Positions 1 through 64,000 of a stretch of 64,000 nucleotides of DNA are shown here, in pieces. The notes beneath the pieces were generated by a model that was given only the letters and a program-made list of their open reading frames with translations, did no database searches and had not been told where the DNA came from. Made by a program: the position numbers and the translations under genes. Source of the DNA: Tabrizicola soli (lineage in GTDB: Bacteria; Pseudomonadota; Alphaproteobacteria; Rhodobacterales; Rhodobacteraceae); NCBI RefSeq assembly GCF_015999335.1, contig NZ_JAEACP010000003.1:124001-188000 (forward strand), written 5' to 3'. Within the stretch, counting starts at the first letter, position 1. Every line of letters begins with the position of its first letter.

Positions 1-698
1 GGCGTGGTCAGGTCCTCGACTTGCGCCAGAAGCCCGCCGATCCGGCCGATCTCGGTCGCGGTCCCCGTCGCGGCGACCACGCCCCGCGCAGAGCCCTGCG
101 TGACCAGGGTGCCGGACCACAGCATCGACTGCCGGTCGCCCAGCGCCGCCGCGCGCGGGGCGGGGCGGGCGGATTTCCCGGCCGGGACGGATTCGCCGGT
201 CAGCATCGATTCGTCGGCGGCCAGCCCGTGCGCCTGCAAAAGCCGCAGGTCCGCCGGGACGCGGTCGCCCGCCTCGATCAGGACGACGTCGCCGGGCACG
301 ACCTCGTCCCCCGGCACCGAAACACGCTGGCCGTCGCGCAGGACGGCGGCGCGGGGGGCCAGCATCACCCGGATCGCGGCCATCGCGGCCTCGGCCTTGC
401 CCTCCTGCAGGAAGCCGATCACCGCATTGGCCAGCACCACCGCCAGGATCACCCCGGTATCCACCCAGTGCTGCAAGGCCCCGGTCACGACCGCAGCGGC
501 CAAAAGGACATGGATCAGCACATTGTCGAACTGCGCCAGCAGCCGACGCAGCCGCCCGCGCCGGCGCACCTCGGGCAGCCGGTTCGGCCCGTGGCGTTCC
601 AGCCGCCGCCGGGCCTCGGCCTGGGTCAACCCCTCTGGTCTGGCATCCAGCGCGGCCAGGGCTTCGGCGGCGGTCAGGTGGTGGAAGGGATCGGTCAT
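1..698 (-). CDS. P-type cation-transporting ATPase, N-terminal fragment
   Basis: This is the N-terminal 232 residues of a P-type ATPase; the rest lies beyond the left edge. It opens with MTDPFHHLT and has a cation-ATPase N-terminal domain ([12 protein letters not shown]), two hydrophobic segments, and an actuator domain holding the TGES loop ([14 protein letters not shown]) and the [11 protein letters not shown] stretch. The architecture fits the Ca2+/Na+/Mg2+ (P2-like) group rather than heavy-metal ATPases, because the start is not a CxxC metal-binding domain. The phosphorylation site (DKTGT) is outside the window, so ion specificity cannot be judged. It is transcribed away from the efflux cassette to its right. 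Confidence 0.85.
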
Positions 699-786
699 CC
701 GGCCCGTGATCGTTGTGGCAGGTCCACAAGGGTCATATCCTTGCGACAGATCAATGGCAAAGCCGCGTGATGGTGTAGAAGGATGC

Positions 787-1521
787 ATGATCTTGCAGCC
801 TGAAGCGTCCTTCCCTGCCCGTCCGGTCTTCCGCACCGAAGGCGTCACCCGCGTCTACCGTACCGGCGCGGTCGAGGTCCGGGCCCTGCGCGGCATCGAC
901 CTTTCCCTGCGCGAGGGCGAGATGGTCGTCCTCCTCGGCGCCTCGGGGTCCGGCAAATCGACGCTTCTGAACATCCTCGGCGGGCTGGACCGGCCGACGG
1001 AAGGCCGGGTCTTCTTCCGCGACACCGAGCTGACCCACGCGACCGAGGCCGAGCTGACCGCCTATCGCCGCGCCCATGTCGGCTTCGTGTTCCAGTTCTA
1101 CAACCTCGTCCCCAGCCTTACCGCGCGCGAGAACGTGGCCCTGGTGACCGAGATCGCCGCCCGCCCGATGCCCCCGGAGGAGGCGCTGGAGCGGGTGGGC
1201 CTCGGTCCCCGGATGAACCATTTCCCGGCCGAGCTTTCCGGCGGCGAACAGCAGCGCGTCGCCATCGCCCGCGCCATCGCCAAGCGGCCGGACGTGCTTC
1301 TGTGCGACGAACCCACCGGCGCGCTCGATATCGCCACCGGGGCACAGGTGCTGGAGGCGCTGCATTCCGTCAACCGCGACCTTGGCACGGCGACGGTGCT
1401 GATCACCCATAACGCGGTGATCCAGCGCATCGCGCACCGGGTGGTGGTGCTGGCCGACGGCCGCATCGTGCGGGACGAGCCGGTGACCGACCGGCTGCAA
1501 CCCGCCGAACTGACATGGTAA
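787..1521 (+). CDS. ABC transporter ATP-binding protein (LolD/MacB type)
   Basis: This is the cytoplasmic nucleotide-binding subunit of an efflux-type ABC transporter, 244 residues. Walker A is GASGSGKST (51-59), the signature is LSGGEQQR, Walker B is VLLCDEP followed by TGALD, and the switch His is in LITHN. The TGALD variant is typical of LolD/MacB/FtsE-like ATPases that pair with FtsX-type permeases, which is exactly the next gene (overlap 7 bp). I chose ATG 787 because it follows AGAAGGA and begins a normal N terminus; the frame is open further upstream but antisense to the P-type ATPase gene. The exported substrate is unknown. Confidence 0.92.
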
Positions 1522-3878
1522 GGGCGCTTGACCGCAAGCTTCTGCGCGACCTGCGCCGGATCTGGGCGCAGGCGCTGGCCATCGCGCTGGTGCTGGGCTG
1601 CGGGATCATGGTCCTCGTCGGTGCGCAGGCCACCTTGCGCACCCTCGACGGCACGCTCGCCGCCTATTACGACCGCACCCGTTTTGCCGAGGTCTTCAGC
1701 ACCCTGAAACGCGCCCCGCGCGGGGTGCTGGACGATGTGGCACTGATCGACGGCGTGGCCCAGGTCGAGGGGCGGATCGCCACCCTTGCGCTGGTCCAGG
1801 TGCCCGGCATGGCGGTCCCCGCGACCGGACAGGTCATCTCCCATGCGTCGGAGGGCGCGGTCCTGAACCTGCCGGTGCTGCGCCGGGGAAGGATGCCGCT
1901 GCCCGACCGGCTGGACGAGGTCGCGCTCTCCGAACCCTTCGCCGAGGCGCATGGCCTTATCCCCGGCACCCAGCTGCGGGTGATCCTCGGCGGCCAGAGC
2001 CGCGAGCTGACCGTGACCGGCTGGGTCCTGTCGCCGGAATTCGTCTATGCCCTCGGCCCCGGCTCGGTCATGCCCGACGACCGCCGCTTCGGCATCCTCT
2101 TCATGCCCGAACCCGCGGTGGCCGCCGCGATGGACATGACCGGCGCGGTCAACCAGATCTCGCTGCGCCTGATGCGCGAGGCCGACCCCCGCGCCGTGGC
2201 CATCGCCCTCGACCGCCTGCTCGCCCCCTATGGCGGCACCGGCGCGCATGACCGCGAGCGGCAGCAGTCGCACGCCTTCATGACCAGCGAGATGCACCAG
2301 CTTTCCGCCATGTCCACCTACGCGCCGCCGGTCTTCCTGCTGGTCTCGGCCTTCCTCGTCAACATGGTCCTCGGCCGTCTCATCGCGCTGGAGCGGCCGC
2401 AGATCGGCCTTCTCAAGGCCGTCGGCTATTCCACGCGCGAGATCGCCTGGCATTACCTGAAGCTCGCGCTCCTGATCGGGGCGATCGGCATCGCGGCCGG
2501 CTGGGCGGCGGGGTTCTGGATGGCCGATGCCATGATCGACCTTTATGCCGAGTATTTCCGCTTTCCCTTCGTCCGGCGCGCGGCCAATCCCTCGGCGCTG
2601 GTGACCTCGGCCGCGCTTGGCCTGGGCGTGGCGGTCCTGGGCGGCGGACGCACCGTCTGGCAGTCGGTCCGCCTTCCCGCGGCCGAGGCGATGCGCCCCC
2701 CGGCTCCGGCCAGCTTCTCGCGCGGGGTGCTGGACCGGGCGCTCGACCGGCTGGCCCTGCGCCAGACCTCGGTGATGATCCTGCGCTCGATCCTGCGCTG
2801 GCCGGGCCGGGCGGCGATCACGCTTTTCGGGGTCTCGGCCTCGGTCGCGGTGCTGGTGATGAGCTATTTCATGTTCGACAGCGCCCAGCTTCTGGGGGCC
2901 AGCGTCTTCGGCGCGGCGAACCGGCAGGACCTGACCCTCGCGCTTTCGGAACCCGAGGGCGAGGAGGCGCTGCTTGCCGCCCGCTCGCTGCCCGGCGTGG
3001 TGAAGGTGGAACCCGGCTATGCCATCCCGGCCCGGCTGGTGAACGGCGCCGCCGAACGCCTGGGGGCGGTGCAGGCGCATTGGGAAGGGGCCACCCTCGC
3101 CCGCCTCGTCGACGACCACGGGGCCGAGGTCGCCCTGCCCCCGCACGGCCTTGTCCTGCCCGAGATGCTGGCCCGGGCGCTGGACGTCGGCCCCGGCTCC
3201 TGGCTCGAGGTCGAGCTCCTCGCCCCCCCGCGCGAGACCCTGCGCCTGCCGGTGACCGCCGTCTTCGCGCAAGGCATGGGACAAGAGGCCCATATCGCCG
3301 CCCCCGCCCTTTTCGCCGCGCTGCGCAGCGTGCCGCAGGTCAGCCAGCTGCACCTGTCCCTCGACGCGGCGCAACGTGGCGCGCTGGACGCCCGCCTCGG
3401 CTCGCTTCCGGCGGTGGCGGGCCTGATCGACTGGGTCGAGGTCGAGCGCCAGTTCCAGACCCTCCTGCGCGAGAACCTTCTGACCATGGTGACGATCTAC
3501 ACCGCGATCGGCATGATGATCGCCGTGGGGGTGATCTACAATGCCGCGCAGATCCTGCTGTCGGAACGCAGCTACGAACTTGCCACCCTGCGCGTGCTGG
3601 GCTTTTCCCGCCGCGAGGTGGCCTATGTGCTGGTGGGCGAGATGATGATGCTGACCTTCGTCGCGATCCCGCTGGGCTGGCTGGCCGGGACCTGGCTGGC
3701 GCAGGGCCTGGTCCACGCGGTCTCCAGCGACATCATCCAGCTGCCCCTCGCCATCACCCGCCGGACCTATGCCCTGGCCGGGATCGCGGCGGCGGTGGCG
3801 GCCTTCGGCTCGGTCCAGGTGGTGCGGCGGCGGCTGGACCGGATCGACCTGGTCTCGGCCCTGAAATCGCGTGAGTGA
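1515..3878 (+). CDS. FtsX-like ABC transporter permease
   Basis: This is a membrane subunit of 787 residues with two FtsX-type halves. An N-terminal TM helix ([17 protein letters not shown]) is followed by a large MacB-like periplasmic region. Clusters of TM helices lie near residues 270-390 and 425-455 and at the C terminus (about 655-770), with a second periplasmic region between. The duplicated layout is typical of two-domain exporters of the YtrF/DevC/LolCE superfamily. It overlaps the ATPase by 7 bp and its stop (TGA 3876-3878) lies just before the adaptor gene, so the three form one operon. Substrate unknown; lipophilic compounds, peptides or lipoproteins are all possible for this family. 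Confidence 0.9.
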
Positions 3879-3891
3879 AGGAGAGAACCGG

Positions 3892-5100
3892 ATGAACCTG
3901 CGGCAAGGATCTCTCTGGGGCATCGCTGGGCTGGCCCTCGTCGCGGCCACGGTCTGGGCGCTGTGGCCCGCGCCGCTGGAGGTGGACCTGGGCCGGGTCG
4001 CCACCGGCCCGATGCGCGGCACCGTCCTGGCCGAAGGCGTGACCAGGGTGCGCGACCCGTTCTCCGTCTCGGCCCCGATCTCGGGCACGATGCAGCGCAG
4101 CCCGGTCGAGGTGGGTGACCCGGTGACAAAGGGCGAGACGGTGCTTGCCGTCATCCGCCCCGCCGCGCCTGTGCTGATGGACGCCCGCAGCCGCGCCCAG
4201 GCCGAGGCCGCCGTGACCGAGGCCCGCGCCGCGCTTGCCCTGGCCGAGACCGGGGTGACCGTCGCCGCGGCCGCGCTCTCGCAGGCCGAAAGCCAGCTTG
4301 CCCGCGGCCGGGCGCTGGCGGCCAGCGGCACCATCCCGCAACGCTCGCTGGAAGAGCTGGAGACCGCCCAGATCACCGCCTCGCAGCGCCTTGCCGCCGC
4401 CCGCTCCGAGGTGGACCTCGCCCGCGCCTCGCTGGTCCGGGCCGAGGCGCAGCTGATCGGTCCCACCCTTGGCGCCCCCGAGGCCGACCCCGGCGAATGT
4501 TGCCTGCGCCTGACCGCGCCGCATGACGGGGTGGTCCTGACCCTTGCCGACCCCTCCGAACGCCCCGTCCAGGCCGGCGAGCCCTTGATGACGCTGGGCG
4601 ACCTGACCGAGCTTGAGATCGTGGTCGACCTCCTGTCCTCGGACGCGGTGCAGGTCGCGCCCGGCATGGTGGCCGAGGTCGACCGCTGGGGCGGGCCCGG
4701 CACGCTGGCCGCCACGGTGCGGCGCGTCGCGCCTTCGGCCGTCACCAAGATCAGCGCCCTCGGGATCGAGGAACAGCGCGTCCGCGTCCATCTCGACCTC
4801 ACCGATCCGCCCGGCACCCGGCCGGGCCTCGGCGACGGGTTCCGGGTCTATGTCCGCCTGCTTCTCTGGCACGAGGAGAGCGTGTTGCAGGTCCCGCAAT
4901 CCGCCCTGTTCCGTCACGGCGAGGGCTGGGCCGTCTTCCGCCTGGACGCGGGCAAGGCCCGGCTGGTCCCGGTCGGGATCGGCCGTCAGGTCGAGGACAG
5001 CGCCGAGGTCGTCTCGGGCCTGCAAGCCGGCGAGACGGTGGTGATCTTCCCCTCCTCGGCCCTGCAGGACGGCGCTGCGATCACCCCGCGCGCCCCGTGA
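3892..5100 (+). CDS. HlyD/RND-type periplasmic adaptor subunit
   Basis: This is a membrane-fusion protein of 402 residues linking the inner-membrane ABC exporter to the outer membrane. It has an N-terminal membrane anchor (GIAGLALVAATVWALWP), a biotinyl-lipoyl-like half (SAPISGTMQRSPVEVGDPV), an Ala/Glu-rich coiled-coil hairpin around residues 95-185, a second lipoyl half (LTAPHDGVVLTLADPS), then beta-barrel and membrane-proximal domains. A GTG at 3871 would overlap the permease, but ATG 3892 has AAGGAGAG six bases upstream and is preferred. It completes the ATPase-permease-adaptor cassette; no outer-membrane TolC-like gene is present in the window. Confidence 0.9.
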   Translation: MNLRQGSLWGIAGLALVAATVWALWPAPLEVDLGRVATGPMRGTVLAEGVTRVRDPFSVSAPISGTMQRSPVEVGDPVTKGETVLAVIRPAAPVLMDARSRAQAEAAVTEARAALALAETGVTVAAAALSQAESQLARGRALAASGTIPQRSLEELETAQITASQRLAAARSEVDLARASLVRAEAQLIGPTLGAPEADPGECCLRLTAPHDGVVLTLADPSERPVQAGEPLMTLGDLTELEIVVDLLSSDAVQVAPGMVAEVDRWGGPGTLAATVRRVAPSAVTKISALGIEEQRVRVHLDLTDPPGTRPGLGDGFRVYVRLLLWHEESVLQVPQSALFRHGEGWAVFRLDAGKARLVPVGIGRQVEDSAEVVSGLQAGETVVIFPSSALQDGAAITPRAP

Positions 5101-5112
5101 CACCGCCGGGGC

Positions 5113-5131
5113 TTGCCCTTCGCTCGGGCAA
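5113..5131 (+). terminator. Weak hairpin after the efflux operon
   Basis: TTGCCC (5113-5118) and GGGCAA (5126-5131) form a 6-bp stem with a 7-base loop shortly after the adaptor stop codon. The T-rich tail is poor, so this is at most a weak intrinsic terminator. Confidence 0.3.
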
Positions 5132-5170
5132 TCCGGTTTAACCTTCCGGCAAGCTTGTAACGAATCGACG

Positions 5171-5195
5171 GGCAGTTTTTACTGCCTGGTAAAAA
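5171..5195. promoter_or_regulatory. Two overlapping inverted repeats, candidate operator
   Basis: Two perfect inverted repeats overlap here: GGCAGT-TTTT-ACTGCC (5171-5186) and TTTTTAC-TGCCTG-GTAAAAA (5176-5195). They cannot both form as hairpins at once. The site lies about 18 bp before the first gene of the nucleobase uptake operon, where a repressor operator or an RNA switch would be placed. The identity of any binding protein is unknown. Confidence 0.4.
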
Positions 5196-5212
5196 TCAGC
5201 GTACAACAGGGG

Positions 5213-6238
5213 ATGGATGACAGCATGACGAACGGAAACTTCCTGGTCTCTCGGCGCGGTCTGCTTCTGGGCGGCGCGGCCGCCTTGATCGCGACAAACC
5301 TGCCGCGCGGCGCCTTCGCGCAGGAACCGCTGAAGATGGCGGGCATCTACACGGTGCCGGTCGAACAGCAATGGGTCAGCCGCATCCACATCGCCGCCGA
5401 GGCGCTGAAGGTGGCGGGGACGGTGGACTATACCTATACCGAGAATGTGGCGAACACCGACTATCCCCGCGTGATGCGCGAATATTGCGAGGCGGGGGTC
5501 AAGCTCATCGTCGGCGAGATCTTCGGGGCCGAGGCCGAAGCGCGCGAGGTCTGCGCGGAATATCCCGACGTGGCCTTCCTTCTGGGGTCGAGCTTCCCGC
5601 CGGACGAAGCCGCGAATCCGAACCTCGGTGTCTTCGACAACTACATCCAGGACGCGGCCTACCTGTCCGGCATCGTCGCGGGCGGCATGACCAAGGGCAA
5701 TATCGGCATGGTCGGCGGCTTCCCGATCCCCGAGGTGAACCGCCTGATGAACGCCTTCATGGCCGGCGTGCGCGAGGTGAAGCCGGATACGAAATTCCAG
5801 GTCAGTTTCATCGGCTCGTGGTTCGACCCGCCGAAGGCCAAGGAGACCGCCTTCGCGATGATCGACGGCGGCGCGGACCTGATGTATGCCGAACGCTTCG
5901 GCGTCTCGGATGCCGCCAAGGAACGCGGCGTGCTGGCGATCGGCAACGTGATCGACACGCAAGCCGACTACCCCGAGACGGTGCTGACCTCCGCGCTCTG
6001 GCATTTCGAACCCACCCTGAACGCCGCCGTCGCTGCGATCCAGGGCGGGGCGTTCAAGGCCGACAACTACGGCGTCTATTCCTACATGAACGCGGGCGGC
6101 TGCTCGCTGGCGCCACTCGGCACCTTCGAGGGCAAGGTTCCGGCCGAGGTCATGGCCAAGGTCGCCGAGAAGGAAGCGGCGATCAAGGACGGCAGCTTCA
6201 CCGTCGCCATCGACGACAGCGAGCCGAAATCGTCGTGA
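5213..6238 (+). CDS. BMP-family ABC transporter substrate-binding protein
   Basis: This is a periplasmic receptor of 341 residues in the basic membrane protein/Med family, which binds nucleosides or related purine compounds. The N terminus has a twin-arginine-like signal (SRRGLLLGG, 13-21) with likely cleavage after AFA (36). The mature part shows the family pattern KMAGIYTVPVEQQWVSR, SSFPPDEAANPN and GGADLMYAER. Translation could begin at 5213 or at ATG 5225 (MTNGN), which has better spacing from AGGGG. It starts a coupled operon with ATPase, two permeases and an amidohydrolase, so its ligand is probably a nucleobase or nucleoside rather than a sugar. Confidence 0.9.
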   Translation: MDDSMTNGNFLVSRRGLLLGGAAALIATNLPRGAFAQEPLKMAGIYTVPVEQQWVSRIHIAAEALKVAGTVDYTYTENVANTDYPRVMREYCEAGVKLIVGEIFGAEAEAREVCAEYPDVAFLLGSSFPPDEAANPNLGVFDNYIQDAAYLSGIVAGGMTKGNIGMVGGFPIPEVNRLMNAFMAGVREVKPDTKFQVSFIGSWFDPPKAKETAFAMIDGGADLMYAERFGVSDAAKERGVLAIGNVIDTQADYPETVLTSALWHFEPTLNAAVAAIQGGAFKADNYGVYSYMNAGGCSLAPLGTFEGKVPAEVMAKVAEKEAAIKDGSFTVAIDDSEPKSS

Positions 6239-7767
6239 GCAAGGATGAAGGGGCGGAGGTCGTCCTCCGCCTCGACCGCATTTCCAAGAGCTTCGGCGCG
6301 CTGAAGGCCAACGACGCCGTGTCGCTGGCCCTGCGGCGCGGCGAGGTCGTGGCGCTGCTGGGCGAGAACGGCGCCGGCAAGACCACGCTGATGAACATCC
6401 TTTTCGGTCACTACATGGCCGACGAGGGGGGCGTGGAGGTCTTCGGCCAGCCTCTCCCCCCCGGCAACCCCCGCGCCGCGCTGGCGGCCGGGGTCGGCAT
6501 GGTGCACCAGCATTTCACGCTGGCGGGCAACCTGACGGTATTGGAGAACATCCGGCTCGGGACCGAACGTCTCTGGGCGCGCCGCCATCCGGATTCGCGC
6601 GGGAAGGTGGAGCGCCTGTCGCGCGACTTCGGCCTGGCCGTGCATCCCGACGCCAAGGTCGGCCGTCTCTCGGTCGGCGAGCGCCAGCGGGTCGAGATCC
6701 TGAAGGCGCTTTACCGCGACGCCCGGATCCTGATCCTGGACGAGCCGACCGCCGTCCTGACCCCGCAGGAATCCGACGCCCTGTTCGCCACCCTGCGCAA
6801 GGCGACCGCCCTCGGTCTCTCGGTGATCTTCATCAGCCACAAGCTGCACGAGGTCATGGCCATCGCCGACCGCTGCATCGTCCTGCGCCACGGCCGCGTG
6901 GTCGGCGAGGTCGATACCCACGCCACCGACAAGGGCCGCCTCGCCGCGCTGATGGTGGGGGGCGAGCTTTCCCTGCCCCGCGCCGAGGCCCGCGCGCCGG
7001 GCCCGGTGCTGATGCAGCTGGACGGCGTGACCACCCCCGACCGCGGCGCGGTGCCGGGGCTGAAACGGCTGACGCTGGCGCTGCGCGCGGGCCAGATCAC
7101 CGGGCTTGCCGGCGTCTCGGGCAACGGCCAGGCCGCGCTGGCCGAAGTCATCGCGGGTCTTGCGCTGCCCTCTGCCGGGACGCTGACGGTGCACGGTGCC
7201 CCGGTGACCGACTGGTCGCCCCGCGCCGCGCTGGCGAAAGGCGTCGGCCGCATCCCCGAGGACCGGCACCACCAGGGCTCCATCGGCGACTTCGACCTGA
7301 CCGAGAACGCGGTGCTGGAGGCCTACCGCTCCCGCTTCTCGCGCCGGGGCTGGATGAACTGGCGCGCCGCCCGTGCCTTCGCGCAAGAGATCATCGCGAG
7401 CTACGACGTGCGCTGTCCCGGTCCTGAAACCCGCATCCGGCTCCTCTCCGGCGGCAACATGCAGAAGCTGATCCTGGGCCGCGCCATGGCCTCGGGGCCG
7501 GACATCATCCTGGCGAACCAGCCGGTGCGGGGTCTGGACGTGGGCGCGATCGCCTATGTCCAATCCCAGCTGATCGCCGCCCGCGACCGGGGTGCGGCGG
7601 TGCTGCTGATTTCCGAGGATCTGGACGAAATCATGGGCTTGTCTGACGTCATTCATGTAATCTCTCAGGGCCGCCTCTCGCCCGGTTTCGCCCGGGGCAG
7701 CATGTCGGCGGCCGATCTCGGCCTCTGGATGGCCGGCCAGAAGTTCGAGGGCGCGGATGCGGCTTGA
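6235..7767 (+). CDS. ABC transporter ATPase, two NBDs (nucleoside/nucleobase type)
   Basis: This is a tandem nucleotide-binding subunit of 510 residues. NBD1 has Walker A GENGAGKTT (43-51), LSVGERQR and LILDEPTAVLTP. NBD2 has the degenerate P-loop usual for this group (GVSGNGQAALAEV), LSGGNMQK and an altered Walker B (IILANQPVRGLD). This asymmetry is normal in BmpA/YufO-type and sugar ABC ATPases. The start is GTG 6235, overlapping the TGA of the binding protein (GTGA), and the 3' end overlaps the next permease by 11 bp, so translation is coupled through the operon. Confidence 0.92.
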   Translation: MSKDEGAEVVLRLDRISKSFGALKANDAVSLALRRGEVVALLGENGAGKTTLMNILFGHYMADEGGVEVFGQPLPPGNPRAALAAGVGMVHQHFTLAGNLTVLENIRLGTERLWARRHPDSRGKVERLSRDFGLAVHPDAKVGRLSVGERQRVEILKALYRDARILILDEPTAVLTPQESDALFATLRKATALGLSVIFISHKLHEVMAIADRCIVLRHGRVVGEVDTHATDKGRLAALMVGGELSLPRAEARAPGPVLMQLDGVTTPDRGAVPGLKRLTLALRAGQITGLAGVSGNGQAALAEVIAGLALPSAGTLTVHGAPVTDWSPRAALAKGVGRIPEDRHHQGSIGDFDLTENAVLEAYRSRFSRRGWMNWRAARAFAQEIIASYDVRCPGPETRIRLLSGGNMQKLILGRAMASGPDIILANQPVRGLDVGAIAYVQSQLIAARDRGAAVLLISEDLDEIMGLSDVIHVISQGRLSPGFARGSMSAADLGLWMAGQKFEGADAA

Positions 7768-8800
7768 AGCCATCGCCAACCCCTCGGCCGCGCGCCGGCT
7801 GGGCCTGCCCGCGCTGGCGATCGCGGCAACCATGCTGGTCGCCATGCTGCTTGCGCTCATTGCCGGGGCCAACCCGCTCGCCGTCCTCGGCCAGATCGCC
7901 AAGGGCGCGCTGGGGTCGAAGCTGGCGATCCTGGAGACGCTGAACCGCGCGACGCCGCTGATCTTCACCGGCCTCGCCGTGGCCGTCGCCTTCCGCGCCA
8001 GGCTCTGGAACATCGGCGCCGAGGCGCAGCTTTACGCCGGCGCGATCATCGCCGTCGTCCTTGGCACCGGCGCCCTCGGCGGTCCGCTGGTCCTGCCTCT
8101 CTCCGCCCTTGCGGCGATGCTGGCCGGGGCGGCGCTGCTCCTTGGTCCCGTGCTCCTCAAGACCCGGCTTGGCGTCGACGAGGTCGTGACCACCCTCCTT
8201 CTCAACTTCATCATGCTCCTCCTCGTCGGCTATCTTCTGGAGGGCCCGATGAAGGACCCGATGGGCATGGGCTGGCCGAAATCCACCCCGCTGATCCCCG
8301 AGGCCCGCCTGCCCCGGATCGTCGACGGCTTGCGCCTGCACTGGGGTTTCGCGCTGGCGATCATCGCCGCCGTCGCCGTTTGGGTGATCCAGACCCGCAC
8401 CACGCTCGGCTTCGAGATCCGCGCCGTCGGCCAGAACCCCGAGGCCGCCCGTTTCGCCGGGATGCCGGTCAACGCGGTGCTGGTGAAAACCGCCCTCCTC
8501 TCCGGCGGCCTTGCCGCGCTGGCCGGCTGGTCCGAGGTCGCCGGGCTGAAGGGGCATCTCTCCTCCGACCTCTCGCCGGGCTTCGGCTATACCGGGATCA
8601 TCGTCGCCATGCTGGCACTCCTGCACCCGCTCGGCGTCGTCGTGACGGCGATCTTCGTCGCCGGGATCTTCGTCGGCTCGGACGCGATGAGCCGGGCGGC
8701 GGGCGTGCCGACCTATATCGCCGACATGCTGATGGCGACCGCGCTTCTGTGCATGGTGCTGGCCATCCTTCTGACCAGGGTAAGGGTGGTGCGCGGATGA
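7757..8800 (+). CDS. ABC transporter permease (BPD_transp_2 family), first subunit
   Basis: This is an inner-membrane permease of 347 residues with about 8-10 hydrophobic helices and the family signature near residues 80-95 (VAFRARLWNIGAEAQLYAGA). It also carries the EVVTTLLLNFI and RAVGQNPEAARFAGM stretches typical of nucleoside/nucleobase YufP-like permeases. It is coupled to the ATPase upstream and overlaps the second permease by 4 bp (ATGA). It should form the heterodimeric channel with that protein. Confidence 0.9.
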   Translation: MRLEAIANPSAARRLGLPALAIAATMLVAMLLALIAGANPLAVLGQIAKGALGSKLAILETLNRATPLIFTGLAVAVAFRARLWNIGAEAQLYAGAIIAVVLGTGALGGPLVLPLSALAAMLAGAALLLGPVLLKTRLGVDEVVTTLLLNFIMLLLVGYLLEGPMKDPMGMGWPKSTPLIPEARLPRIVDGLRLHWGFALAIIAAVAVWVIQTRTTLGFEIRAVGQNPEAARFAGMPVNAVLVKTALLSGGLAALAGWSEVAGLKGHLSSDLSPGFGYTGIIVAMLALLHPLGVVVTAIFVAGIFVGSDAMSRAAGVPTYIADMLMATALLCMVLAILLTRVRVVRG

Positions 8801-9741
8801 GCGAGATCATCGACATCCTGATCTCGGCCAGCTTCTGGGCCGCCGTGATCCGCATCGCCTCGCCCCTGATCCTGGCGACGATGGGCGAGCTGATCTGCGA
8901 ACGCGCCGGGGTGCTGAACCTCGGCATCGAGGGGATCATGGTCATCGGCGCCTTCGCGGGCTGGATGGCGGTCTACCAGGGGATGCCGCTCTGGGGCGGT
9001 GTCGCGGTGGCGATGGGCGCGGGGATGCTGTTCGGCCTCCTGCATTCCACCCTGACGGTGCCCTTCGGCCTGTCGCAGCACGTCGTCGGCCTCGGCGTGA
9101 CGCTGCTCGCCACCTCATCGGCCTCCTTCGCCTACCGTCTGATGCTGCCCGAGGTCACCAGCCCGCCGAAGATCGCCCCCTTCCAGCCGCTGCACATTCC
9201 GGGTCTTTCCGACCTGCCCTGGCTGGGCGCGGCCCTCTCGCAGACCGCGCTGACCTGGGCCGCCTTCGCCATGGCCGGCGGCGTCGCCTTCACCCTCTAC
9301 CGCACGCCCCTCGGCCTCGCCGTCCGCGCCGTGGGCGAGAACCCGGCGGCGGTGGAAGCACAGGGCCTGTCGGTCACCGGCCTGCGCATGGGGGCGGTGA
9401 TCGTCGGCTCCGGCCTGATGGCGGTGGGCGGGGCGTTCCTGACGCTCTCCGCCTTCTCCTCCTTCTTCTTCGAGATGGTCAACGGCCGCGGCTGGATCTG
9501 CATCGCGCTGGTGGTGTTCGGGGCCTGGAGGCCCGGCAAGGCCGTCCTGGGCGCGATCCTCTTCGCCGCCTTCGACGCCTTGCAGATCCGCCTGCAACAG
9601 ACCCCGCTCGGCGCGGCCCTGCCCTACCAGCTGTTCCTCGCCCTGCCCTTCATCCTCTCCATCCTGGCCCTGATCCTGATGTCCCGCCGCGCCGAAGTGC
9701 CGGCGGCGCTGATGGTGCCCTACAACAAGGGGGAACGCTGA
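8797..9741 (+). CDS. ABC transporter permease (BPD_transp_2 family), second subunit
   Basis: This is a 314-residue permease and partner of the preceding one, YufQ-like. It shows the conserved LICERAGVLNLGIEGIM stretch near residues 28-44, AVGENPAAVEAQGLS, and NGRGWICIALVVFGAWRP near the C terminus. ATG 8797 overlaps the previous stop. The amidohydrolase gene starts immediately after the stop codon (9742), again indicating one transcript. Confidence 0.92.
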   Translation: MSEIIDILISASFWAAVIRIASPLILATMGELICERAGVLNLGIEGIMVIGAFAGWMAVYQGMPLWGGVAVAMGAGMLFGLLHSTLTVPFGLSQHVVGLGVTLLATSSASFAYRLMLPEVTSPPKIAPFQPLHIPGLSDLPWLGAALSQTALTWAAFAMAGGVAFTLYRTPLGLAVRAVGENPAAVEAQGLSVTGLRMGAVIVGSGLMAVGGAFLTLSAFSSFFFEMVNGRGWICIALVVFGAWRPGKAVLGAILFAAFDALQIRLQQTPLGAALPYQLFLALPFILSILALILMSRRAEVPAALMVPYNKGER

Positions 9742-11004
9742 ATGTTCGATCTTCTGGTCAAGGGCGGCACCCTGCCCGACGGCACCCAGGCCGACATCGG
9801 CATCAAGGGCGACCGCATCGCCGCAGTGGGCAAGCTGGAAGCCGAGGCCGGACGCGTGATCGACGCCACCGGCGACCTGGTGTCCCCGCCCTTCGTCGAC
9901 CCGCATTTCCACATGGACGCGACCCTCTCCTATGGCCTGCCCCGCGTGAACGCCTCGGGCACGCTGCTGGAAGGCATCGCGCTCTGGGGCGAGTTGCGCG
10001 AGATCGCGACGGTCGAGGAGATGGTGGACCGCGCGCTCCGCTATTGCGACTGGGCGGTCAGCATGGGGCTCTTGGCGATCCGCAGCCATGTCGATACCAC
10101 GCCCGACCACCTGCGGGGCGTCGAGGCGATGCTGGAGGTCAAGGCCCTTGTCGCGCCCTACCTCGACCTGCAGCTGGTCGCCTTCCCGCAGGACGGGCTT
10201 TACCGCACGAAAACCGGCCGCGAGAACGTGGTCCGCGCGCTGGACATGGGCGTGGACGTCGTCGGCGGCATCCCGCATTTCGAGCGCACGATGGAGGAAG
10301 GGGCAGAAAGCCTGCGCGACCTCGCCCGGATCGCCGCCGAACGCGGCCTGATGTGGGACGTCCATTGCGACGAGACCGACGACCCGATGTCCCGCCATGT
10401 CGAGACCATGGCGCGCGAGGTGACGCGGCACGGGCTGGGCGGCCGGGCGGCGGGCAGCCACCTGACCTCGATGCATTCGATGGACAATTACTATGTCTCG
10501 AAACTCCTGCCGCTGATCGCCGAAAGCGGCATGGCCGCGATCCCGAACCCGCTGATCAACATCACCCTGCAGGGCCGCCACGACAGCTATCCCAAGCGCC
10601 GCGGCCTGACCCGGGTGAAGGAGATGCAGGCGATGGGCATCCCGGTCGGCTGGGGCCAGGACTGCGTGCTGGATCCCTGGTATTCGCTGGGCACCGCCGA
10701 CATGCTGGACGTGGCCTTCATGGGCCTGCATGTCGCGCAGATGACCCATCCGGCCGAAATGGCGCGCTGTTTCACCATGGTGACCGAGACCAACGCCCGG
10801 ATCATGGGGCTGGACCACGGACTGCAACCGGGCCGCCTGGCCAGCCTCGTGGTGCTGGACGCCGTCAACCCGGTCGAGGCGCTGCGCCTGCGGCCGGATC
10901 GGCTGGCGGTGGTCTCGAAAGGCCGGGTGGTGGCCGAACGGCAGCGCAACGACGCCCGGCTGGCGCTGCAGGGCCGTCCGGCCTCGGTCCGCCGCCGCCT
11001 CTGA
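9742..11004 (+). CDS. Cytosine deaminase-like amidohydrolase
   Basis: This is a cytoplasmic amidohydrolase of 420 residues, close to E. coli CodA in length and motif layout. The metal-binding HFH (H55, H57), HCDE (H208, E211), H240 in GSHLTSMHS and D307 in GWGQDCVLDPW match in order and spacing the CodA residues H61/H63, H214/E217, H246 and D313. It starts directly after the permease stop. Placement in the uptake operon suggests it deaminates or opens the imported base. Cytosine is the simplest guess, but relatives act on isocytosine, guanine-like bases and other heterocycles, so the substrate is inferred only. Confidence 0.78.
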   Translation: MFDLLVKGGTLPDGTQADIGIKGDRIAAVGKLEAEAGRVIDATGDLVSPPFVDPHFHMDATLSYGLPRVNASGTLLEGIALWGELREIATVEEMVDRALRYCDWAVSMGLLAIRSHVDTTPDHLRGVEAMLEVKALVAPYLDLQLVAFPQDGLYRTKTGRENVVRALDMGVDVVGGIPHFERTMEEGAESLRDLARIAAERGLMWDVHCDETDDPMSRHVETMAREVTRHGLGGRAAGSHLTSMHSMDNYYVSKLLPLIAESGMAAIPNPLINITLQGRHDSYPKRRGLTRVKEMQAMGIPVGWGQDCVLDPWYSLGTADMLDVAFMGLHVAQMTHPAEMARCFTMVTETNARIMGLDHGLQPGRLASLVVLDAVNPVEALRLRPDRLAVVSKGRVVAERQRNDARLALQGRPASVRRRL

Positions 11005-11312
11005 CGGCATTGTCCCCCGGTTGGAAATGCCGGCAGTGGCTTTTCCAGGAAAGACCCGCTGCGACGGGTAGAAGGCGGTTCCCGGTGCGGCTGAAATTCC
11101 GCTCAACCGGGGGGATAATCACGTCTTTGATCCACCAACCTTCAAGTTTTCACCGCGCTGCCGCATTTTTGCCGTCATCCACAACCTACGATAAAGTTCT
11201 GTATTGGTGCACCTGTGTGGACGATTGCTGCCAGCCTGTCGGTGGTCCGCCGGACCCCCAGACCTCCCACCGGGCCGTTCCAGTGTGACCGTCGTGCTGA
11301 AAGGGGAACAAC
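11005..11312. other. Intergenic region upstream of the kinase gene
   Basis: No gene is supported in these 308 bases. Part of the region is less GC-rich than its surroundings. A promoter-like pair is described separately, and GAAAGGGGAACAAC just before ATG 11313 supplies a ribosome-binding site. Confidence 0.5.
11169..11197 (+). promoter_or_regulatory. Candidate sigma70 promoter for the kinase gene
   Basis: TTGCCG (11169-11174), a 17-base spacer and TAAAGT (11192-11197) form a reasonable -35/-10 pair. It would give a leader of roughly 110 bases before the kinase start. The assignment is by eye only. Confidence 0.35.
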
Positions 11313-13388
11313 ATGGCGCAGCAGAAGGCTGTCGAGGCTCCCGAGCCGGAGCTTGAGGACCTCGTCGACGAGCTGGAACCCGGAACCAGGCTGCTCAAGG
11401 GGCAGTATACGATCACCCGCTACCTGAACAGCGGCGGCTTCGGGATCACCTATCTCGCCCGCGACAGCCTGGACCGGGACGTGGTGATCAAGGAATGTTT
11501 CCCCGCCGCCTTCTGCCGCCGCAGCCAGAGCCTCGTCGCCGCCCGCTCGCGCGCGCATACGGCCGAACTGCGCTCGGTCGTGCAGCTTTTCGTGAAAGAG
11601 GCGCGGAATCTCGCCAAGATCGTGCATCCGAACATCGTCGCCGTCCACCAGGTGTTCGAGGACAACGGCACCGCCTACATGGCGATCGACTTCATCGACG
11701 GCTTCGATGTGCAGCAGATCATCGACGGCCTGGGCACGACACCCACGCCGGCGCAGATCGTGACGATCACCGAAAAGCTTCTTGCGGCCGTCGGCTTCAT
11801 CCACGACCACGACATGCTGCACCGCGACATCTCGCCCGACAACGTGCTGATCGACAAGAAGGGCGAGCCGATCCTGATCGACTTCGGCGCCGCGCGGGAA
11901 CAGGCCAGCCAGAAAAGCCGCGCCATGTCGGCGCTGCGGGTGGTGAAGGACGGCTATTCGCCGCAGGAATTCTACATCGCCGGCTCGGAACAGGGCCCGT
12001 GGAGCGACCTTTATGCCCTGGGGGCCACGCTTTACCACCTGATCTCGGGTGAGGCGCCGATGAACGGCCAGGCCCGGCTTGCCGCGCTCGCGGATGACCG
12101 GCCGGATCCCTATCTCCCCCTCGCCGGGCGCTTCGCAGGCTATCCGCCGGGTTTTCTCGAGGCGATCGACCGCGCGCTGAACACCCTGCCCAAGCAGCGG
12201 GTGCAGTCGGCGAAGGAATGGCTGGTGATGTTCCGCCGCGCCGCCCCCCCGCCGCAGCGCGATGCAACGGCCGAAGCCGTGCGCCAGACCGTCGTCGGCT
12301 TCGCCCAGGAACAGGCCGAGCCCGCCGCTCCGGCAACTGCCGTGGCCGCAGACGCTGTCGCCCCCCCTCCGCCGGCGCGCCCCGTCTCGACCCCCGCGCC
12401 CGTGTCGCCTCCCCCGCAGGCCAGGTCCGGCCGCAACCCGGCCCAGGTCGTCGCCGGGGTTTCGGTGGCGCTGGCGGTGATCCTCGGGGCCTATGTCATG
12501 CTCGGCCGGGGCGATGCGCCGGCCCCGGCGGTGGTCGCCACGGCCGCCACCGCCAGCGCGGCGCCCGTCCCGGCGGCGGCAGCCCCCATGCCGGCGGCCG
12601 CCGAAACGGCCGAGGCTCCGGTCCCGGCCGAACCCGCCCCGCCCGCTGTCGCCGAGACCGTCGCGGCAAGCGAGCCCGCAGCCCCCACCCCGGCCGAGGC
12701 AAAGCTTCCGGCCGATGCCAACCGTTCCGCCGACGAAGCCACCATCATCGAGGCCGAGGCCACCCTCGCCGCGCCCCTGGGCACCCCGGCCGAGGCTCAG
12801 ATCGCCTTCTCGGTCTGGGATGTGCAGATGCCCTTCGACAGCACCAGCCGCATCGTCGGGGACGAAAAGGTGACCGTCATCTCGCGGCTCGACAGCCGCA
12901 GCGATCTCCAGGTCGCGGGCGACTGGCTTGCCCCCGGCCTGCGGCTTTACGCCGTCAACGGCGTTCCGGTTGCCGAGGGCAAGGATTTCACCGCCGCCGT
13001 GCTGGATGCGCTGCATGTCGATCCCGACGGCCGCGCCCGGGTGGTGGTGGACTATGCCGCTCCCGGCGCGGCTTCCCGGACCGGCCTCCTCACCGTTCCG
13101 ACCGTGCGCCTCGTCACGCTGGCAAACGGGGTCGGCCTGGCAATCAGCCATCAGGAGGAGGGCTGGAAAACCGTCGTCACCGGCGTCGCCGACCCTGCCG
13201 CCACCGACCTGATGCCCGGCGACGTCCTGTTCCGCGAAAAGCAGACCCAGGCGCTTTTCGACCAGCCCGATGCGGTGGACGCGGTGCTGAAGACCCTTGT
13301 CGGGAAGGGCGAAACCCTGGCCCATCTGTCGGTGGTGCGCCAGAACCAGGTCGTCAGCGGCGCGATGCGCCTCGCCTTGGCCGAGTGA
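11313..13388 (+). CDS. Transmembrane Ser/Thr protein kinase with C-terminal extracytoplasmic domain
   Basis: This is a Hanks-type kinase of 691 residues. The kinase domain spans about 32-310: glycine loop NSGGFG (39-44), Lys60 in VVIKE, HRDISPDN (170-177), DFG (190-192), and GYSPQEFY in place of APE. Serine replaces the usual Lys in HRDxKPxN, as in some bacterial subfamilies. A Pro/Ala-rich linker follows, then one TM helix (about 379-397), a long Ala/Pro/Glu-rich stalk and a C-terminal part (about 485-691) with two PDZ-like stretches (GLRLYAVNGVPVAEGKDF; TDLMPGDVLFREK). The C-terminal part should lie outside the cytoplasm and could sense ligand or protein. It heads the LysM/solute-binding cluster. 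Confidence 0.9.
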   Translation: MAQQKAVEAPEPELEDLVDELEPGTRLLKGQYTITRYLNSGGFGITYLARDSLDRDVVIKECFPAAFCRRSQSLVAARSRAHTAELRSVVQLFVKEARNLAKIVHPNIVAVHQVFEDNGTAYMAIDFIDGFDVQQIIDGLGTTPTPAQIVTITEKLLAAVGFIHDHDMLHRDISPDNVLIDKKGEPILIDFGAAREQASQKSRAMSALRVVKDGYSPQEFYIAGSEQGPWSDLYALGATLYHLISGEAPMNGQARLAALADDRPDPYLPLAGRFAGYPPGFLEAIDRALNTLPKQRVQSAKEWLVMFRRAAPPPQRDATAEAVRQTVVGFAQEQAEPAAPATAVAADAVAPPPPARPVSTPAPVSPPPQARSGRNPAQVVAGVSVALAVILGAYVMLGRGDAPAPAVVATAATASAAPVPAAAAPMPAAAETAEAPVPAEPAPPAVAETVAASEPAAPTPAEAKLPADANRSADEATIIEAEATLAAPLGTPAEAQIAFSVWDVQMPFDSTSRIVGDEKVTVISRLDSRSDLQVAGDWLAPGLRLYAVNGVPVAEGKDFTAAVLDALHVDPDGRARVVVDYAAPGAASRTGLLTVPTVRLVTLANGVGLAISHQEEGWKTVVTGVADPAATDLMPGDVLFREKQTQALFDQPDAVDAVLKTLVGKGETLAHLSVVRQNQVVSGAMRLALAE

Positions 13389-13395
13389 GGGATCC

Positions 13396-13554
13396 ATGTC
13401 GCAAAAGCCGCGCCGGGCCGTTCTCGACCCCGAGGAGATCACCATCGAGCCTCCCGGCGCCCCCTCTGCGGCCGTGCACATGCTGGACAATGTGATCGCG
13501 GCGCTGGACCGCGCGATCCTGCGCCAGACCGCCCGCAATCCGCAGGAGCACTGA
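13396..13554 (+). CDS. Small hypothetical protein, 52 residues
   Basis: This short gene starts eight bases after the kinase stop, with GAGG at 13386-13389 as ribosome-binding site. The product is soluble and charged at the start (MSQKPRRAVLDPEE) with an amphipathic C-terminal helix (VHMLDNVIAALDRAILRQT). I do not recognise a family. Its position and coupling to the kinase suggest an accessory protein or a kinase substrate; Thr19 and the C-terminal Thr are the only obvious acceptors beside Ser residues. Function is unknown. Confidence 0.55.
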   Translation: MSQKPRRAVLDPEEITIEPPGAPSAAVHMLDNVIAALDRAILRQTARNPQEH

Positions 13555-13634
13555 CCGCCAGATCCCGGCGCCCGCTTCGGCCCGATCGCCGCCGCGCCCT
13601 GCGACCCCTTCCGCCCACAGGAGAAAAGCCTGCC

Positions 13635-14747
13635 ATGAACACCATGAAGATGCTGGCCCTGGGCTGCACCGCGCTGACCCTGACCGGCGGATTGGCCGCA
13701 GCGCAGGAGACCTGCGGCAGCCATGTGGTCAAGGCGGGCGACAACCTGCGCTATATCGCCCGGGACGTCTATGGCGACGCCGATCTCTACCGGATGATCT
13801 ACGAGGCGAATGTCGACCTGATCGGCGCCAAGGCCGACCATATCGAGATCGGCATGAGCCTGCGCCTGCCCTGCGCCGGAGGCCAGACCGGGGGGGACCA
13901 GACCGGGGGGGACCAGACCGCAGCCGCCCAGCCGGCCGCCGAAGCGACCGTCCAGCCCGCAGCGGCCGATGCCGCGCTTCCCGCCGCCGATTCCGCTCCC
14001 GAAGCGCCGCAAATGCCGCTGCGGATCGTCACCGTGAACCACTTCGCCCCCTATGTGGACGAAAACCTGCCCGGCGGCGGCATGTTCACCCAGCTGGTCG
14101 AGATGGCGGTCTTCCGCGCCGACCCGTCGATCCCCTATTCCCTGACCTTCATCAACGACCCGCAGGCGCATATCGACGCGCTCCTGCCCTCGCTGGCCTA
14201 TGACCTGAGCTATCCCTGGATCCGCCCCGATTGCGAAAATCCCGATACGCTGAACGCCGGCGACCTCTCGCGCTGCGAGGATTTCGCCTTCTCGGCCCCC
14301 TTCCTCGAGATCGTCGACGGCTTCTTCACCCGCCGCGACAGCGACCTCTTCGCCGCCACCCGCTACGGCGACCTTGCAGGCAAGCGGATCTGCCGCCCCG
14401 AGGGCTATACCACCGGCGTGCTGGAGGCGAACGGACTGGGCGCGGGCCAGGTGGAACTCTCGCGCCCCGAGCGCGCCTCCGACTGTTTCGAGGCCTTGGC
14501 CAGGGGCGAGGTGGACCTGGTCTCGATCGACGCCGAAGTGGGCGATTCCGTGGTCGCCCGGCTGGGACTCGTGAAGGAAGTGGAACAGAACCCGCATCTG
14601 GCCGAGATCACCAGCCTGCACATCATCGCCCACAAGTCGAACCAGCGCGCCGTGGACATGCTGGCCAGCCTCGATGCCGGCATCATCGAGATGTACGACT
14701 CTGGCGAATGGTACGAGATCGTCTCGTCCGCGCTGAACCCGCAATGA
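13635..14747 (+). CDS. Secreted LysM - solute-binding domain protein, copy 1
   Basis: This is an exported protein of 370 residues with signal peptide 1-23 (cleavage after LAAA). A LysM domain (about 30-78: HVVKAGDNLRYIARDVYGD) should bind peptidoglycan. A low-complexity linker with GGDQT repeats follows, then a periplasmic binding fold (about 130-370) of the SBP_bac_3 type (LRIVTVNHFAPYVDENLPGGG, DLVSIDAEVGDSVV). Fusing a cell-wall anchor to a solute receptor suggests a wall-tethered ligand sensor rather than a transporter component, since no permease is nearby. It has a paralogue next door and follows the transmembrane kinase. The ligand is unknown. Confidence 0.85.
   Translation: MNTMKMLALGCTALTLTGGLAAAQETCGSHVVKAGDNLRYIARDVYGDADLYRMIYEANVDLIGAKADHIEIGMSLRLPCAGGQTGGDQTGGDQTAAAQPAAEATVQPAAADAALPAADSAPEAPQMPLRIVTVNHFAPYVDENLPGGGMFTQLVEMAVFRADPSIPYSLTFINDPQAHIDALLPSLAYDLSYPWIRPDCENPDTLNAGDLSRCEDFAFSAPFLEIVDGFFTRRDSDLFAATRYGDLAGKRICRPEGYTTGVLEANGLGAGQVELSRPERASDCFEALARGEVDLVSIDAEVGDSVVARLGLVKEVEQNPHLAEITSLHIIAHKSNQRAVDMLASLDAGIIEMYDSGEWYEIVSSALNPQ
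13883..13920 (+). repeat. 15-bp tandem repeat with G7 tracts
   Basis: A 15-bp unit (CCAGACCGGGGGGGA) occurs twice in full (13883-13897, 13898-13912) and then for 8 bases. It encodes the GGDQT repeat in the linker of the LysM protein. Each unit holds a run of seven G. Confidence 0.95.
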
Positions 14748-14938
14748 CAGGTGCGACATGAAACAGCCCCGGTGCCGCGGCATGAAATCCCTGGATTGCC
14801 TGACGCATTTCTCCAGTGAATCCACCGATTTGCCATAATCGTGCCATGTCGGCGGTTCTTGCTGGGTTCTGTAACCAGTATTGTTTCAGTTTCGTGTCCA
14901 CCCGCTCCTTCCGCAAAAGACGATAGAGGACCGTTGAA

Positions 14939-16033
14939 ATGAACCTTGCTTCCGGAAAGTCCCGCTCCGTCGCCCTTGCGGCATTGCTGCTTGCCCTGCC
15001 GGCTGTCGCTGCGGCACAAGAGGCCTGCACGACCTATACGGTGAAGGACGGGGACACGCTGGGGTCGATCGCGCAGGCGGCCTATGGCTCCTACGACTAC
15101 CAGATGATCTTCAACGCCAACCGCGACGCGCTGGCCGCGAACCCCAACAGCCTGCCCGCCGGCCTCCAGCTGATCCTGCCCTGCGAGGACGGTCGCCTCA
15201 CCGCCGATTCCGAACTCAACGCCGTGATCCAGGCCGAGACCGAGCGTCAGGCCGCCGCGCCCAAGCGCAACAAGACCTACGAGCCGCCGCTGAAATTCGT
15301 CTCCTCGAACAACTGGATGCCCTTCGCGGACGAAAGCCTCACCGGCGGCGGGATCTTCGTGCGCATGGCCGCCACCGCGATGCAACGCGGCGGCAACGAC
15401 CGGGGCTACGAGATCTCCTATGTCGACGACTGGATGTCGCACATCGACGTGCTCTTGCCGACCGGAGCCTTCGACGTGTCGGTCGCCTGGGAGGCGCCGG
15501 ACTGCACCAAGCTCGACCTCCTGGGCGAGTTCGCCATCCGCATGTGCACCGAATTCGACTTCTCGCTGCCGATCTACGAGACCGCCTATACCTTCAACAC
15601 CCTGGTCGACAGCAAATATGCCGAGGCCCGGACCTTCGCCGACTATGCCGGCGCGCGGATCTGCCGGCCCGAGGCCTGGCCGACCAGCGACCTCGAGGTG
15701 CAGGGCCTGGTCGAACCGATGGTGACCTACGCCCATCCGAAGAACCCGCTGGACTGCGCCCAGATGCTGCTGGATGGCCAGGTCGACCTCTATTCGATCG
15801 AGGCCGAGACGGTGACGGCCAACTTCGAGGAACTGGGGGCCTCGGACCGCGTGGCCCCGAACCCGGCGCTGGCGACCTTCATCACCTATCATTTCCTGAC
15901 CTCGAAGAGCAATCCGCGCGGCCGCGTCTACATCGCCATGCTGAACCGCGGCATCACCGAGATGCGGGAATCCGGCGAATGGTATGACATCGTCGCCACC
16001 GGCCTGGACGAATACAACAAGCTCAGCCAGTAG
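14939..16033 (+). CDS. Secreted LysM - solute-binding domain protein, copy 2
   Basis: This 364-residue paralogue of the preceding gene has a signal peptide 1-26 (cleavage after VAAA), LysM at about 32-80 (YTVKDGDTLGSIAQAAYGS), a shorter linker, and a binding-protein domain from about 97 (LKFVSSNNWMPFADESLTGGG). The two share many stretches, for example ARICRPEAWPT against KRICRPEGYTT and SGEWYDIV against SGEWYEIV, which points to tandem duplication. It has its own 190-bp upstream gap and ends at a clear intrinsic terminator, so it may be transcribed separately from copy 1. Confidence 0.85.
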   Translation: MNLASGKSRSVALAALLLALPAVAAAQEACTTYTVKDGDTLGSIAQAAYGSYDYQMIFNANRDALAANPNSLPAGLQLILPCEDGRLTADSELNAVIQAETERQAAAPKRNKTYEPPLKFVSSNNWMPFADESLTGGGIFVRMAATAMQRGGNDRGYEISYVDDWMSHIDVLLPTGAFDVSVAWEAPDCTKLDLLGEFAIRMCTEFDFSLPIYETAYTFNTLVDSKYAEARTFADYAGARICRPEAWPTSDLEVQGLVEPMVTYAHPKNPLDCAQMLLDGQVDLYSIEAETVTANFEELGASDRVAPNPALATFITYHFLTSKSNPRGRVYIAMLNRGITEMRESGEWYDIVATGLDEYNKLSQ

Positions 16034-16052
16034 GTCCGGGCCGTCGATCCTG

Positions 16053-16085
16053 AAAGCCCCGTGCCGCAAGGTGCGGGGCTTTTCG
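16053..16085 (+). terminator. Rho-independent terminator
   Basis: AAAGCCCCG (16053-16061) pairs with CGGGGCTTT (from 16074), giving a 9-bp GC-rich stem that runs into a T tract. It closes the LysM/solute-binding cluster 20 bases after the stop codon and separates it from the inositol cluster. Confidence 0.85.
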
Positions 16086-16094
16086 ATTCCATAT

Positions 16095-16110
16095 TGGAAC
16101 ATCTGTTCCA
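16095..16110. promoter_or_regulatory. IolR-type operator upstream of iolR
   Basis: The perfect palindrome core GGAA-CATCTG-TTCC (16096-16109) is flanked by T and A. It matches the GGAA-N6-TTCC site reported for RpiR-type IolR in rhizobia. It lies 17 bp before the regulator's start codon, as expected for autoregulation. Confidence 0.75.
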
Positions 16111-16126
16111 TATGCTATAAGGCCTG

Positions 16127-16945
16127 ATGCCCCGGGAAACCCCCTCCGATCCCCCCGCCACGGTCGAGGCCTTCCGCGAGCGTCTGATGGCGCTGTCCGG
16201 CACCCTGCCGCGCCGGTTGCAGCAATGCGCCGACCATCTTGCGGGCCATCTCGACCAGATCGCGCTTTCGACCGTGGCGCAGATCGCACGGGGCGCTGGC
16301 GTTCCGCCCTCGGCCATGATGCGCTTTTGTCAGATCATGGGCTTTTCCGGTTATGCCGAGATGCAGCGCCTGTTCCGCGAGGCGCTCTCCACCGCGCCGC
16401 CCGATTATGCGACGCGGCTGGCGAACCTCAAGGGGGCCGGGCATCCGGCCACCCTTGTCGCCGAATTCGTCGAAGCCGGGCGTCAGTCGATGGAAGCCCT
16501 GGCGCGCGATCTGGATGAAACCGCGCTGAATCAAGCGGTTGAGACCTTGTCCCGCGCCCGCGCCATCCATCTTGCGGGCTTCCGCCGTTCGTTCCCCGTG
16601 GCCTCATACCTGGCCTATGTGCTGGACAAGCTGGGCCTTCCGGCGATCCTGCATGACGGGGTGGCCGGGCTTGGCCAGCGCACCATCCTGCAGCCCGGCG
16701 ATGCGCTTCTGGCCATCACCTTCGCACCATATTCCGACGAAACCCTCGCCCTTGCCCGCGAGGCCCGCGCCCGGGGCCTGCCGGTCGTCCTTCTGACCGA
16801 TCCCCCGGCCACGCGTCTGGCGGGTCTGGGCGACACCATCCTCACCGTGACCGAAATCGACTTCGGCGCCTTCCGCTCGCTCTCCGCCGTGATCGCGCTG
16901 GCACTCTCGCTGGCGGTGGCGGTGGCGGCCCGACGCGAAACTTGA
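16127..16945 (+). CDS. iolR: RpiR/MurR-family regulator of inositol catabolism
   Basis: This is a DNA-binding regulator of 272 residues. The N-terminal helix-turn-helix (about 45-90: STVAQIARGAGVPPSAMMRFCQIMGFSGYAEMQ) has the RpiR pattern. A SIS sugar-phosphate binding domain spans about 130-250 (AIHLAGFRRSFPVASYLAYVLDKLG). It sits directly before iolC, and a GGAA-N6-TTCC palindrome precedes both genes. The family usually represses and is released by an inositol-pathway phosphate intermediate. The assignment as IolR rests on context and operator sequence, with strong agreement between them. Confidence 0.88.
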   Translation: MPRETPSDPPATVEAFRERLMALSGTLPRRLQQCADHLAGHLDQIALSTVAQIARGAGVPPSAMMRFCQIMGFSGYAEMQRLFREALSTAPPDYATRLANLKGAGHPATLVAEFVEAGRQSMEALARDLDETALNQAVETLSRARAIHLAGFRRSFPVASYLAYVLDKLGLPAILHDGVAGLGQRTILQPGDALLAITFAPYSDETLALAREARARGLPVVLLTDPPATRLAGLGDTILTVTEIDFGAFRSLSAVIALALSLAVAVAARRET

Positions 16946-16966
16946 CGCTTCCCTGATTGCAGGATT

Positions 16967-16982
16967 TGGAATAAACATTCCA
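16967..16982. promoter_or_regulatory. IolR-type operator upstream of iolC
   Basis: TGGAATAAACATTCCA contains GGAA-TAAACA-TTCC (16968-16981) with flanking T/A that extends the palindrome. TTGACG at 16942-16947 could be the -35 element of an iolC promoter, which would place the operator over the -10 region and so block RNA polymerase. It lies 40 bp before ATG 17023. Confidence 0.75.
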
Positions 16983-17022
16983 TACCCCGGCAGACGACTC
17001 GCCCCGGTTCCACGGAGCCTCC

Positions 17023-18948
17023 ATGTCCCAGACCCGCCCGCTCGACGTCATCACCATCGGCCGCGCCTCGGTCGACCTTTACGGCGCGCAGATCGGCGGA
17101 CGGCTGGAGGATATGGGCTCGTTCCAGAAATACATCGGCGGCAGCCCCACCAACATGGCCGCCGGCACCGCCCGGCTGGGGCTGAAGTCCGCCCTGATCA
17201 CCCGCGTCGGCGACGAACACATGGGCCGCTTCATCCGCGAGGAACTGGCGCGCGAAGGCGTCGACGTGCGCGGCGTCCGGACCGACCCCGAGCGGCTGAC
17301 CGCCCTCGTCCTCCTCGGCATCCGCGACGACAAGCAGTTCCCGCTGATCTTCTACCGCGAGAACTGCGCCGACATGGCGCTCTGCGAGGACGACATCGAC
17401 GAAAGCTTCATCGCCGAAGCCCGGTCGGTCGTCGCCACCGGCACGCATCTCTCCAACACGAAGACCGAAGCCGCCGTCCTCAAGGCCCTCACCCTCGCCC
17501 GGAAGCACGGGCTGCAAACCGCGCTGGACATCGACTACCGCCCGAACCTCTGGGGCCTTTCGGGCCATGGCGACGGCGAGAACCGCTTCATCGAATCCGC
17601 CGGCGTCACCGCCAAGCTGCAATCCACCCTGCACCTTTTCGACCTGATCGTCGGCACCGAGGAGGAATTCCACATCGCCGGCGGCTCGACCGACACCATC
17701 GCCGCGCTGCGCGCCGTGCGGGCCGTGTCCGGGGCCACCCTCGTCTGCAAGCGCGGCCCGATGGGCGCCGTCGCCTTCACCGGCGCGATCCCCGACAGCC
17801 TCGACCACGGCGAGACCGGCCCCGGCTTCCCGATCGAGGTCTTCAACGTCCTCGGCGCGGGCGACGGCTTCATGTCCGGCCTGATCAAGGGCTGGCTCGA
17901 CGGCGAGCCCTGGCCCACAGCCCTCAAATACGCCAACGCCTGCGGCGCCTTCGCCGTCAGCCGCCACGGCTGCACCCCGGCCTATCCCAGTTGGGAAGAG
18001 TTGCAATTCTTCCTTCAGCGCGGCGTGGTCGAAAAGGCGCTCCGCAAGGACGCCGCCCTCGAACAGGTCCACTGGGCGACCAACCGCCACGGTGACCACT
18101 CCACCATGCGCGTCTTCGCCTTCGACCACCGGATGCAACTGGAACAGATGGAGGGCGCCACCCCATCCAGGATCGGCGCGTTCAAGCAACTGTGCCTGCA
18201 GGCCGCCCTGCAAGTGGCGGGTGGCAAGCCCGGCTACGGCATTCTCTGCGACAGCCGCCTCGGCCGCGACGCCCTCTTCCAGGCAGCAGGCACCGGCCTC
18301 TGGATCGGGCGGCCAGTCGAATGGCCCGGCTCCCGCCCCCTGACGCTGGAGCCCGAGATCGGCCCCGACTTCGGCGGCCTTTCCGAATGGCCCTTGGAAC
18401 AGGTGGTCAAGGTCCTCTGCTTCTATCACCCCGACGACGACGCGGCCACGAAGGCGCAGCAGGAGGATACCGTCCTCCGCCTCTTCCACGCCTGCCGCCG
18501 CAACCGGCTGGAGATGCTCTTGGAGATCATCCCCTCCAAGGTCGCCCCCGTCACCGATACCACCAGCGCCGAAGTGATCCAGCGCCTCTACGACCTCGGC
18601 ATCTATCCCGACTGGTGGAAGCTGGAACCCTTCGCCACCGACGCCGCCTGGGAAAACGCCTGCGCCGCCATCACCGCCAACGACCCGCATGTGCGCGGCG
18701 TGGTCGTCCTCGGCCTCGACGCCAGCGAAAAGGACCTCTCGGCCTCGCTGGCCCTTGCGGCAAAGCACCCGCTGGTGAAAGGCTTCGCCATCGGCCGCAC
18801 CATCTTCGCCGACGCCGCCCGCGCCTGGCTGAAGGGCCAGATGACCGACGCCGAGGCCGTCACCCTGATGTCCGACCGTTACGCCCGCCTTGCCGCCCTC
18901 TGGGACAGCAAATGCGCAGAGTGGGCCCGCGAGGGAGCAAGCCAATGA
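17023..18948 (+). CDS. iolC: 5-dehydro-2-deoxygluconokinase fused to DUF2090 domain
   Basis: This enzyme phosphorylates 5-dehydro-2-deoxy-D-gluconate in myo-inositol degradation. The 641-residue protein has a PfkB kinase domain (1-330) with GGSPTNMAAG near the start and the catalytic GAGDGF at about 278-283. A second domain (about 365-641: VFAFDHRMQLEQ, LEMLLEIIPSK, VVVLGLDASEKDL) belongs to the aldolase-like DUF2090 family. The fusion is common in proteobacterial IolC and may supply the following aldolase step. It overlaps iolD by ATGA, so the cluster is translationally coupled. Confidence 0.93.
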   Translation: MSQTRPLDVITIGRASVDLYGAQIGGRLEDMGSFQKYIGGSPTNMAAGTARLGLKSALITRVGDEHMGRFIREELAREGVDVRGVRTDPERLTALVLLGIRDDKQFPLIFYRENCADMALCEDDIDESFIAEARSVVATGTHLSNTKTEAAVLKALTLARKHGLQTALDIDYRPNLWGLSGHGDGENRFIESAGVTAKLQSTLHLFDLIVGTEEEFHIAGGSTDTIAALRAVRAVSGATLVCKRGPMGAVAFTGAIPDSLDHGETGPGFPIEVFNVLGAGDGFMSGLIKGWLDGEPWPTALKYANACGAFAVSRHGCTPAYPSWEELQFFLQRGVVEKALRKDAALEQVHWATNRHGDHSTMRVFAFDHRMQLEQMEGATPSRIGAFKQLCLQAALQVAGGKPGYGILCDSRLGRDALFQAAGTGLWIGRPVEWPGSRPLTLEPEIGPDFGGLSEWPLEQVVKVLCFYHPDDDAATKAQQEDTVLRLFHACRRNRLEMLLEIIPSKVAPVTDTTSAEVIQRLYDLGIYPDWWKLEPFATDAAWENACAAITANDPHVRGVVVLGLDASEKDLSASLALAAKHPLVKGFAIGRTIFADAARAWLKGQMTDAEAVTLMSDRYARLAALWDSKCAEWAREGASQ

Positions 18949-20771
18949 CCACCATCCGCCTCACCGCCGCCCAGGCCCTTGTTCGCTGGCTCTCCGTGCA
19001 GCAGGCCGAGGACGGCTCCCGCTTCATCGAGGGCGTCTGGGCGATCTTCGGCCATGGCAACGTGGCGGGTATCGGCGAGGCCTTGCACGCCCACCGCGAC
19101 GCGATCCCCACCTGGCGCGGCCAGAACGAACAGACCATGGCCCATGCCGCCATCGCCTATGCCAAGGCCAACCACCGCCGCAAGGCGATGGCCGTGACCT
19201 CCTCCATCGGCCCCGGCGCGACCAACATGGTCACCGCCGCCGCGCTGGCCCATGTCAACCGCCTGCCGGTCCTCTTCATCCCCGGCGATGTCTTCGCCAA
19301 CCGCGCGCCCGACCCGGTGCTGCAACAGATCGAGGATTTCGACGACGCCACCGTCAGCGCCAACGACTGCTTCCGCCCCGTCGTCCGCTATTTCGACCGC
19401 ATCTCCCGCCCGGAGCATATCCTGACCGCCCTGCCCCGTGCCCTTCGCGTCATGACCGACCCGGCGAACTGCGGCCCGGTCTGCCTCGCCTTCTGCCAGG
19501 ACACCCAGGCGGAAGCCTACGACTATCCCGCCAACTTCTTCGAACCCCGCGTCTGGCACATCCGCCGCCCCGAACCCGACCAGCGCGAACTAGAAGCCGC
19601 CGTCGCCGCGATCAAGGCCGCCAAGACCCCGCTGATCGTCGCAGGCGGCGGCACCCTCTACTCCGGCGCCGAGCAGACGCTCCTGACCTTCGCCAAGACC
19701 CACAATATCCCCCTCGTCGAGACCCAGGCCGGGAAAGGCGCGGTCGATTGGGAGGAACCCCTCCACTTCGGCTCCCCCGGCGTCACCGGCACCGGCTGCG
19801 GCAACGCGCTGGCGGCGAAGGCCGATCTGGTGATCGGCGTCGGCACCCGCTTCCAGGATTTCACCACCGGAAGCTGGACCGTCTTTTCCCACCCCGGCCG
19901 CAAGCTCCTCTCGATCAACATCCACGGCTACGACGCCCACAAACGCGCCGCCCAGCCGCTGGTGGCCGATGCCAAGGTCGCGCTGGAAAAGATCAGCGCG
20001 GCGCTTGGGAAACACCGCTTCCCCGACCCCGACTTCGCGGCGCGAGACAAGTGGTTCCAGACCACCGACGCCCTCTTCGCCGCCCCGAAGGGCAACGAGC
20101 TTCCCACCGACGCCCAGGTCATCGGCGCCGTGGACCGCAACGCCGGCAAGCAGAGTCTCATCATGTGCGCCGCCGGCACCATGCCCGGCGCGCTGCATGT
20201 CCTCTGGCGCGCGGCGCAAGGCGGCTATCACATGGAATACGGCTATTCCTGCATGGGCTACGAGATCGCCGGGGCCATGGGCATCAAGATGGCCCAACCC
20301 GACCGCGACGTGATCTGCATGGTCGGCGACGGCAGCTACATGATGGCCAACTCCGAGCTTGCGACGGCGGTGATGATGGCGATTCCCTTCACCGTCGTCC
20401 TGACCGACAACCGGGGCTACGGCTGCATCAACCGGCTGCAAAAGGCGACCGGCGGCGCGCCGTTCAACAACATGCTGGACGACAGCTACCACGTGAACGC
20501 GGCCAACATCGACTTTGCCGCCCATGCCCGCAGCATGGGCGCGAACGCGGTCAGGGTGGCCAGCATCGCCGAACTGGAAGCCGAGATGCAGAAGGCGAAA
20601 TCGGCCACCATCCCCACGGTGATCGTCATCGACACCGACCCGATGCCCGGCACCGGCGCGGGCGGGCACTGGTGGGACGTGGCGGTCCCCGAAGTCTCTG
20701 ACCGGACAGAAGTGAACGAGGCCCGCAAGGGCTATGAAACGGGCCTCCGCGCCCAATGGCCGATCAATTGA
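18945..20771 (+). CDS. iolD: 3D-(3,5/4)-trihydroxycyclohexane-1,2-dione acylhydrolase
   Basis: This thiamine-diphosphate enzyme opens the inositol-derived ring to 5-deoxyglucuronate. It is 608 residues, the usual IolD length. The N-terminal PYR domain includes [19 protein letters not shown], with the catalytic Glu in the NEQ stretch. The central domain has [10 protein letters not shown], and the C-terminal PP domain has the TPP/Mg motif starting [11 protein letters not shown] (about 462) and ending near LTDNRGYG. The start ATG 18945 overlaps the iolC stop. iolE follows with a 7-base gap. Confidence 0.95.
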
Positions 20772-20778
20772 GAAAACC

Positions 20779-21681
20779 ATGATCCAATTCGGAACCAACC
20801 CCATCGCCTGGGCCAACGACGACGACCGGACCATCGGCGCCGAGATCCCGACCGCCCGCATCCTGGACGAGGCCGGCCGTCAGATCGGCTTCGACGGGAT
20901 CGAGAACGGCCACCGCTGGCCCGACGACCCCGAGGCGCTGCGGGCGCTGCTGGCAGACTACGGGCTGAAGTTCATCTCGGGCTGGTATTCGACCGAACTG
21001 CTGGTCCGCTCCGTCGAGGACGAGATCGAGGCCGCGCAGCACCACATCGCCAAGCTGCGCCACAACGGCTGCAAGGTCATGATCGTCTGCGAGACCTCGA
21101 ACGCGATCCACGGCGATGCGAAGAAGCCGGTGAACGAACGCCCGCACCTCTCGGCCGCCGGGATGCAGGCCTTCGGCGCGAAGCTGGAGCAGTTCGCGGA
21201 ATACCTGACCTCGCAGGGCCTGACGCTGGTCTACCACCACCACATGGGCACCATCGTGGAAAGCCCCGAGGAGATCGACGCCCTGATGGCCGCCACCGGC
21301 CCGCACACGCAGCTTCTCTTCGACGCGGGCCATTGCGCCTTCGGCGGCGGCGATCCCGTGCAGGTGCTGGCGAAGCACATCGCCCGCGTCCGCCATTTCC
21401 ACGCCAAGAACATCCGCCCCGCGATCACCCAGCGCGTCCGCGCCGAGGGGCTCAGCTTCCTGCAGGGCGTCCTTGCCGGGGCTTTCACCGTCCCGGGCGA
21501 TCAGGAGGGCGGGATCGACTTCGGCCCGCTCCTGAAGATCCTCGCCGGTGCCCGCTATGACGGCTGGATCGTGATCGAGGCCGAGCAGGACCCGAAGCTC
21601 CGCAATCCGCTGCTGTACCAGACCCTCGGCCTTGCGACCCTGCGGCGTTTGGCGCGCGAGACGGGTCTCGACAAGCGCTGA
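20779..21681 (+). CDS. iolE: Myo-inosose-2 dehydratase
   Basis: This enzyme dehydrates 2-keto-myo-inositol (inosose) to the dione used by IolD. The 300-residue protein has a TIM-barrel xylose-isomerase-like fold with the family start [15 protein letters not shown], metal-site stretches [13 protein letters not shown] and [22 protein letters not shown], and IVIEAEQDP near the C terminus. ATG 20779 is preceded by a weak GAGAAAA, so translation probably depends on coupling to iolD seven bases upstream. In-frame starts further upstream lie inside iolD and are not needed. Confidence 0.93.
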
Positions 21682-21702
21682 CCCCGGCGGCAGGCTGGCC
21701 CC

Positions 21703-21873
21703 ATGCTGAATCCCGACTGGCCCCTCGCCCTCCGCCTCGCGATCACCGCCCTGCCCTGCGCGGCGGCGATCTGGTTCTTTTCCTCCGGCTCGGTCCTCGG
21801 GGGCGCGGTCTTCACCGCCCTCACCGGCTGGGCCTTCAACGGGCTCTTCATGCGGCCCCCCGGAGACGGCTGA
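21703..21873 (+). CDS. Small predicted membrane protein, 56 residues
   Basis: This short gene is wedged between iolE and iolB. The product has two hydrophobic segments (LALRLAITALPCAAAIWFF; VLGGAVFTALTGWAFNGLF). It starts 21 bases after iolE and its TGA overlaps the iolB ATG (TGATG), so it is probably translated and couples iolB. I recognise no family. A role in the membrane, perhaps beside an inositol transporter encoded elsewhere, is a guess. Confidence 0.6.
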   Translation: MLNPDWPLALRLAITALPCAAAIWFFSSGSVLGGAVFTALTGWAFNGLFMRPPGDG

Positions 21874-22676
21874 TGCGGCTCCTGCGCCACCCCACCGCCA
21901 CGCGCGGCAAGGTCCATGAGATCACCCCGGAAAGCGCGGGCTGGACCTATGTCGGCTTCACCCTCTACCGGCTGGAACCGGGCGACCGGGCCGAGGAGGC
22001 GACCGGCGACCGCGAGGCGATCCTGGTGCTGGTGGAGGGCAAGGCGAAGGTCGAGGCCGCGGGCCAGGACTGGGGCGAGATGGGCGAGCGGATGGACGTC
22101 TTCGAAAAGACGCCGCCGCATTGCCTCTACGTCCCGAACGGGCAGTCATGGACGGCGGTCGCCACCACCCCCTGCACGCTTGCCATCTGCACCGCGCCGG
22201 GCAAGGGCAACCATCCCGCCCGGCGGCTGGGGCCGGAAGGGATCGAGCTGACCCCGCGCGGCAGGGGCACCAACACCCGCCACGTCAGCAACATCGCGAT
22301 GGAGGCGCGCGAGGTCGCCGACAGCCTTCTGGTGACCGAGGTCTTCACCCCGGCCGGCCACTGGTCCTCCTACCCCAGCCACCGCCATGACGAGGACGAC
22401 TTCCCCCGCATGACCTGTCTGGAGGAGACCTATTATCACCGGCTGAACCCCGCCCAGGGCTTCGGCGTCCAGCGGGTCTATACCGAGGATGGCGCGCTGG
22501 ACGAGACGATGGCGGTGAAGGATCACGACGTGGTGCTGGTTCCCAAGGGCCACCACCCCTGCGGCGCGCCCTATGGATATGAGATGTACTATCTGAACGT
22601 GATGGCCGGGCCGATCCGGAAATGGCGGTTCCAGAACGATCCCGACCACGACTGGATCGCCCGGCGCGACGCCTGA
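21873..22676 (+). CDS. iolB: 5-deoxy-glucuronate isomerase
   Basis: This enzyme isomerises 5-deoxy-glucuronate to 5-dehydro-2-deoxygluconate, the substrate of IolC. The 267-residue double-cupin protein has SYPSHRHDEDDFPRMTCLEETYYH, the metal-site stretch of IolB, and HHPCGAPYGYEMYYLNVMAGP near the C terminus. It is the last gene of the cluster. iolG (dehydrogenase), iolA and an inositol transporter are not in the window and must be elsewhere for a complete pathway. Confidence 0.94.
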   Translation: MRLLRHPTATRGKVHEITPESAGWTYVGFTLYRLEPGDRAEEATGDREAILVLVEGKAKVEAAGQDWGEMGERMDVFEKTPPHCLYVPNGQSWTAVATTPCTLAICTAPGKGNHPARRLGPEGIELTPRGRGTNTRHVSNIAMEAREVADSLLVTEVFTPAGHWSSYPSHRHDEDDFPRMTCLEETYYHRLNPAQGFGVQRVYTEDGALDETMAVKDHDVVLVPKGHHPCGAPYGYEMYYLNVMAGPIRKWRFQNDPDHDWIARRDA

Positions 22677-22972
22677 GGCCGCCACGCGGGTCGAAGACCG
22701 GGATCCAGCGATTTCAAGGGCTTGCCTGCGGACGTTCACCAAGCGTAAACCACGCTCCGGGGCGTATCCTCTCTGGCGCAAACGGCCCGCCGATGCGACG
22801 TGGCGACCTGCTGTTCCAGACCTCGGGCCTCGGGCCGGTCGCCAGGGATCTTGCCGACCAGGGGGCGCCCCCTGTCCCGGACCTCGACGCCAGCGACGCG
22901 CCCGTGGCGCTGACGGCGAAGGCCACCACCCGCGCCATGCCGCTGGCGGAGTGGATCGCGCAAGATGCGGCG
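22677..22972. other. Intergenic region between iolB and the amino acid transporter
   Basis: This gap lies between convergent units. Short open frames exist on both strands but run into flanking genes or lack ribosome sites and recognisable protein features. I see no clear terminator here. Confidence 0.4.
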
Positions 22973-23752
22973 TCAGGCCACCCGCTGCGGCACCCGGCCT
23001 TCGAACCAGCGGAACATCAGCACGATGAGGCCAGTGATCGCCATGTAGACCACCGCGAGCAGCATCAGGGGCTCGTAGGTGATCAGCGTCTCGGACCGCA
23101 CCCGGCTGGCGACGGCGTAGATGTCGACCACGGTGATCAGCGCGACCAGCGGCGTCGCCTTCAGCTGCAGCACCGTCTCGCCGCCCAGCGTCGGCAGCAC
23201 CCGGTGCAGCGCCTGCGGCAGCCAGATCCGGCGGAACATCGTCAGCCGCGGCATCCCCATCGCCCGCGCCGCCTCCAGCTGGCCATGCGGCACCGCCTTG
23301 AAGGCACCGCGCATCACCTCGCCCTCATAGCCCGCGACCGAGAGCGACAGGCCGAGGACCGCGTAATACCAGGCGTCGCGCAGCACCGGCCAGAGGAAGC
23401 TGTCGCGGATGCCGGGGATTCCGGGAAACAGGCTGCCGATCCCGTAGTAGAGCAGGAACAGCTGCAAGAGCAGCGGCGTGCCCCGGATCAGCCCGCAGAA
23501 GGCCCGCGCCGGGACCGCCAGATACCAGGGCCCGACCGCCTGGGCGAGGCCGAGGGGGATCGCCAGAGCCATGCCGATCCCCATGGTCAGGACCAGCAGG
23601 ATGAGCGTGTTGCCGATGCCGCGCAGGATCAGAGCCTGGTATTTCGGATTGGCCAGCCAGTCCCAGCGGCCATAGACCGCGACCAGCGCCACGATCAGCA
23701 CAAGAATGGCCAGCATCGCCAGCCGGCGCGGCAGCATCAGCGACCGGATCAT
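22973..23752 (-). CDS. Polar amino acid ABC transporter permease (HisM-like)
   Basis: This is an inner-membrane permease of 259 residues with about five TM helices. It carries the HisMQ signature EVMRGAFKAVPHGQLEAARAMGM and the coupling-loop region following it. It is the last gene of a four-gene minus-strand operon (ATPase, binding protein, two permeases) and its ATG overlaps the end of the other permease gene by 4 bp. Likely substrates are cationic or polar amino acids or opine-like compounds. Confidence 0.9.
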   Translation of the reverse strand: MIRSLMLPRRLAMLAILVLIVALVAVYGRWDWLANPKYQALILRGIGNTLILLVLTMGIGMALAIPLGLAQAVGPWYLAVPARAFCGLIRGTPLLLQLFLLYYGIGSLFPGIPGIRDSFLWPVLRDAWYYAVLGLSLSVAGYEGEVMRGAFKAVPHGQLEAARAMGMPRLTMFRRIWLPQALHRVLPTLGGETVLQLKATPLVALITVVDIYAVASRVRSETLITYEPLMLLAVVYMAITGLIVLMFRWFEGRVPQRVA

Positions 23753-24483
23753 CCCGCGACCCGCCTCTGCCCGCGCCGCGCCCGCCGCTCGATCAGGGCG
23801 AAGACCAGCGTGGACAGGATCGAGACCGCCAGGTACAGCACCCCGGCCGCGGCGTAGAAGGTGAAGAAGGCCTTGGTGGTCGAGGCCGCCTGCCGGGTGG
23901 ACTGGGTCAGCTCGGCAAAGCCCACCACGGCCAGAAGCGCGGTGTCCTTGGTCGCGATCAGCCACAGGTTCGCCAGCCCCGGCAGGGCCAGCGCCAGCAT
24001 CAGGGGCAGCGTCACCCGCCGGGCCAGCAGGGCCGCGGGCATCCCCATCGCGCGCGCCGCCTCGATCTGGCCGGCCGGGACCGACTGGATCGCGCCGCGC
24101 AGCACCTCGGTCGCATAGGCCCCCTGCACCACGCCAAGGACGAGGACCCCCGCCACGACGCCCGAGATCTGCACCTTCTCGCCCCCCATGGCGAGGAGGA
24201 CCTGGTTCAGCGCGTCGGTCACCGCGAAATAGAGGATCAGGATCAGGATCAGCTCGGGCACCGCGCGCACGACGGTGGTGTAGATCGCAAGGAGATCGCG
24301 CGTCACCGGCCCGCCGTAAAGCTTGCCATAGGCCCCGAAGAACCCGATCACCAGGCCCAGCGCAAAGGCTCCGGCCGCGATGAGGACCGAGCGCCAGAGC
24401 CCCAGCAGCAGCACCGCCCCCCAACCCGGCGGCTCCAGCGCCAGAAGGTCGAGGGTGGAGGCGAGGAGGGGGGAGCCGATCAT
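23749..24483 (-). CDS. Polar amino acid ABC transporter permease (HisQ-like)
   Basis: This is the 244-residue permease partner, with a conserved TEVLRGAIQSVPAGQIEAARAMGM loop matching that of the neighbouring permease and about five TM helices. I chose ATG 24483 (MIGSPLLAS) because it begins a normal N terminus behind a G-rich ribosome site; the frame continues upstream through repeat-rich sequence without protein character. It is separated from the binding-protein gene by a 283-bp gap holding two palindromes. Confidence 0.88.
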   Translation of the reverse strand: MIGSPLLASTLDLLALEPPGWGAVLLLGLWRSVLIAAGAFALGLVIGFFGAYGKLYGGPVTRDLLAIYTTVVRAVPELILILILYFAVTDALNQVLLAMGGEKVQISGVVAGVLVLGVVQGAYATEVLRGAIQSVPAGQIEAARAMGMPAALLARRVTLPLMLALALPGLANLWLIATKDTALLAVVGFAELTQSTRQAASTTKAFFTFYAAAGVLYLAVSILSTLVFALIERRARRGQRRVAG

Positions 24484-24572
24484 CTGCGCCCCCCGGAAGG
24501 GATTGTGTGGGTCGGCACAAGCGGGTGGGTCGGTCCCCTTTCGGATGCGGCCCGCGACGCCCCCCTCCCCGG

Positions 24573-24593
24573 CCCTCCCCACGCGGGGGAGGG
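24573..24593. repeat. REP-like GC palindrome 1
   Basis: CCCTCCCC (24573-24580) is matched by GGGGAGGG (24586-24593) with a 5-base loop. It resembles the short GC-rich palindromes scattered between genes in this family of bacteria. A second, similar one lies 100 bp further on. Confidence 0.6.
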
Positions 24594-24693
24594 AGGGCTC
24601 CATGCCTGCCCGCAGTCCATAGGGGAGAGCCATGCCCCCCTGCGGATGCGCCGCGCATCGGTTCTACGACAGGGACGTCCGCGCCGGGCGACT

Positions 24694-24716
24694 CCCCTCC
24701 CCCTCGTGGGGAGGGG
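24694..24716. repeat. REP-like GC palindrome 2
   Basis: CCCCTCCCC (24694-24702) and GGGGAGGGG (24708-24716) form a 9-bp stem around CTCGT. Like its neighbour it lies between the binding-protein and permease genes of one operon, where such hairpins often lower downstream expression or protect upstream mRNA. Confidence 0.6.
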
Positions 24717-24766
24717 ATGGGGGTGGGGGGCACCTGCCCGCCAGAAGGACAGGATGCCCAAGATCC

Positions 24767-25534
24767 TTATCCGCCGTAGATCGACGAGGCGAAATACTTG
24801 GCGGTGATCGCATCGTAGGTGCCGTCCTCGCGGATCTTGGCGATGCCGGCGTTGATCTTCGCCTTCAGCTCGTCCTCGCCCTTGCGCAGGCCGGCGCCGA
24901 CGCCAAGGCCCAGCACCTCCGGGTCATCGGCCACGGCGCCCACGATCTCGCAGCAGGCGGCCCCGGCTTCCGAGGCGACGAAGGCGTCCAGCGCGATCGA
25001 ATCCGCCTGGGTCGCGTCGATCCGGCCGGCCGCGAGGTCCTGGTTCGCCTCGTCCTGGGTCTGGTAGACCTTGATCTCGGCCGCCGTCTCCGCGAAATGC
25101 TTGTTCACATAGGCTTCATGGATCGTCGCCACCTGCACGCCGATCACCTTGCCCGCCAGCCCCTCGGGCGTGGGCTGGATGCCCGAGCCCTTGGCCGCCG
25201 CGACCACGGCCGGGGTGTTGTAGTACTTGTCCGAGAAGTCGATGGTCTGCAGTCGCTCTTCGGTGATCGTCATCGAATTCATGATCGCGTCGATCTGGCC
25301 CGCGGTCAGCGCCGGGATGATCCCGTCCCAGGCGACCGGCGTGATCACGCATTGCAGTTCGGCGGCGGCGCAGACGGCGTTGATGATGTCCACCTCCCAG
25401 CCGACCCAGTTGCCGGCGGCGTCGGGGCTGGTGAAGGGCGGGTAGGGTTCGGCGGCGATGCCGATCTTGACCTCCTGCGCCGCCACCGGGGCGGCCAGCA
25501 GCATCAGCGCGGCGGCGAGGGATTTCAGGTTCAT
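24767..25534 (-). CDS. Amino acid ABC transporter substrate-binding protein
   Basis: This is a periplasmic receptor of 255 residues in the SBP_bac_3 family. The signal peptide spans 1-19 (cleavage after VAA). The mature protein begins EVKIGIAAEPYPPFTSPD and includes WVGWEVDIINAVCAA, MNSMTITEERLQTIDFS and the DLAAGRIDATQADS lobe, matching the His/Lys/Arg/octopine-binding group. Four cysteines lie in the mature part, including an adjacent pair. It lies between the ATPase and the permeases of the operon. Confidence 0.9.
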   Translation of the reverse strand: MNLKSLAAALMLLAAPVAAQEVKIGIAAEPYPPFTSPDAAGNWVGWEVDIINAVCAAAELQCVITPVAWDGIIPALTAGQIDAIMNSMTITEERLQTIDFSDKYYNTPAVVAAAKGSGIQPTPEGLAGKVIGVQVATIHEAYVNKHFAETAAEIKVYQTQDEANQDLAAGRIDATQADSIALDAFVASEAGAACCEIVGAVADDPEVLGLGVGAGLRKGEDELKAKINAGIAKIREDGTYDAITAKYFASSIYGG

Positions 25535-25564
25535 GGCACTCTCCTTGTTGGGGGTTCCGCCGGT

Positions 25565-26329
25565 TCAGGCGACGGATTTCAGGAACTGTTTCAGCCGGTC
25601 GGATTTCGGCCCGCCGAACAGCTGGTCGGGCGGGCCCTCCTCCTCGATCCGGCCGTTGTGCAGGTAGATGACGTGGTCCGCGACCTCGCGGGCGAATTTC
25701 ATCTCATGCGTGACGAGGATCATCGTGCGCCCCTCCTCGGCAAGGCCGCGGATGACCTGGAGGACCTCGCCCACCAGCTCGGGGTCGAGGGCCGAGGTCG
25801 GCTCGTCGAACAGCATCGCGCGCGGCTCCATGCACAATGCGCGGGCGATGGCGGCGCGCTGCTGCTGGCCGCCGGACATGAAGGCCGGATAGGCGCCCTC
25901 CTTCTCGGCCAGGCCCACCCGCGCCAGAAGCTTGCGCGCCCGCGCAATGGCCTGGTCCTTCGGCAGCTTCAGGACATGGACCGGCACCTCGATCAGGTTT
26001 TCCAGCACGGTGCGGTGGGTCCAGAGGTTGAAGCTCTGGAACACCATCCCCAGCGACTGGCGGATCCGCTCGATCTGGCGGCGGTCGGCGGGGCTGCCGT
26101 CGGGGCGCATCGCCACCGTCTCGCCCGCGATGGTGATCCGGCCGGAACTGGGCGTCTCGAGAAAGTTGATGCAGCGCAGCATGGTGGACTTGCCCGAGCC
26201 CGACCCGCCGATGATCGCCACCACATCGCCCTCGCGCGCGGTGAGCGAGACGCCCTTCAGCACCTCATGCGCGCCGAAACTCTTGTGCAGCCCGTCAACC
26301 CTGATCGCCTCTGGCCTGTCCGTCGTCAT
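25565..26329 (-). CDS. Amino acid ABC transporter ATP-binding protein (HisP-like)
   Basis: This is a nucleotide-binding subunit of 254 residues: Walker A GGSGSGKST (41-49), LNF-type loop INFLETPSSG, signature MSGGQQQR, Walker B AMLFDEPTSALD and switch VTHEMKFAREVAD. The HEMxFAR stretch is characteristic of polar amino acid importers. It is the first gene of the operon. ATG 26329 (MTTDRPEAIR) is preceded by a G-rich ribosome site; the frame is open for about 27 codons further upstream. Confidence 0.93.
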   Translation of the reverse strand: MTTDRPEAIRVDGLHKSFGAHEVLKGVSLTAREGDVVAIIGGSGSGKSTMLRCINFLETPSSGRITIAGETVAMRPDGSPADRRQIERIRQSLGMVFQSFNLWTHRTVLENLIEVPVHVLKLPKDQAIARARKLLARVGLAEKEGAYPAFMSGGQQQRAAIARALCMEPRAMLFDEPTSALDPELVGEVLQVIRGLAEEGRTMILVTHEMKFAREVADHVIYLHNGRIEEEGPPDQLFGGPKSDRLKQFLKSVA

Positions 26330-26423
26330 GCGCCCCCCGCTTCTTGTTATATGAGCGTGCAATTCAACGCCGCGCAAGCTTTTCCTTTGCGCCCCCTGAC
26401 TGCCCGGCATCGGGTGACGCGCC

Positions 26424-26452
26424 TTGAAGGGAAAACCCGGCTCGTCTAATCA
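26424..26452 (+). promoter_or_regulatory. Candidate promoter for surE
   Basis: TTGAAG (26424-26429), a 17-base spacer and TAATCA (26447-26452) make a plausible sigma70 promoter. Transcription would begin only about 15 bases before the surE start. Confidence 0.4.
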
Positions 26453-26473
26453 GGGGCATCAGCCGGGGGAACC

Positions 26474-27259
26474 ATGCGCATCCTGATCACCAACGACGAC
26501 GGCATCAACGCGCCGGGGCTTGAGGTCCTGACCGAAATCGCCATGACCATCGCCGGACCCGAGGGCGAGGTCTGGACGGTGGCCCCGGCCTTCGAGCAAT
26601 CGGGCGTGGCGCATTGCATCAGCTACACCCATCCGATGATGATCGCCGAACTGGCCGAGCGCCGCTTCGCGGCCGAGGGCAGCCCGGCCGACTGCGTGCT
26701 GGCGGCGATCTATGACGTGCTGGAGGGCGCGAAGCCGGATCTGGTTCTCTCGGGCGTGAACCGGGGCAACAACGCGGCCGAGAACGTGCTGTATTCCGGC
26801 ACGATCGGCGGCGCGATGGAGGCGGCGCTGCAGGGCGTTCCCTCCATCGCCATGTCGCAGTTCTTCGGCCCCGAGAATGCGCGCCTTGCCGATCCCTTCG
26901 AATGTGCCCGCACCCATGGCGCTGCCGTGGTCCGCGCGCTGCTGGACAAGGGGCTGTGGAGCCAGGACGACTACCGCGTCTTCTACAACGTGAACTTCCC
27001 GCCCCTGCCCGCCGCGCCGACGCTGGGGATGAAGGTCGCACCGCAGGGCTTCCGCCGCGACACCGCCTTCTCGGTCGAGCCGCATCTGTCGCCCTCGGGC
27101 AGGCGCTTCCTCTGGATCAAGGGCGGGCCGCAGCAGACGCCGACCCTGCCCGGCACCGATGCGGCGGTGAACCTGGACGGCTGGATCTCGGTCACGCCGA
27201 TGCGGGCGGACCTGACCGCGCATGACCTGCTTTCCGACCTGGAGCTCCGGCTCGCATGA
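26474..27259 (+). CDS. surE: 5'/3'-nucleotidase SurE
   Basis: This is a metal-dependent nucleotide phosphatase of 261 residues. The family start [15 protein letters not shown] carries the metal-binding D8 and D9; [25 protein letters not shown] holds the other metal/active-site loop. It overlaps pcm by 4 bp, and nlpD follows, reproducing the well-known surE-pcm-nlpD stationary-phase group of proteobacteria (rpoS is not next in this genome). Confidence 0.95.
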
Positions 27260-27936
27260 CCATGGGGCCGGAGGATCGCAACCCAGACGACGCCTCCGGG
27301 GACCTTGCCGAACGCAAGATGCGCTTTCTCTTTGCCCTCAGATCCCGTGGCGTGACCGATGCAAGGGTCCTGACCGCGATGGAGCGGATCGACCGCGGCC
27401 TCTTCGTGCGCGGCATCTTCGCCGACCGCGCCTATGAGGACATGCCGCTGCCCATCGCCTGCGGCCAGACGATCAGCCAGCCCTCGGTCGTGGGGCTGAT
27501 GACCCAGGCGCTGCAGGTCAGCCCGCGCGACACGGTGCTGGAGGTCGGCACCGGCTCGGGCTACCAGGCGGCGATCCTGTCGCAGCTGGCCCGGCGGGTC
27601 TATACCGTGGACCGCTACCGCCGCCTGGTGCGCGAGGCGGGCGAACTGTTCCGCCAGCTCGACATCACCAACATCACCGCCATCGCGGCCGACGGCTCTT
27701 TCGGACTGCCCGATCAGGGGCCCTTCGACCGCATCCTGGTGACCGCCGCCGCCGAGGACCCGCCCGGCCCGCTTCTGGAGCAGCTGAAGCCCGGCGGCAT
27801 CATGGTGCTGCCGGTCGGCCAGTCGGATGCGGTGCAAAGCCTGATCAAGGTCACCCGCGGATCACGCGGCTTTGATTACGAGGAACTTCGCCCAGTGCGC
27901 TTCGTGCCTCTGGTGGAAGGGCTGGGGTCCGAGTAG
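27256..27936 (+). CDS. pcm: Protein-L-isoaspartate O-methyltransferase
   Basis: This enzyme repairs damaged aspartate/asparagine residues using S-adenosylmethionine. The 226-residue protein has [12 protein letters not shown] (66-77), the PCMT substrate loop, motif [14 protein letters not shown] (94-106), and [15 protein letters not shown]. Its ATG overlaps the surE stop. The second Met (27262) is an alternative start; the coupled first one is kept. Confidence 0.94.
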
Positions 27937-27974
27937 ACTTTGCCCCGAGACGGGATCAACCCGGACAGCGGAAG

Positions 27975-29162
27975 ATGAGGCGGCAGATGCGGAATTCCTT
28001 GGACAGACTGCGGCTCCTGGGCCTTGGCGCCAGCCTTCTGGCCCTGACGGCCTGCATGGATACCCGCAACCTGGACTGGGACATGCGGGCCGGCGGCGGC
28101 GACACGTCGGATGCCGCGCGCCAGGCCACGGCGGCGGCGCCCACGGCGGATGCGAACGGCATCCTGTCCTATCCCGATTACCAGCTGGCCAAGGCCCGGC
28201 GCGGCGATACCGTCGCCGCCATGGCCGGCCGCCTGGGCCTGAATGCCGAGGAACTGGCCCGGAGCAATGCGCTGCGCCCGACCGATCCCCTGCGCGAGGG
28301 CGAGATGCTGCTGCTGCCCGCCCGCGTCTCCGCCACGCCGCAGCCTGCCGCCATCGCCAGCGGCGGCATCGCGGGTGGCGGCGGGCCGATCGACATTTCC
28401 TCGATCGCCACCACGGCGCTGGATGCGGCCGGTCCGACTCCGGTCGCGGCCTCGCCCGCCGCGTCGAAGCCGATCTCGGGCCAGCCCCTGACCCACCGCG
28501 TCGCGCGCGGCGAGACCGCCTTCACCATCGCGCGGACCTACAACGTCTCGGCCAAGGCGCTGGCCGACTGGAACCAGCTGGGCGCGGACATGGCCGTGCG
28601 TGAGGGCCAGACCCTGATCATCCCGATCGCCACCGCCCCCGCGCCGGACCCCGAACCCGTGCCGACGCCCCCCGGCGCCGGCAGCCCGACGCCCGAGCCG
28701 CCCTCGGCCGCGAAGCCGCTGCCCGACGAGAAGCCCGAGGTCGCGGCCGCCAAGCCCAAGGCCACCCCGCCCTCGCCCGACATGGGCGAACAGGCGACCG
28801 CGGCCTCGGCCGCGAAGATGGCGATGCCGGTCGCGGGCAAGATCATCCGCGGCTACGACCGCAAGTCGAACCAGGGCATCGACATCTCGGCCGCGGCGGG
28901 CGCGCCGGTGAAGGCGGCGGATGCGGGAACGGTGACGGTGATCTCGGCGGACACGACCGGCAAGGGCATCGTGATCCTGCGGCACGCGAACAACCTCCTG
29001 ACGGTCTATGTCGGCGTCGGCGGGGTCGGCGTGAAGAAGGGCGACAAGGTCAGCCGCGGCCAGTCGATCGGCACGGTCGCGGCGGGCAACCCGGCCTTCC
29101 TGCATTTCGAGGTGCGCAACACCTCGAAGGAAAGCTTCGACCCGATGACCTATCTGCAATAG
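27975..29162 (+). CDS. nlpD: NlpD-like lipoprotein, two LysM domains and degenerate M23 domain
   Basis: This is an envelope lipoprotein of 395 residues. The lipobox LTAC puts the lipidated Cys at 27. Two LysM-type domains follow (about 63-115 and 165-216), then a Pro-rich linker and a LytM/M23 domain (about 280-395). The catalytic residues are missing: the metal site HxGxD reads NQGID, the VYAHL stretch reads VYVGVG, and only one His remains in LHFEVR. As in E. coli NlpD and EnvC, this suggests an activator of a cell-wall amidase during division, not an active peptidase. Context (surE-pcm) supports the name. Confidence 0.88.
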   Translation: MRRQMRNSLDRLRLLGLGASLLALTACMDTRNLDWDMRAGGGDTSDAARQATAAAPTADANGILSYPDYQLAKARRGDTVAAMAGRLGLNAEELARSNALRPTDPLREGEMLLLPARVSATPQPAAIASGGIAGGGGPIDISSIATTALDAAGPTPVAASPAASKPISGQPLTHRVARGETAFTIARTYNVSAKALADWNQLGADMAVREGQTLIIPIATAPAPDPEPVPTPPGAGSPTPEPPSAAKPLPDEKPEVAAAKPKATPPSPDMGEQATAASAAKMAMPVAGKIIRGYDRKSNQGIDISAAAGAPVKAADAGTVTVISADTTGKGIVILRHANNLLTVYVGVGGVGVKKGDKVSRGQSIGTVAAGNPAFLHFEVRNTSKESFDPMTYLQ

Positions 29163-29166
29163 GCCG

Positions 29167-29234
29167 CTCGTCGATGCACTTCGTGCACTCCTCGCCGGCG
29201 ACCTGCCGAGGAGGAGACGAAGTCGAACGACGAG
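29167..29234. terminator. Nested inverted repeat between convergent genes
   Basis: Three arm pairs nest here: CTCGTCG/CGACGAG (outer), CTTCGT/ACGAAG (middle) and CTCCTCG/CGAGGAG (inner). They would fold into one long bulged hairpin. It fills most of the gap between the ends of nlpD and the CNNM gene and may serve as a bidirectional terminator, though no clear T tract follows. Confidence 0.5.
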
Positions 29235-29246
29235 GGGACCTGAGGA

Positions 29247-30521
29247 TCAGTCCCCGACCCTGGCCACCAGGATCTTGTCGATCCGCCGCCCGTCGAGGTC
29301 GATCACCTCGAAGCAGAAGCCCTCGGCCGTGAAGCTGGCGCCCAGCTCGGGGATATGGCCCAGCTGGTGCAGCATCAGCCCCGCCACCGTGTCATATTCC
29401 CCCGCCATCTCGCGCGGCAGGCCCAGCTTGTCGCAGAACTCGTCCACCGGCATCCAGCCCGCCACCAGCTGGCTGCCATCGGCGCGGGTGACGATGGCGG
29501 GCTCATCCGGCTCGCTGGCCGCCACCGCGCCGGTGATCGCCTCCAGCACGTCTCCGCTGGTGATGATTCCCTCGAAATGGCCGTATTCGTCATAGACCAG
29601 CGCCAGGTGATGCTCGGTCTTCTGCAGGATCTCCAGCACATCCAGCGCCTCGGCCCGGTCCGAGACCACCGGCACCTCGCGCAGAAGCGCCTTGAGGTCC
29701 AGCGTCTCGCGGCGCGAGACGGCCTGGAAGGCATCGGACAGCAGCACGATGCCCACCACATCGCCCTCAGCATCGGCGACCGGCATCCGGGGCCGCGCGA
29801 CCTTGCGGATCGCGGCCACGGCCTCGGCCCCGGTCGCCTCCAGCGGCAGCATCTCGATCTCGTGGCGCGGCGTCATCAGCGCCCGGGCCGTGCGGTCGCC
29901 CAGACGCATCACCCCGGTGATCATCTCGCGTTCCTCGGTTTCCAGGACGCCGCCCTCATGCGCCTCGGCCAGGAGGACATGGACCTCCTCCTCGGTCACG
30001 CGATTCTCGCTCTCGCCGCGCTGGCCGAGAAGCCAGAGCATCCCGCGCCCCGAGCGGTCCAGGAACCAGACCAACGGCGCCGCGACGATCGACAGCAGCG
30101 TCATCGCCGGGGCCATGCGCACCGCGACCCCCTCGGCATTGCGCAGCGCCATCTGCTTCGGCACCAACTCGCCCACGATCAGGCTGACATAGGTGATCGC
30201 GACCACCACGCCGCCCACGCCCAGGGTCGAGGCCATCTCGGCCGTCACCCCCTGCCCGACCAGCCAGGACGAAAGCCGCTGCCCCAGGGTCGCCCCGGAA
30301 AGCGCACCCGAGAGCACGCCCACCGCCGTGATGCCGATCTGCACGGTCGAGAGGAAGCGGCCCGGATCCTCGGCCAGGCGCAGGGCCAGCCGCGCGCCGC
30401 GGCTCTTGCCCTCCAGGGGCTTCAGCCGGGCGGGACGCGCACTGACGATGGCGAGTTCGGACATGGCCAGCACGCCGTTCAGGACGATCAGGGCCAGGAT
30501 GACGACGATTTCAGCTAGCAT
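29247..30521 (-). CDS. CNNM/CorC-type membrane protein (hemolysin-like)
   Basis: This is a 424-residue inner-membrane protein with a DUF21/CNNM transmembrane domain (1-180, about four helices, including GELVPKQMALRNAEGVA), a CBS pair (about 200-330: MTPRHEIEMLPLEATG; LVYDEYGHFEGIITSGDVLEAI) and a C-terminal CorC_HlyC domain (about 345-424). The family handles Mg2+/Co2+ export or tolerance. The frame is open further upstream, but MLAEIVVILALIV at ATG 30521 is the natural N terminus. Confidence 0.9.
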   Translation of the reverse strand: MLAEIVVILALIVLNGVLAMSELAIVSARPARLKPLEGKSRGARLALRLAEDPGRFLSTVQIGITAVGVLSGALSGATLGQRLSSWLVGQGVTAEMASTLGVGGVVVAITYVSLIVGELVPKQMALRNAEGVAVRMAPAMTLLSIVAAPLVWFLDRSGRGMLWLLGQRGESENRVTEEEVHVLLAEAHEGGVLETEEREMITGVMRLGDRTARALMTPRHEIEMLPLEATGAEAVAAIRKVARPRMPVADAEGDVVGIVLLSDAFQAVSRRETLDLKALLREVPVVSDRAEALDVLEILQKTEHHLALVYDEYGHFEGIITSGDVLEAITGAVAASEPDEPAIVTRADGSQLVAGWMPVDEFCDKLGLPREMAGEYDTVAGLMLHQLGHIPELGASFTAEGFCFEVIDLDGRRIDKILVARVGD

Positions 30522-30570
30522 GAATAGACGCGTAAGGCGCAACGCACCGCCATGCAAGGGGCCGCCGGGC

Positions 30571-31413
30571 TCAGACCCGAATCCGCACCCCTTCGCGCGC
30601 GGCAAGGTCGCAGAAGAACTGCCAGGCCACCCGGCCCGACCGACCGCCCCGCGTCGCCTGCCACTCCACCGCCTCGGCATGCAGCCGCTCCTCGGGCAGC
30701 TTGACCCCATGCGCGGCGCAATAGCCCCGGATCATCTCCAGGTATTCGTCCTGGGTGCAGGGATGGAAGCCCAGCCACAACCCGAAACGGTCGGACAGCG
30801 AGACCTTTTCCTCCACCGCCTCGCCGGGATTGATCGCGGTCGAGCGTTCATTCTCGATCATGTCGCGCGGCATCAGGTGGCGGCGGTTCGAGGTGGCGTA
30901 GAACAGCACGTTCTCTGGCCGCCCCTCGATCCCGCCATCCAGCACCGCCTTCAGGCTTTTGTAATGCTGGTCATCATGGGAAAACGACAGGTCGTCGCAG
31001 AACAGCAGGAAGCAGTGCGGCGCGGCGCGCAGATGCGCCAGCAGGCGCTGGACGGAAGGCAGGTCCTCGCGCGACAGCTCCACGATCTTCAGGTCATGCC
31101 CCTCGGCCCGGACCTGGGCGTGGACGGCCTTGACGAGGCTCGACTTCCCCATCCCCCGCGCGCCCCAGAGGAGCGCGTTGTTCGCCGGCAAGCCGGCCGC
31201 GAAATGCCGGGTGTTCTCCAGCAGCGTATCGCGCGAGCGGTTGACGCCCACCAAGAGCGACAGGTCCACGCGGGAGACATGGGCCACCGGGTCAAGCCGG
31301 TCGGGCGCCGTATGCCAGACGAAAGCCTCGGCCGCGAAATCGGGCGCGGGCATCGGCGCGGGGGCGAGACGTTCCAGCGCCGCCGCGATCCGTTCCAGGG
31401 GGTCGTCGATCAC
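30571..31413 (-). CDS. DUF815 family AAA+ ATPase
   Basis: This is a cytoplasmic P-loop ATPase of 280 residues. Walker A is GARGMGKSS (84-92) and Walker B CFLLFCDDLSF; YATSNRRHLMPRDM gives the family-specific sensor region and DRFGLWLGFHP follows. DUF815 proteins are widespread in alphaproteobacteria but their role is not settled. The start is GTG 31413, overlapping the tatC stop (GTGA), so it is co-translated with tatC. The frame remains open far upstream, antiparallel to nothing but within tatC, and that extension is rejected. Confidence 0.85.
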   Translation of the reverse strand: MIDDPLERIAAALERLAPAPMPAPDFAAEAFVWHTAPDRLDPVAHVSRVDLSLLVGVNRSRDTLLENTRHFAAGLPANNALLWGARGMGKSSLVKAVHAQVRAEGHDLKIVELSREDLPSVQRLLAHLRAAPHCFLLFCDDLSFSHDDQHYKSLKAVLDGGIEGRPENVLFYATSNRRHLMPRDMIENERSTAINPGEAVEEKVSLSDRFGLWLGFHPCTQDEYLEMIRGYCAAHGVKLPEERLHAEAVEWQATRGGRSGRVAWQFFCDLAAREGVRIRV

Positions 31414-32315
31414 GCCTTGGTCTCCGTGTCTCCGTCGGTGTCCTCGACCCACAGGCCTTCGGCCCGCAACTCGGCCTCGCGGCGCTTCTCGATCCGCTTG
31501 ATCAGGAAGATCGACACCTCGTAGAGCGGGTAGATGCAGGCGAAAAGGATCAGCTGGCTCATGATGTCGGGCGGCGTCACCAGTGCGGCCACGAACAGGA
31601 TGACGACGATCGCATAGCGCCGCATCCCCGCCAGGCCCGCCGAACTCGCCAGCCCCGCCTTGCCCATCAGCGTCAGCAGCACCGGCAGCTGGAAGCACAG
31701 GCCGAAGGCCAGGATCAGCTTGAGGCTGATGTCCAGCGTTTCGTTCACCTTGCCCTGGAAGACGATGTCGATGCCCTTGGACGCCGCCGCCGGGGCCGTG
31801 ACCACGGCATCGCCGGGCACCTCGCCGAAGCCGGGAATCAGCGCGGTCAGGATCGAGGCGCTGTCGGCATAGCCCAGGAAGAACTGCATCGCCATCGGCG
31901 TCACGATGAAATGCGCGAAGGCGGCGCCGATGATGAACAGGACCGGCGAGGCGATGAGGAACGGCAGGAAGGCCTGCTTCTCGCTGCGGTAAAGGCCCGG
32001 CGCCACGAAGCGCCACAGCTGGTAGGCGATCACCGGGAAGCTGAGCATCAGCCCGCCCACCATCGCGATATGCATGAGCGTGAAGAAGTATTCCTGCGGC
32101 GCGGTGTACTGCATCACCGGGTTCGGGTTGCCCAGCGCGCGCATGGCTTCCTCGATCGGGGCCAGCATGAAGTCCAGAATCGGCTCGGCCACGATGAAGC
32201 ACAGCACCATCGCCACCAGGAAGGCGCCGACCGACCAGATCAGGCGATTGCGCAGCTCGGCCAGATGCTCGACCAGCGGGGCCGAGCTGTCGTCGATCTC
32301 GTTCCTGCTGCTCAT
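31410..32315 (-). CDS. tatC: Sec-independent protein translocase TatC
   Basis: This is the multi-spanning receptor for twin-arginine signal peptides, 301 residues. It has the family start LVEHLAELRNRLIWS, FVAPGLYRSEKQAFLPF after TM2, and LTPPD-like ALVTPPDIMSQ before the last helices. About six TM segments are visible. A C-terminal charged tail (KRIEKRREAELRAEG) follows. tatA, tatB and tatC lie in order on the minus strand; tatB's stop overlaps the tatC start. Confidence 0.96.
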   Translation of the reverse strand: MSSRNEIDDSSAPLVEHLAELRNRLIWSVGAFLVAMVLCFIVAEPILDFMLAPIEEAMRALGNPNPVMQYTAPQEYFFTLMHIAMVGGLMLSFPVIAYQLWRFVAPGLYRSEKQAFLPFLIASPVLFIIGAAFAHFIVTPMAMQFFLGYADSASILTALIPGFGEVPGDAVVTAPAAASKGIDIVFQGKVNETLDISLKLILAFGLCFQLPVLLTLMGKAGLASSAGLAGMRRYAIVVILFVAALVTPPDIMSQLILFACIYPLYEVSIFLIKRIEKRREAELRAEGLWVEDTDGDTETKA

Positions 32316-32893
32316 GCCGGGTCCCCTGCGGTCTTGTCGGCCTTCTTGCGGACCCGGCCCGCCTTCTTCGGCGCAGGTTCGGCGGGACCCGCTTCCGCCA
32401 CGGCCGCGCCCGCGCCGATGGCCCGCATCTTCGCCGCCGCTTCCTCGGCCACCGCCTTGCGCGCCGCCTGCTTCCGGGCCAGCTCAGCCGTCGCGGGGCC
32501 CAGTGCCGGGGCGGCAGGTTCAGCCGCTGCCGAGGTTCCGGCCGGTGCCGCTGCCGTCACCGCCGCCGCCGAGGCCGCAACCGTCTGCGGCGCAGGCGTC
32601 GTCTTGGCCGGATTCTTCAGGGGATCCCATTTCTCGAAGCGGTCGGCGGCCGATTTCACCGCATCCAGCCCCGCCCCGGCGGGGTTGGAGACCGCCTTGA
32701 GACCGTCGGTCACGTCCTTGACGCCCGTCTCCTTCGCCGCCTGCTCCATGGCACGGCTGAACTCGCGCCCCATCGAGCGTATCTTCGCCGTGATCCGGCC
32801 CAGTTCGCGGAACATGCCCGGCAGGTCCTTGGGACCGATCACGATCAACGCGACGATCCCGACCAGCATCATCTCGGACCAGCTGAAGTCCAT
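32312..32893 (-). CDS. tatB: Sec-independent protein translocase TatB
   Basis: This is a 193-residue single-span protein. The N-terminal helix MDFSWSEMMLVGIVALIVIG has the conserved Glu at position 7 and is followed by the PKDLP hinge and an amphipathic helix (FRELGRITAKIRSMGREF). The C-terminal half is Ala/Pro/Lys-rich and disordered, as usual in alphaproteobacterial TatB. It overlaps tatC by 4 bp and lies 27 bases after tatA. Confidence 0.93.
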   Translation of the reverse strand: MDFSWSEMMLVGIVALIVIGPKDLPGMFRELGRITAKIRSMGREFSRAMEQAAKETGVKDVTDGLKAVSNPAGAGLDAVKSAADRFEKWDPLKNPAKTTPAPQTVAASAAAVTAAAPAGTSAAAEPAAPALGPATAELARKQAARKAVAEEAAAKMRAIGAGAAVAEAGPAEPAPKKAGRVRKKADKTAGDPA

Positions 32894-32920
32894 CTTGCCA
32901 CTCCCGAGGGATCGGTCGGA

Positions 32921-33127
32921 TCAGGCCTTGTCCTTCTCGGGGGTGACGTCCTTGGCGCCGTCGGCCGCGGCCTTCTCGATCTCTTCGCTGCCTTCCTTCA
33001 CGCCCTTCTTGAAGGCGGTGATGCCCTTGCCGACCTCGCCCATCATCGAGGCGATCTTGCCGCGGCCAAACAGCACCAGAAGGACGATGGCGATCAGCAG
33101 AAGCTGCATTGGTCCCGGAGCGTGCAT
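32921..33127 (-). CDS. tatA: Sec-independent protein translocase TatA
   Basis: This is the pore-forming subunit of the Tat system, 68 residues. It has a short TM helix (MQLLLIAIVLLVLFG), the conserved FGRGKI hinge and an amphipathic helix (MMGEVGKGITAFKKGVKEG), then a charged tail. ATG 33127 follows AGGAGAACCACC on the minus strand, a good ribosome site. In-frame codons further upstream overlap the regulatory palindrome region and are not needed. Confidence 0.93.
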   Translation of the reverse strand: MHAPGPMQLLLIAIVLLVLFGRGKIASMMGEVGKGITAFKKGVKEGSEEIEKAAADGAKDVTPEKDKA

Positions 33128-33240
33128 GGTGGTTCTCCTGTAAAGTCCCGCATCAAGCGCGGGCATCCATCCTGACTGCATCCCCAATATGGCGGATGCC
33201 CCCCCGCTTCCAAGGGCCAAGCGACTTGCGCCTCCCGCTC

Positions 33241-33262
33241 TACTGACAGTATTTTGTCAGTA
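33241..33262. promoter_or_regulatory. Perfect palindrome, candidate operator of the downstream regulator
   Basis: TACTGACA (33241-33248) and TGTCAGTA (33255-33262) form an 8-bp perfect inverted repeat with a 6-bp spacer, 34 bp before the regulator's start. The two half-site centres are 14 bp apart. It lies between the divergent tatA gene and the regulator gene. Confidence 0.65.
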
Positions 33263-33296
33263 AGGCGGGCAATCCTGCCCAGCCGAGGCCAGGACC

Positions 33297-33650
33297 ATGA
33301 AGCGCGACGCCCGGCTCTACGACATCGTCCAGGTGCTGCGGGACGGGCGGCTGCACACCGCGGCCGAACTGGCCGAGCGGCTGGGCGTCTCGACCCGCAC
33401 GATCTGGCGCGACATGGAGATGCTGGCCGCCACCGGCCTGCCGGTGACCGGCGAGCGGGGCCTGGGCTATATCCTGCGCTCGCCGCTGATGCTGCCGCCG
33501 ACCATGCTGACCCCTGACGAACTCGACGCCCTGGTCGAGGGCCTGCGCCATGTCGGCGAGGAGGGCAACCCGAGGGCACGGGCGGCGCGAAGCCTTCTCT
33601 ACAAGATCGCCACCCTCCTGCCGCAGTCGGGGATCGGGACCGATGGCTGA
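33297..33650 (+). CDS. Short YafY-like HTH regulator lacking the WYL domain
   Basis: This is a DNA-binding protein of 117 residues. The HTH_11 domain (about 7-55: LYDIVQVLRDGRLHTAAELAERLGVSTRTIWRDMEML) is typical of YafY/DeoR-like regulators, followed by the usual linker SPLMLPPTMLTPDELDALVEGLRHV. Full-length relatives continue into a WYL ligand-binding domain of about 100 residues; this one stops after KIATLLPQSGIGTDG. It could be a natural short form or a truncation. It is preceded by a strong palindrome, so autoregulation is likely. Confidence 0.82.
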   Translation: MKRDARLYDIVQVLRDGRLHTAAELAERLGVSTRTIWRDMEMLAATGLPVTGERGLGYILRSPLMLPPTMLTPDELDALVEGLRHVGEEGNPRARAARSLLYKIATLLPQSGIGTDG

Positions 33651-33723
33651 TCCGCGGGCCGATTCGCCGCCCGACAGGTGCCATACGCTTGCCAGACGGT
33701 GTCCAGACCGGCGTTTCGCGACC

Positions 33724-34818
33724 TCAGCTCCTGCCATGCGACCCGAAGACGAAACAGCGGTCGCGCCGGATCATCAGCCACAGGACCGTCCCCGGCTTCG
33801 GCAGGAAGACCCCCGGCACGCTGGCGGTCAGCTTCGCCCCCTCGAAATCCATCGAGAAATCGACGAGGCTCTCGCGGCCCAGATAGCGGCTGCGCAACAC
33901 CGTGCCCCGGGCGGGCGTGCCGTCCTCGGGCGTCGGATTCGGCCCCCGCCCGCCGCGGTCGAAGTCGATGCGCAGGTGCTGCGGCCGGATCACGATCTCG
34001 ACCTCGGCCCCGTCGGCATGGCCCGGCGTCAGGAAGGCGCCGAAGGGCGTTTCGGTCAGCGCCCCGCGCGAAATGCCCCGTATCACGTTGATATCGCTGA
34101 AGAAGGCCGCCGCCGCCTTGTCCACCGGGGCGTTGTAGACATTATAGGGCGCACCTTTCTGCACGATCCGGCCCTGCCGCATCAGCGCGATTTCATCCGC
34201 CATCCGCATCGCCTCGTCCGGCTCGTGCGTGACGAGGAGGACGGCGGCGCCCTCTTCCTTCAGAAGCTCCAGCGTGCGGTCGCGGATCCCGTCGCGCAAG
34301 CGGTTGTCGAGCCCCGAGAAGGGCTCGTCCATCAGCATCACGCGCGGACGCGGCGCCAGAGCCCGCGCCAGCGCCACACGCTGCTGCTCGCCGCCCGAAA
34401 GCTCATGCGGATGCTTCTGGCCGAAGCCGGAAAGATCTACCTTTTCAAGCAGCTCCCCGATCCTCTGCACCTTCCGCGCCCGCTCGGCCCGCAGGCCGAA
34501 GCCCACGTTCTCGGCCACCGTCAGATGCGGGAACAGCGCGAAATCCTGGAACATCAGCCCCACCGAGCGCGCCTCGGGCGGGACATGCACCCCTGGCCCT
34601 TCGACCAGCCGGCCGTCGATCCGCACCTCGCCCTGGTCCGTCCGCTCCACCCCCGCGATGATCCGCAGCGTGGTGGACTTGCCACAGCCCGAGGGGCCGA
34701 GAAGGCAGGTCACCTGCCCCGCCGCCACGGTCAGCGTCACGTCATCCACCACCCGCCGCCCGCCGAAAGCGCGGCTCAGATGCGAGACCTCGAGACGAAG
34801 GGGGGTGCTGTCCGGCAT
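33724..34818 (-). CDS. ABC transporter ATP-binding protein (Fe3+/polyamine/sulfate type)
   Basis: This is a 364-residue import ATPase. Walker A GPSGCGKST (41-49), MFQDFALFPHLTVAENV, signature LSGGEQQR, Walker B VMLMDEPFSGLD, switch VTHEPDEAMRMAD, and a C-terminal TOBE-like region (about 245-364) place it with FbpC/PotA/CysA ATPases. ATG 34818 begins MPDSTPLRLEV. No cognate permease or binding protein is adjacent, so it is an orphan in this window and its substrate cannot be assigned. Confidence 0.88.
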   Translation of the reverse strand: MPDSTPLRLEVSHLSRAFGGRRVVDDVTLTVAAGQVTCLLGPSGCGKSTTLRIIAGVERTDQGEVRIDGRLVEGPGVHVPPEARSVGLMFQDFALFPHLTVAENVGFGLRAERARKVQRIGELLEKVDLSGFGQKHPHELSGGEQQRVALARALAPRPRVMLMDEPFSGLDNRLRDGIRDRTLELLKEEGAAVLLVTHEPDEAMRMADEIALMRQGRIVQKGAPYNVYNAPVDKAAAAFFSDINVIRGISRGALTETPFGAFLTPGHADGAEVEIVIRPQHLRIDFDRGGRGPNPTPEDGTPARGTVLRSRYLGRESLVDFSMDFEGAKLTASVPGVFLPKPGTVLWLMIRRDRCFVFGSHGRS

Positions 34819-34890
34819 GAAACCCGTGGAAATTCCTCGGGCTTTCCTAGCAGCGCCGCTCCCCCCCGGCAAGGTCGGAGGCCGGCAGGA

Positions 34891-35667
34891 TCAGAAGGTC
34901 GTGTTCGTAGCCCCGCCGTCCAGCAGGATGTTCTGCCCGACGATGAACCCGGCATGCCGCGAGCAGAGGAAGGCGCAGGCCGCCCCGAATTCCTCCGGCG
35001 TGCCATAGCGCCCGGCCGGGATAGTGGCGGCGCGTTCGGCAAAGGCCTCCTCCATGCTGATCCCCCGGGCCTTCACAACGCCCTGGTCCAGCGCCACCGC
35101 CCGGTCCGTCGCATGGATGCCGGGCAGAAGATTGTTGATCGTCACACCTTTCCCCGCCACCTGCCGCGCGGTTCCGGCGACAAAGCCGGTCAGCCCCGTC
35201 CGGGCTGAATTCGACAGGCCCAGCACCGAGACCGGCGCCTTGACCGAAACGCTGGTGATGTTCACCACCCGCCCCCAGCCTTGCGCCATCATCCCCGGCA
35301 GGACCGCCTGCATCAGCGCGATCGGGGTCAGCATGTTGGCGTCCAGCGCCTTGATGAAGTCATCGCGGCTCCAGTCGGACCACATGCCGGGGGGCGGCCC
35401 GCCCGCATTGGTGACGAGGATATCGAAGGGACCATGCGCCAGCACCGCTGCCCGGCCCGCCTCGGTGGTGATATCGCCCGCGACCGCGACCACATCCACT
35501 CCGGATTTCGCCCGGATCCCGGCCGCCGTCGCCTCCAGCGCCTCGGCCCCGCGGGCATTCATCACCAGGTCGACCCCGGCCTCGGCCAGGGCCTCGGCAC
35601 AGCCCCGGCCCAGCCCTTTCGACGATGCGCAGACCAGCGCCCGTTTTCCCCTGATCCCCAGATCCAT
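34891..35667 (-). CDS. SDR-family oxidoreductase with altered active-site motif
   Basis: This is a 258-residue short-chain dehydrogenase/reductase. The cofactor region CASSKGLGRG and NAGG, the catalytic Ser region NITSVS, and the C-terminal AFLCSRHAGFIVGQNILLDGG are all family-like. The usual YxxxK, aligned ten residues after NITSVS, reads SNSAR, so both Tyr and Lys are replaced. Catalysis must differ or be absent. Start ATG 35667 has an exceptionally strong ribosome site (AGGAGGTGA). A 14-bp palindrome lies just upstream. Confidence 0.87.
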   Translation of the reverse strand: MDLGIRGKRALVCASSKGLGRGCAEALAEAGVDLVMNARGAEALEATAAGIRAKSGVDVVAVAGDITTEAGRAAVLAHGPFDILVTNAGGPPPGMWSDWSRDDFIKALDANMLTPIALMQAVLPGMMAQGWGRVVNITSVSVKAPVSVLGLSNSARTGLTGFVAGTARQVAGKGVTINNLLPGIHATDRAVALDQGVVKARGISMEEAFAERAATIPAGRYGTPEEFGAACAFLCSRHAGFIVGQNILLDGGATNTTF

Positions 35668-35679
35668 GCATCACCTCCT

Positions 35680-35693
35680 GCTTTGTACAAAGC
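35680..35693. promoter_or_regulatory. 14-bp perfect palindrome upstream of the SDR gene
   Basis: GCTTTGTACAAAGC is a perfect palindrome directly upstream of the SDR ribosome-binding site. Such sites are often bound by MarR- or TetR-type dimers; no such regulator gene is adjacent. Confidence 0.5.
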
Positions 35694-35727
35694 CTAGCAG
35701 GCAGCGGCGGAAGGGCAAGGCGCGGGG

Positions 35728-36093
35728 TCAGGCGGTGTAGAAGAACTCCTCGCGGACGATCTTTCCATCCTTCACGTGGTAGACCGCAACCTCGCGGGCC
35801 TGCGACCGCTCGCCCGTGGCCTTGTCGGTGGTGTCCATCTCGAACACCAGCGCGAAACGGTCCTCGCCATGCAGGAACGGCCCTTCGGTGGCGAAGGCAT
35901 GCACGTCGAAATTCGCGCCCCACCAGTCGTGCTTGCCATGGATGCCCGCAAGGCCCCTGGTCTCGCGCCCGCCGCCCATGTCCGTCGCCTCGACCGACAC
36001 GGCATCGGGCGCATAGAGCCGGTCGAGATTCTCGCGCTCACGCCCTTCGCGGCAGCCCGCGGCCAGTTCGTCGGCAATCTCCGCAAGAGTCAT
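35728..36093 (-). CDS. NTF2-like (SnoaL-type) small protein
   Basis: This is a 121-residue protein with the NTF2-like pattern: a starting helix (MTLAEIADELAAGCREG), NLDRLYAPDAVSVEAT, GLAGIHGKHDWWGANFDVHAF, FALVFEMDTTDKATGE and a C-terminal strand EVAVYHVKDGKIVREEFFY. Such proteins are ketosteroid-isomerase-like enzymes or binding proteins; function is not predictable. ATG 36093 follows GGAGGATGCC. It is divergent from prfC. Confidence 0.75.
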   Translation of the reverse strand: MTLAEIADELAAGCREGRERENLDRLYAPDAVSVEATDMGGGRETRGLAGIHGKHDWWGANFDVHAFATEGPFLHGEDRFALVFEMDTTDKATGERSQAREVAVYHVKDGKIVREEFFYTA

Positions 36094-36102
36094 GGCATCC
36101 TC

Positions 36103-36122
36103 CAATGTTCTATCAATGTTCT
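36103..36122. repeat. Two 9-bp direct repeats, 11-bp period
   Basis: CAATGTTCT occurs at 36103-36111 and 36114-36122, directly upstream of the NTF2-like gene and within the gap shared with prfC. The period is one helical turn, as for a protein binding the same face twice. Confidence 0.45.
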
Positions 36123-36198
36123 CTTCCTGCATGGCTTGCCCGAGTCGCACAAGCCTGCTTCTGTTGCGATGCCCGCGACCGCAGCCTATAGGGGGCGC

Positions 36199-37794
36199 AT
36201 GACAAACCGCGCCCCCCTTCCGCCCGAAATCTCCCGCCGCCGGACCTTCGCGATCATCGCGCACCCCGACGCCGGCAAGACCACGCTGACCGAAAAGTTC
36301 CTGCTGTTCGGCGGCGCGATCCAGATGGCCGGCCAGGTCCGCGCCAAGGGCGAGGCGCGGCGCACGCGCTCGGACTTCCTGAAGATGGAACAGGACCGGG
36401 GCATCTCGGTTTCCGCCTCGGCGATGTCCTTCGACTTCCGCCAGTATCGCTTCAACCTGGTCGACACCCCCGGCCACAGCGACTTTTCCGAGGACACCTA
36501 CCGCACCCTGACGGCCGTCGATGCCGCGATCATGGTGATCGACGGGGCCAAGGGCGTGGAGAGCCAGACGCGGAAACTCTTCGAGGTCTGCCGGCTGCGC
36601 GACCTGCCGATCCTGACCTTCTGCAACAAGATGGACCGCGAGGCCCGCGACACCTTCGAGATCATCGACGAGATCCAGGAGAACCTGGCGATCGACGTGA
36701 CCCCGGCCAGCTGGCCGATCGGCTCGGGCCGGGATTTCGTCGGCGCCTATGACCTGCTGCACGACCGGCTGGAGATCATGGACCGCGCCGACCGCAACAA
36801 GATCGCGGAATCGATCCAGATTTCCGGCGTGGACGATCCGAAGCTGGCCGAACACATCCCCGCCGACCTGCTCCAGAAGTTCCACGAAGAGTTGGAGATG
36901 GCGCGGGAACTGCTGCCGGCCTTCGACCGCGCGGCCTTCCTGAACGGCTCGATGACGCCGATCTGGTTCGGCTCGGCGATCAACTCCTTCGGCGTGAAGG
37001 AGTTGATGGACGGTATCGGCGAATTCGGCCCCGAGCCCGAGCCGCAGAAGGCGGCCGAGCGGCAGGTCGATCCGGCCGAGCCCGAGGTGACCGGCTTCGT
37101 CTTCAAGGTCCAGGCCAACATGGACCCCAAGCACCGCGACCGGGTCGCCTTCGTCCGCCTCGCCTCGGGCCATTTCGAGCGCGGGATGAAGCTGTTCCAC
37201 GTCCGCTCGAAGAAGCCGATGTCGATCACCAACCCGGTCCTCTTCCTCGCCGCCGACCGGGAACTGGCCGAGGAGGCCTGGGCCGGCGACATCATCGGCA
37301 TCCCGAACCACGGCCAGTTGCGCATCGGCGACGCGCTGACCGAGGGCGAGTCGCTGCGCTTCACCGGCATCCCGAGTTTCGCGCCGGAGCTTCTGCAGAC
37401 CATCCGCGCGCTTGACCCGATGAAGGCCAAGCATCTGGAAAAGGCCCTGACGCAGTTCGCCGAGGAAGGGGCCGCGAAGGTGTTCAAGCCGATGATCGGC
37501 TCGGGCTATATCGTCGGCGTCGTGGGGGCCTTGCAGTTCGACGTGCTGGCCAGCCGGATCGAGCTGGAATATTCGCTGCCGGTCCGCTTCGAGGGTTCGA
37601 ACTTCGTCTCGGCCCGCTGGATTTCCGGCGACAAGGCCGAGATCGAGAAACTGGTCGCGGTGAACAAGGGCCATATCGCGCATGACAGCGACGGGGATCT
37701 CGTGTTCCTGACCCGCCTGCAATGGGACATCGACCGGGTGCTGCGCGACTATCCCGGCGTCAAGCTGACCGCGACCAAGGAGATGATGGCCTGA
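36199..37794 (+). CDS. prfC: Peptide chain release factor 3
   Basis: This GTPase recycles RF1/RF2 from the ribosome after termination. The 531-residue protein matches the usual length: G1 AHPDAGKTTLTEK, switch region QDRGISVSASAMSFD, G3 DTPGHSDFSEDT, G4 FCNKMDRE, followed by translation-factor domains and the RF3 C-terminal domain (PMIGSGYIVGVVGALQFDVLASRIELEY). ATG 36199 follows GGGGGCGC. Confidence 0.96.
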   Translation: MTNRAPLPPEISRRRTFAIIAHPDAGKTTLTEKFLLFGGAIQMAGQVRAKGEARRTRSDFLKMEQDRGISVSASAMSFDFRQYRFNLVDTPGHSDFSEDTYRTLTAVDAAIMVIDGAKGVESQTRKLFEVCRLRDLPILTFCNKMDREARDTFEIIDEIQENLAIDVTPASWPIGSGRDFVGAYDLLHDRLEIMDRADRNKIAESIQISGVDDPKLAEHIPADLLQKFHEELEMARELLPAFDRAAFLNGSMTPIWFGSAINSFGVKELMDGIGEFGPEPEPQKAAERQVDPAEPEVTGFVFKVQANMDPKHRDRVAFVRLASGHFERGMKLFHVRSKKPMSITNPVLFLAADRELAEEAWAGDIIGIPNHGQLRIGDALTEGESLRFTGIPSFAPELLQTIRALDPMKAKHLEKALTQFAEEGAAKVFKPMIGSGYIVGVVGALQFDVLASRIELEYSLPVRFEGSNFVSARWISGDKAEIEKLVAVNKGHIAHDSDGDLVFLTRLQWDIDRVLRDYPGVKLTATKEMMA

Positions 37795-37939
37795 GGCCGA
37801 CCCTTTTCCCGCTGCCTTGACCCTTCCGCGCATTTGCGATAAGGGCCAACTGCGGCCAAAACGGGCCGAGACGCCGGGGCGCCCGGAAACTTGCGTCCCA
37901 TAATCCATGCGGTCCGATACCGCATCCATTAGGACGCTC

Positions 37940-39550
37940 ATGACCAAATTCTCCGACCTCGCGCTGGACCCGCGCGTGTTGCAAGCCATCACCGAAGCCG
38001 GCTACGAGACCCCCACCCCGATCCAGGCCCAGGCCATCCCCGAGGCGCTGAAGGGCCGCGACGTGCTGGGCATCGCCCAGACCGGCACCGGCAAGACCGC
38101 GAGCTTTACCCTGCCGATGATCACGCTTCTGGGCCAGGGCCGCGCCCGCGCCCGGATGCCGCGCAGCCTGGTGCTGGCGCCGACGCGGGAACTGGCCGCC
38201 CAGGTGGCCGAGAACTTCGACATCTACGCCAAGCATACCAAGCTGACCAAGGCGCTCCTGATCGGCGGCGTCGCCTTCGGCGAGCAGGACAAGCTGATCG
38301 ACCGCGGCGTCGACGTGCTGATCGCCACACCGGGCCGGTTACTGGACCATTTCGAGCGTGGCAAGCTCCTCCTCACCGGCGTGCAGATCATGGTGGTGGA
38401 CGAGGCCGACCGGATGCTCGACATGGGCTTCATCCCGGATATCGAGCGGATCTTCCAACTGACCCCCTTCACCCGCCAGACCATGTTCTACTCGGCCACC
38501 ATGGCGCCCGAGATCGAGCGGATCACCAACACCTTCCTCACCAACCCCGCCCGGATCGAAGTGGCGCGGCAGGCGACGACCTCGACCACGATCACCCAAG
38601 GCCTGATCGAGGTGAAACCCGTCCGCAAGGACCGCAGCTTCGGCGACAAGCGCGCCTGCCTGCGGGCCCTGATCCGCGCCGAGGGCGAGGCCTGCACCAA
38701 TGCGATCATCTTCTGCAACCGGAAGATGGACGTGGACGTCGTCGCCAAGTCGCTGAAATCACATGGCTTCAACGCAGCGGCGATCCATGGCGACCTTGAC
38801 CAGTCGCAGCGGATGAAGACGTTGGACGCCTTCCGCGACGGCAGCCTGCACCTTCTGGTCGCCTCGGACGTAGCGGCGCGCGGCCTCGACATCCCGGCCG
38901 TGAGCCACGTCTTCAACTTCGACGTGCCGTCCCACCCCGAGGATTACGTCCACCGCATCGGCCGCACCGGCCGCGCCGGGCGCCTGGGCAAGGCCTTCAC
39001 CATCGCCGTCCCCTCGGACGAGAAATACCTCAAGGCGATCGAAAGCCTGATCAAGGCCGAAATCCCGCGCGCGCCCCTGCCCGAAGGCTTCGAGCCCGAC
39101 ACCCGCGAAGGCAAGCCCGACCGCCCGCGCGAAGAGCGCAAGGGGCGCGACCGTAGCCGGAGCCGCGAGCGTGAGCGCGAGCGTCCGGTCAAGGCCCATG
39201 ACGAAGTGGCGCCGATGGAGCCGCTGGTCGTCACCCCGAAGCCCGCGGTGGCCGAGGAGGAATCCCCGCGCGAGGAACGCCGTGAACCGCGCCGCCGCGA
39301 CGAGCGCCGCGAACCGCGCGAGGAGCGTCGCGAGCCCCGGCCCGAACCCCGGGAAGAGCGTCAGGATCGCCGCGAGCCGCGCGAGGAGCGTCGGGACGAC
39401 CGCCGCGACCAGCGCCGCGACCGCGACCTTGGCCCGGCGGTGATCGGCATGGGCGACCATGTGCCCGATTTCATCCTGCGCAGCTTCGCGCCGAAACCCA
39501 CGCCAACGGATGAGGCCGAGGAGACGATCCCGGCCGGCACCGAAGGCTGA
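37940..39550 (+). CDS. DEAD-box ATP-dependent RNA helicase
   Basis: This is an RNA helicase of 536 residues. Q motif FSDLALDP...TPIQAQAIP, Walker A AQTGTGKT (46-53), DEAD in VVDEADRMLDMGF (about 153), SAT, and HRIGRTGRAGRLGKAFT in domain 2 are all intact. From about residue 395 the tail is dense in Arg/Glu repeats (EERREPR-type), an RNA-binding tail like that of RhlE/CsdA proteins. ATG 37940 (MTKFSDLAL) gives the normal N terminus; an in-frame ATG at 37907 would add 11 residues. Its final terminator is shared with rnj, an RNA-processing gene on the other strand. Confidence 0.93.
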   Translation: MTKFSDLALDPRVLQAITEAGYETPTPIQAQAIPEALKGRDVLGIAQTGTGKTASFTLPMITLLGQGRARARMPRSLVLAPTRELAAQVAENFDIYAKHTKLTKALLIGGVAFGEQDKLIDRGVDVLIATPGRLLDHFERGKLLLTGVQIMVVDEADRMLDMGFIPDIERIFQLTPFTRQTMFYSATMAPEIERITNTFLTNPARIEVARQATTSTTITQGLIEVKPVRKDRSFGDKRACLRALIRAEGEACTNAIIFCNRKMDVDVVAKSLKSHGFNAAAIHGDLDQSQRMKTLDAFRDGSLHLLVASDVAARGLDIPAVSHVFNFDVPSHPEDYVHRIGRTGRAGRLGKAFTIAVPSDEKYLKAIESLIKAEIPRAPLPEGFEPDTREGKPDRPREERKGRDRSRSRERERERPVKAHDEVAPMEPLVVTPKPAVAEEESPREERREPRRRDERREPREERREPRPEPREERQDRREPREERRDDRRDQRRDRDLGPAVIGMGDHVPDFILRSFAPKPTPTDEAEETIPAGTEG

Positions 39551-39556
39551 GACGAC

Positions 39557-39587
39557 AAGGCCCCGCAGTGCGGGGCCTTTTCTTTCG
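39557..39587. terminator. Bidirectional rho-independent terminator
   Basis: AAGGCCCCGC (39557-39566) and GCGGGGCCTT (39570-39579) make a 10-bp stem with a 3-base loop, then a T-rich tract. It sits between the convergent helicase and rnj genes, serving the plus strand best. Confidence 0.85.
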
Positions 39588-39589
39588 TG

Positions 39590-41266
39590 CTATTCCGCCA
39601 CCAGCCGGCTGATCACCACCGTGACCTCGGGCTTCTTGCCGATCTCCTCGACCGAGATCTGGCGCACGACGCGGCGGAGTTCCTCTTCCAGCTTGTCGTC
39701 GTCGCCAAGGATCTTGCGGCCCAGCCGGTCGATCACCTGTGCGAGGTCGGCCTCCAGCGTCTCGGCCAGCGGCCGCTCGCCCCGCCCGACCGGGGGAAGG
39801 CCCATGATCTCGACCCAAGGCTCGCCCATCGGCTCGTCGCCCTCGTCCAGGATCAGCGTGACCAGCACATGCCCGTTCAGCGCCATGCGGATCCGGTCGC
39901 GCACCACCCCGTCCAGGGCCCCGACCATCGCGGTGCCGTCCAGGTAGATCCGGCCGGTCTCGACGTATTCCGCCACCTCGGGCACGTCGCCGGTCAGGTC
40001 CAGCATCGTCCCGTTCGGCGCAACCGCCGCCGCGATCCCGGATTCGGTGGCGATGCGGACATGTTCGGCCAGATGTCGATGCTCGCCATGCATCGGAATC
40101 AGCATGTCGGGCAGGATCAGCCGGTGCACATGCTCCAGGTCCGGGCGGTTGGCATGGCCCGAGACATGGTACTTGCCGCCCTGGTCGTCGATCACCTGCA
40201 CGCCCATCTCGGAAAACGCGTTCCAGACCCGCAGCACGTCGCGCTCGTTGCCGGGAATGGTCTTCGAGGAAAAGAGGAAGGTGTCCCCCTCCCTCATCTC
40301 CAGCCCGAGATACTTGCCGCGCGACAGCTGCGCGCTGGCGGCGCGGCGCTCGCCCTGGCTGCCGGTGACGAGCAGCATCAGGTTGCGGCGCGGCACTTCC
40401 AGCGCCTCCTCGGGCGTCACGGTCTTCGGGAAGCCCGACAGCACCGCCGCCTCCTCCGACGCCGAAAGCATCCGCTTCATCGACCGGCCCAGCACGCAGA
40501 TCGTGCGGTCGGCCGCGCGGCCGGCCTCGGCCAGGGTCTTCAGCCGCGCGACGTTCGAGCCGAAGGTCGTCGCCACCACCATGCCGGTGCAGCCGCGGAT
40601 CAGCTCGGTCAGCGGTTCGGCCAGCGTGGCCTCGGACCGGCCGGGATGCAGCGAGAAGACGTTGGTGGAATCGCAGGTCATCGCCTTGACCGGCTTTTCC
40701 GCCACGATCTCGCCGATGCGGGCGTCATCCCAGGCCTCGCCCACCACCGGGCTGTGGTCGATCTTGAAATCGGCCGAGTGGAAGATGCGGCCCGCGGGCG
40801 TGTCGATCACCAGGGCCGAGGATTCGGGGATAGAATGGCTGACCGGGACGAACTGCACCTTGAAGGGTCCGGCCTCGACCGTGGCGGGGCGCGGCTCGAC
40901 GGTGACGATCTGGTCGACGGGCAGGCCCGCCTCCTCGAACTTCAGCCGGCCGATGGTCGCGGTGAAGCGGCGGCAATAGACCTTCTTGCCCAGCTCGGGC
41001 CAGAGATGCGGCAGCGCGCCGATATGGTCCTCATGCGCATGGGTGATGAAGATCGCTTCCAGCCGGTCCAGCTTGTCATGCAGCCAGGAGACATCCGGCA
41101 TGATCAGGTCGACGCCGGGCGAGCTGTCCATGTCCGGAAAGGCCACGCCCGTATCGACCAGGATCAGCCGCTCCTTCCCCCTCGGCCCGTAGCCGTAGAC
41201 ATAGGAATTCATGCCGATCTCGCCGGCGCCACCGAGGGGAAGGTAGATCAGTCGGTTCGCGCTCAT
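39590..41266 (-). CDS. rnj: Ribonuclease J family metallo-hydrolase
   Basis: This is a 558-residue beta-CASP ribonuclease with the full RNase J layout. It begins IYLPLGGAGEIGMN; the metal site is HAHEDH (76-81); DSTN and FGSNVARL mark the beta-CASP insert; SGHANRPDLE and PMHGEHRH give later metal/active-site motifs; and a C-terminal domain of about 100 residues follows. RNase J processes and degrades RNA from the 5' end and matures rRNA in alphaproteobacteria. ATG 41266 overlaps the coaX stop (ATGA), so the two are coupled. Confidence 0.94.
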   Translation of the reverse strand: MSANRLIYLPLGGAGEIGMNSYVYGYGPRGKERLILVDTGVAFPDMDSSPGVDLIMPDVSWLHDKLDRLEAIFITHAHEDHIGALPHLWPELGKKVYCRRFTATIGRLKFEEAGLPVDQIVTVEPRPATVEAGPFKVQFVPVSHSIPESSALVIDTPAGRIFHSADFKIDHSPVVGEAWDDARIGEIVAEKPVKAMTCDSTNVFSLHPGRSEATLAEPLTELIRGCTGMVVATTFGSNVARLKTLAEAGRAADRTICVLGRSMKRMLSASEEAAVLSGFPKTVTPEEALEVPRRNLMLLVTGSQGERRAASAQLSRGKYLGLEMREGDTFLFSSKTIPGNERDVLRVWNAFSEMGVQVIDDQGGKYHVSGHANRPDLEHVHRLILPDMLIPMHGEHRHLAEHVRIATESGIAAAVAPNGTMLDLTGDVPEVAEYVETGRIYLDGTAMVGALDGVVRDRIRMALNGHVLVTLILDEGDEPMGEPWVEIMGLPPVGRGERPLAETLEADLAQVIDRLGRKILGDDDKLEEELRRVVRQISVEEIGKKPEVTVVISRLVAE

Positions 41267-42036
41267 GGGTTTTCCTTGTTGTATGCATTGATCAGGACGA
41301 GGCCATGCATGGTCAGGTCGTCCTCGATCTGATGAAATAGCTCGGTTCCTTGGGCGAAAAGGCTGGCAAGCCCTCCGGTCGCGATGACTTTCGTCGGCCG
41401 CTCGCGCTCCCGCCGGATTTCGCGCACGATGCCCTCGACCAGGCCGACATACCCCCAATACACGCCGGACTGCATGCAGGCCACCGTATTCGTGCCGATG
41501 GCGCGCGCGGGCCTCGCCACGTCGATATGCGGCAGGGCGGCGGCGGCCATGTGCAGCGCCTCGAGGCTGAGGTTCACCCCCGGCGCGATCACCCCGCCGA
41601 CATAGGCGCCGTCGCTGTCCACCACGTCGAAGGTGGTGGCGGTGCCGAAGTCGACGACGATCAGGTCGCCGCCATGCCGGGCAAAGCCGGCGACCGTGTT
41701 GACCAGCCGGTCCGGGCCGACCGTGGTGCCCTGGTCCACCCTCGGCGCCACCGGCAGGCGGCAGTCGGGCTTGCCCACCACCAGCGGGCGGCAGTTGAAA
41801 TAACGGTCGCAGAGGACGCGCAGGTTGAACACCACGCGCGGCACGGTCGAGGAGATGATCGCCTCGGTGATCTCGGCCTCGACCTTGCGGATCGCCATCA
41901 GGCTGGAGAGCCAGACGAAATACTCGTCCGCCGTGCGCCGGTGATCCGTGGCGATCCGCCAGGTGGCAAGGAAGCGGCTGCCGTCCCAGATCGAGAAGAC
42001 GGTGTTGGTATTGCCGCAGTCGATGGCGAGAAGCAT
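41263..42036 (-). CDS. coaX: Type III pantothenate kinase
   Basis: This enzyme carries out the first step of coenzyme A synthesis. The 257-residue ASKHA-fold protein begins LLAIDCGNTNTVFSIWDG, the DxGNT phosphate-binding motif; VDQGTTVGPDR and VVDFGTATTFDVVD carry the other conserved parts, and PGVNLSLEALH follows. It lies between birA and rnj on the minus strand, after a 119-bp gap with an inverted repeat. Confidence 0.94.
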   Translation of the reverse strand: MLLAIDCGNTNTVFSIWDGSRFLATWRIATDHRRTADEYFVWLSSLMAIRKVEAEITEAIISSTVPRVVFNLRVLCDRYFNCRPLVVGKPDCRLPVAPRVDQGTTVGPDRLVNTVAGFARHGGDLIVVDFGTATTFDVVDSDGAYVGGVIAPGVNLSLEALHMAAAALPHIDVARPARAIGTNTVACMQSGVYWGYVGLVEGIVREIRRERERPTKVIATGGLASLFAQGTELFHQIEDDLTMHGLVLINAYNKENP

Positions 42037-42079
42037 GGGCGGGATCTCGGGTTGGGGCGAAGGACCGGGAGGTCACATC

Positions 42080-42115
42080 CCATTGGTTACTTGAAGCAAT
42101 GGCGTAAACCAATGG
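42080..42115. promoter_or_regulatory. 9-bp inverted repeat between birA and coaX
   Basis: CCATTGGTT (42080-42088) and AACCAATGG (42107-42115) are perfect inverted repeats 18 bp apart, with the unrelated-frame GCAATGG between them. The site lies 44 bp upstream of the coaX start. It may be an operator or an RNA hairpin. Confidence 0.45.
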
Positions 42116-42155
42116 CCAACCCCGTGGAGCATTCCGGCCAGGAGGACGCCAGAGG

Positions 42156-42911
42156 TCAGAAGAACACTTCGGCGGCCGGGATGGCAAGGGTGGCTTGCGG
42201 GGTGCGCAGGATCAGGTTGCCGCTGGCGTCGATGCTCTCGAACCGGCCCTCGCGGGTCTCGGCCCCGGTGCGGGCGCGGATCACCTCGCCCAGCCGGGCC
42301 GCATGGGCAAGCCATTCGGCGCGCAGGGGGGCGAAACCCCCGGCGGTGAAGCGGGCCTCCCAGCGGGCATAGGCGGGGGCGAGGGCGACGAGGAAGCCTT
42401 CGGGCGTGATGCGCAGGCCGGTTTCCTGCAGCAGCGAGACCGGCGGCACCGCGCCCGGCTCGACAAGGGCGGGATCGGGGGCGGCGATCAGGTTGACGCC
42501 AATGCCGATGCAGAGGACCGGATCGGGCCCGCCCAGCCCCTGGCTTTCCAGCAGGATGCCGGCCAGCTTGCCGCCGTTGCAGAGCACATCGTTCGGCCAT
42601 TTCAGCGCGAAGCTGGCGGGAAGGCCGGTCAGCTGCACCAGCGCATCCCGCAGCGCCAACGCGGCGGCGAAGGACCGCAGCGCCACCTGCTCGGGCGGCC
42701 CGGACGGTTTCAGGACGAGGGTGCCGTGGAAATTGCCGCGCGGGCTGACCCAGGGTCGGGCACGGCGGCCGCGCCCGGCGGTCTGCAGCCCGGCGACGAT
42801 CCAGGTCGGGCCGTCCAGCGCCGGGGCGCGGCGGAAGCCTTCGGCATTGGTGCTGTCGATTTCGGGCAGGGCGATATGCCGCCCCGCCCCGGTGCCTGCC
42901 TCAGCGGACAA
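42156..42911 (-). CDS. birA: Biotin-[acetyl-CoA-carboxylase] ligase
   Basis: This enzyme attaches biotin to carboxyl carrier proteins. The 251-residue protein has the catalytic domain only, without the DNA-binding domain of E. coli Bir[27 protein letters not shown] (biotinyl-AMP loop), [18 protein letters not shown] and CIGIGVNL. The best start is TTG 42911, inside the end of nuoN (overlap 11 bp); no ATG lies in the right place. It forms the tail of the nuo transcript, an arrangement common in alphaproteobacteria. Confidence 0.9.
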
Positions 42912-44337
42912 GAGCTTCGGCCGCGACAGCCGCGGCGGGCTCGACCCCGAACAGGTTCACGATGCCGACGACCATGATCGCGGCAACGCCCACCAGCATC
43001 GCCCATTGCACCGGGGCCATGCGGCTGTCGATCGGATCCTGCTCGGCGCCGAAGTACATGTAGTAGACGATGCGCAGATAGTAGAAGGCGCCGATCACGC
43101 TGGCCACGGCCCCGGCGACGGCAAGCCAGACCATGCCGGCATCCACGGCGGCCTTCAGCACGTAGAACTTGCCGAAGAAGCCCACCATCGGCGGCACGCC
43201 GGCAAGGCTGAACAGCAGGACCAGCATGGCCAGCGCCTTCAGCGGTTCCTTCTTCGCGAACTGGTTCAGCCCGTTGATGTCGGCGACCGGACGGCCGTCC
43301 CGCTCCATCGACAGGATGAAGGCGAAGGTGCCGATGTTCATGGTGACATAGATCACCATGTAGATCAGCGCCGCCTGCACGCCATAGGCGGTGCCGACCG
43401 CAAGACCGATCATCGCATAGCCCATGTGGGCGATCGAGGAATAGGCCATCAGCCGCTTGAAGTCGCGCTGCCCGATCCCCGCCACGGCGCCAAGGAACAT
43501 CGAGGCGACCGAGAGCCCCGCCAGCACCTGGCCCCACTGGCCGGGGATGCCGCCGAAGGCGTCCTGCACCAGCCGCGCGATCAGCGCGATGGCGGCGACC
43601 TTGGGCGCGGTGGCGAAGAAGGCCGTCACCGGAGTGGGCGAGCCCTCGTAGACGTCCGGGGTCCACATGTGGAAAGGCGCGGCCGAGACCTTGAAGGCCA
43701 GGCCCGAAAGCATGAACACCAGCCCGAACAGAAGCCCCAGCGGCACGCCGTCCTGCAGCGTCGACAGGATGCCGGCGAACTGGGTGGTGCCGGCATAGCC
43801 ATAGACCAGCGAGGCACCGTAAAGCAGCAGGCCCGAGGAGAGCGAGCCCAGCACGAAATACTTCAGCCCCGCTTCCGCGGATTTGCCGCTGTCGCGCCGC
43901 ATCGCGGCCAGGACGTAAAGCGACAGGGACTGCAGCTCGAGCCCCATGTAGAGCGTGATCAGGTCGGCGGCCGAGACCATGACCATCATCCCCACCACCG
44001 AAAGGGTCACGAGGATCGGATATTCAAAGCGCAGGATCCCGCGCCGGCCCATGTAGTCCTGGCTCATCGCCAGCACGGCGGCGGCGGACAGCAGGACGGT
44101 GACCTTGGCGAAACGGGCGAAGGGGTCGTCGGAGACCAGCCCGCCGAACGCGGCGCGCGCACCCTCGCCGCTGGCCCCGATGTACAGCGCCAGCGCCACG
44201 AACAGGCCCGAGGTCGCCCACATCAGCATCGGCGCAAGCCGGTCCTTGCCGGTGTAGACCGCGACCATCAGCGCGGCCATGGCATAGCCCGCCAGCAGGA
44301 TCTCGGGCAGAAGGATCTGGAAATCTGCAGAGTTCAT
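42901..44337 (-). CDS. nuoN: NADH-quinone oxidoreductase subunit N
   Basis: This is an antiporter-like membrane subunit of complex I, 478 residues with about 14 TM helices. Typical stretches include [17 protein letters not shown] with the key Glu, [26 protein letters not shown] with the key Lys, and [15 protein letters not shown]. It is the last nuo gene, 11 bp downstream of nuoM, and overlaps birA. Confidence 0.96.
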
Positions 44338-44348
44338 CGCGGGCGTCC

Positions 44349-45887
<1,539 letters not shown>

Positions 45888-45899
45888 TATGCGCGCCCC

Positions 45900-48164
45900 T
45901 TACTTCGCGCCGCCGAAGAGCGTCATCCAGGTGACGAGGATCACGATCCCCAGCACCATCGCGAAGGCGTAGTGGAACAGATAGCCGGACTGCGCGCGGC
46001 CTGCGAGGCGGGTGAAGAAGGGGATGATCCCCATCGCCACCCCGTTGAGCGAGCCGTCGATCACGTCGCCGTCGCCGCGCTTCCACAGGAAGCCGCCGAT
46101 CCATTTCGCCGGGCGGACGAAGACCACGTCATAAAGCTCGTCGAAGTACCACTTGTTCAAGAGGAACAGGTAGAGCGGGCGCTGCTGCGCGGCCAGGCGG
46201 CGCGGCAGGCTCGGGTCGCGGATGTAGAAGAGCCAGGCCATCGCAAAGCCGATCAGCATGGCGACGAAGGGCGAGAGCTTGACCCAGGTCGGCACCACAT
46301 GCGCCGCATTGATGATCGTGGTCGGCGCATGCTCTGCCGCGGCCGCCTTCTCGGCGTCGAGGCGGGTGTCGACCACGGCCTGTTCTTCAGGCGTGAAGGG
46401 CAGCATCACCAGCGCGCCCTTGGGGGCGGCGCTGACGTCGGCCTGGAACTCGCCGGACAGGGTCGTCTCGGCCTGGGCATCCGTCGCAACGGCTTCGGCC
46501 GGGGCGGCTTCGGTCGCTACGGTTTCGGCCGGGGCAGTTTCCGCCGGGGCGGCCTCGGTGCCATGCGCGGCGGCGGTCTCGCCATGCGCTTCGCCATGGG
46601 CGGCGGCCTCCATGCCGAACCACCCACGCACCGCAGCCTCGTCGCCGAAGAAGACCTTGTACCACAGCATCCCCGAGAAGATCGCGCCGAGGGCCAGAAC
46701 CCCAAGCGGGATCAGCATGACCATCGGGCTTTCGTGCGGCTCGTGGTGGTGGGCGTCATGGCCATGGGCATCGTGCCCATGCGCCTCGTGACCGTTTGCG
46801 CGGCTGGTGCCGAAGAAGGTCAGGAACATCAGCCGCCAGGAGTAGAAGCTGGTGAAGCAGGCGGCCACGACCAGGAGCCAGAAGGCGAAGGAGGAGCCCA
46901 CCCAGGCGCTTTCGATCACAGCGTCCTTCGACAGGAACCCGGCGAAGCCGTAATGCGTCAGCGGGATGCCCACGCCGGTGATGGCGAGCGTGCCGATCAG
47001 CATGGCCCAGAAGGTCATCGGGATCTGCTTCCGCAACCCGCCGTAGTAGCGCATGTCCTGCTCATGGTGGGTCGCGTGGATCACCGATCCGGCGCCCAGG
47101 AACAGCATCGCCTTGAAGAAGGCATGGGTGAAGAGGTGGAACATCGCCACCGAATAGACGCCCACACCGGCGGCCACGAACATGTAGCCGAGCTGCGACA
47201 TGGTCGAATAGGCGATGACGCGCTTGATGTCGTTCTGCACGAGGCCGATCGTCGCCGCGACGAAGGCGGTCATCGCGCCCAGCACGGTGATGAAGGCGGT
47301 CGCCTGCGGCGCGTATTCATAAAGCGGCGACATCCGGCAGACCAGGAACACCCCCGCCGTCACCATGGTCGCGGCGTGGATCAGGGCGGAGACCGGCGTC
47401 GGGCCCTCCATCGCGTCCGGCAGCCAGGTGTGCAGGAAGAGCTGCGCCGATTTCCCCATCGCGCCGATGAACAGGAGCACGCCGATCAGGTTGGCAGCAT
47501 TCCACTCGGTCCAGAGGAAGGTGAGATTGGTCTCTGCCAGGCTCGGGGCGGCGGCGAAGACGTCTACGAAGCGGATCGAGTCGGTCAGGAAGAACAGGCC
47601 CATGATCCCCAGCGCAAAGCCGAAGTCGCCGACGCGGTTGACCACGAAAGCCTTGATCGCCGCCGCATTGGCCGAGGGCTTGCGGTAGTAGAAGCCGATC
47701 AGCAGGTAGGAGGCGACACCCACGCCCTCCCAGCCGAAGAACATCTGCACCAGGTTGTCCGAGGTGACCAGCGTCAGCATGGCGAAGGTGAAGAACGACA
47801 GATAGGCGAAGAAGCGGGCCTTGTAATGCTCGCCCTCGTGCCAGTTCTCGTCATGCGCCATGTAGCCGAAGCTGTAGAGATGGACCAGGGCGGAGACCGA
47901 GTTCACCACGACCAGCATGATCGCGGTCAGCCGGTCCAGGCGGATCGCCCATTCGCTGCCCAGGGTTCCGGATTCGATCCAGCGCAGGATGGTGATCTGC
48001 TGCGTCTCCCCGTCAAAGGTCAGGAAGATGTACCAGCTCAGCGCGGCGGCCAGGAAGACCAGCGAGGTGGTGATCACCTGCCCTGCCCTCTCGCCGATCA
48101 GACGCCAGCCGAAGCCACAGATGATCGCCCCGATCAGCGGAGCAAAGAGGATGATCGATGCCAT
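45900..48164 (-). CDS. nuoL: NADH-quinone oxidoreductase subunit L, with internal insertion
   Basis: This is the largest proton-channel subunit, 754 residues against 613 in E. coli. The core motifs are present ([63 protein letters not shown]) and the C-terminal lateral helix region follows. The extra length is a hydrophilic stretch around residues 455-600. It holds a His-rich part ([17 protein letters not shown]), two TM-like segments around [18 protein letters not shown], and an Ala/Glu/Pro-rich part ([20 protein letters not shown]). Long NuoL forms occur in Rhodobacteraceae. Confidence 0.96.
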
Positions 48165-48169
48165 CTGGG

Positions 48170-48475
48170 TCAGCCTTTCATCACGTTCACGTCTTCCACC
48201 TCGATCGTGCCGCGGTTGCGGAAGAACACGACCAGGATGGCGAGGCCGATGGCGGCTTCAGCTGCCGCCACGGTCAGGACGAACATGGTGAAGACCTGCC
48301 CCACCAGATCGCCGGAATAGGAGGAGAAGGCGACGAGGTTGATGTTCACCGCCAGCAGCATCAGCTCGATCGACATCAGGATGACGATCACGTTCTTCCG
48401 GTTGAGGAATATCCCGAAGATCCCGATGACGAAGAGGGCCGCGGCCACCGTCAGGTAATGTTCAAGTCCGATCAT
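48170..48475 (-). CDS. nuoK: NADH-quinone oxidoreductase subunit K
   Basis: This is a 101-residue membrane subunit with three TM helices, normal length. [21 protein letters not shown] starts it; [15 protein letters not shown] carries the conserved Glu of the channel; and [25 protein letters not shown] the second. It lies 5 bp before nuoL but 83 bp after an inserted lipoprotein gene. Confidence 0.97.
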
Positions 48476-48558
48476 CTTCTGGTCCCTCTTGGGCTCTTGT
48501 GGCCCGAACTTTCGCAGGCCCGAAGGCCGATTTCGTAGGGTGCGCTACAGCGCACCGG

Positions 48559-49089
48559 TCATTGTTTTGTTACGGTCACACCCACCACAGAGGCAATCAG
48601 CGACCTTTGAGTTTCAAGCTGCGCCTTCTCTGCATCAGTCATTTCCGGCCAGTTTCGCTTGACACTCGGATAGAACTTCTTGCAGCCGCTCTCGTCTGCC
48701 CATCCCTTGTGGAACTGGTTTTGCAGTGGCCTCATTCCTGCTTTCGCGGACGCCTTGAAGAACGTTTCCAGGCTGGCGGTCGTACCTGCGTTGCGCTGAT
48801 CTTTGACGTATCTGGCCAGCCGGAATGCTCTCCGTTCCGATACGCCCATTTCATCATAGGTGCTGATGACAACATAGGACCCTGTCGCGCATTCCAGTTG
48901 AGTATACTGCCACTGCTGTGCGCCTGTGTCGGTCATTCCGCCCGAAACAAGTCCGACGACTCCATTGCCTTCATTGACAGGACCAGCATCCGCTACGGCA
49001 CTCGTGTCGCTAATCACCGGTACGCCGCCGACGTCCTCCCCGGCGATACAGGCGCTTAGCGCAATGAATGGGAGCAGAGCGGCGCGCAT
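48559..49089 (-). CDS. Predicted lipoprotein inserted between nuoJ and nuoK
   Basis: This is a 176-residue protein with a lipoprotein signal (MRAALLPFIALSAC; lipobox LSAC, Cys14). The mature part has three further cysteines (LECATGSYV, SGCKKFYPS and none elsewhere evident), a region YDEMGVSERRAFRLARYVKDQRN and a C-terminal Trp/Lys/Glu-rich segment. I recognise no family. ATG 49089 is the likely start; longer frames run into nuoJ. GC in two 60-base lines I counted is 52-55%, clearly below the flanking nuo genes, so recent insertion into the operon is plausible. Confidence 0.72.
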   Translation of the reverse strand: MRAALLPFIALSACIAGEDVGGVPVISDTSAVADAGPVNEGNGVVGLVSGGMTDTGAQQWQYTQLECATGSYVVISTYDEMGVSERRAFRLARYVKDQRNAGTTASLETFFKASAKAGMRPLQNQFHKGWADESGCKKFYPSVKRNWPEMTDAEKAQLETQRSLIASVVGVTVTKQ

Positions 49090-49091
49090 GA

Positions 49092-49700
49092 TTACAACCC
49101 CTGCCCCGGCTTCACGTCCTTCAGTTCCATCGCCTTGGCCGGGTCGCGCCACATCTGGGCCAGCACGTTCTGCCGCTTGACGTCCCTGCGGTGGCGCAGC
49201 GTCAGGAGGATCGCGCCGATCATCGCGACCAGCAGGATCAGGCCGGCAAGCTGGAACAGCAGGAAATACCTGTCGTAGAGCAGCATCCCCAGCGCCCGGG
49301 TATTCTCGATCTCGGTCGGCGCCACCGCCTGGCGCAGCCCCTCGGCCCCATCGGCCACGGTCCAGACGCCGATGCCGATGGCGATCTGCATCAGAAGGAC
49401 GACGCCGATCAGCAGCCCCAGCGGCATGTAGCGCGCGAGTTCCCCCTTCAGCGCGGCGAAGTCGATGTCGAGCATCATCACCACGAAGAGGAACAGCACC
49501 GCCACCGCGCCGACATAGACGATGACGAGGAGCATCGCCACGAACTCCGCCCCCAGAAGCACGAAGAGGCCCGAGGTCGACAGGAAGGTCAGGATCAGCC
49601 AGAGCACCGAATGCACCGGGTTGCGCGACAGGGTGACCATCAGGCCGGCCGTCACCGTGATCACGGCGAAGAGGTAGAAGGCAAAGCTGAAGACGGTCAT
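49092..49700 (-). CDS. nuoJ: NADH-quinone oxidoreductase subunit J
   Basis: This is a 202-residue membrane subunit with five TM helices: [30 protein letters not shown] at the start, [27 protein letters not shown] with the pi-bulge helix, and [29 protein letters not shown]. The C-terminal tail ([19 protein letters not shown]) is typical of alphaproteobacteria. It overlaps the CMD-like gene upstream by 4 bp. Confidence 0.96.
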
Positions 49701-50110
49701 GCGTCTTTCTCCTCAGGGGTCTCGGCGAAGACGGACTGGGCGATTTCCAGCGCCTTCTGCATGGCGGGCAACCCGCCGAACATGGACATCTGCCAGATCA
49801 CTTCCGCGATCTCGCGCTTGGTGGCCCCGGCCGCAAGGCCGTTCCTGATCGTCATCCGCAATTGCGGCTCGCCCACCGGCCCCAGCACGGTCAGCGCCGC
49901 GATGGTGACCAGGAAGCGGGTCCGCGCGTCCAGCCCCTCGGGGTTGAAGGTCTTGCCGAACCACATCTCCAGGAGTTCCTTCGGCATCGTCGGAAAGAAC
50001 TTTTCCATCGCCTTCGCGTCGAAGTTCTCCATGCCCGGCATGAAGGCCTGGGCCATCTTCTGGCCCTGCTCCATCATCGCGGCGAACATCTTGGCGAGGT
50101 CTTCGGTCAT
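49697..50110 (-). CDS. Carboxymuconolactone decarboxylase-like protein in nuo operon
   Basis: This is a 137-residue protein: a Met-rich N-terminal helix ([20 protein letters not shown]) followed by a CMD/AhpD-type domain ([58 protein letters not shown]). The redox CxxC of AhpD is absent, so peroxidase activity is unlikely. It overlaps nuoJ by 4 bp and nuoI by 1 bp, so it is co-translated with complex I. Function in that setting is unknown. Confidence 0.82.
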
Positions 50111-50607
50111 CAGCGGTAAGGGGCGTCGAGTTCGAGGTTGCGGGCGATCTCGGCCTCCCAGCGTTCGCCGTTCTCCAGGAGTTTCTCCTTGGTGTAGAAC
50201 AGTTCCTCGCGGGTCTCGGTCGAGAATTCGAAGTTAGGGCCTTCGACGATGGCATCGACCGGGCAGGCTTCCTGGCAGAAGCCGCAGTAGATGCATTTGG
50301 TCATGTCGATGTCGTAGCGCGTGGTGCGGCGGCTGCCGTCCTCGCGCGGTTCGGCGTCGATGGTGATCGCCTGCGCCGGGCAGACCGCCTCGCACAGCTT
50401 GCAGGCGATGCAGCGTTCCTCGCCGTTCGGATAGCGGCGCAGCGCGTGCTCACCCCGGAAGCGGGGCGACAGCGGCCCCTTCTCGTGCGGGTAGTTCACC
50501 GTCGATTTCGGCGCGAAGAAATACTTGAACCCCACCTTGAAGCCCAGGAGGAAATCCCAGAGCAGGAAGTATTTCGTGGCCCGGGACCAGTCGATATTGG
50601 CCATCAT
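50110..50607 (-). CDS. nuoI: NADH-quinone oxidoreductase subunit I
   Basis: This is a 165-residue ferredoxin-like subunit carrying the N6a and N6b [4Fe-4S] clusters on [12 protein letters not shown] and [12 protein letters not shown]. It starts with the amphipathic membrane-contacting region ([20 protein letters not shown]). It abuts nuoH (1-bp overlap) and the CMD-like gene. Length and motif order are normal. Confidence 0.97.
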
Positions 50608-51644
50608 CAGCCTCCAATCGTGTAGCGGGCCCAGAAGCCGCCCAGCACTTCGAATTTCGCGAGGAACGCCACGATCACCACCCAGGCAAGCGACAGCGGC
50701 AGGAAGACCTTCCAGCCGATCCGCATCAGCTGGTCATAGCGGTAGCGGGGGACGATGGCCTTCACCATGGCGAACATGAAGAAGAAGACCCACATCTTGC
50801 CGACCATCCACCACCAGCCATCGGGCAGGCCGGGGATCGGCGAGAGCCAGCCGCCGAAGAACAGCAGGCTGATCAGCGCGCACATCAGGAAGATCGCGAT
50901 GTATTCGCCGGCCATGAACAAGAGGTAGAGGGTCGAGGAATATTCCACCATGAACCCGGCCACCAGTTCCGATTCCGCTTCCGGCAGGTCGAAGGGCGGG
51001 CGGTTGGTCTCGGCCAGGGTGCTGATGAAGAACAGGAAGACCATCGGGAAATGCGGCAGCCAGTACCAGTTGAAGAGGCCCCAGTTCCCATCCTGCGCCG
51101 CCACGATCGAGGAGAAGCTCATCCCCCCGGTCGAGATGATCACCCCGATGATGATCAGGCCCAGCGACACCTCGTAGGAGATCATCTGCGCCGCCGAACG
51201 AAGCGAGCCGAGGAAGGCGTATTTCGAGTTCGAGGCCCAGCCGCCCATGATCACGCCGTAGACCTCGAGCGAGGACACGGCGAGGACGAACAGGATCGCG
51301 ACGTTGATGTTGGCCAGCACCCAGCCGTCATCGAAGGGGATCACCGCCCAGGCGAGGATCGCCAGGATGAAGCTCAGCATCGGCGCGAGGAAGAAGACCG
51401 GCCGGTCCACCCCGGCGGGGATCACGATTTCCTTGACGACATATTTCAGCGCGTCGGCCACCGATTGCAGCAGGCCGAAGGGCCCCACCACGTTCGGACC
51501 GCGCCGCATCTGCACGGCGGCCCAGATCTTCCGGTCGCCATAGACCAGGAAGAGAAGGCTGATCATCACGAAGCCCACGATCAGAAGGCTTTGCGCCGCG
51601 ATCAGCACCGCCGTTCCGAACCCCGTGGCAAAGAACCCGTCCAT
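50607..51644 (-). CDS. nuoH: NADH-quinone oxidoreductase subunit H
   Basis: This is the 345-residue membrane subunit at the quinone-binding junction, with about eight TM helices. It has [68 protein letters not shown] and [21 protein letters not shown], all conserved. It follows a small lipoprotein gene rather than nuoG directly. Confidence 0.97.
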
Positions 51645-51659
51645 GTCAGTCCCTCATCC

Positions 51660-52070
51660 TCAAACCGTCGGTATTCCAAGCCCGGCACATTCCGTCACCG
51701 CCCGTCCGGCGTCGATGGTGTGCAGGCCCCCGGGCCGCCCGGCCGAGATGAGGTAGACCGCATCCCCGTACCATGACTGCCCGTCCTTCCTCACGATGGT
51801 CCGCACATGCCGCGCGAACCCGTAGCCCCGATCCAGCGCATATTGCGCTGCCGCACAGCGGCCATGGGCCTCGACGTCGGCGCGGTCGGCCGCGCCGCGC
51901 AATGCGACGCCGACGCCGACCATGTCGTCGTCCAGGAGGATCGTCTGGATCCCCGCATGGACCGGCTGGCCGCGATCCTCTGACACCTCTGCCTGTGGCG
52001 CGCAAGCCCCCAGCGCCGCGGTCGCGGTGCCCAGGGTCGCCAGAAGGGTCAGCGGCTGCTGCATGGTCAC
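51660..52070 (-). CDS. Predicted lipoprotein between nuoG and nuoH
   Basis: This is a 136-residue protein with a lipoprotein signal; the lipobox LGAC puts the lipidated Cys at 23. The mature domain ([45 protein letters not shown]) has a second and third Cys late in the chain. I do not recognise a family. ATG 52070 overlaps the nuoG stop (ATGA), so it is translationally coupled to complex I genes. A lipoprotein would face the periplasm or outer membrane, unlike the electron-input module. Confidence 0.65.
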
Positions 52071-54100
52071 TCCGCCGCCAGCGCGGTGGCGGCCCGCGCC
52101 TTGGCCATGGCCGACAGCTCGGCCATCACCGAGGAGGCCCGGGCGATCGGGTTCGTCAGATAGAAATCCTTGATCGCATTGCGGAAATTCGCCTTGCCCA
52201 GATGCTTCATCTCGATCGGTTGCAACGGGTTCTCCGCCACTTCATCCACCCGGCCCAGCACCGGATGCGCCTTCACCAGCGCGGCCCGAAGGGCAGCCAG
52301 CGAATCCCAGGGCAGCGTCGCCCCAAGCTCGGCCGAAAGCGCGCGCAGGATGGCCCAGTTCTCCTTGGCCTCGCCGGGGGCAAAGCCGGCGCGGAACGCC
52401 AGTTGCGGGCGGCCCTCGGTGTTGACGAACAGCCCGTTCTCCTCGGTCCAGGCGGCGCCCGGCAGGATGATGTCGGCCCGGTTCGCGCCACGGTCGCCAT
52501 GGCTGCCCTGATAGATCACGAAGGGCGCATCCGCGCCATCGCGGATGATCTCGACCTCATCCGCGCCCAGGTTGTAGATCACCTGAGCGCCTTCGACCGC
52601 CATGGACAGCCCGCCCTCGGTCACCGCGCCCACATCCATCGCGCCGACGCGCGACGCGGCCGTATGCAGGATCAGAAGCTTCGCGCCGCGCGCTTCCGCG
52701 ATGCGCATGGCATGGGCCAAGACCGCCTCGCCATCCGCCTCGTTGATCGCGCCCTGGCCGACGATCACCACGCCCGGCTTGGCATCCGGCGGCGCGGTCT
52801 CGGCCGTTTTCACATGGTCCGCCAGCGCCACCCGGTCGGTGCCGATGTGGTGATATTCATAGGTCAGGTCCGCCGCCTGGCCGATCAGGCCCACGACCGC
52901 GCCATTGGTCCAGGCCTTGCGGATCCGGGCGTTCAGCACCGGGGCCTCGATCCGGGGATTGGTCCCGATCAGGAGGATGCCGCCCGCCGTGTCGATATCC
53001 TCGATCCGCGCCGTGCCGGCATAGCCCGAACGGTTGCCGGCGATCAGCTTCGCGCCATCGGTGCGGCATTCGATCTTGCCGCCCAGCCCCTCGACCAGCT
53101 GCTTGAGGGAGAACACGGCCTCGACCGGGGCCAGATCGCCGACCAGCGCCGCGACCTTCCTGCCCTTCATCGCCTCGGCCGCCTTCGTCAGCGCCTCGCC
53201 CCAGCCCGCCTTCCGCAGCTTGCCGTTCTCGCGGATATAGGGCGTGTCCAGCCGCTGCCGGCGCAGCCCGTCCCAGACGAAACGCGTCTTGTCGCTGATC
53301 CATTCCTCGTTCACGCCGTCATGGTTGCGCGGCAGGATGCGCATGACCTCGCGGCCCTTGGTGTCAACCCGGATCGAGGCCCCCAGCGCGTCCATCACGT
53401 CCACGGTCTCGGTCTTGGTCAGTTCCCAGGGCCGGGCGGTGAAGGCATAGGGCTTGGAGGTCAGGGCGCCGACCGGGCAAAGGTCGATGATGTTGCCCTG
53501 CAGATTCGAATCCAGCGTCATGTTCAGATAGCTGGTGATCTCGCTGTCCTCGCCGCGGCCCGTCTGGCCCATCTGGGTGATGCCCGCGACCTCGGTGGTG
53601 AAGCGCACGCAGCGGGTGCAGGAGATGCAGCGCGTCATCGCGGTCTTGATCAGCGGCCCGAGGTTCAGGTCCTCGGACGCCCGCTTCGGCTCGCGGTAGC
53701 GGGAGAAGTCCACGCCATAGGCCATCGCCTGGTCCTGCAGGTCGCACTCGCCGCCCTGGTCGCAGATCGGGCAGTCGAGCGGGTGGTTGATGAGCAGGAA
53801 CTCCATCACCCCCTCGCGGGCCTTCTTCACCATCGGCGACTTGGTCTTGACGACCGGAGCCTCGCCATTCGGGCCCGGCCGCAGGTCGCGCACCTGCATC
53901 GCGCAAGAGGCCGCGGGCTTCGGCGGGCCGCCCACCACCTCGACCAGGCACATCCGGCAGTTGCCCGCGATCGACAGGCGCTCGTGGTAGCAGAAGCGCG
54001 GGATCTCCACCCCGGCGGTCTCGGCCGCCTGGATGATGGTCATCGCGCCATCGACCTCGACCTCGATACCGTCGATGTTGATCTTCTTGAGGTTGGTCAT
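52067..54100 (-). CDS. nuoG: NADH-quinone oxidoreductase subunit G
   Basis: This is the 677-residue largest peripheral subunit. N-terminal [2Fe-2S] cluster: [15 protein letters not shown] and CAMQ. [4Fe-4S] clusters follow: the His/Cys set [18 protein letters not shown], then [15 protein letters not shown] molybdopterin-oxidoreductase-like domain (from about 210) shows [20 protein letters not shown]. The short form without the extra N7 cluster insertion is typical of alphaproteobacteria and mitochondria. Confidence 0.97.
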
Positions 54101-54178
54101 GGCCCTACTCCGCCGCCCCTTGCCCGCAGCGGTGAAGGACCACCGCCGCGCATCCGTGATATGTCTCTTGCCCGGCGC

Positions 54179-54583
54179 TCATCGCGTCGACCTCAGGAGA
54201 GAGCCGATCAGGCTCTGCCTGGCGATTTCCTCTTCGCCGATCCGGCAATAGGCCTCCGGCTTGCCCGGCTCGGCCCCCTTGGCCTTCAGCCAGTCGGCGG
54301 CCTTCGCCTTGAACTTCGCCTTCTCCTCCTTCGAGGTGACGAACTCGCGCACCACGTCCGAGGGATAGCCCTGCGCCAGCGCGTAATCGCGCAGCTTGTT
54401 CAACTCGCCCAGGGCGCGCAGCTTGCGGGCCTGCATCGTCGGGCAATTGTCGGCAATCGCATCGCCGATGAAACCCTGCAGGAGCTTTTCGCCGATCACC
54501 GGCTCTTCGTTGATCGGCACCAGCGCAAAGGCGGGCGCGGCAAGGGCTGCGGTCAGGGTCAGGGTCAGAACGAACGGGCGCAT
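54179..54583 (-). CDS. DUF5333-like small exported protein in nuo operon
   Basis: This is a 134-residue protein with signal peptide 1-20 (MRPFVLTLTLTAALAAPAFA). The mature part has two cysteines (IADNCPTMQ; EAYCRIGEEE) and a Lys/Ala-rich helix (SKEEKAKFKAKAADWLKAKG). It resembles the uncharacterised DUF5333 proteins that I associate with Rhodobacteraceae nuo operons. ATG 54583 has a strong AAGGAGG ribosome site; longer in-frame starts exist but lack one. The gap to nuoG is 78 bp. Confidence 0.7.
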   Translation of the reverse strand: MRPFVLTLTLTAALAAPAFALVPINEEPVIGEKLLQGFIGDAIADNCPTMQARKLRALGELNKLRDYALAQGYPSDVVREFVTSKEEKAKFKAKAADWLKAKGAEPGKPEAYCRIGEEEIARQSLIGSLLRSTR

Positions 54584-54690
54584 CAGGGCCTCCTTGGCTG
54601 CATGTAGCCCGGAGATGGGGCCGAACCGCCTTGATATGCCATGACAGACCGCCGTCATCAGCGCCTTGTGACCGAAGGTGACGCCATTCG

Positions 54691-54939
54691 TCATGCGCAG
54701 CCCTCGGGATAGACCCATGCGCCGGTCGCCCGGTCGTAACGGTCGTAGATCGAGACCTTGACGCCCCCTGCCCCGCATTGCGCATCCGCCGCCTTGCGGG
54801 CCAGCGCGCCCTCCCACATCTGGAACGGCTGGCCGCCATTCGTGACGCGCACCGGACCCTGCACCACGGAAACGGCCGGAGCCGTCGCCACGCAGGCCGC
54901 TTGCACAAGCGTCACCGAAAGGGCCAGCGCCATCCGCAT
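54691..54939 (-). CDS. Small exported protein coupled to nuoF
   Basis: This is an 82-residue protein with an N-terminal hydrophobic signal ([16 protein letters not shown]). The lipobox is imperfect (Gln at -3 before Cys16), so it may be a lipoprotein or a cleaved secreted protein. The mature domain has two more cysteines (DAQCGAGG; PEGCA) and KVSIYDRYDRATGAWVYPEG. ATG 54939 overlaps the nuoF stop (TGATG). No family recognised. Confidence 0.6.
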   Translation of the reverse strand: MRMALALSVTLVQAACVATAPAVSVVQGPVRVTNGGQPFQMWEGALARKAADAQCGAGGVKVSIYDRYDRATGAWVYPEGCA

Positions 54940-56234
54940 CACTCCGCCGCGACCGCGCTGACGCGCCCGGTGCGCTTGGCCTTGATCCGGTCCTCGATCT
55001 CGTCGCGGAAGGCGCGGATCAGGCCTTGGATCGGCCAGGCCGCCGCATCGCCGAGCGCGCAGATCGTGTGGCCCTCGACCTGCTTCGTGACGGACAGAAG
55101 CATGTCGATCTCCTCGACCTCCGCCTCGCCGCGGACCAGCCGGTCCATGACCCGCATCATCCAGCCGGTTCCCTCGCGGCAGGGGGTGCACTGGCCGCAG
55201 CTCTCGTGCTTGTAGAACTTGGACAGCCGCCAGATCGCCTTGATCACGTCGGTCGACTGGTCCATCACGATCACCGCCGCGGTGCCCAGGCCCGAGCGCT
55301 GCTCGCGCAGCCAGTCGAAATCCATGATCGCGTCGTCGCATTGCGCCTGGGTCAGCAGGGGCACCGAGGACCCGCCGGGGATCACCGCCTTCAGGTTCTT
55401 CCACCCGCCGCGCACGCCGCCGCAATGGCGGTCCAAGAGTTCCTTCAGCGGGATCGACATCGCCTCCTCGACCACGCAGGGATTCACCACATGGCCCGAG
55501 ATGCCGAAGAGCTTGGTCCCCGCGTTGTTCGGCCGCCCGAAGGAGGCGAACCATTCCGGCCCCCGGCGCAGGATGGTCGGGACCACCGCGATGGATTCCA
55601 CGTTGTTCACCGTGGTCGGGCAGCCGTAAAGCCCCGAACCCGCCGGGAACGGCGGCTTCATCCGGGGCATGCCCTTCTTGCCTTCCAGGCTTTCCAGAAG
55701 TGCGGTTTCCTCGCCGCAGATATAGGCCCCTGCCCCGTGGTGCAGGTAGAGGTCGAAGTCCCAGCCCGACTTGGCCGCGTTCTTGCCCAGGAGCCCCGCG
55801 TCGTAACATTCGTCGATGGCGGCCTGCAAAGCCTCGCGCTCGCGGATGTATTCGCCGCGCAGGTAGATGTAGCAGGTGTTGGCCCCCATCGCGAAAGAGG
55901 CGATCAGCGCGCCTTCGATCAGCGTATGCGGATCGTGCCGCATAATCTCGCGGTCCTTGCACGTCCCAGGCTCGGATTCGTCGGCGTTGATCACCAGATA
56001 GGAGGGCCGCCCGTCCGACTGCTTCGGCATGAACGACCACTTGAGCCCGGTCGGGAAGCCCGCGCCGCCCCGGCCGCGCAATCCGCTCGCCTTGACCTGC
56101 TCGATGATCGTGTCGCGGCCGCGCTTGATGATCTCGGCCGTGCCGTCCCAATGCCCGCGCTTCATGGCACCCTTCAGGCTGCGCTCATGCATCCCGTAGA
56201 GGTTGGTGAAAATGCGGTCCTGATCCTTGAGCAT
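54939..56234 (-). CDS. nuoF: NADH-quinone oxidoreductase subunit F
   Basis: This is the NADH- and FMN-binding subunit, 431 residues. It has [20 protein letters not shown] (FMN/NADH site), [19 protein letters not shown], and [22 protein letters not shown]. The C-terminal N3 [4Fe-4S] cluster is held by [15 protein letters not shown] and a later Cys (HTICALGD). It overlaps the small exported-protein gene and follows the DUF5337-like gene by 10 bp. Confidence 0.97.
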
Positions 56235-56244
56235 CTCTGCCTTC

Positions 56245-56472
56245 CTAACCCCGGCGCATCCGCCAGATCTGATACGTCACCACCAAGGCCCACAGGAATG
56301 CGGCAATGGCGGCCAGGTCGAAAAGGAAGACGAAACGCGTCTCCCAGCCCATGCGTCCGCCCAGCCACTGCGCCCCCAGCCACAGGATCATCGTCCCGCC
56401 CAGGACGATGCCGACCAGCCGCGCCTTCCGGGCGCGGGCAAGGTCGGCGGGGCTGGGGAGCGGCTGCGGCAT
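56245..56472 (-). CDS. DUF5337-like small membrane protein
   Basis: This is a 75-residue protein with two TM helices ([47 protein letters not shown]) between charged ends. It resembles DUF5337, which I associate with nuo operons of Rhodobacteraceae. It lies between nuoE and nuoF with 10-12 bp spacing, so it is surely co-transcribed. Role unknown; an assembly or accessory membrane part of complex I is possible. Confidence 0.72.
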
Positions 56473-56484
56473 GGGCCTACCGGC

Positions 56485-57660
56485 TCATTTCTTCGCGGCG
56501 GCTTCGGCATCGGCGACCGAGCCGCCCGCCGCCAGGATCTTCGCCTGCGCCACCCAGTTGTCGCGGGTCACGCGGCCCTTGAAGCCCTCGAGGTTCACAT
56601 CCACCCAGGCGATCTCGTTCGTGGTCCAGCCCGCGATCTGGTCGAAGTGGAAGAAGCCGAGGCTGTGGCACAAGGCTTCCAGTTTCGGGCCGATCCCGAG
56701 GATCAGCTTCAGGTCGTCCGCCTTGCCCTCGCGCGGCGCGCTCAGCCCGGCCGGCCGCGTGTCCTCACCCGCCGGGACCCGCGCCCCGGGCGTGGCGGCC
56801 GGGGTCGCGTTCGGGGCGTTTCCCTCGGTCACGGGCTTGCCCTTCGAGGTCGCCGGGGCCTCCTGCACGGTCGCGCCGGTCGCATCGGCGGCGACGCCCG
56901 CGCCGGGCCTCGCCTCGGCCGCCTTGCCGCGCGCGGGCTTCACCGCCTCGGCCCGGCCCAGCCAGGGCGTGGTCAGCGGCACTTCGGTTCCGTCGATCCG
57001 CTTGATCGTGTCGCCGATCGCCACCGCCCGCTCGGCGCTGGCGTTCAGCCTGGCCCGCCCCGCCGCATGGTCGGCCAGCGAGGTCAGCCCGGCCAGCGGC
57101 TCGGACGCATAGCGCCCGTTCTGCGGCCCGGGCACCGGCACCTCGCCCCTGGTGAAGCGCGCGATCAGATCGCGCAGCTTCTCGGCCGTCAGGTCCTCAT
57201 AGTAATCCTTGCCGATCTGCGCCATCGGCGCATTGGCGCAGGCCCCCAGGCACTCGACCTCTTCCCAGGAGAACTTTCCGTCGGCCGACAGCGTATGCGG
57301 CGTGGCCGAGATCAGCTCCTTGCAGACCGCAACCAGATCCTCGGCGCCGCAGATCATGCAGGAGGTGGTGCCGCAGATCTGGATATGTGCGACCTTGCCC
57401 ACCGGGGCGAGCTGGAACATGAAGTAGAAGGTCGCCACTTCCAGCGCGCGGATATAGGCCATCCCCAGCATGGTCGCGACATGCTCGATCGCGGGACGGG
57501 AAAGCCAGCCCTCCTGCTCCTGCGCGCGCCACAGAAGCGGGATGATCGCGCTGGCCTGACGGCCCTCGGGGTATTTGGTGATCTGGCCCTTGGCCCATTC
57601 GAGATTCGCCGGAGTGAAGGCAAAGCTTTCGGGCTGGACGGCGTGAAGGCGGCGGAGCAT
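56485..57660 (-). CDS. nuoE: NADH-quinone oxidoreductase subunit E with C-terminal extension
   Basis: This is the 391-residue thioredoxin-like subunit; the usual length is about 160-240. The N-terminal domain (1-200) carries the N1a [2Fe-2S] cluster on [10 protein letters not shown] and [10 protein letters not shown] Pro/Ala-rich linker (about 235-320) follows. A C-terminal domain (about 325-391: [31 protein letters not shown]) resembles helix-hairpin-helix modules of large-subunit ribosomal/DNA-binding type. Similar extensions occur in Rhodobacteraceae; their role is unknown. Confidence 0.95.
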
Positions 57661-57663
57661 GGC

Positions 57664-57822
57664 TCAGATATATCCCCTGGCGATGGTCAGGATTGCGGCA
57701 GTGACACTGCCGAAGATGGCGCCCATGATGTAACGATTCCCCGCCCGTGCCCCCAGCACCCCGGCAAGGCCCGAGGCCGCGCCGAGGATCAGGGTCCAGA
57801 GGTTGATCGTCACGTCGGGCAT
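57664..57822 (-). CDS. Small membrane protein between nuoD and nuoE
   Basis: This is a 52-residue protein with two hydrophobic helices (NLWTLILGAASGLAGVLGARAG; IMGAIFGSVTAAILTIARG). ATG 57822 overlaps the nuoD stop (TGATG) and the gene ends 3 bp before nuoE. Coupled placement supports translation. No family recognised. Confidence 0.6.
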   Translation of the reverse strand: MPDVTINLWTLILGAASGLAGVLGARAGNRYIMGAIFGSVTAAILTIARGYI

Positions 57823-59057
57823 CAGCGGTCGATCTCCCCGAACACGACATCCATCGTGCCGATGATCGCGCTGACGTCGGCCAGCTGGTGGCCCTTGCAG
57901 ATCCAGTCCATCGACTGAAGATGCAGGAAGCCCGGAGCCCGGATCTTGGCGCGGTAGGGCTTGTTGGTGCCATCGGCGACCAGATAGACCCCGAACTCGC
58001 CCTTGGGCGCCTCGACGGCGGCATAGACCTCGCCGGCCGGGACGTGGAAACCCTCGGTGTAAAGCTTGAAGTGGTGGATGAGCGCCTCCATCGAGGTCTT
58101 CATCTCGCCCCGCTTCGGCGGCGTGATCTTGCCGCGCGCCAGCACGTCGCCCTTCTCGACCCGCAGCTTGGCGCAGGCCTGGCGGATGATGCTGGTCGAT
58201 TCCCGCATCTCGGCCATGCGGCAGAGATAGCGGTCGAAGCAGTCGCCGTTCTTGCCAACCGGAATCTTGAAGTCGAACTCGTCGTAACACTCATAGGGCT
58301 GGGCGCGCCGCAGGTCCCAGGCCAGGCCCGACCCGCGCACCATGACCCCCGAATAGCCCCATTTCTGGATGTCTTCCTCGCGGACGATGCCGATATCGGC
58401 ATTGCGCTGCTTGAAGATGCGGTTTTCGGTCAGCAGGGTGTCGATGTCGTCCAGCACCTTGGGGAAATGATCCGCCCAGGCGTCGATGTCGTCGATCAGC
58501 TCGGGCGTCAGGTCCTGGTGCACGCCGCCGGGCCGGAAATAGGCCGCGTGCAGCCGCGCCCCGCAGGCCCGCTCGTAGAAGACCATCAGCTTCTCGCGTT
58601 CCTCGAAACCCCAGAGCGGCGGGGTCAGCGCGCCCACGTCCATCGCCTGCGTGGTGACGTTGAGAAGGTGGTTCAGGACGCGGCCGATTTCCGAGTAGAG
58701 CACCCGGATCAGGCTGGCCCGGCGCGGCACCTGCACCCCGGTCAGCCGCTCGATCGCCAGGCACCAGGCATGTTCCTGGTTCATCGGCGCCACATAGTCC
58801 AGCCGGTCGAAATAGGGCAGGTTCTGCAGGTAGGTCCTGCTTTCCATCAGCTTCTCGGTGCCGCGGTGCAAGAGGCCGATATGCGGGTCGCAGCGTTCGA
58901 CGATCTCGCCGTCCAGCTCCAGCACCAGGCGCAGAACGCCGTGCGCCGCCGGGTGCTGCGGGCCGAAGTTGATGTTGAAGTTGCGGATGCGCTGCTCGCC
59001 GGTCTCGAAATCGCTCGAGCCGTCGTCATAGGTGTTGCGCCGGATATCGCCGTCCAT
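57822..59057 (-). CDS. nuoD: NADH-quinone oxidoreductase subunit D
   Basis: This is the 411-residue 49-kDa subunit at the quinone site. It has [61 protein letters not shown], and [27 protein letters not shown]. Length and start ([24 protein letters not shown]) agree with alphaproteobacterial NuoD. It lies 31 bp downstream of nuoC. Confidence 0.97.
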
Positions 59058-59088
59058 CAGATAGCTCCCATGTGGTCGCGGGCCATCA

Positions 59089-59694
59089 TCACTTGCCCTC
59101 CGCCTTCTGGTCGCCCGGAAGGATGTATTCCGCGCCCTCCCAGGGGGACATGAAGTCGAATTGCCGGTATTCCTGTACCAGCTTCACCGGCTCGTAGACC
59201 ACGCGCTTCAGCGCCTCGTCATAGCGGACCTCGGTATAGCCCGTGGTCGGAAAGTCCTTGCGCAGAGGATAGCCGCGGAAACCGTAGTCGGTCAGGATGC
59301 GGCGCAGGTCCGGATGGCCCGAGAACAGGATCCCGAACATGTCGAAGACCTCGCGCTCGAACCAGTTCGCGCTCGGGTGCAGGTCGACCAGCGAGGGGAC
59401 CATCTCCTCCTCGCGCACCGCGACCTTCAGCCGGATGCGCTGGTTCCGGTACATCGACAGGAAGTGATAGACCACGTCGAACCGCGCCGGACGCTCGGGG
59501 TTGTCGATGGCGGTGATGTCCACCAGCGTCGAGAAACGGCAGGCCGCATCGTCGCGCAGGAATTCGACCAGGGCCTTCAGGTTCGCCAGGTTGACCACCA
59601 GCGTCAGCTCACCCAGGGCGACGGCGCTGGACTGCACCGCGTCCGGCTGCTTCAGCTCGATGATCCCGGCCAGTTCGCGCAGGGCTTCGGACAT
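59089..59694 (-). CDS. nuoC: NADH-quinone oxidoreductase subunit C
   Basis: This is the 201-residue 30-kDa subunit, not fused to NuoD. Family motifs: [61 protein letters not shown] and GYPLRKDFP. It follows nuoB by 4 bp. Confidence 0.97.
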
Positions 59695-59698
59695 GGGA

Positions 59699-60588
<890 letters not shown>

Positions 60589-61079
60589 GCGTGGGCTCCT
60601 TGCAGCTGGCGACGTGCGAGCTTCGCGGGCCGTCTCGGGCCCGCCTGTCTCACCCGCCCGTTTACTCCGGCCCCCCGGCGGGGTCAACCGAAGGCAGGGC
60701 GGAATCAGATGCTTGCGCGGCGAGAAAATCGGAGGCGCCGGGCCGGGCCGTCCGACGGCTGTCCCCGCCCCGCCACGGCGGAACGCCACCGGCCCGCACC
60801 CGTTTTCCGCGCCGCCGACACCTCGGGTCCGAATCGCGCCGCCCTGCCGCCTTGCGGCGCGCTGCCGCGCAAGTCCCTGTCCCGTCGCCGGGCTTCGCCT
60901 CCTCCTCGGCGCGGGGGGTATCACCGCCTGACCCCCCGGATACTTGTTCCGGCATGAAGCGGAAAATGCCTTTCACATTGGGGCAAATCCGCCGGAGGCA
61001 CGTCCGAGGATGAGGCGGCGAGGCCCGGCGACGAGACATATGGAATACGCCGCAAGGCGCGCCATTCAGGTCCCGCCGG
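60589..61079. other. Leader region of the nuo operon
   Basis: This 491-base gap is very GC-rich and has no supported gene; open frames on both strands lack ribosome sites and protein-like composition. It holds the candidate nuoA promoter and a 7-bp inverted repeat (GGGGGGT at 60913-60919, ACCCCCC at 60931-60937) that may end transcription from the upstream hydrolase gene. Confidence 0.5.
60659..60687 (-). promoter_or_regulatory. Candidate nuo operon promoter
   Basis: On the minus strand TTGACC (60687-60682), a 17-base spacer and TAAACG (60664-60659) make a good sigma70-type promoter. It would start transcription about 60-65 bases before the nuoA GTG. Confidence 0.5.
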
Positions 61080-61871
61080 TCAGGCCCGGGTGACCGGGTG
61101 GAAGGCATAGCCCCGGCCCTGCCGCTCGATCCGGCCGATGCCGGGGTCCGGCAGATGCGCGCCAGCAACCAGCCATCCGGCCTCGACCGCCTGCTCCATC
61201 AGCGCCAACCGCGAGGCACGTGCGCTGGCCGGGTCGTCGTCATGGCTCCAGCCGATCTCGGGCCGGGGGAACTGCACTGCGACATTATGCACCAGATCGC
61301 CCCAGATCATGAGCCGCCCCTCGACCAGATAGGCCATGTGCCCGGCCGTATGCCCCGGTGCGCCGATCGCGGTGACGCCCGGCAACGGACCGTCGCCCTG
61401 TTCCAGCGGCACCAGCAGGGACAGGATCGGCAACAGCCGGGGATCGGCCCGCACGGCCATCAGGTCCTCGACCGCGACGAAGACGCGCGCGGCGTTCGGA
61501 AAGGCCGCCCCGCCCTCTGCATCCACCAGACCCGCGACATGGTCCACATGCGGATGGGTCAGCGCGATCGCCGTGACCTCACCTGCCCCCACACCCGCCT
61601 CGGCCAGCGCCTCGGGCAACCGGCCGAGGCCGGGTCGCCAGGCCCCCGCCGCGCCCGCATCGATCAGCAGCGCGCCGCCCGGCCCCCGGACCAGGAAGGC
61701 CCGCACCGGCAACCGCAGCTCTCCGGCCACCGGATCCGCCCCCAGCGCCGAGCCGTCAGGCGCGCGCAGGCAATCGGCCGGCATCCGCGTCTCGCCGTCC
61801 GACAGCATGGTCACCGTCAGCGCGTCCAGTTCCACGGTCAGGGTCAGCCCGGTCTGGCGCAGGATCCGCAT
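61080..61871 (-). CDS. MBL-fold metallo-hydrolase
   Basis: This is a 263-residue metallo-beta-lactamase-fold enzyme. The metal motif is THPHVDH (H106, H108, D110, H111), followed by GHTAGHMAYLVEG and WGDLVHN with the bridging Asp, and GAHLPDPGIG. Substrate unknown; relatives include lactonases and thioesterases. ATG 61871 overlaps the stop of the nuclease-like gene (TGATG), so the two are coupled. Confidence 0.88.
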   Translation of the reverse strand: MRILRQTGLTLTVELDALTVTMLSDGETRMPADCLRAPDGSALGADPVAGELRLPVRAFLVRGPGGALLIDAGAAGAWRPGLGRLPEALAEAGVGAGEVTAIALTHPHVDHVAGLVDAEGGAAFPNAARVFVAVEDLMAVRADPRLLPILSLLVPLEQGDGPLPGVTAIGAPGHTAGHMAYLVEGRLMIWGDLVHNVAVQFPRPEIGWSHDDDPASARASRLALMEQAVEAGWLVAGAHLPDPGIGRIERQGRGYAFHPVTRA

Positions 61872-62383
61872 CAGCACCAGCTCCCGCGCAGCCGGCCGGA
61901 ATATTGCCGCGCATGGCCGGCCCGGATCATCGCGCGGGCGACGTCGAGCCCGTCCAGTTCCAGCCGCACCAGAAGCCGGCCGTAGCGGTCCACGCCCTCG
62001 CGCACCACCGCCAGCCGGCCGGCCTTCTGGATCAGCGTGCGAAGCGCCCAGCTTGCCCGCTCGGCCGCCACCAGTTCGGCCAGGCATTGCGGCGAGAACT
62101 TCTCGGGCGTGTCATAGCCCAGGATCCGCGCGCTCTGCATCCCGTCGCCGGGGCACATCAGCGTCACCGTATCGCCGTCGATCACCCGCAGGATCCGGCA
62201 CGCGCCGTCCGCGCCCTCGACCCGTTTCAGGGCGGCATTGGCCAGGTCGGCCAGCATCGGCAGCAGGACCAGCAGAAGGACTCCCCCGCCAAGGCCCAGC
62301 TTGAGCCAGAGCCGCAGGTCGACCAGTCGCCGCAGCCCCCGCACGACCGGCCCCGGCCGCCGCGCCGGGCCGAGAAGGCGCAT
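61871..62383 (-). CDS. Membrane-anchored thermonuclease-like (SNase) protein
   Basis: This is a 170-residue protein with a basic N terminus, one TM helix (about 27-48) and a staphylococcal-nuclease-like domain: VIDGDTV (67-73), RILGYDTPE (86-94), DRYGRLLVRLELDG and RAGHARQY. The core acidic residues are present, but I cannot judge activity. The domain would face the periplasm. It lies 1 bp from the DegT-family gene. Confidence 0.8.
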   Translation of the reverse strand: MRLLGPARRPGPVVRGLRRLVDLRLWLKLGLGGGVLLLVLLPMLADLANAALKRVEGADGACRILRVIDGDTVTLMCPGDGMQSARILGYDTPEKFSPQCLAELVAAERASWALRTLIQKAGRLAVVREGVDRYGRLLVRLELDGLDVARAMIRAGHARQYSGRLRGSWC

Positions 62384-63616
62384 CTAGTCCGCCACCGGCG
62401 CGGCGACCGGGGCCAGCTCCGTCGCTTCCGCGGCACGCGCCACCTCCTCGGCGAGGATCCGGGCGATCAGGTCCACGTCGCCCGGCAGGAAGGTCAAGGG
62501 CAGGCGCATGTCGATCAGCCCGGCCAGCACCCGGTCGGTCCCGGGCAAGGGCTCGGGCGCGGCATAGCGCCAATGAGCATAGCGGCTGGTAAAGCCCTGC
62601 GGCTCCTCCGCGCCGAACCATTTCAGCTCCACCCCCCGCGCCGCCGCCGCCGCGACGAATGCGGCCACGCGCGCAGGCTCCCAGCCCGGCAGCAGGAACT
62701 GGAAGCTCGAGCCGACATAATCCTCGACCTGCGGCCGCGGGATCAGCTGCACGCCCGCCACGCCGGCCAGTCCCCGCTCCATCGCCTGGTAAAGCTCGCG
62801 CCAGCGCGCCCGGCGGTCGTCCAGCATCCCGATCTGCGGCCGCAGGATCGCCGCCCGCAGGTTGTCCATCCGGCTGGAGACGTTCGGCACCTCCAGCCGC
62901 AGCCCTTCGAACACCTCCGGCCCCGGCGCCGCCCGGTGGCGGGCATAAAGCATGTAGGACCCCGACAGAAGCACCGCCCGCGCCGCCAGTTCCGCGTCAT
63001 CGGTGACCAGAAGCCCCCCCTCGCCAGAGTTCATGTGCTTGTAGGTCTGGGTCGAATAGCAGCCGATGGCGCCATGCCGCCCCGAGGGCACGCCCTTCCA
63101 CTTCGCCCCCATCGTATGCGCGCAATCCTCGACCACCTGCAGCCCCAGCCGATCGCAGAGCGCCATGATCGCCTCCATGTCGCCGACATGGCCGCGCATG
63201 TGGCTCAGCAGCAGCACCTTCGCCCCGCTCGCCACGGCCTGCCGCTCCAGATGGCCGAGGTCGATGGTCAGGTCCTCGGTCACCTCGACAAAGACCGGCC
63301 GCGCGCCCAGAGAGGCGATCGCCCCCGGCACCGGCGCCAGCGTGAAGGCGTTCGACAACACCGGATCCCCCGGTCTCACCTGCAACGCCCGCAAAGCGCA
63401 GGCCATCGCCGCCCCGCCCGAGGCCAGCGCCAGGCAATACTTCGCCCCGACATGGGCGGCGAACTCCTCCTCCAGCAGCGCGGTCTCGGCGATCTCCTCG
63501 CCGGCGGTATTATAGCGGTGCAGCCGTCCATGCCGCAGCACCGCCATCGCCGCATCGATCCCGGCCTCGGGGATCGGCTCCTGCTGGGTGAAACTGCCGC
63601 CAAAGCGTTCGCTCAT
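62384..63616 (-). CDS. DegT/DnrJ/EryC1/StrS-family aminotransferase
   Basis: This is a 410-residue PLP enzyme of the nucleotide-sugar aminotransferase family. The PLP lysine is K193 in TYKHMNSGEGG; VVEDCAHTMGA supplies the Asp contacting the pyridine ring; ASGGAAMACALRAL and SNAFTLAPVPGAI are also family-like. Such enzymes aminate keto-sugars or cyclitols. No sugar-nucleotide genes lie next to it, so the substrate is open. It overlaps the MFS gene by 4 bp. Confidence 0.85.
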   Translation of the reverse strand: MSERFGGSFTQQEPIPEAGIDAAMAVLRHGRLHRYNTAGEEIAETALLEEEFAAHVGAKYCLALASGGAAMACALRALQVRPGDPVLSNAFTLAPVPGAIASLGARPVFVEVTEDLTIDLGHLERQAVASGAKVLLLSHMRGHVGDMEAIMALCDRLGLQVVEDCAHTMGAKWKGVPSGRHGAIGCYSTQTYKHMNSGEGGLLVTDDAELAARAVLLSGSYMLYARHRAAPGPEVFEGLRLEVPNVSSRMDNLRAAILRPQIGMLDDRRARWRELYQAMERGLAGVAGVQLIPRPQVEDYVGSSFQFLLPGWEPARVAAFVAAAAARGVELKWFGAEEPQGFTSRYAHWRYAAPEPLPGTDRVLAGLIDMRLPLTFLPGDVDLIARILAEEVARAAEATELAPVAAPVAD

Positions 63617-64000
63617 GCCTTTTCAGACCTCTTCAACATCAGGAACAGAAGCGTGGTCAGCGCCAGGAAGCCCGCCGCCACCCAATAGGCCACGTCGGTC
63701 GACCGCCAGACACGCTCCCCGGCCCAGAAATGCCCGAAGATCCAGGCGAAGAACACCGTGCCGAACAGCATCGCCACATTGGTGACGGCGGAAATCCCGC
63801 CCTGCAACTCACCCTGGGCATCCTCGGGCACCCGCTGCGTCAGAAGCGAGGTCAACAGCGGATGCACAAAGCCCTCGGGCCCGTGCAGGATCATCAGCGC
63901 GATGACCGCGCCAAGGCTGCCCACGAACCCATAGCCCAGAACCACCAGCGTGGCGCAGACCAGGCCGAACAGCGCCACCCGCCACTCGCCGAAGCGTTTC
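63613..64000 (-). CDS. MFS transporter, C-terminal fragment
   Basis: This is the last 128 residues of a major facilitator transporter; the gene continues past the right edge. Visible are RFGEWRVALFGLVCATLVVLGYGF, a loop-helix set GPEGFVHPLLTSLLTQRVPEDAQGELQGGISAVTNVAMLFG and a final helix (VAAGFLALTTLLFLML). The pattern is that of TetA/Bcr-like drug-proton antiporters, but specificity cannot be inferred from this part. Confidence 0.8.
   Translation of the reverse strand, partial: KRFGEWRVALFGLVCATLVVLGYGFVGSLGAVIALMILHGPEGFVHPLLTSLLTQRVPEDAQGELQGGISAVTNVAMLFGTVFFAWIFGHFWAGERVWRSTDVAYWVAAGFLALTTLLFLMLKRSEKA

Follow-up and report, generated by a model that had tools for sequence, protein, structure and literature searches.

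Why does a transmembrane Ser/Thr kinase reside next to two proteins that join a LysM domain to the fold of a solute-binding protein (SBP)? The question is raised by the interval 11313-16033 of a DNA stretch of 64,000 nucleotides, called here the window (Tabrizicola soli GCF_015999335.1, NZ_JAEACP010000003.1, positions 124,001-188,000, forward strand). An initial annotation had noticed in the interval the kinase (P0001), a 52-aa open reading frame (ORF) and two LysM plus SBP-fold proteins with export-type starts, SBPa (P0002) and SBPb (P0003), and this gene set has been confirmed from ORFs, Pfam matches, motifs and folds (Table 1). The components of the unit, their folds and topology, and their linkage and co-occurrence have been computed, and kinase, SBPa and SBPb make a conserved unit. 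Such conservation suggests an undescribed route for envelope sensing, perhaps acting on membranes. In the reading that we favour, and regard as moderately probable, periplasmic LysM-SBP receptors work with the transmembrane kinase, and a reversible phospho-output may reach dynamins.

Table 1. Features of the kinase/LysM-SBP unit (window coordinates)
Feature	Position	Strand	Evidence or remark
Transmembrane Ser/Thr protein kinase P0001, 691 aa	11313..13388	+	Pkinase E 8.6e-28
Cytoplasmic kinase domain, residues about 26-310	11388..12242	+	Pfam, family models, catalytic motifs
Predicted TM helix, residues 379-397, N-inside	12447..12503	+	Hydropathy, flanking Arg
Periplasmic tandem PDZ-like part, residues 496-691	12798..13385	+	AF2, Foldseek
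52-aa ORF, lineage-specific	13396..13554	+	Homologue in L113; weak fragments in L114, L134
SBPa (P0002), LysM + SBP-fold, export-type start, 370 aa	13635..14747	+	
SBPa LysM-like domain, residues 30-79	13722..13871	+	Pfam E 0.0095, below cut-off
SBPa solute-binding-protein-like domain	13995..14738	+	Profile A4 to AncQR, E 1.2e-6
SBPb (P0003), LysM + SBP-fold, export-type start, 364 aa	14939..16033	+	
SBPb LysM domain, residues 33-81	15035..15181	+	Pfam E 2.8e-4
SBPb solute-binding-protein domain	15290..16021	+	AF2 model, Foldseek
Strong hairpin, 3' side rich in T; probable terminator at the end of the unit	16052..16083	+	ViennaRNA fold of 16030-16100, -33.4 kcal/mol; absent from consensus terminator scan listing

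Kinase and LysM-SBP proteins

P0001 features the motifs of an active Ser/Thr kinase: glycine loop, VIKE lysine, HRD and DFG are found at residues 41, 58, 170 and 190, respectively. The motifs are intact in 50/51 kinases, the sole deficient one being a copy truncated on a 5.6-kb contig. The protein has a single hydrophobic segment (379-397), preceded by an Arg-bearing stretch, and the hydropathy pattern is predicted to place the C-terminal part outside. The outer part, previously described as roughly 290 residues with PDZ-like stretches, measures 294 residues, and is made by an Ala/Pro-rich linker and a region of ~196 residues starting at 496. The AF2 model of this region (plus ten residues; mean pLDDT 95.7) features a PDZ tandem, and in the PDB it resembles most closely DegP chains with the same arrangement (Foldseek E 1.2e-5, moderate TM-scores). 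The Pfam PDZ model (PF00595) has no match in the window's own kinase copy, and matches 11/30 members of the kinase alignment at E<=1 (best 1.4e-5).

P0002 and P0003 start with signal-like segments, as judged by eye, and only that of P0003 passes the hydropathy cut-off. LysM (PF01476) matches are weak, and the LysM assignment of the initial annotation holds at the Pfam level for P0003 only (21.2 bits, cut-off 20.9), P0002 scoring 16.3 bits; the LysM region of SBPa matches NF008399 (E 6.8e-9), likewise under the cut-off of the model. LysM is matched by 50/59 members of alignment A2 at E<=0.01. The two-lobed fold of amino-acid SBPs is featured by the AF2 model of P0003 (pLDDT 89.2), whose top Foldseek matches are amino-acid SBPs (E 7.6e-13, TMt about 0.7). 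The proteins had been proposed to be exported and to carry a complete SBP_bac_3 domain (PF00497). Export-type starts and fold stand, completeness in Pfam terms does not: P0002 scores 13.5 bits vs a cut-off of 26.4 (E 0.063), P0003 is without match, and the model matches 14/59 members of alignment A2 at E<=0.01 (best 6.1e-6).

The Arg and the Asp by which SBP family 3 binds its amino acid both have counterparts in the SBPa profile. The Arg is retained in 14/20 SBPa sequences, and the Asp position is occupied by Asp in 17/20 and by Glu in 3/20, as it is by Glu in P0003. These figures argue against a purely structural role, in which the LysM-SBPs would tether the kinase complex to the wall or keep it stable, the SBP fold being no longer ligand-sensing. 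Such a role is consistent with the replacement of the Arg in the other 6/20 sequences, and with LysM and six Cys invariant across 59 SBPs, which fit a rigid anchor. It recalls also the Serratia protein RtkS, reportedly required for PpkA stability (PMC6082577). The presence of at least two diverged SBPs per unit in 52/52 loci, though the pair is the selection rule, is a further argument against it, and we deem a structural role unlikely.

Linkage of the unit across relatives

Seventy-eight named loci have been gathered by SBPb similarity, their genes being called with an ORF picker that ranks candidates by homology and, after that, by length and GC position. The SBPa-SBPb pair was found in 56/78. 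The kinase accompanies the pair in 52/56, in one order and on one strand, as the initial annotation had proposed to check; pair loci missing the kinase (4/56) are short contigs or lie at contig edges. Three of the 52 (L116, L132, L151) hold only the outer end of the kinase, at a contig edge. The space between kinase and SBPa hosts no called gene in 34 loci, an opposite-strand ORF in 7, FHA and PP2C genes in 10, and the 52-aa gene in 1; the trio thus remains together as the genes around it change place. In a sample of 385 genomes of the class, matches are confined to the family of the window.

The 52-aa ORF, which had been grouped into the set, is not a conserved member of it, its homologues being confined to near relatives. 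It has no Pfam match; a homologue is found in L113, from Tabrizicola aquatica (55% identity, E 2.7e-9), where the kinase is 79% identical to P0001 over 500 tree columns, weak fragments of it in L134 (E 0.008) and L114 (E 0.037), and none in the set of loci collected earlier.

The initial annotation had explained the set by a wall-anchored ligand receptor signalling through the kinase, to be refuted by independent occurrence of the genes. Here the outcome is mixed and supports that explanation in part: the trio is linked as above, and relatives of each part are found also apart. LysM-SBP relatives unaccompanied by the kinase reside in the mur cluster (between mraY and murD), in pairs, or as single genes, the latter adjoining NfeD-type genes. 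No neighbour is common to all the 24 kinase-less LysM-SBP loci (class B), in some of which a single copy was called. Relatives placed within a wall-synthesis cluster, or beside NfeD-type genes, would be expected were the LysM-SBPs outputs, i.e. envelope proteins under the control of the kinase or expressed alongside it, and involved in wall maintenance. The kinase clade retains the SBPa-SBPb pair, and the outer domain differs from that of SBP-less kinases, a difference confounded by kinship; on these grounds, an output role looks quite improbable.

SBP-linked kinases make 56/57 rows of one supported clade (100/98), with one exception in each direction. The label includes L102, in which the SBPs are on another contig, and L176, in which one SBP was recognised. 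Kinases <550 aa and L126, L149, L151, L160, L162, L171 and L178, which lie on the same contigs as other loci, were omitted from the tree; L126 and L151 are thereby represented by no row. A WDxxxP stretch marks the outer part of 56/57 SBP-linked and 0/15 other kinases, a distribution which follows the tree. Some kinases with the outer domain have no adjacent SBP. Counting from the kinase side, an adjacent SBP pair was found in 11/24 genomes of the family with the outer domain; the pair is probably adjacent also in G195, where the contig is split, one recognised SBP lies a few genes away in G022 and G285, and no SBP resides beside the kinase in 9 (a count which leaves out G146). The PDZ part, therefore, need not be an SBP dock.

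Inside 11313-16033, Pfam confirms the reported lack of an ABC permease or ATPase. Directly upstream (5371-11004; Pfam) lie genes for an ABC transporter of the BPD_transp_2 type and for a cytosine deaminase, the transporter genes preceding the deaminase gene, which adjoins the unit in 19/52 relatives as well; linkage within the clade alone thus proves little. The SBPs might act in uptake together with an ABC permease, possibly the upstream one, the kinase being an unrelated neighbour, as could be suggested by the kept deaminase gene and by a fold which is that of ABC amino-acid SBPs. We consider this very improbable: the deaminase label is absent in the other 33/52 loci, a protein bearing LysM would be immobilised on the wall, and the permeases encoded upstream belong to the BPD_transp_2 type rather than to the amino-acid type that a cognate importer would feature.

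FHA, PP2C and dynamin partners

FHA and PP2C genes, overlooked by the initial annotation, mark 20/52 loci; in the 10 in which they do not separate kinase and SBPa, they follow the pair. Dynamin-family genes were found in 18 of these 20 loci, and in one further locus; in sister loci the Dynamin_N GTPases occur as pairs or threes. No FHA, PP2C or dynamin gene lies beside the kinase of the window, and those of the T. soli genome sit elsewhere, next to a paralogous kinase. DynB is present in 23/24 genomes with the kinase outer domain vs 54/271 without it, a comparison in which Fisher tests ignore kinship.

Contact of the SBPs with the kinase, their ligand and their binding to the wall are inferred, as are phosphorylation and its output. 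According to the favoured reading, SBPa and SBPb would be exported and held on peptidoglycan by LysM; their two-lobed domains, probably braced by disulfides, may bind a small ligand, candidates being amino acids and amino-acid compounds of wall origin. Docked on the PDZ tandem of the outer part, the SBPs would regulate the kinase, as RtkS does with PpkA in Serratia. We make no claim that the SBP C-terminus enters a PDZ groove, as no conserved hydrophobic tail is seen by eye in the alignments. The kinase would phosphorylate cytoplasmic targets; in the fuller loci, the FHA protein may read the phospho-mark and the PP2C phosphatase erase it, dynamin-family GTPases being a likely output. In the genome of the window, the FHA, PP2C and dynamin parts lie away from the unit. 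A more explicit scheme is offered tentatively, as possible yet doubtful: wall-bound LysM-SBPs would sense a peptidoglycan-derived or other small molecule and drive the PDZ-type kinase, and FHA and PP2C would switch dynamins that remodel the inner membrane, the system being split in the genome of the window into two loci still working together.

The combination of kinase, FHA and PP2C resembles the TPP pathway (PMC10482370), and the kinase might accordingly be a PpkA-like regulator of a type VI secretion system (T6SS). This has been rejected as barely credible: the T6SS genes recognised in this genome, named by eye, reside on contig C7 with their own kinase, which matches P0001 only in the kinase domain (28%), and the recurring neighbours in sister loci are dynamins. 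A defence system has been rejected as well: in PADLOC, P0001 had matches of the kinase type, and the dynamins matched LeoA/LeoBC weakly. A phage origin was discarded, since P0003 has no match among 50,697 phage records, and no relative of P0002 was confirmed in IMG/VR. Seven plasmid records hold P0002 relatives, and plasmid carriage is real.

Gene order and co-occurrence tie together a putative receptor and a kinase, the proteins that would read and erase the phospho-mark, and GTPases of the membrane. To our knowledge, little is known of the regulators of bacterial dynamins, and of the signals to which the Ser/Thr kinases of Gram-negative bacteria respond. Some of these loci reside in named cultured strains, which makes both dynamin regulation and kinase sensing testable.

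Comparison with known systems

The kinase/LysM-SBP set was not found described in the open-licence PubMed Central texts retrieved by narrow word combinations, which is weak evidence of absence, nor was a coupling of dynamins to kinase, FHA and PP2C in the part of the literature searched. PASTA kinases (PknB/Stk1) are similarly Ser/Thr kinases that cross the membrane by a single TM helix and turn an outer part towards the wall, fragments of which are bound by the PASTA domains. In contrast, the outer part here is PDZ-like, and the PASTA kinase model NF033483 matches P0001 only at residues 26-395, to the TM helix (134 bits vs a cut-off of 450). An amino-acid-SBP fold is used for signalling also by BvgS-type sensor kinases, and sensor domains are found among the Foldseek matches of P0003 at ranks 25 (BvgS VFT2, 3mpl) and 32 (a histidine-kinase SBP-like domain, 3h7m). 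In BvgS-type proteins the SBP domain forms part of a histidine kinase, whereas the SBPs described here are separate, probably wall-bound proteins beside a Ser/Thr kinase. The Dynamin_N GTPases of sister loci are akin to bacterial dynamin-like proteins, including LeoABC of PADLOC, from which the weak matches set them apart.

FHA and PP2C partners are shared with the TPP pathway in the fuller loci only (20/52 sister loci), not by the window kinase, which lies outside the T6SS cluster on C7; dynamins, rather than T6SS genes, recur beside the unit. The PpkA-Fha-PppA-RtkS system of Serratia marcescens is alike in combining a membrane Ser/Thr kinase having an outer domain with a linked gene for a periplasmic partner. 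RtkS, linked to TPP genes, is reported to bind the PpkA outer domain, to support Fha phosphorylation and to have no relationship to known small-molecule binding proteins (PMC6082577). Relative to the RtkS system as described there, the partners in the Tabrizicola unit differ in being LysM plus SBP-fold proteins, and the outer domain of the kinase in being a PDZ tandem.

The kinase and its LysM-SBP neighbours

A transmembrane Ser/Thr kinase gene followed by two LysM-SBP genes is found as a grouped set at 11313-16033, as described in the initial annotation. The window lies on contig C23 of a 4.68 Mb genome, and the best matches of the second SBP (SBPb) come from Tabrizicola and Rhodobacter records.

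Features of the unit and its flanks in the window
Feature	Position	Remarks
Cytosine deaminase gene	9742-11004	upstream flank of the unit
Kinase (P0001)	11313-13388	between deaminase and RpiR-like genes
52-aa ORF		after the kinase, before the LysM-SBP genes
LysM-SBP gene 1 (P0002, SBPa)	13635-14747	
LysM-SBP gene 2 (P0003, SBPb)	14939-16033	
Strong hairpin	16052-16083	3' of the second LysM-SBP gene
RpiR-like regulator gene, then sugar-kinase-type gene	16127-18948	downstream flank, named by eye

All catalytic motifs of P0001 are intact. The protein features one hydrophobic segment (residues 379-397) and 294 outer residues, in which a low-complexity linker leads to a folded part. Exactly one such segment is present in 46 of 51 kinases of this architecture, a second, weaker one in 5. 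The folded part is modelled by AF2 with mean pLDDT 95.7; DegP is its top Foldseek match (E 1.2e-5, moderate TM-scores), and profile searches retrieve Deg-type proteases weakly (E 0.023-0.045). The proposed TM-helix kinase with PDZ-like stretches in an outer part of about 290 residues is borne out by prediction. Pfam detects no PDZ in the outer part of P0001 itself; PDZ is matched in 11 of 30 members of the outer-part alignment (E<=1).

The P0003 model (mean pLDDT 89.2) resembles amino-acid binding proteins in its SBP part, in agreement with the predicted fusion of LysM to an SBP_bac_3-type domain. Among the structure matches, BvgS VFT2 stands at rank 25 and the SBP-like sensor domain of a histidine kinase at rank 32. 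Since a cyclohexadienyl dehydratase of ancestral type and the precursor of that enzyme are matched as well, the modelled SBP part could in principle be an enzyme. The LysM part is nearest in sequence to that of Kbp. Six Cys residues are invariant across 59 proteins, two framing LysM and four within the SBP domain.

Conservation and spread of the unit

The unit is real and conserved. Kinase, SBPa and SBPb reside together in 52 of 78 named loci, in the order and strand noted in the window. The loci were taken from the top 80 of 181 confirmed places and are not independent, because SBPb similarity was the selection rule and some of them are closely related. The pair occurs without a kinase in the available stretch in 4 loci (L114, L153, L168, L174), on short contigs or at contig edges; L176 has a single recognised SBP alongside kinase, FHA, PP2C and dynamin; 10 are mur-cluster copies, and 11 hold neither pair nor kinase. 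Among the 52 trio loci, the deaminase gene is found in 19, the RpiR gene in 21 and the sugar-kinase-type gene in 22, matching the window; the remaining loci have different neighbours.

P0002 relatives (E<=1e-10) were found in 54 of 295 family genomes, the outer domain (E<=1e-5) in 24; 34 of the 54 SBP-bearing genomes have no outer domain. In a class sample of 385 genomes, searched at strict cut-offs, matches are confined to the family of the window (outer domain, E<=1e-6, 2 genomes; SBP, E<=1e-25, 3). Counted from the kinase side, which covers the surroundings in all 24 genomes except G146, the SBP pair adjoins the outer-domain kinase in 11 genomes and is probably present across a contig break in G195; one recognised SBP lies a few genes away in G022 and G285, and no SBP adjoins the kinase in 9.

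SBP-linked kinases make up 56 of 57 rows of one supported clade, in a tree where L100 and L111 were kept despite very long branches. L096 falls inside the clade though SBPs are absent; L033, a divergent SBP-linked row, falls outside. A WDxxxP stretch is found in 56 of 57 SBP-linked kinases versus 0 of 15 others, a contrast only suggestive of a tie to SBP linkage, because the two groups are nearly clades.

P0002 relatives also reside on seven plasmid records, all from Roseobacteraceae. Three of four plasmids examined (Leisingera, two Ruegeria) encode the kinase and two SBPs along with FHA, PP2C and dynamin proteins; on the remaining one (Phaeobacter G2) there are two SBPs and no annotated kinase.

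Other copies were also observed. A P0003 paralogue (~73% identical) lies between mraY and murD in the same genome (L008:13953-15047, contig C12), a placement recurring in related species (L138, L140, L142, L143, L146, L152, L159); mur genes adjoin the match in 10 of the 78 loci. Single LysM-SBP genes are found at L052 and L076 and, by gene sizes, at L039, L040, L064 and L081; they stand 3' of an NfeD gene (Pfam at L076) and an SPFH/stomatin-type gene (by eye at L052). OmpA-type (Pfam, L066) and MotA/TolQ-like (by eye, L080) genes occupy the opposite strand in some loci. A third LysM-SBP type forms tandem pairs with no kinase labelled (L006, L049, L053, L057, L060, L061, L068, L074, L075). In 24 loci compared without a kinase, a TM-like protein precedes the LysM-SBPs in 6, and an alpha/beta-hydrolase-type family follows in 11. 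Two further kinases of the genome (L016:9804-10940, L018:9736-10812), with kinase domains 63% and 58% identical to that of P0001, have a C-terminal TM helix and no outer domain; a gene that by eye resembles a lytic transglycosylase gene directly adjoins one of them.

FHA, PP2C and dynamin genes

FHA and PP2C genes are found in 20 of the 52 trio loci, after the SBP pair in 10 and between kinase and pair in 10; one locus has PP2C without FHA. Dynamin genes are found in 19, of which 18 also have FHA and PP2C. In the copies checked, Pfam detects the Dynamin_N, FHA and PP2C domains. There is also a second clade of kinases, which have no SBPs; in several of its loci FHA, PP2C and dynamin genes come after the kinase, and L101, L103, L106, L107, L108 and L109 are of this type. 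In the window genome, contigs C25 and C57 carry this second module at their ends. That these ends adjoin we only infer, because pieces of one PP2C gene are found at four contig ends (C25, C14, C57, C8), as if the assembly had merged repeated copies of it.

One dynamin, DynB (E<=1e-20), resides in 77 of 295 family genomes, well beyond the range of the kinase, and most DynB genomes have no outer domain. DynB is found in 23 of 24 outer-domain genomes (exception G146) versus 54 of the 271 lacking this domain (Fisher test, p 5e-14, not corrected for kinship), and in 6 of 34 SBP genomes without it; it is therefore the kinase, rather than the SBPs themselves, to which the dynamin is tied.

A transmembrane kinase with proposed periplasmic partners

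Computation indicates that the SBPs have export-type starts and wall-type domains, that the PDZ-like part lies on the outer side of the membrane, that the kinase is intact, and that the trio linkage survives rearrangement. The SBPs would interact with the PDZ part and regulate the kinase; gene order and co-occurrence suggest that dynamins may be its output. The unit was not found described in the searchable literature. In Serratia (PMC6082577; review PMC10482370; PMC3953482), RtkS is a periplasmic protein, its gene linked to those of the threonine phosphorylation pathway of T6SS, which binds the outer domain of the kinase PpkA, and both PpkA stability and Fha phosphorylation require it. RtkS-PpkA is the closest tested precedent for a periplasmic partner of a transmembrane kinase, and the unit would be a new form of such a pairing.
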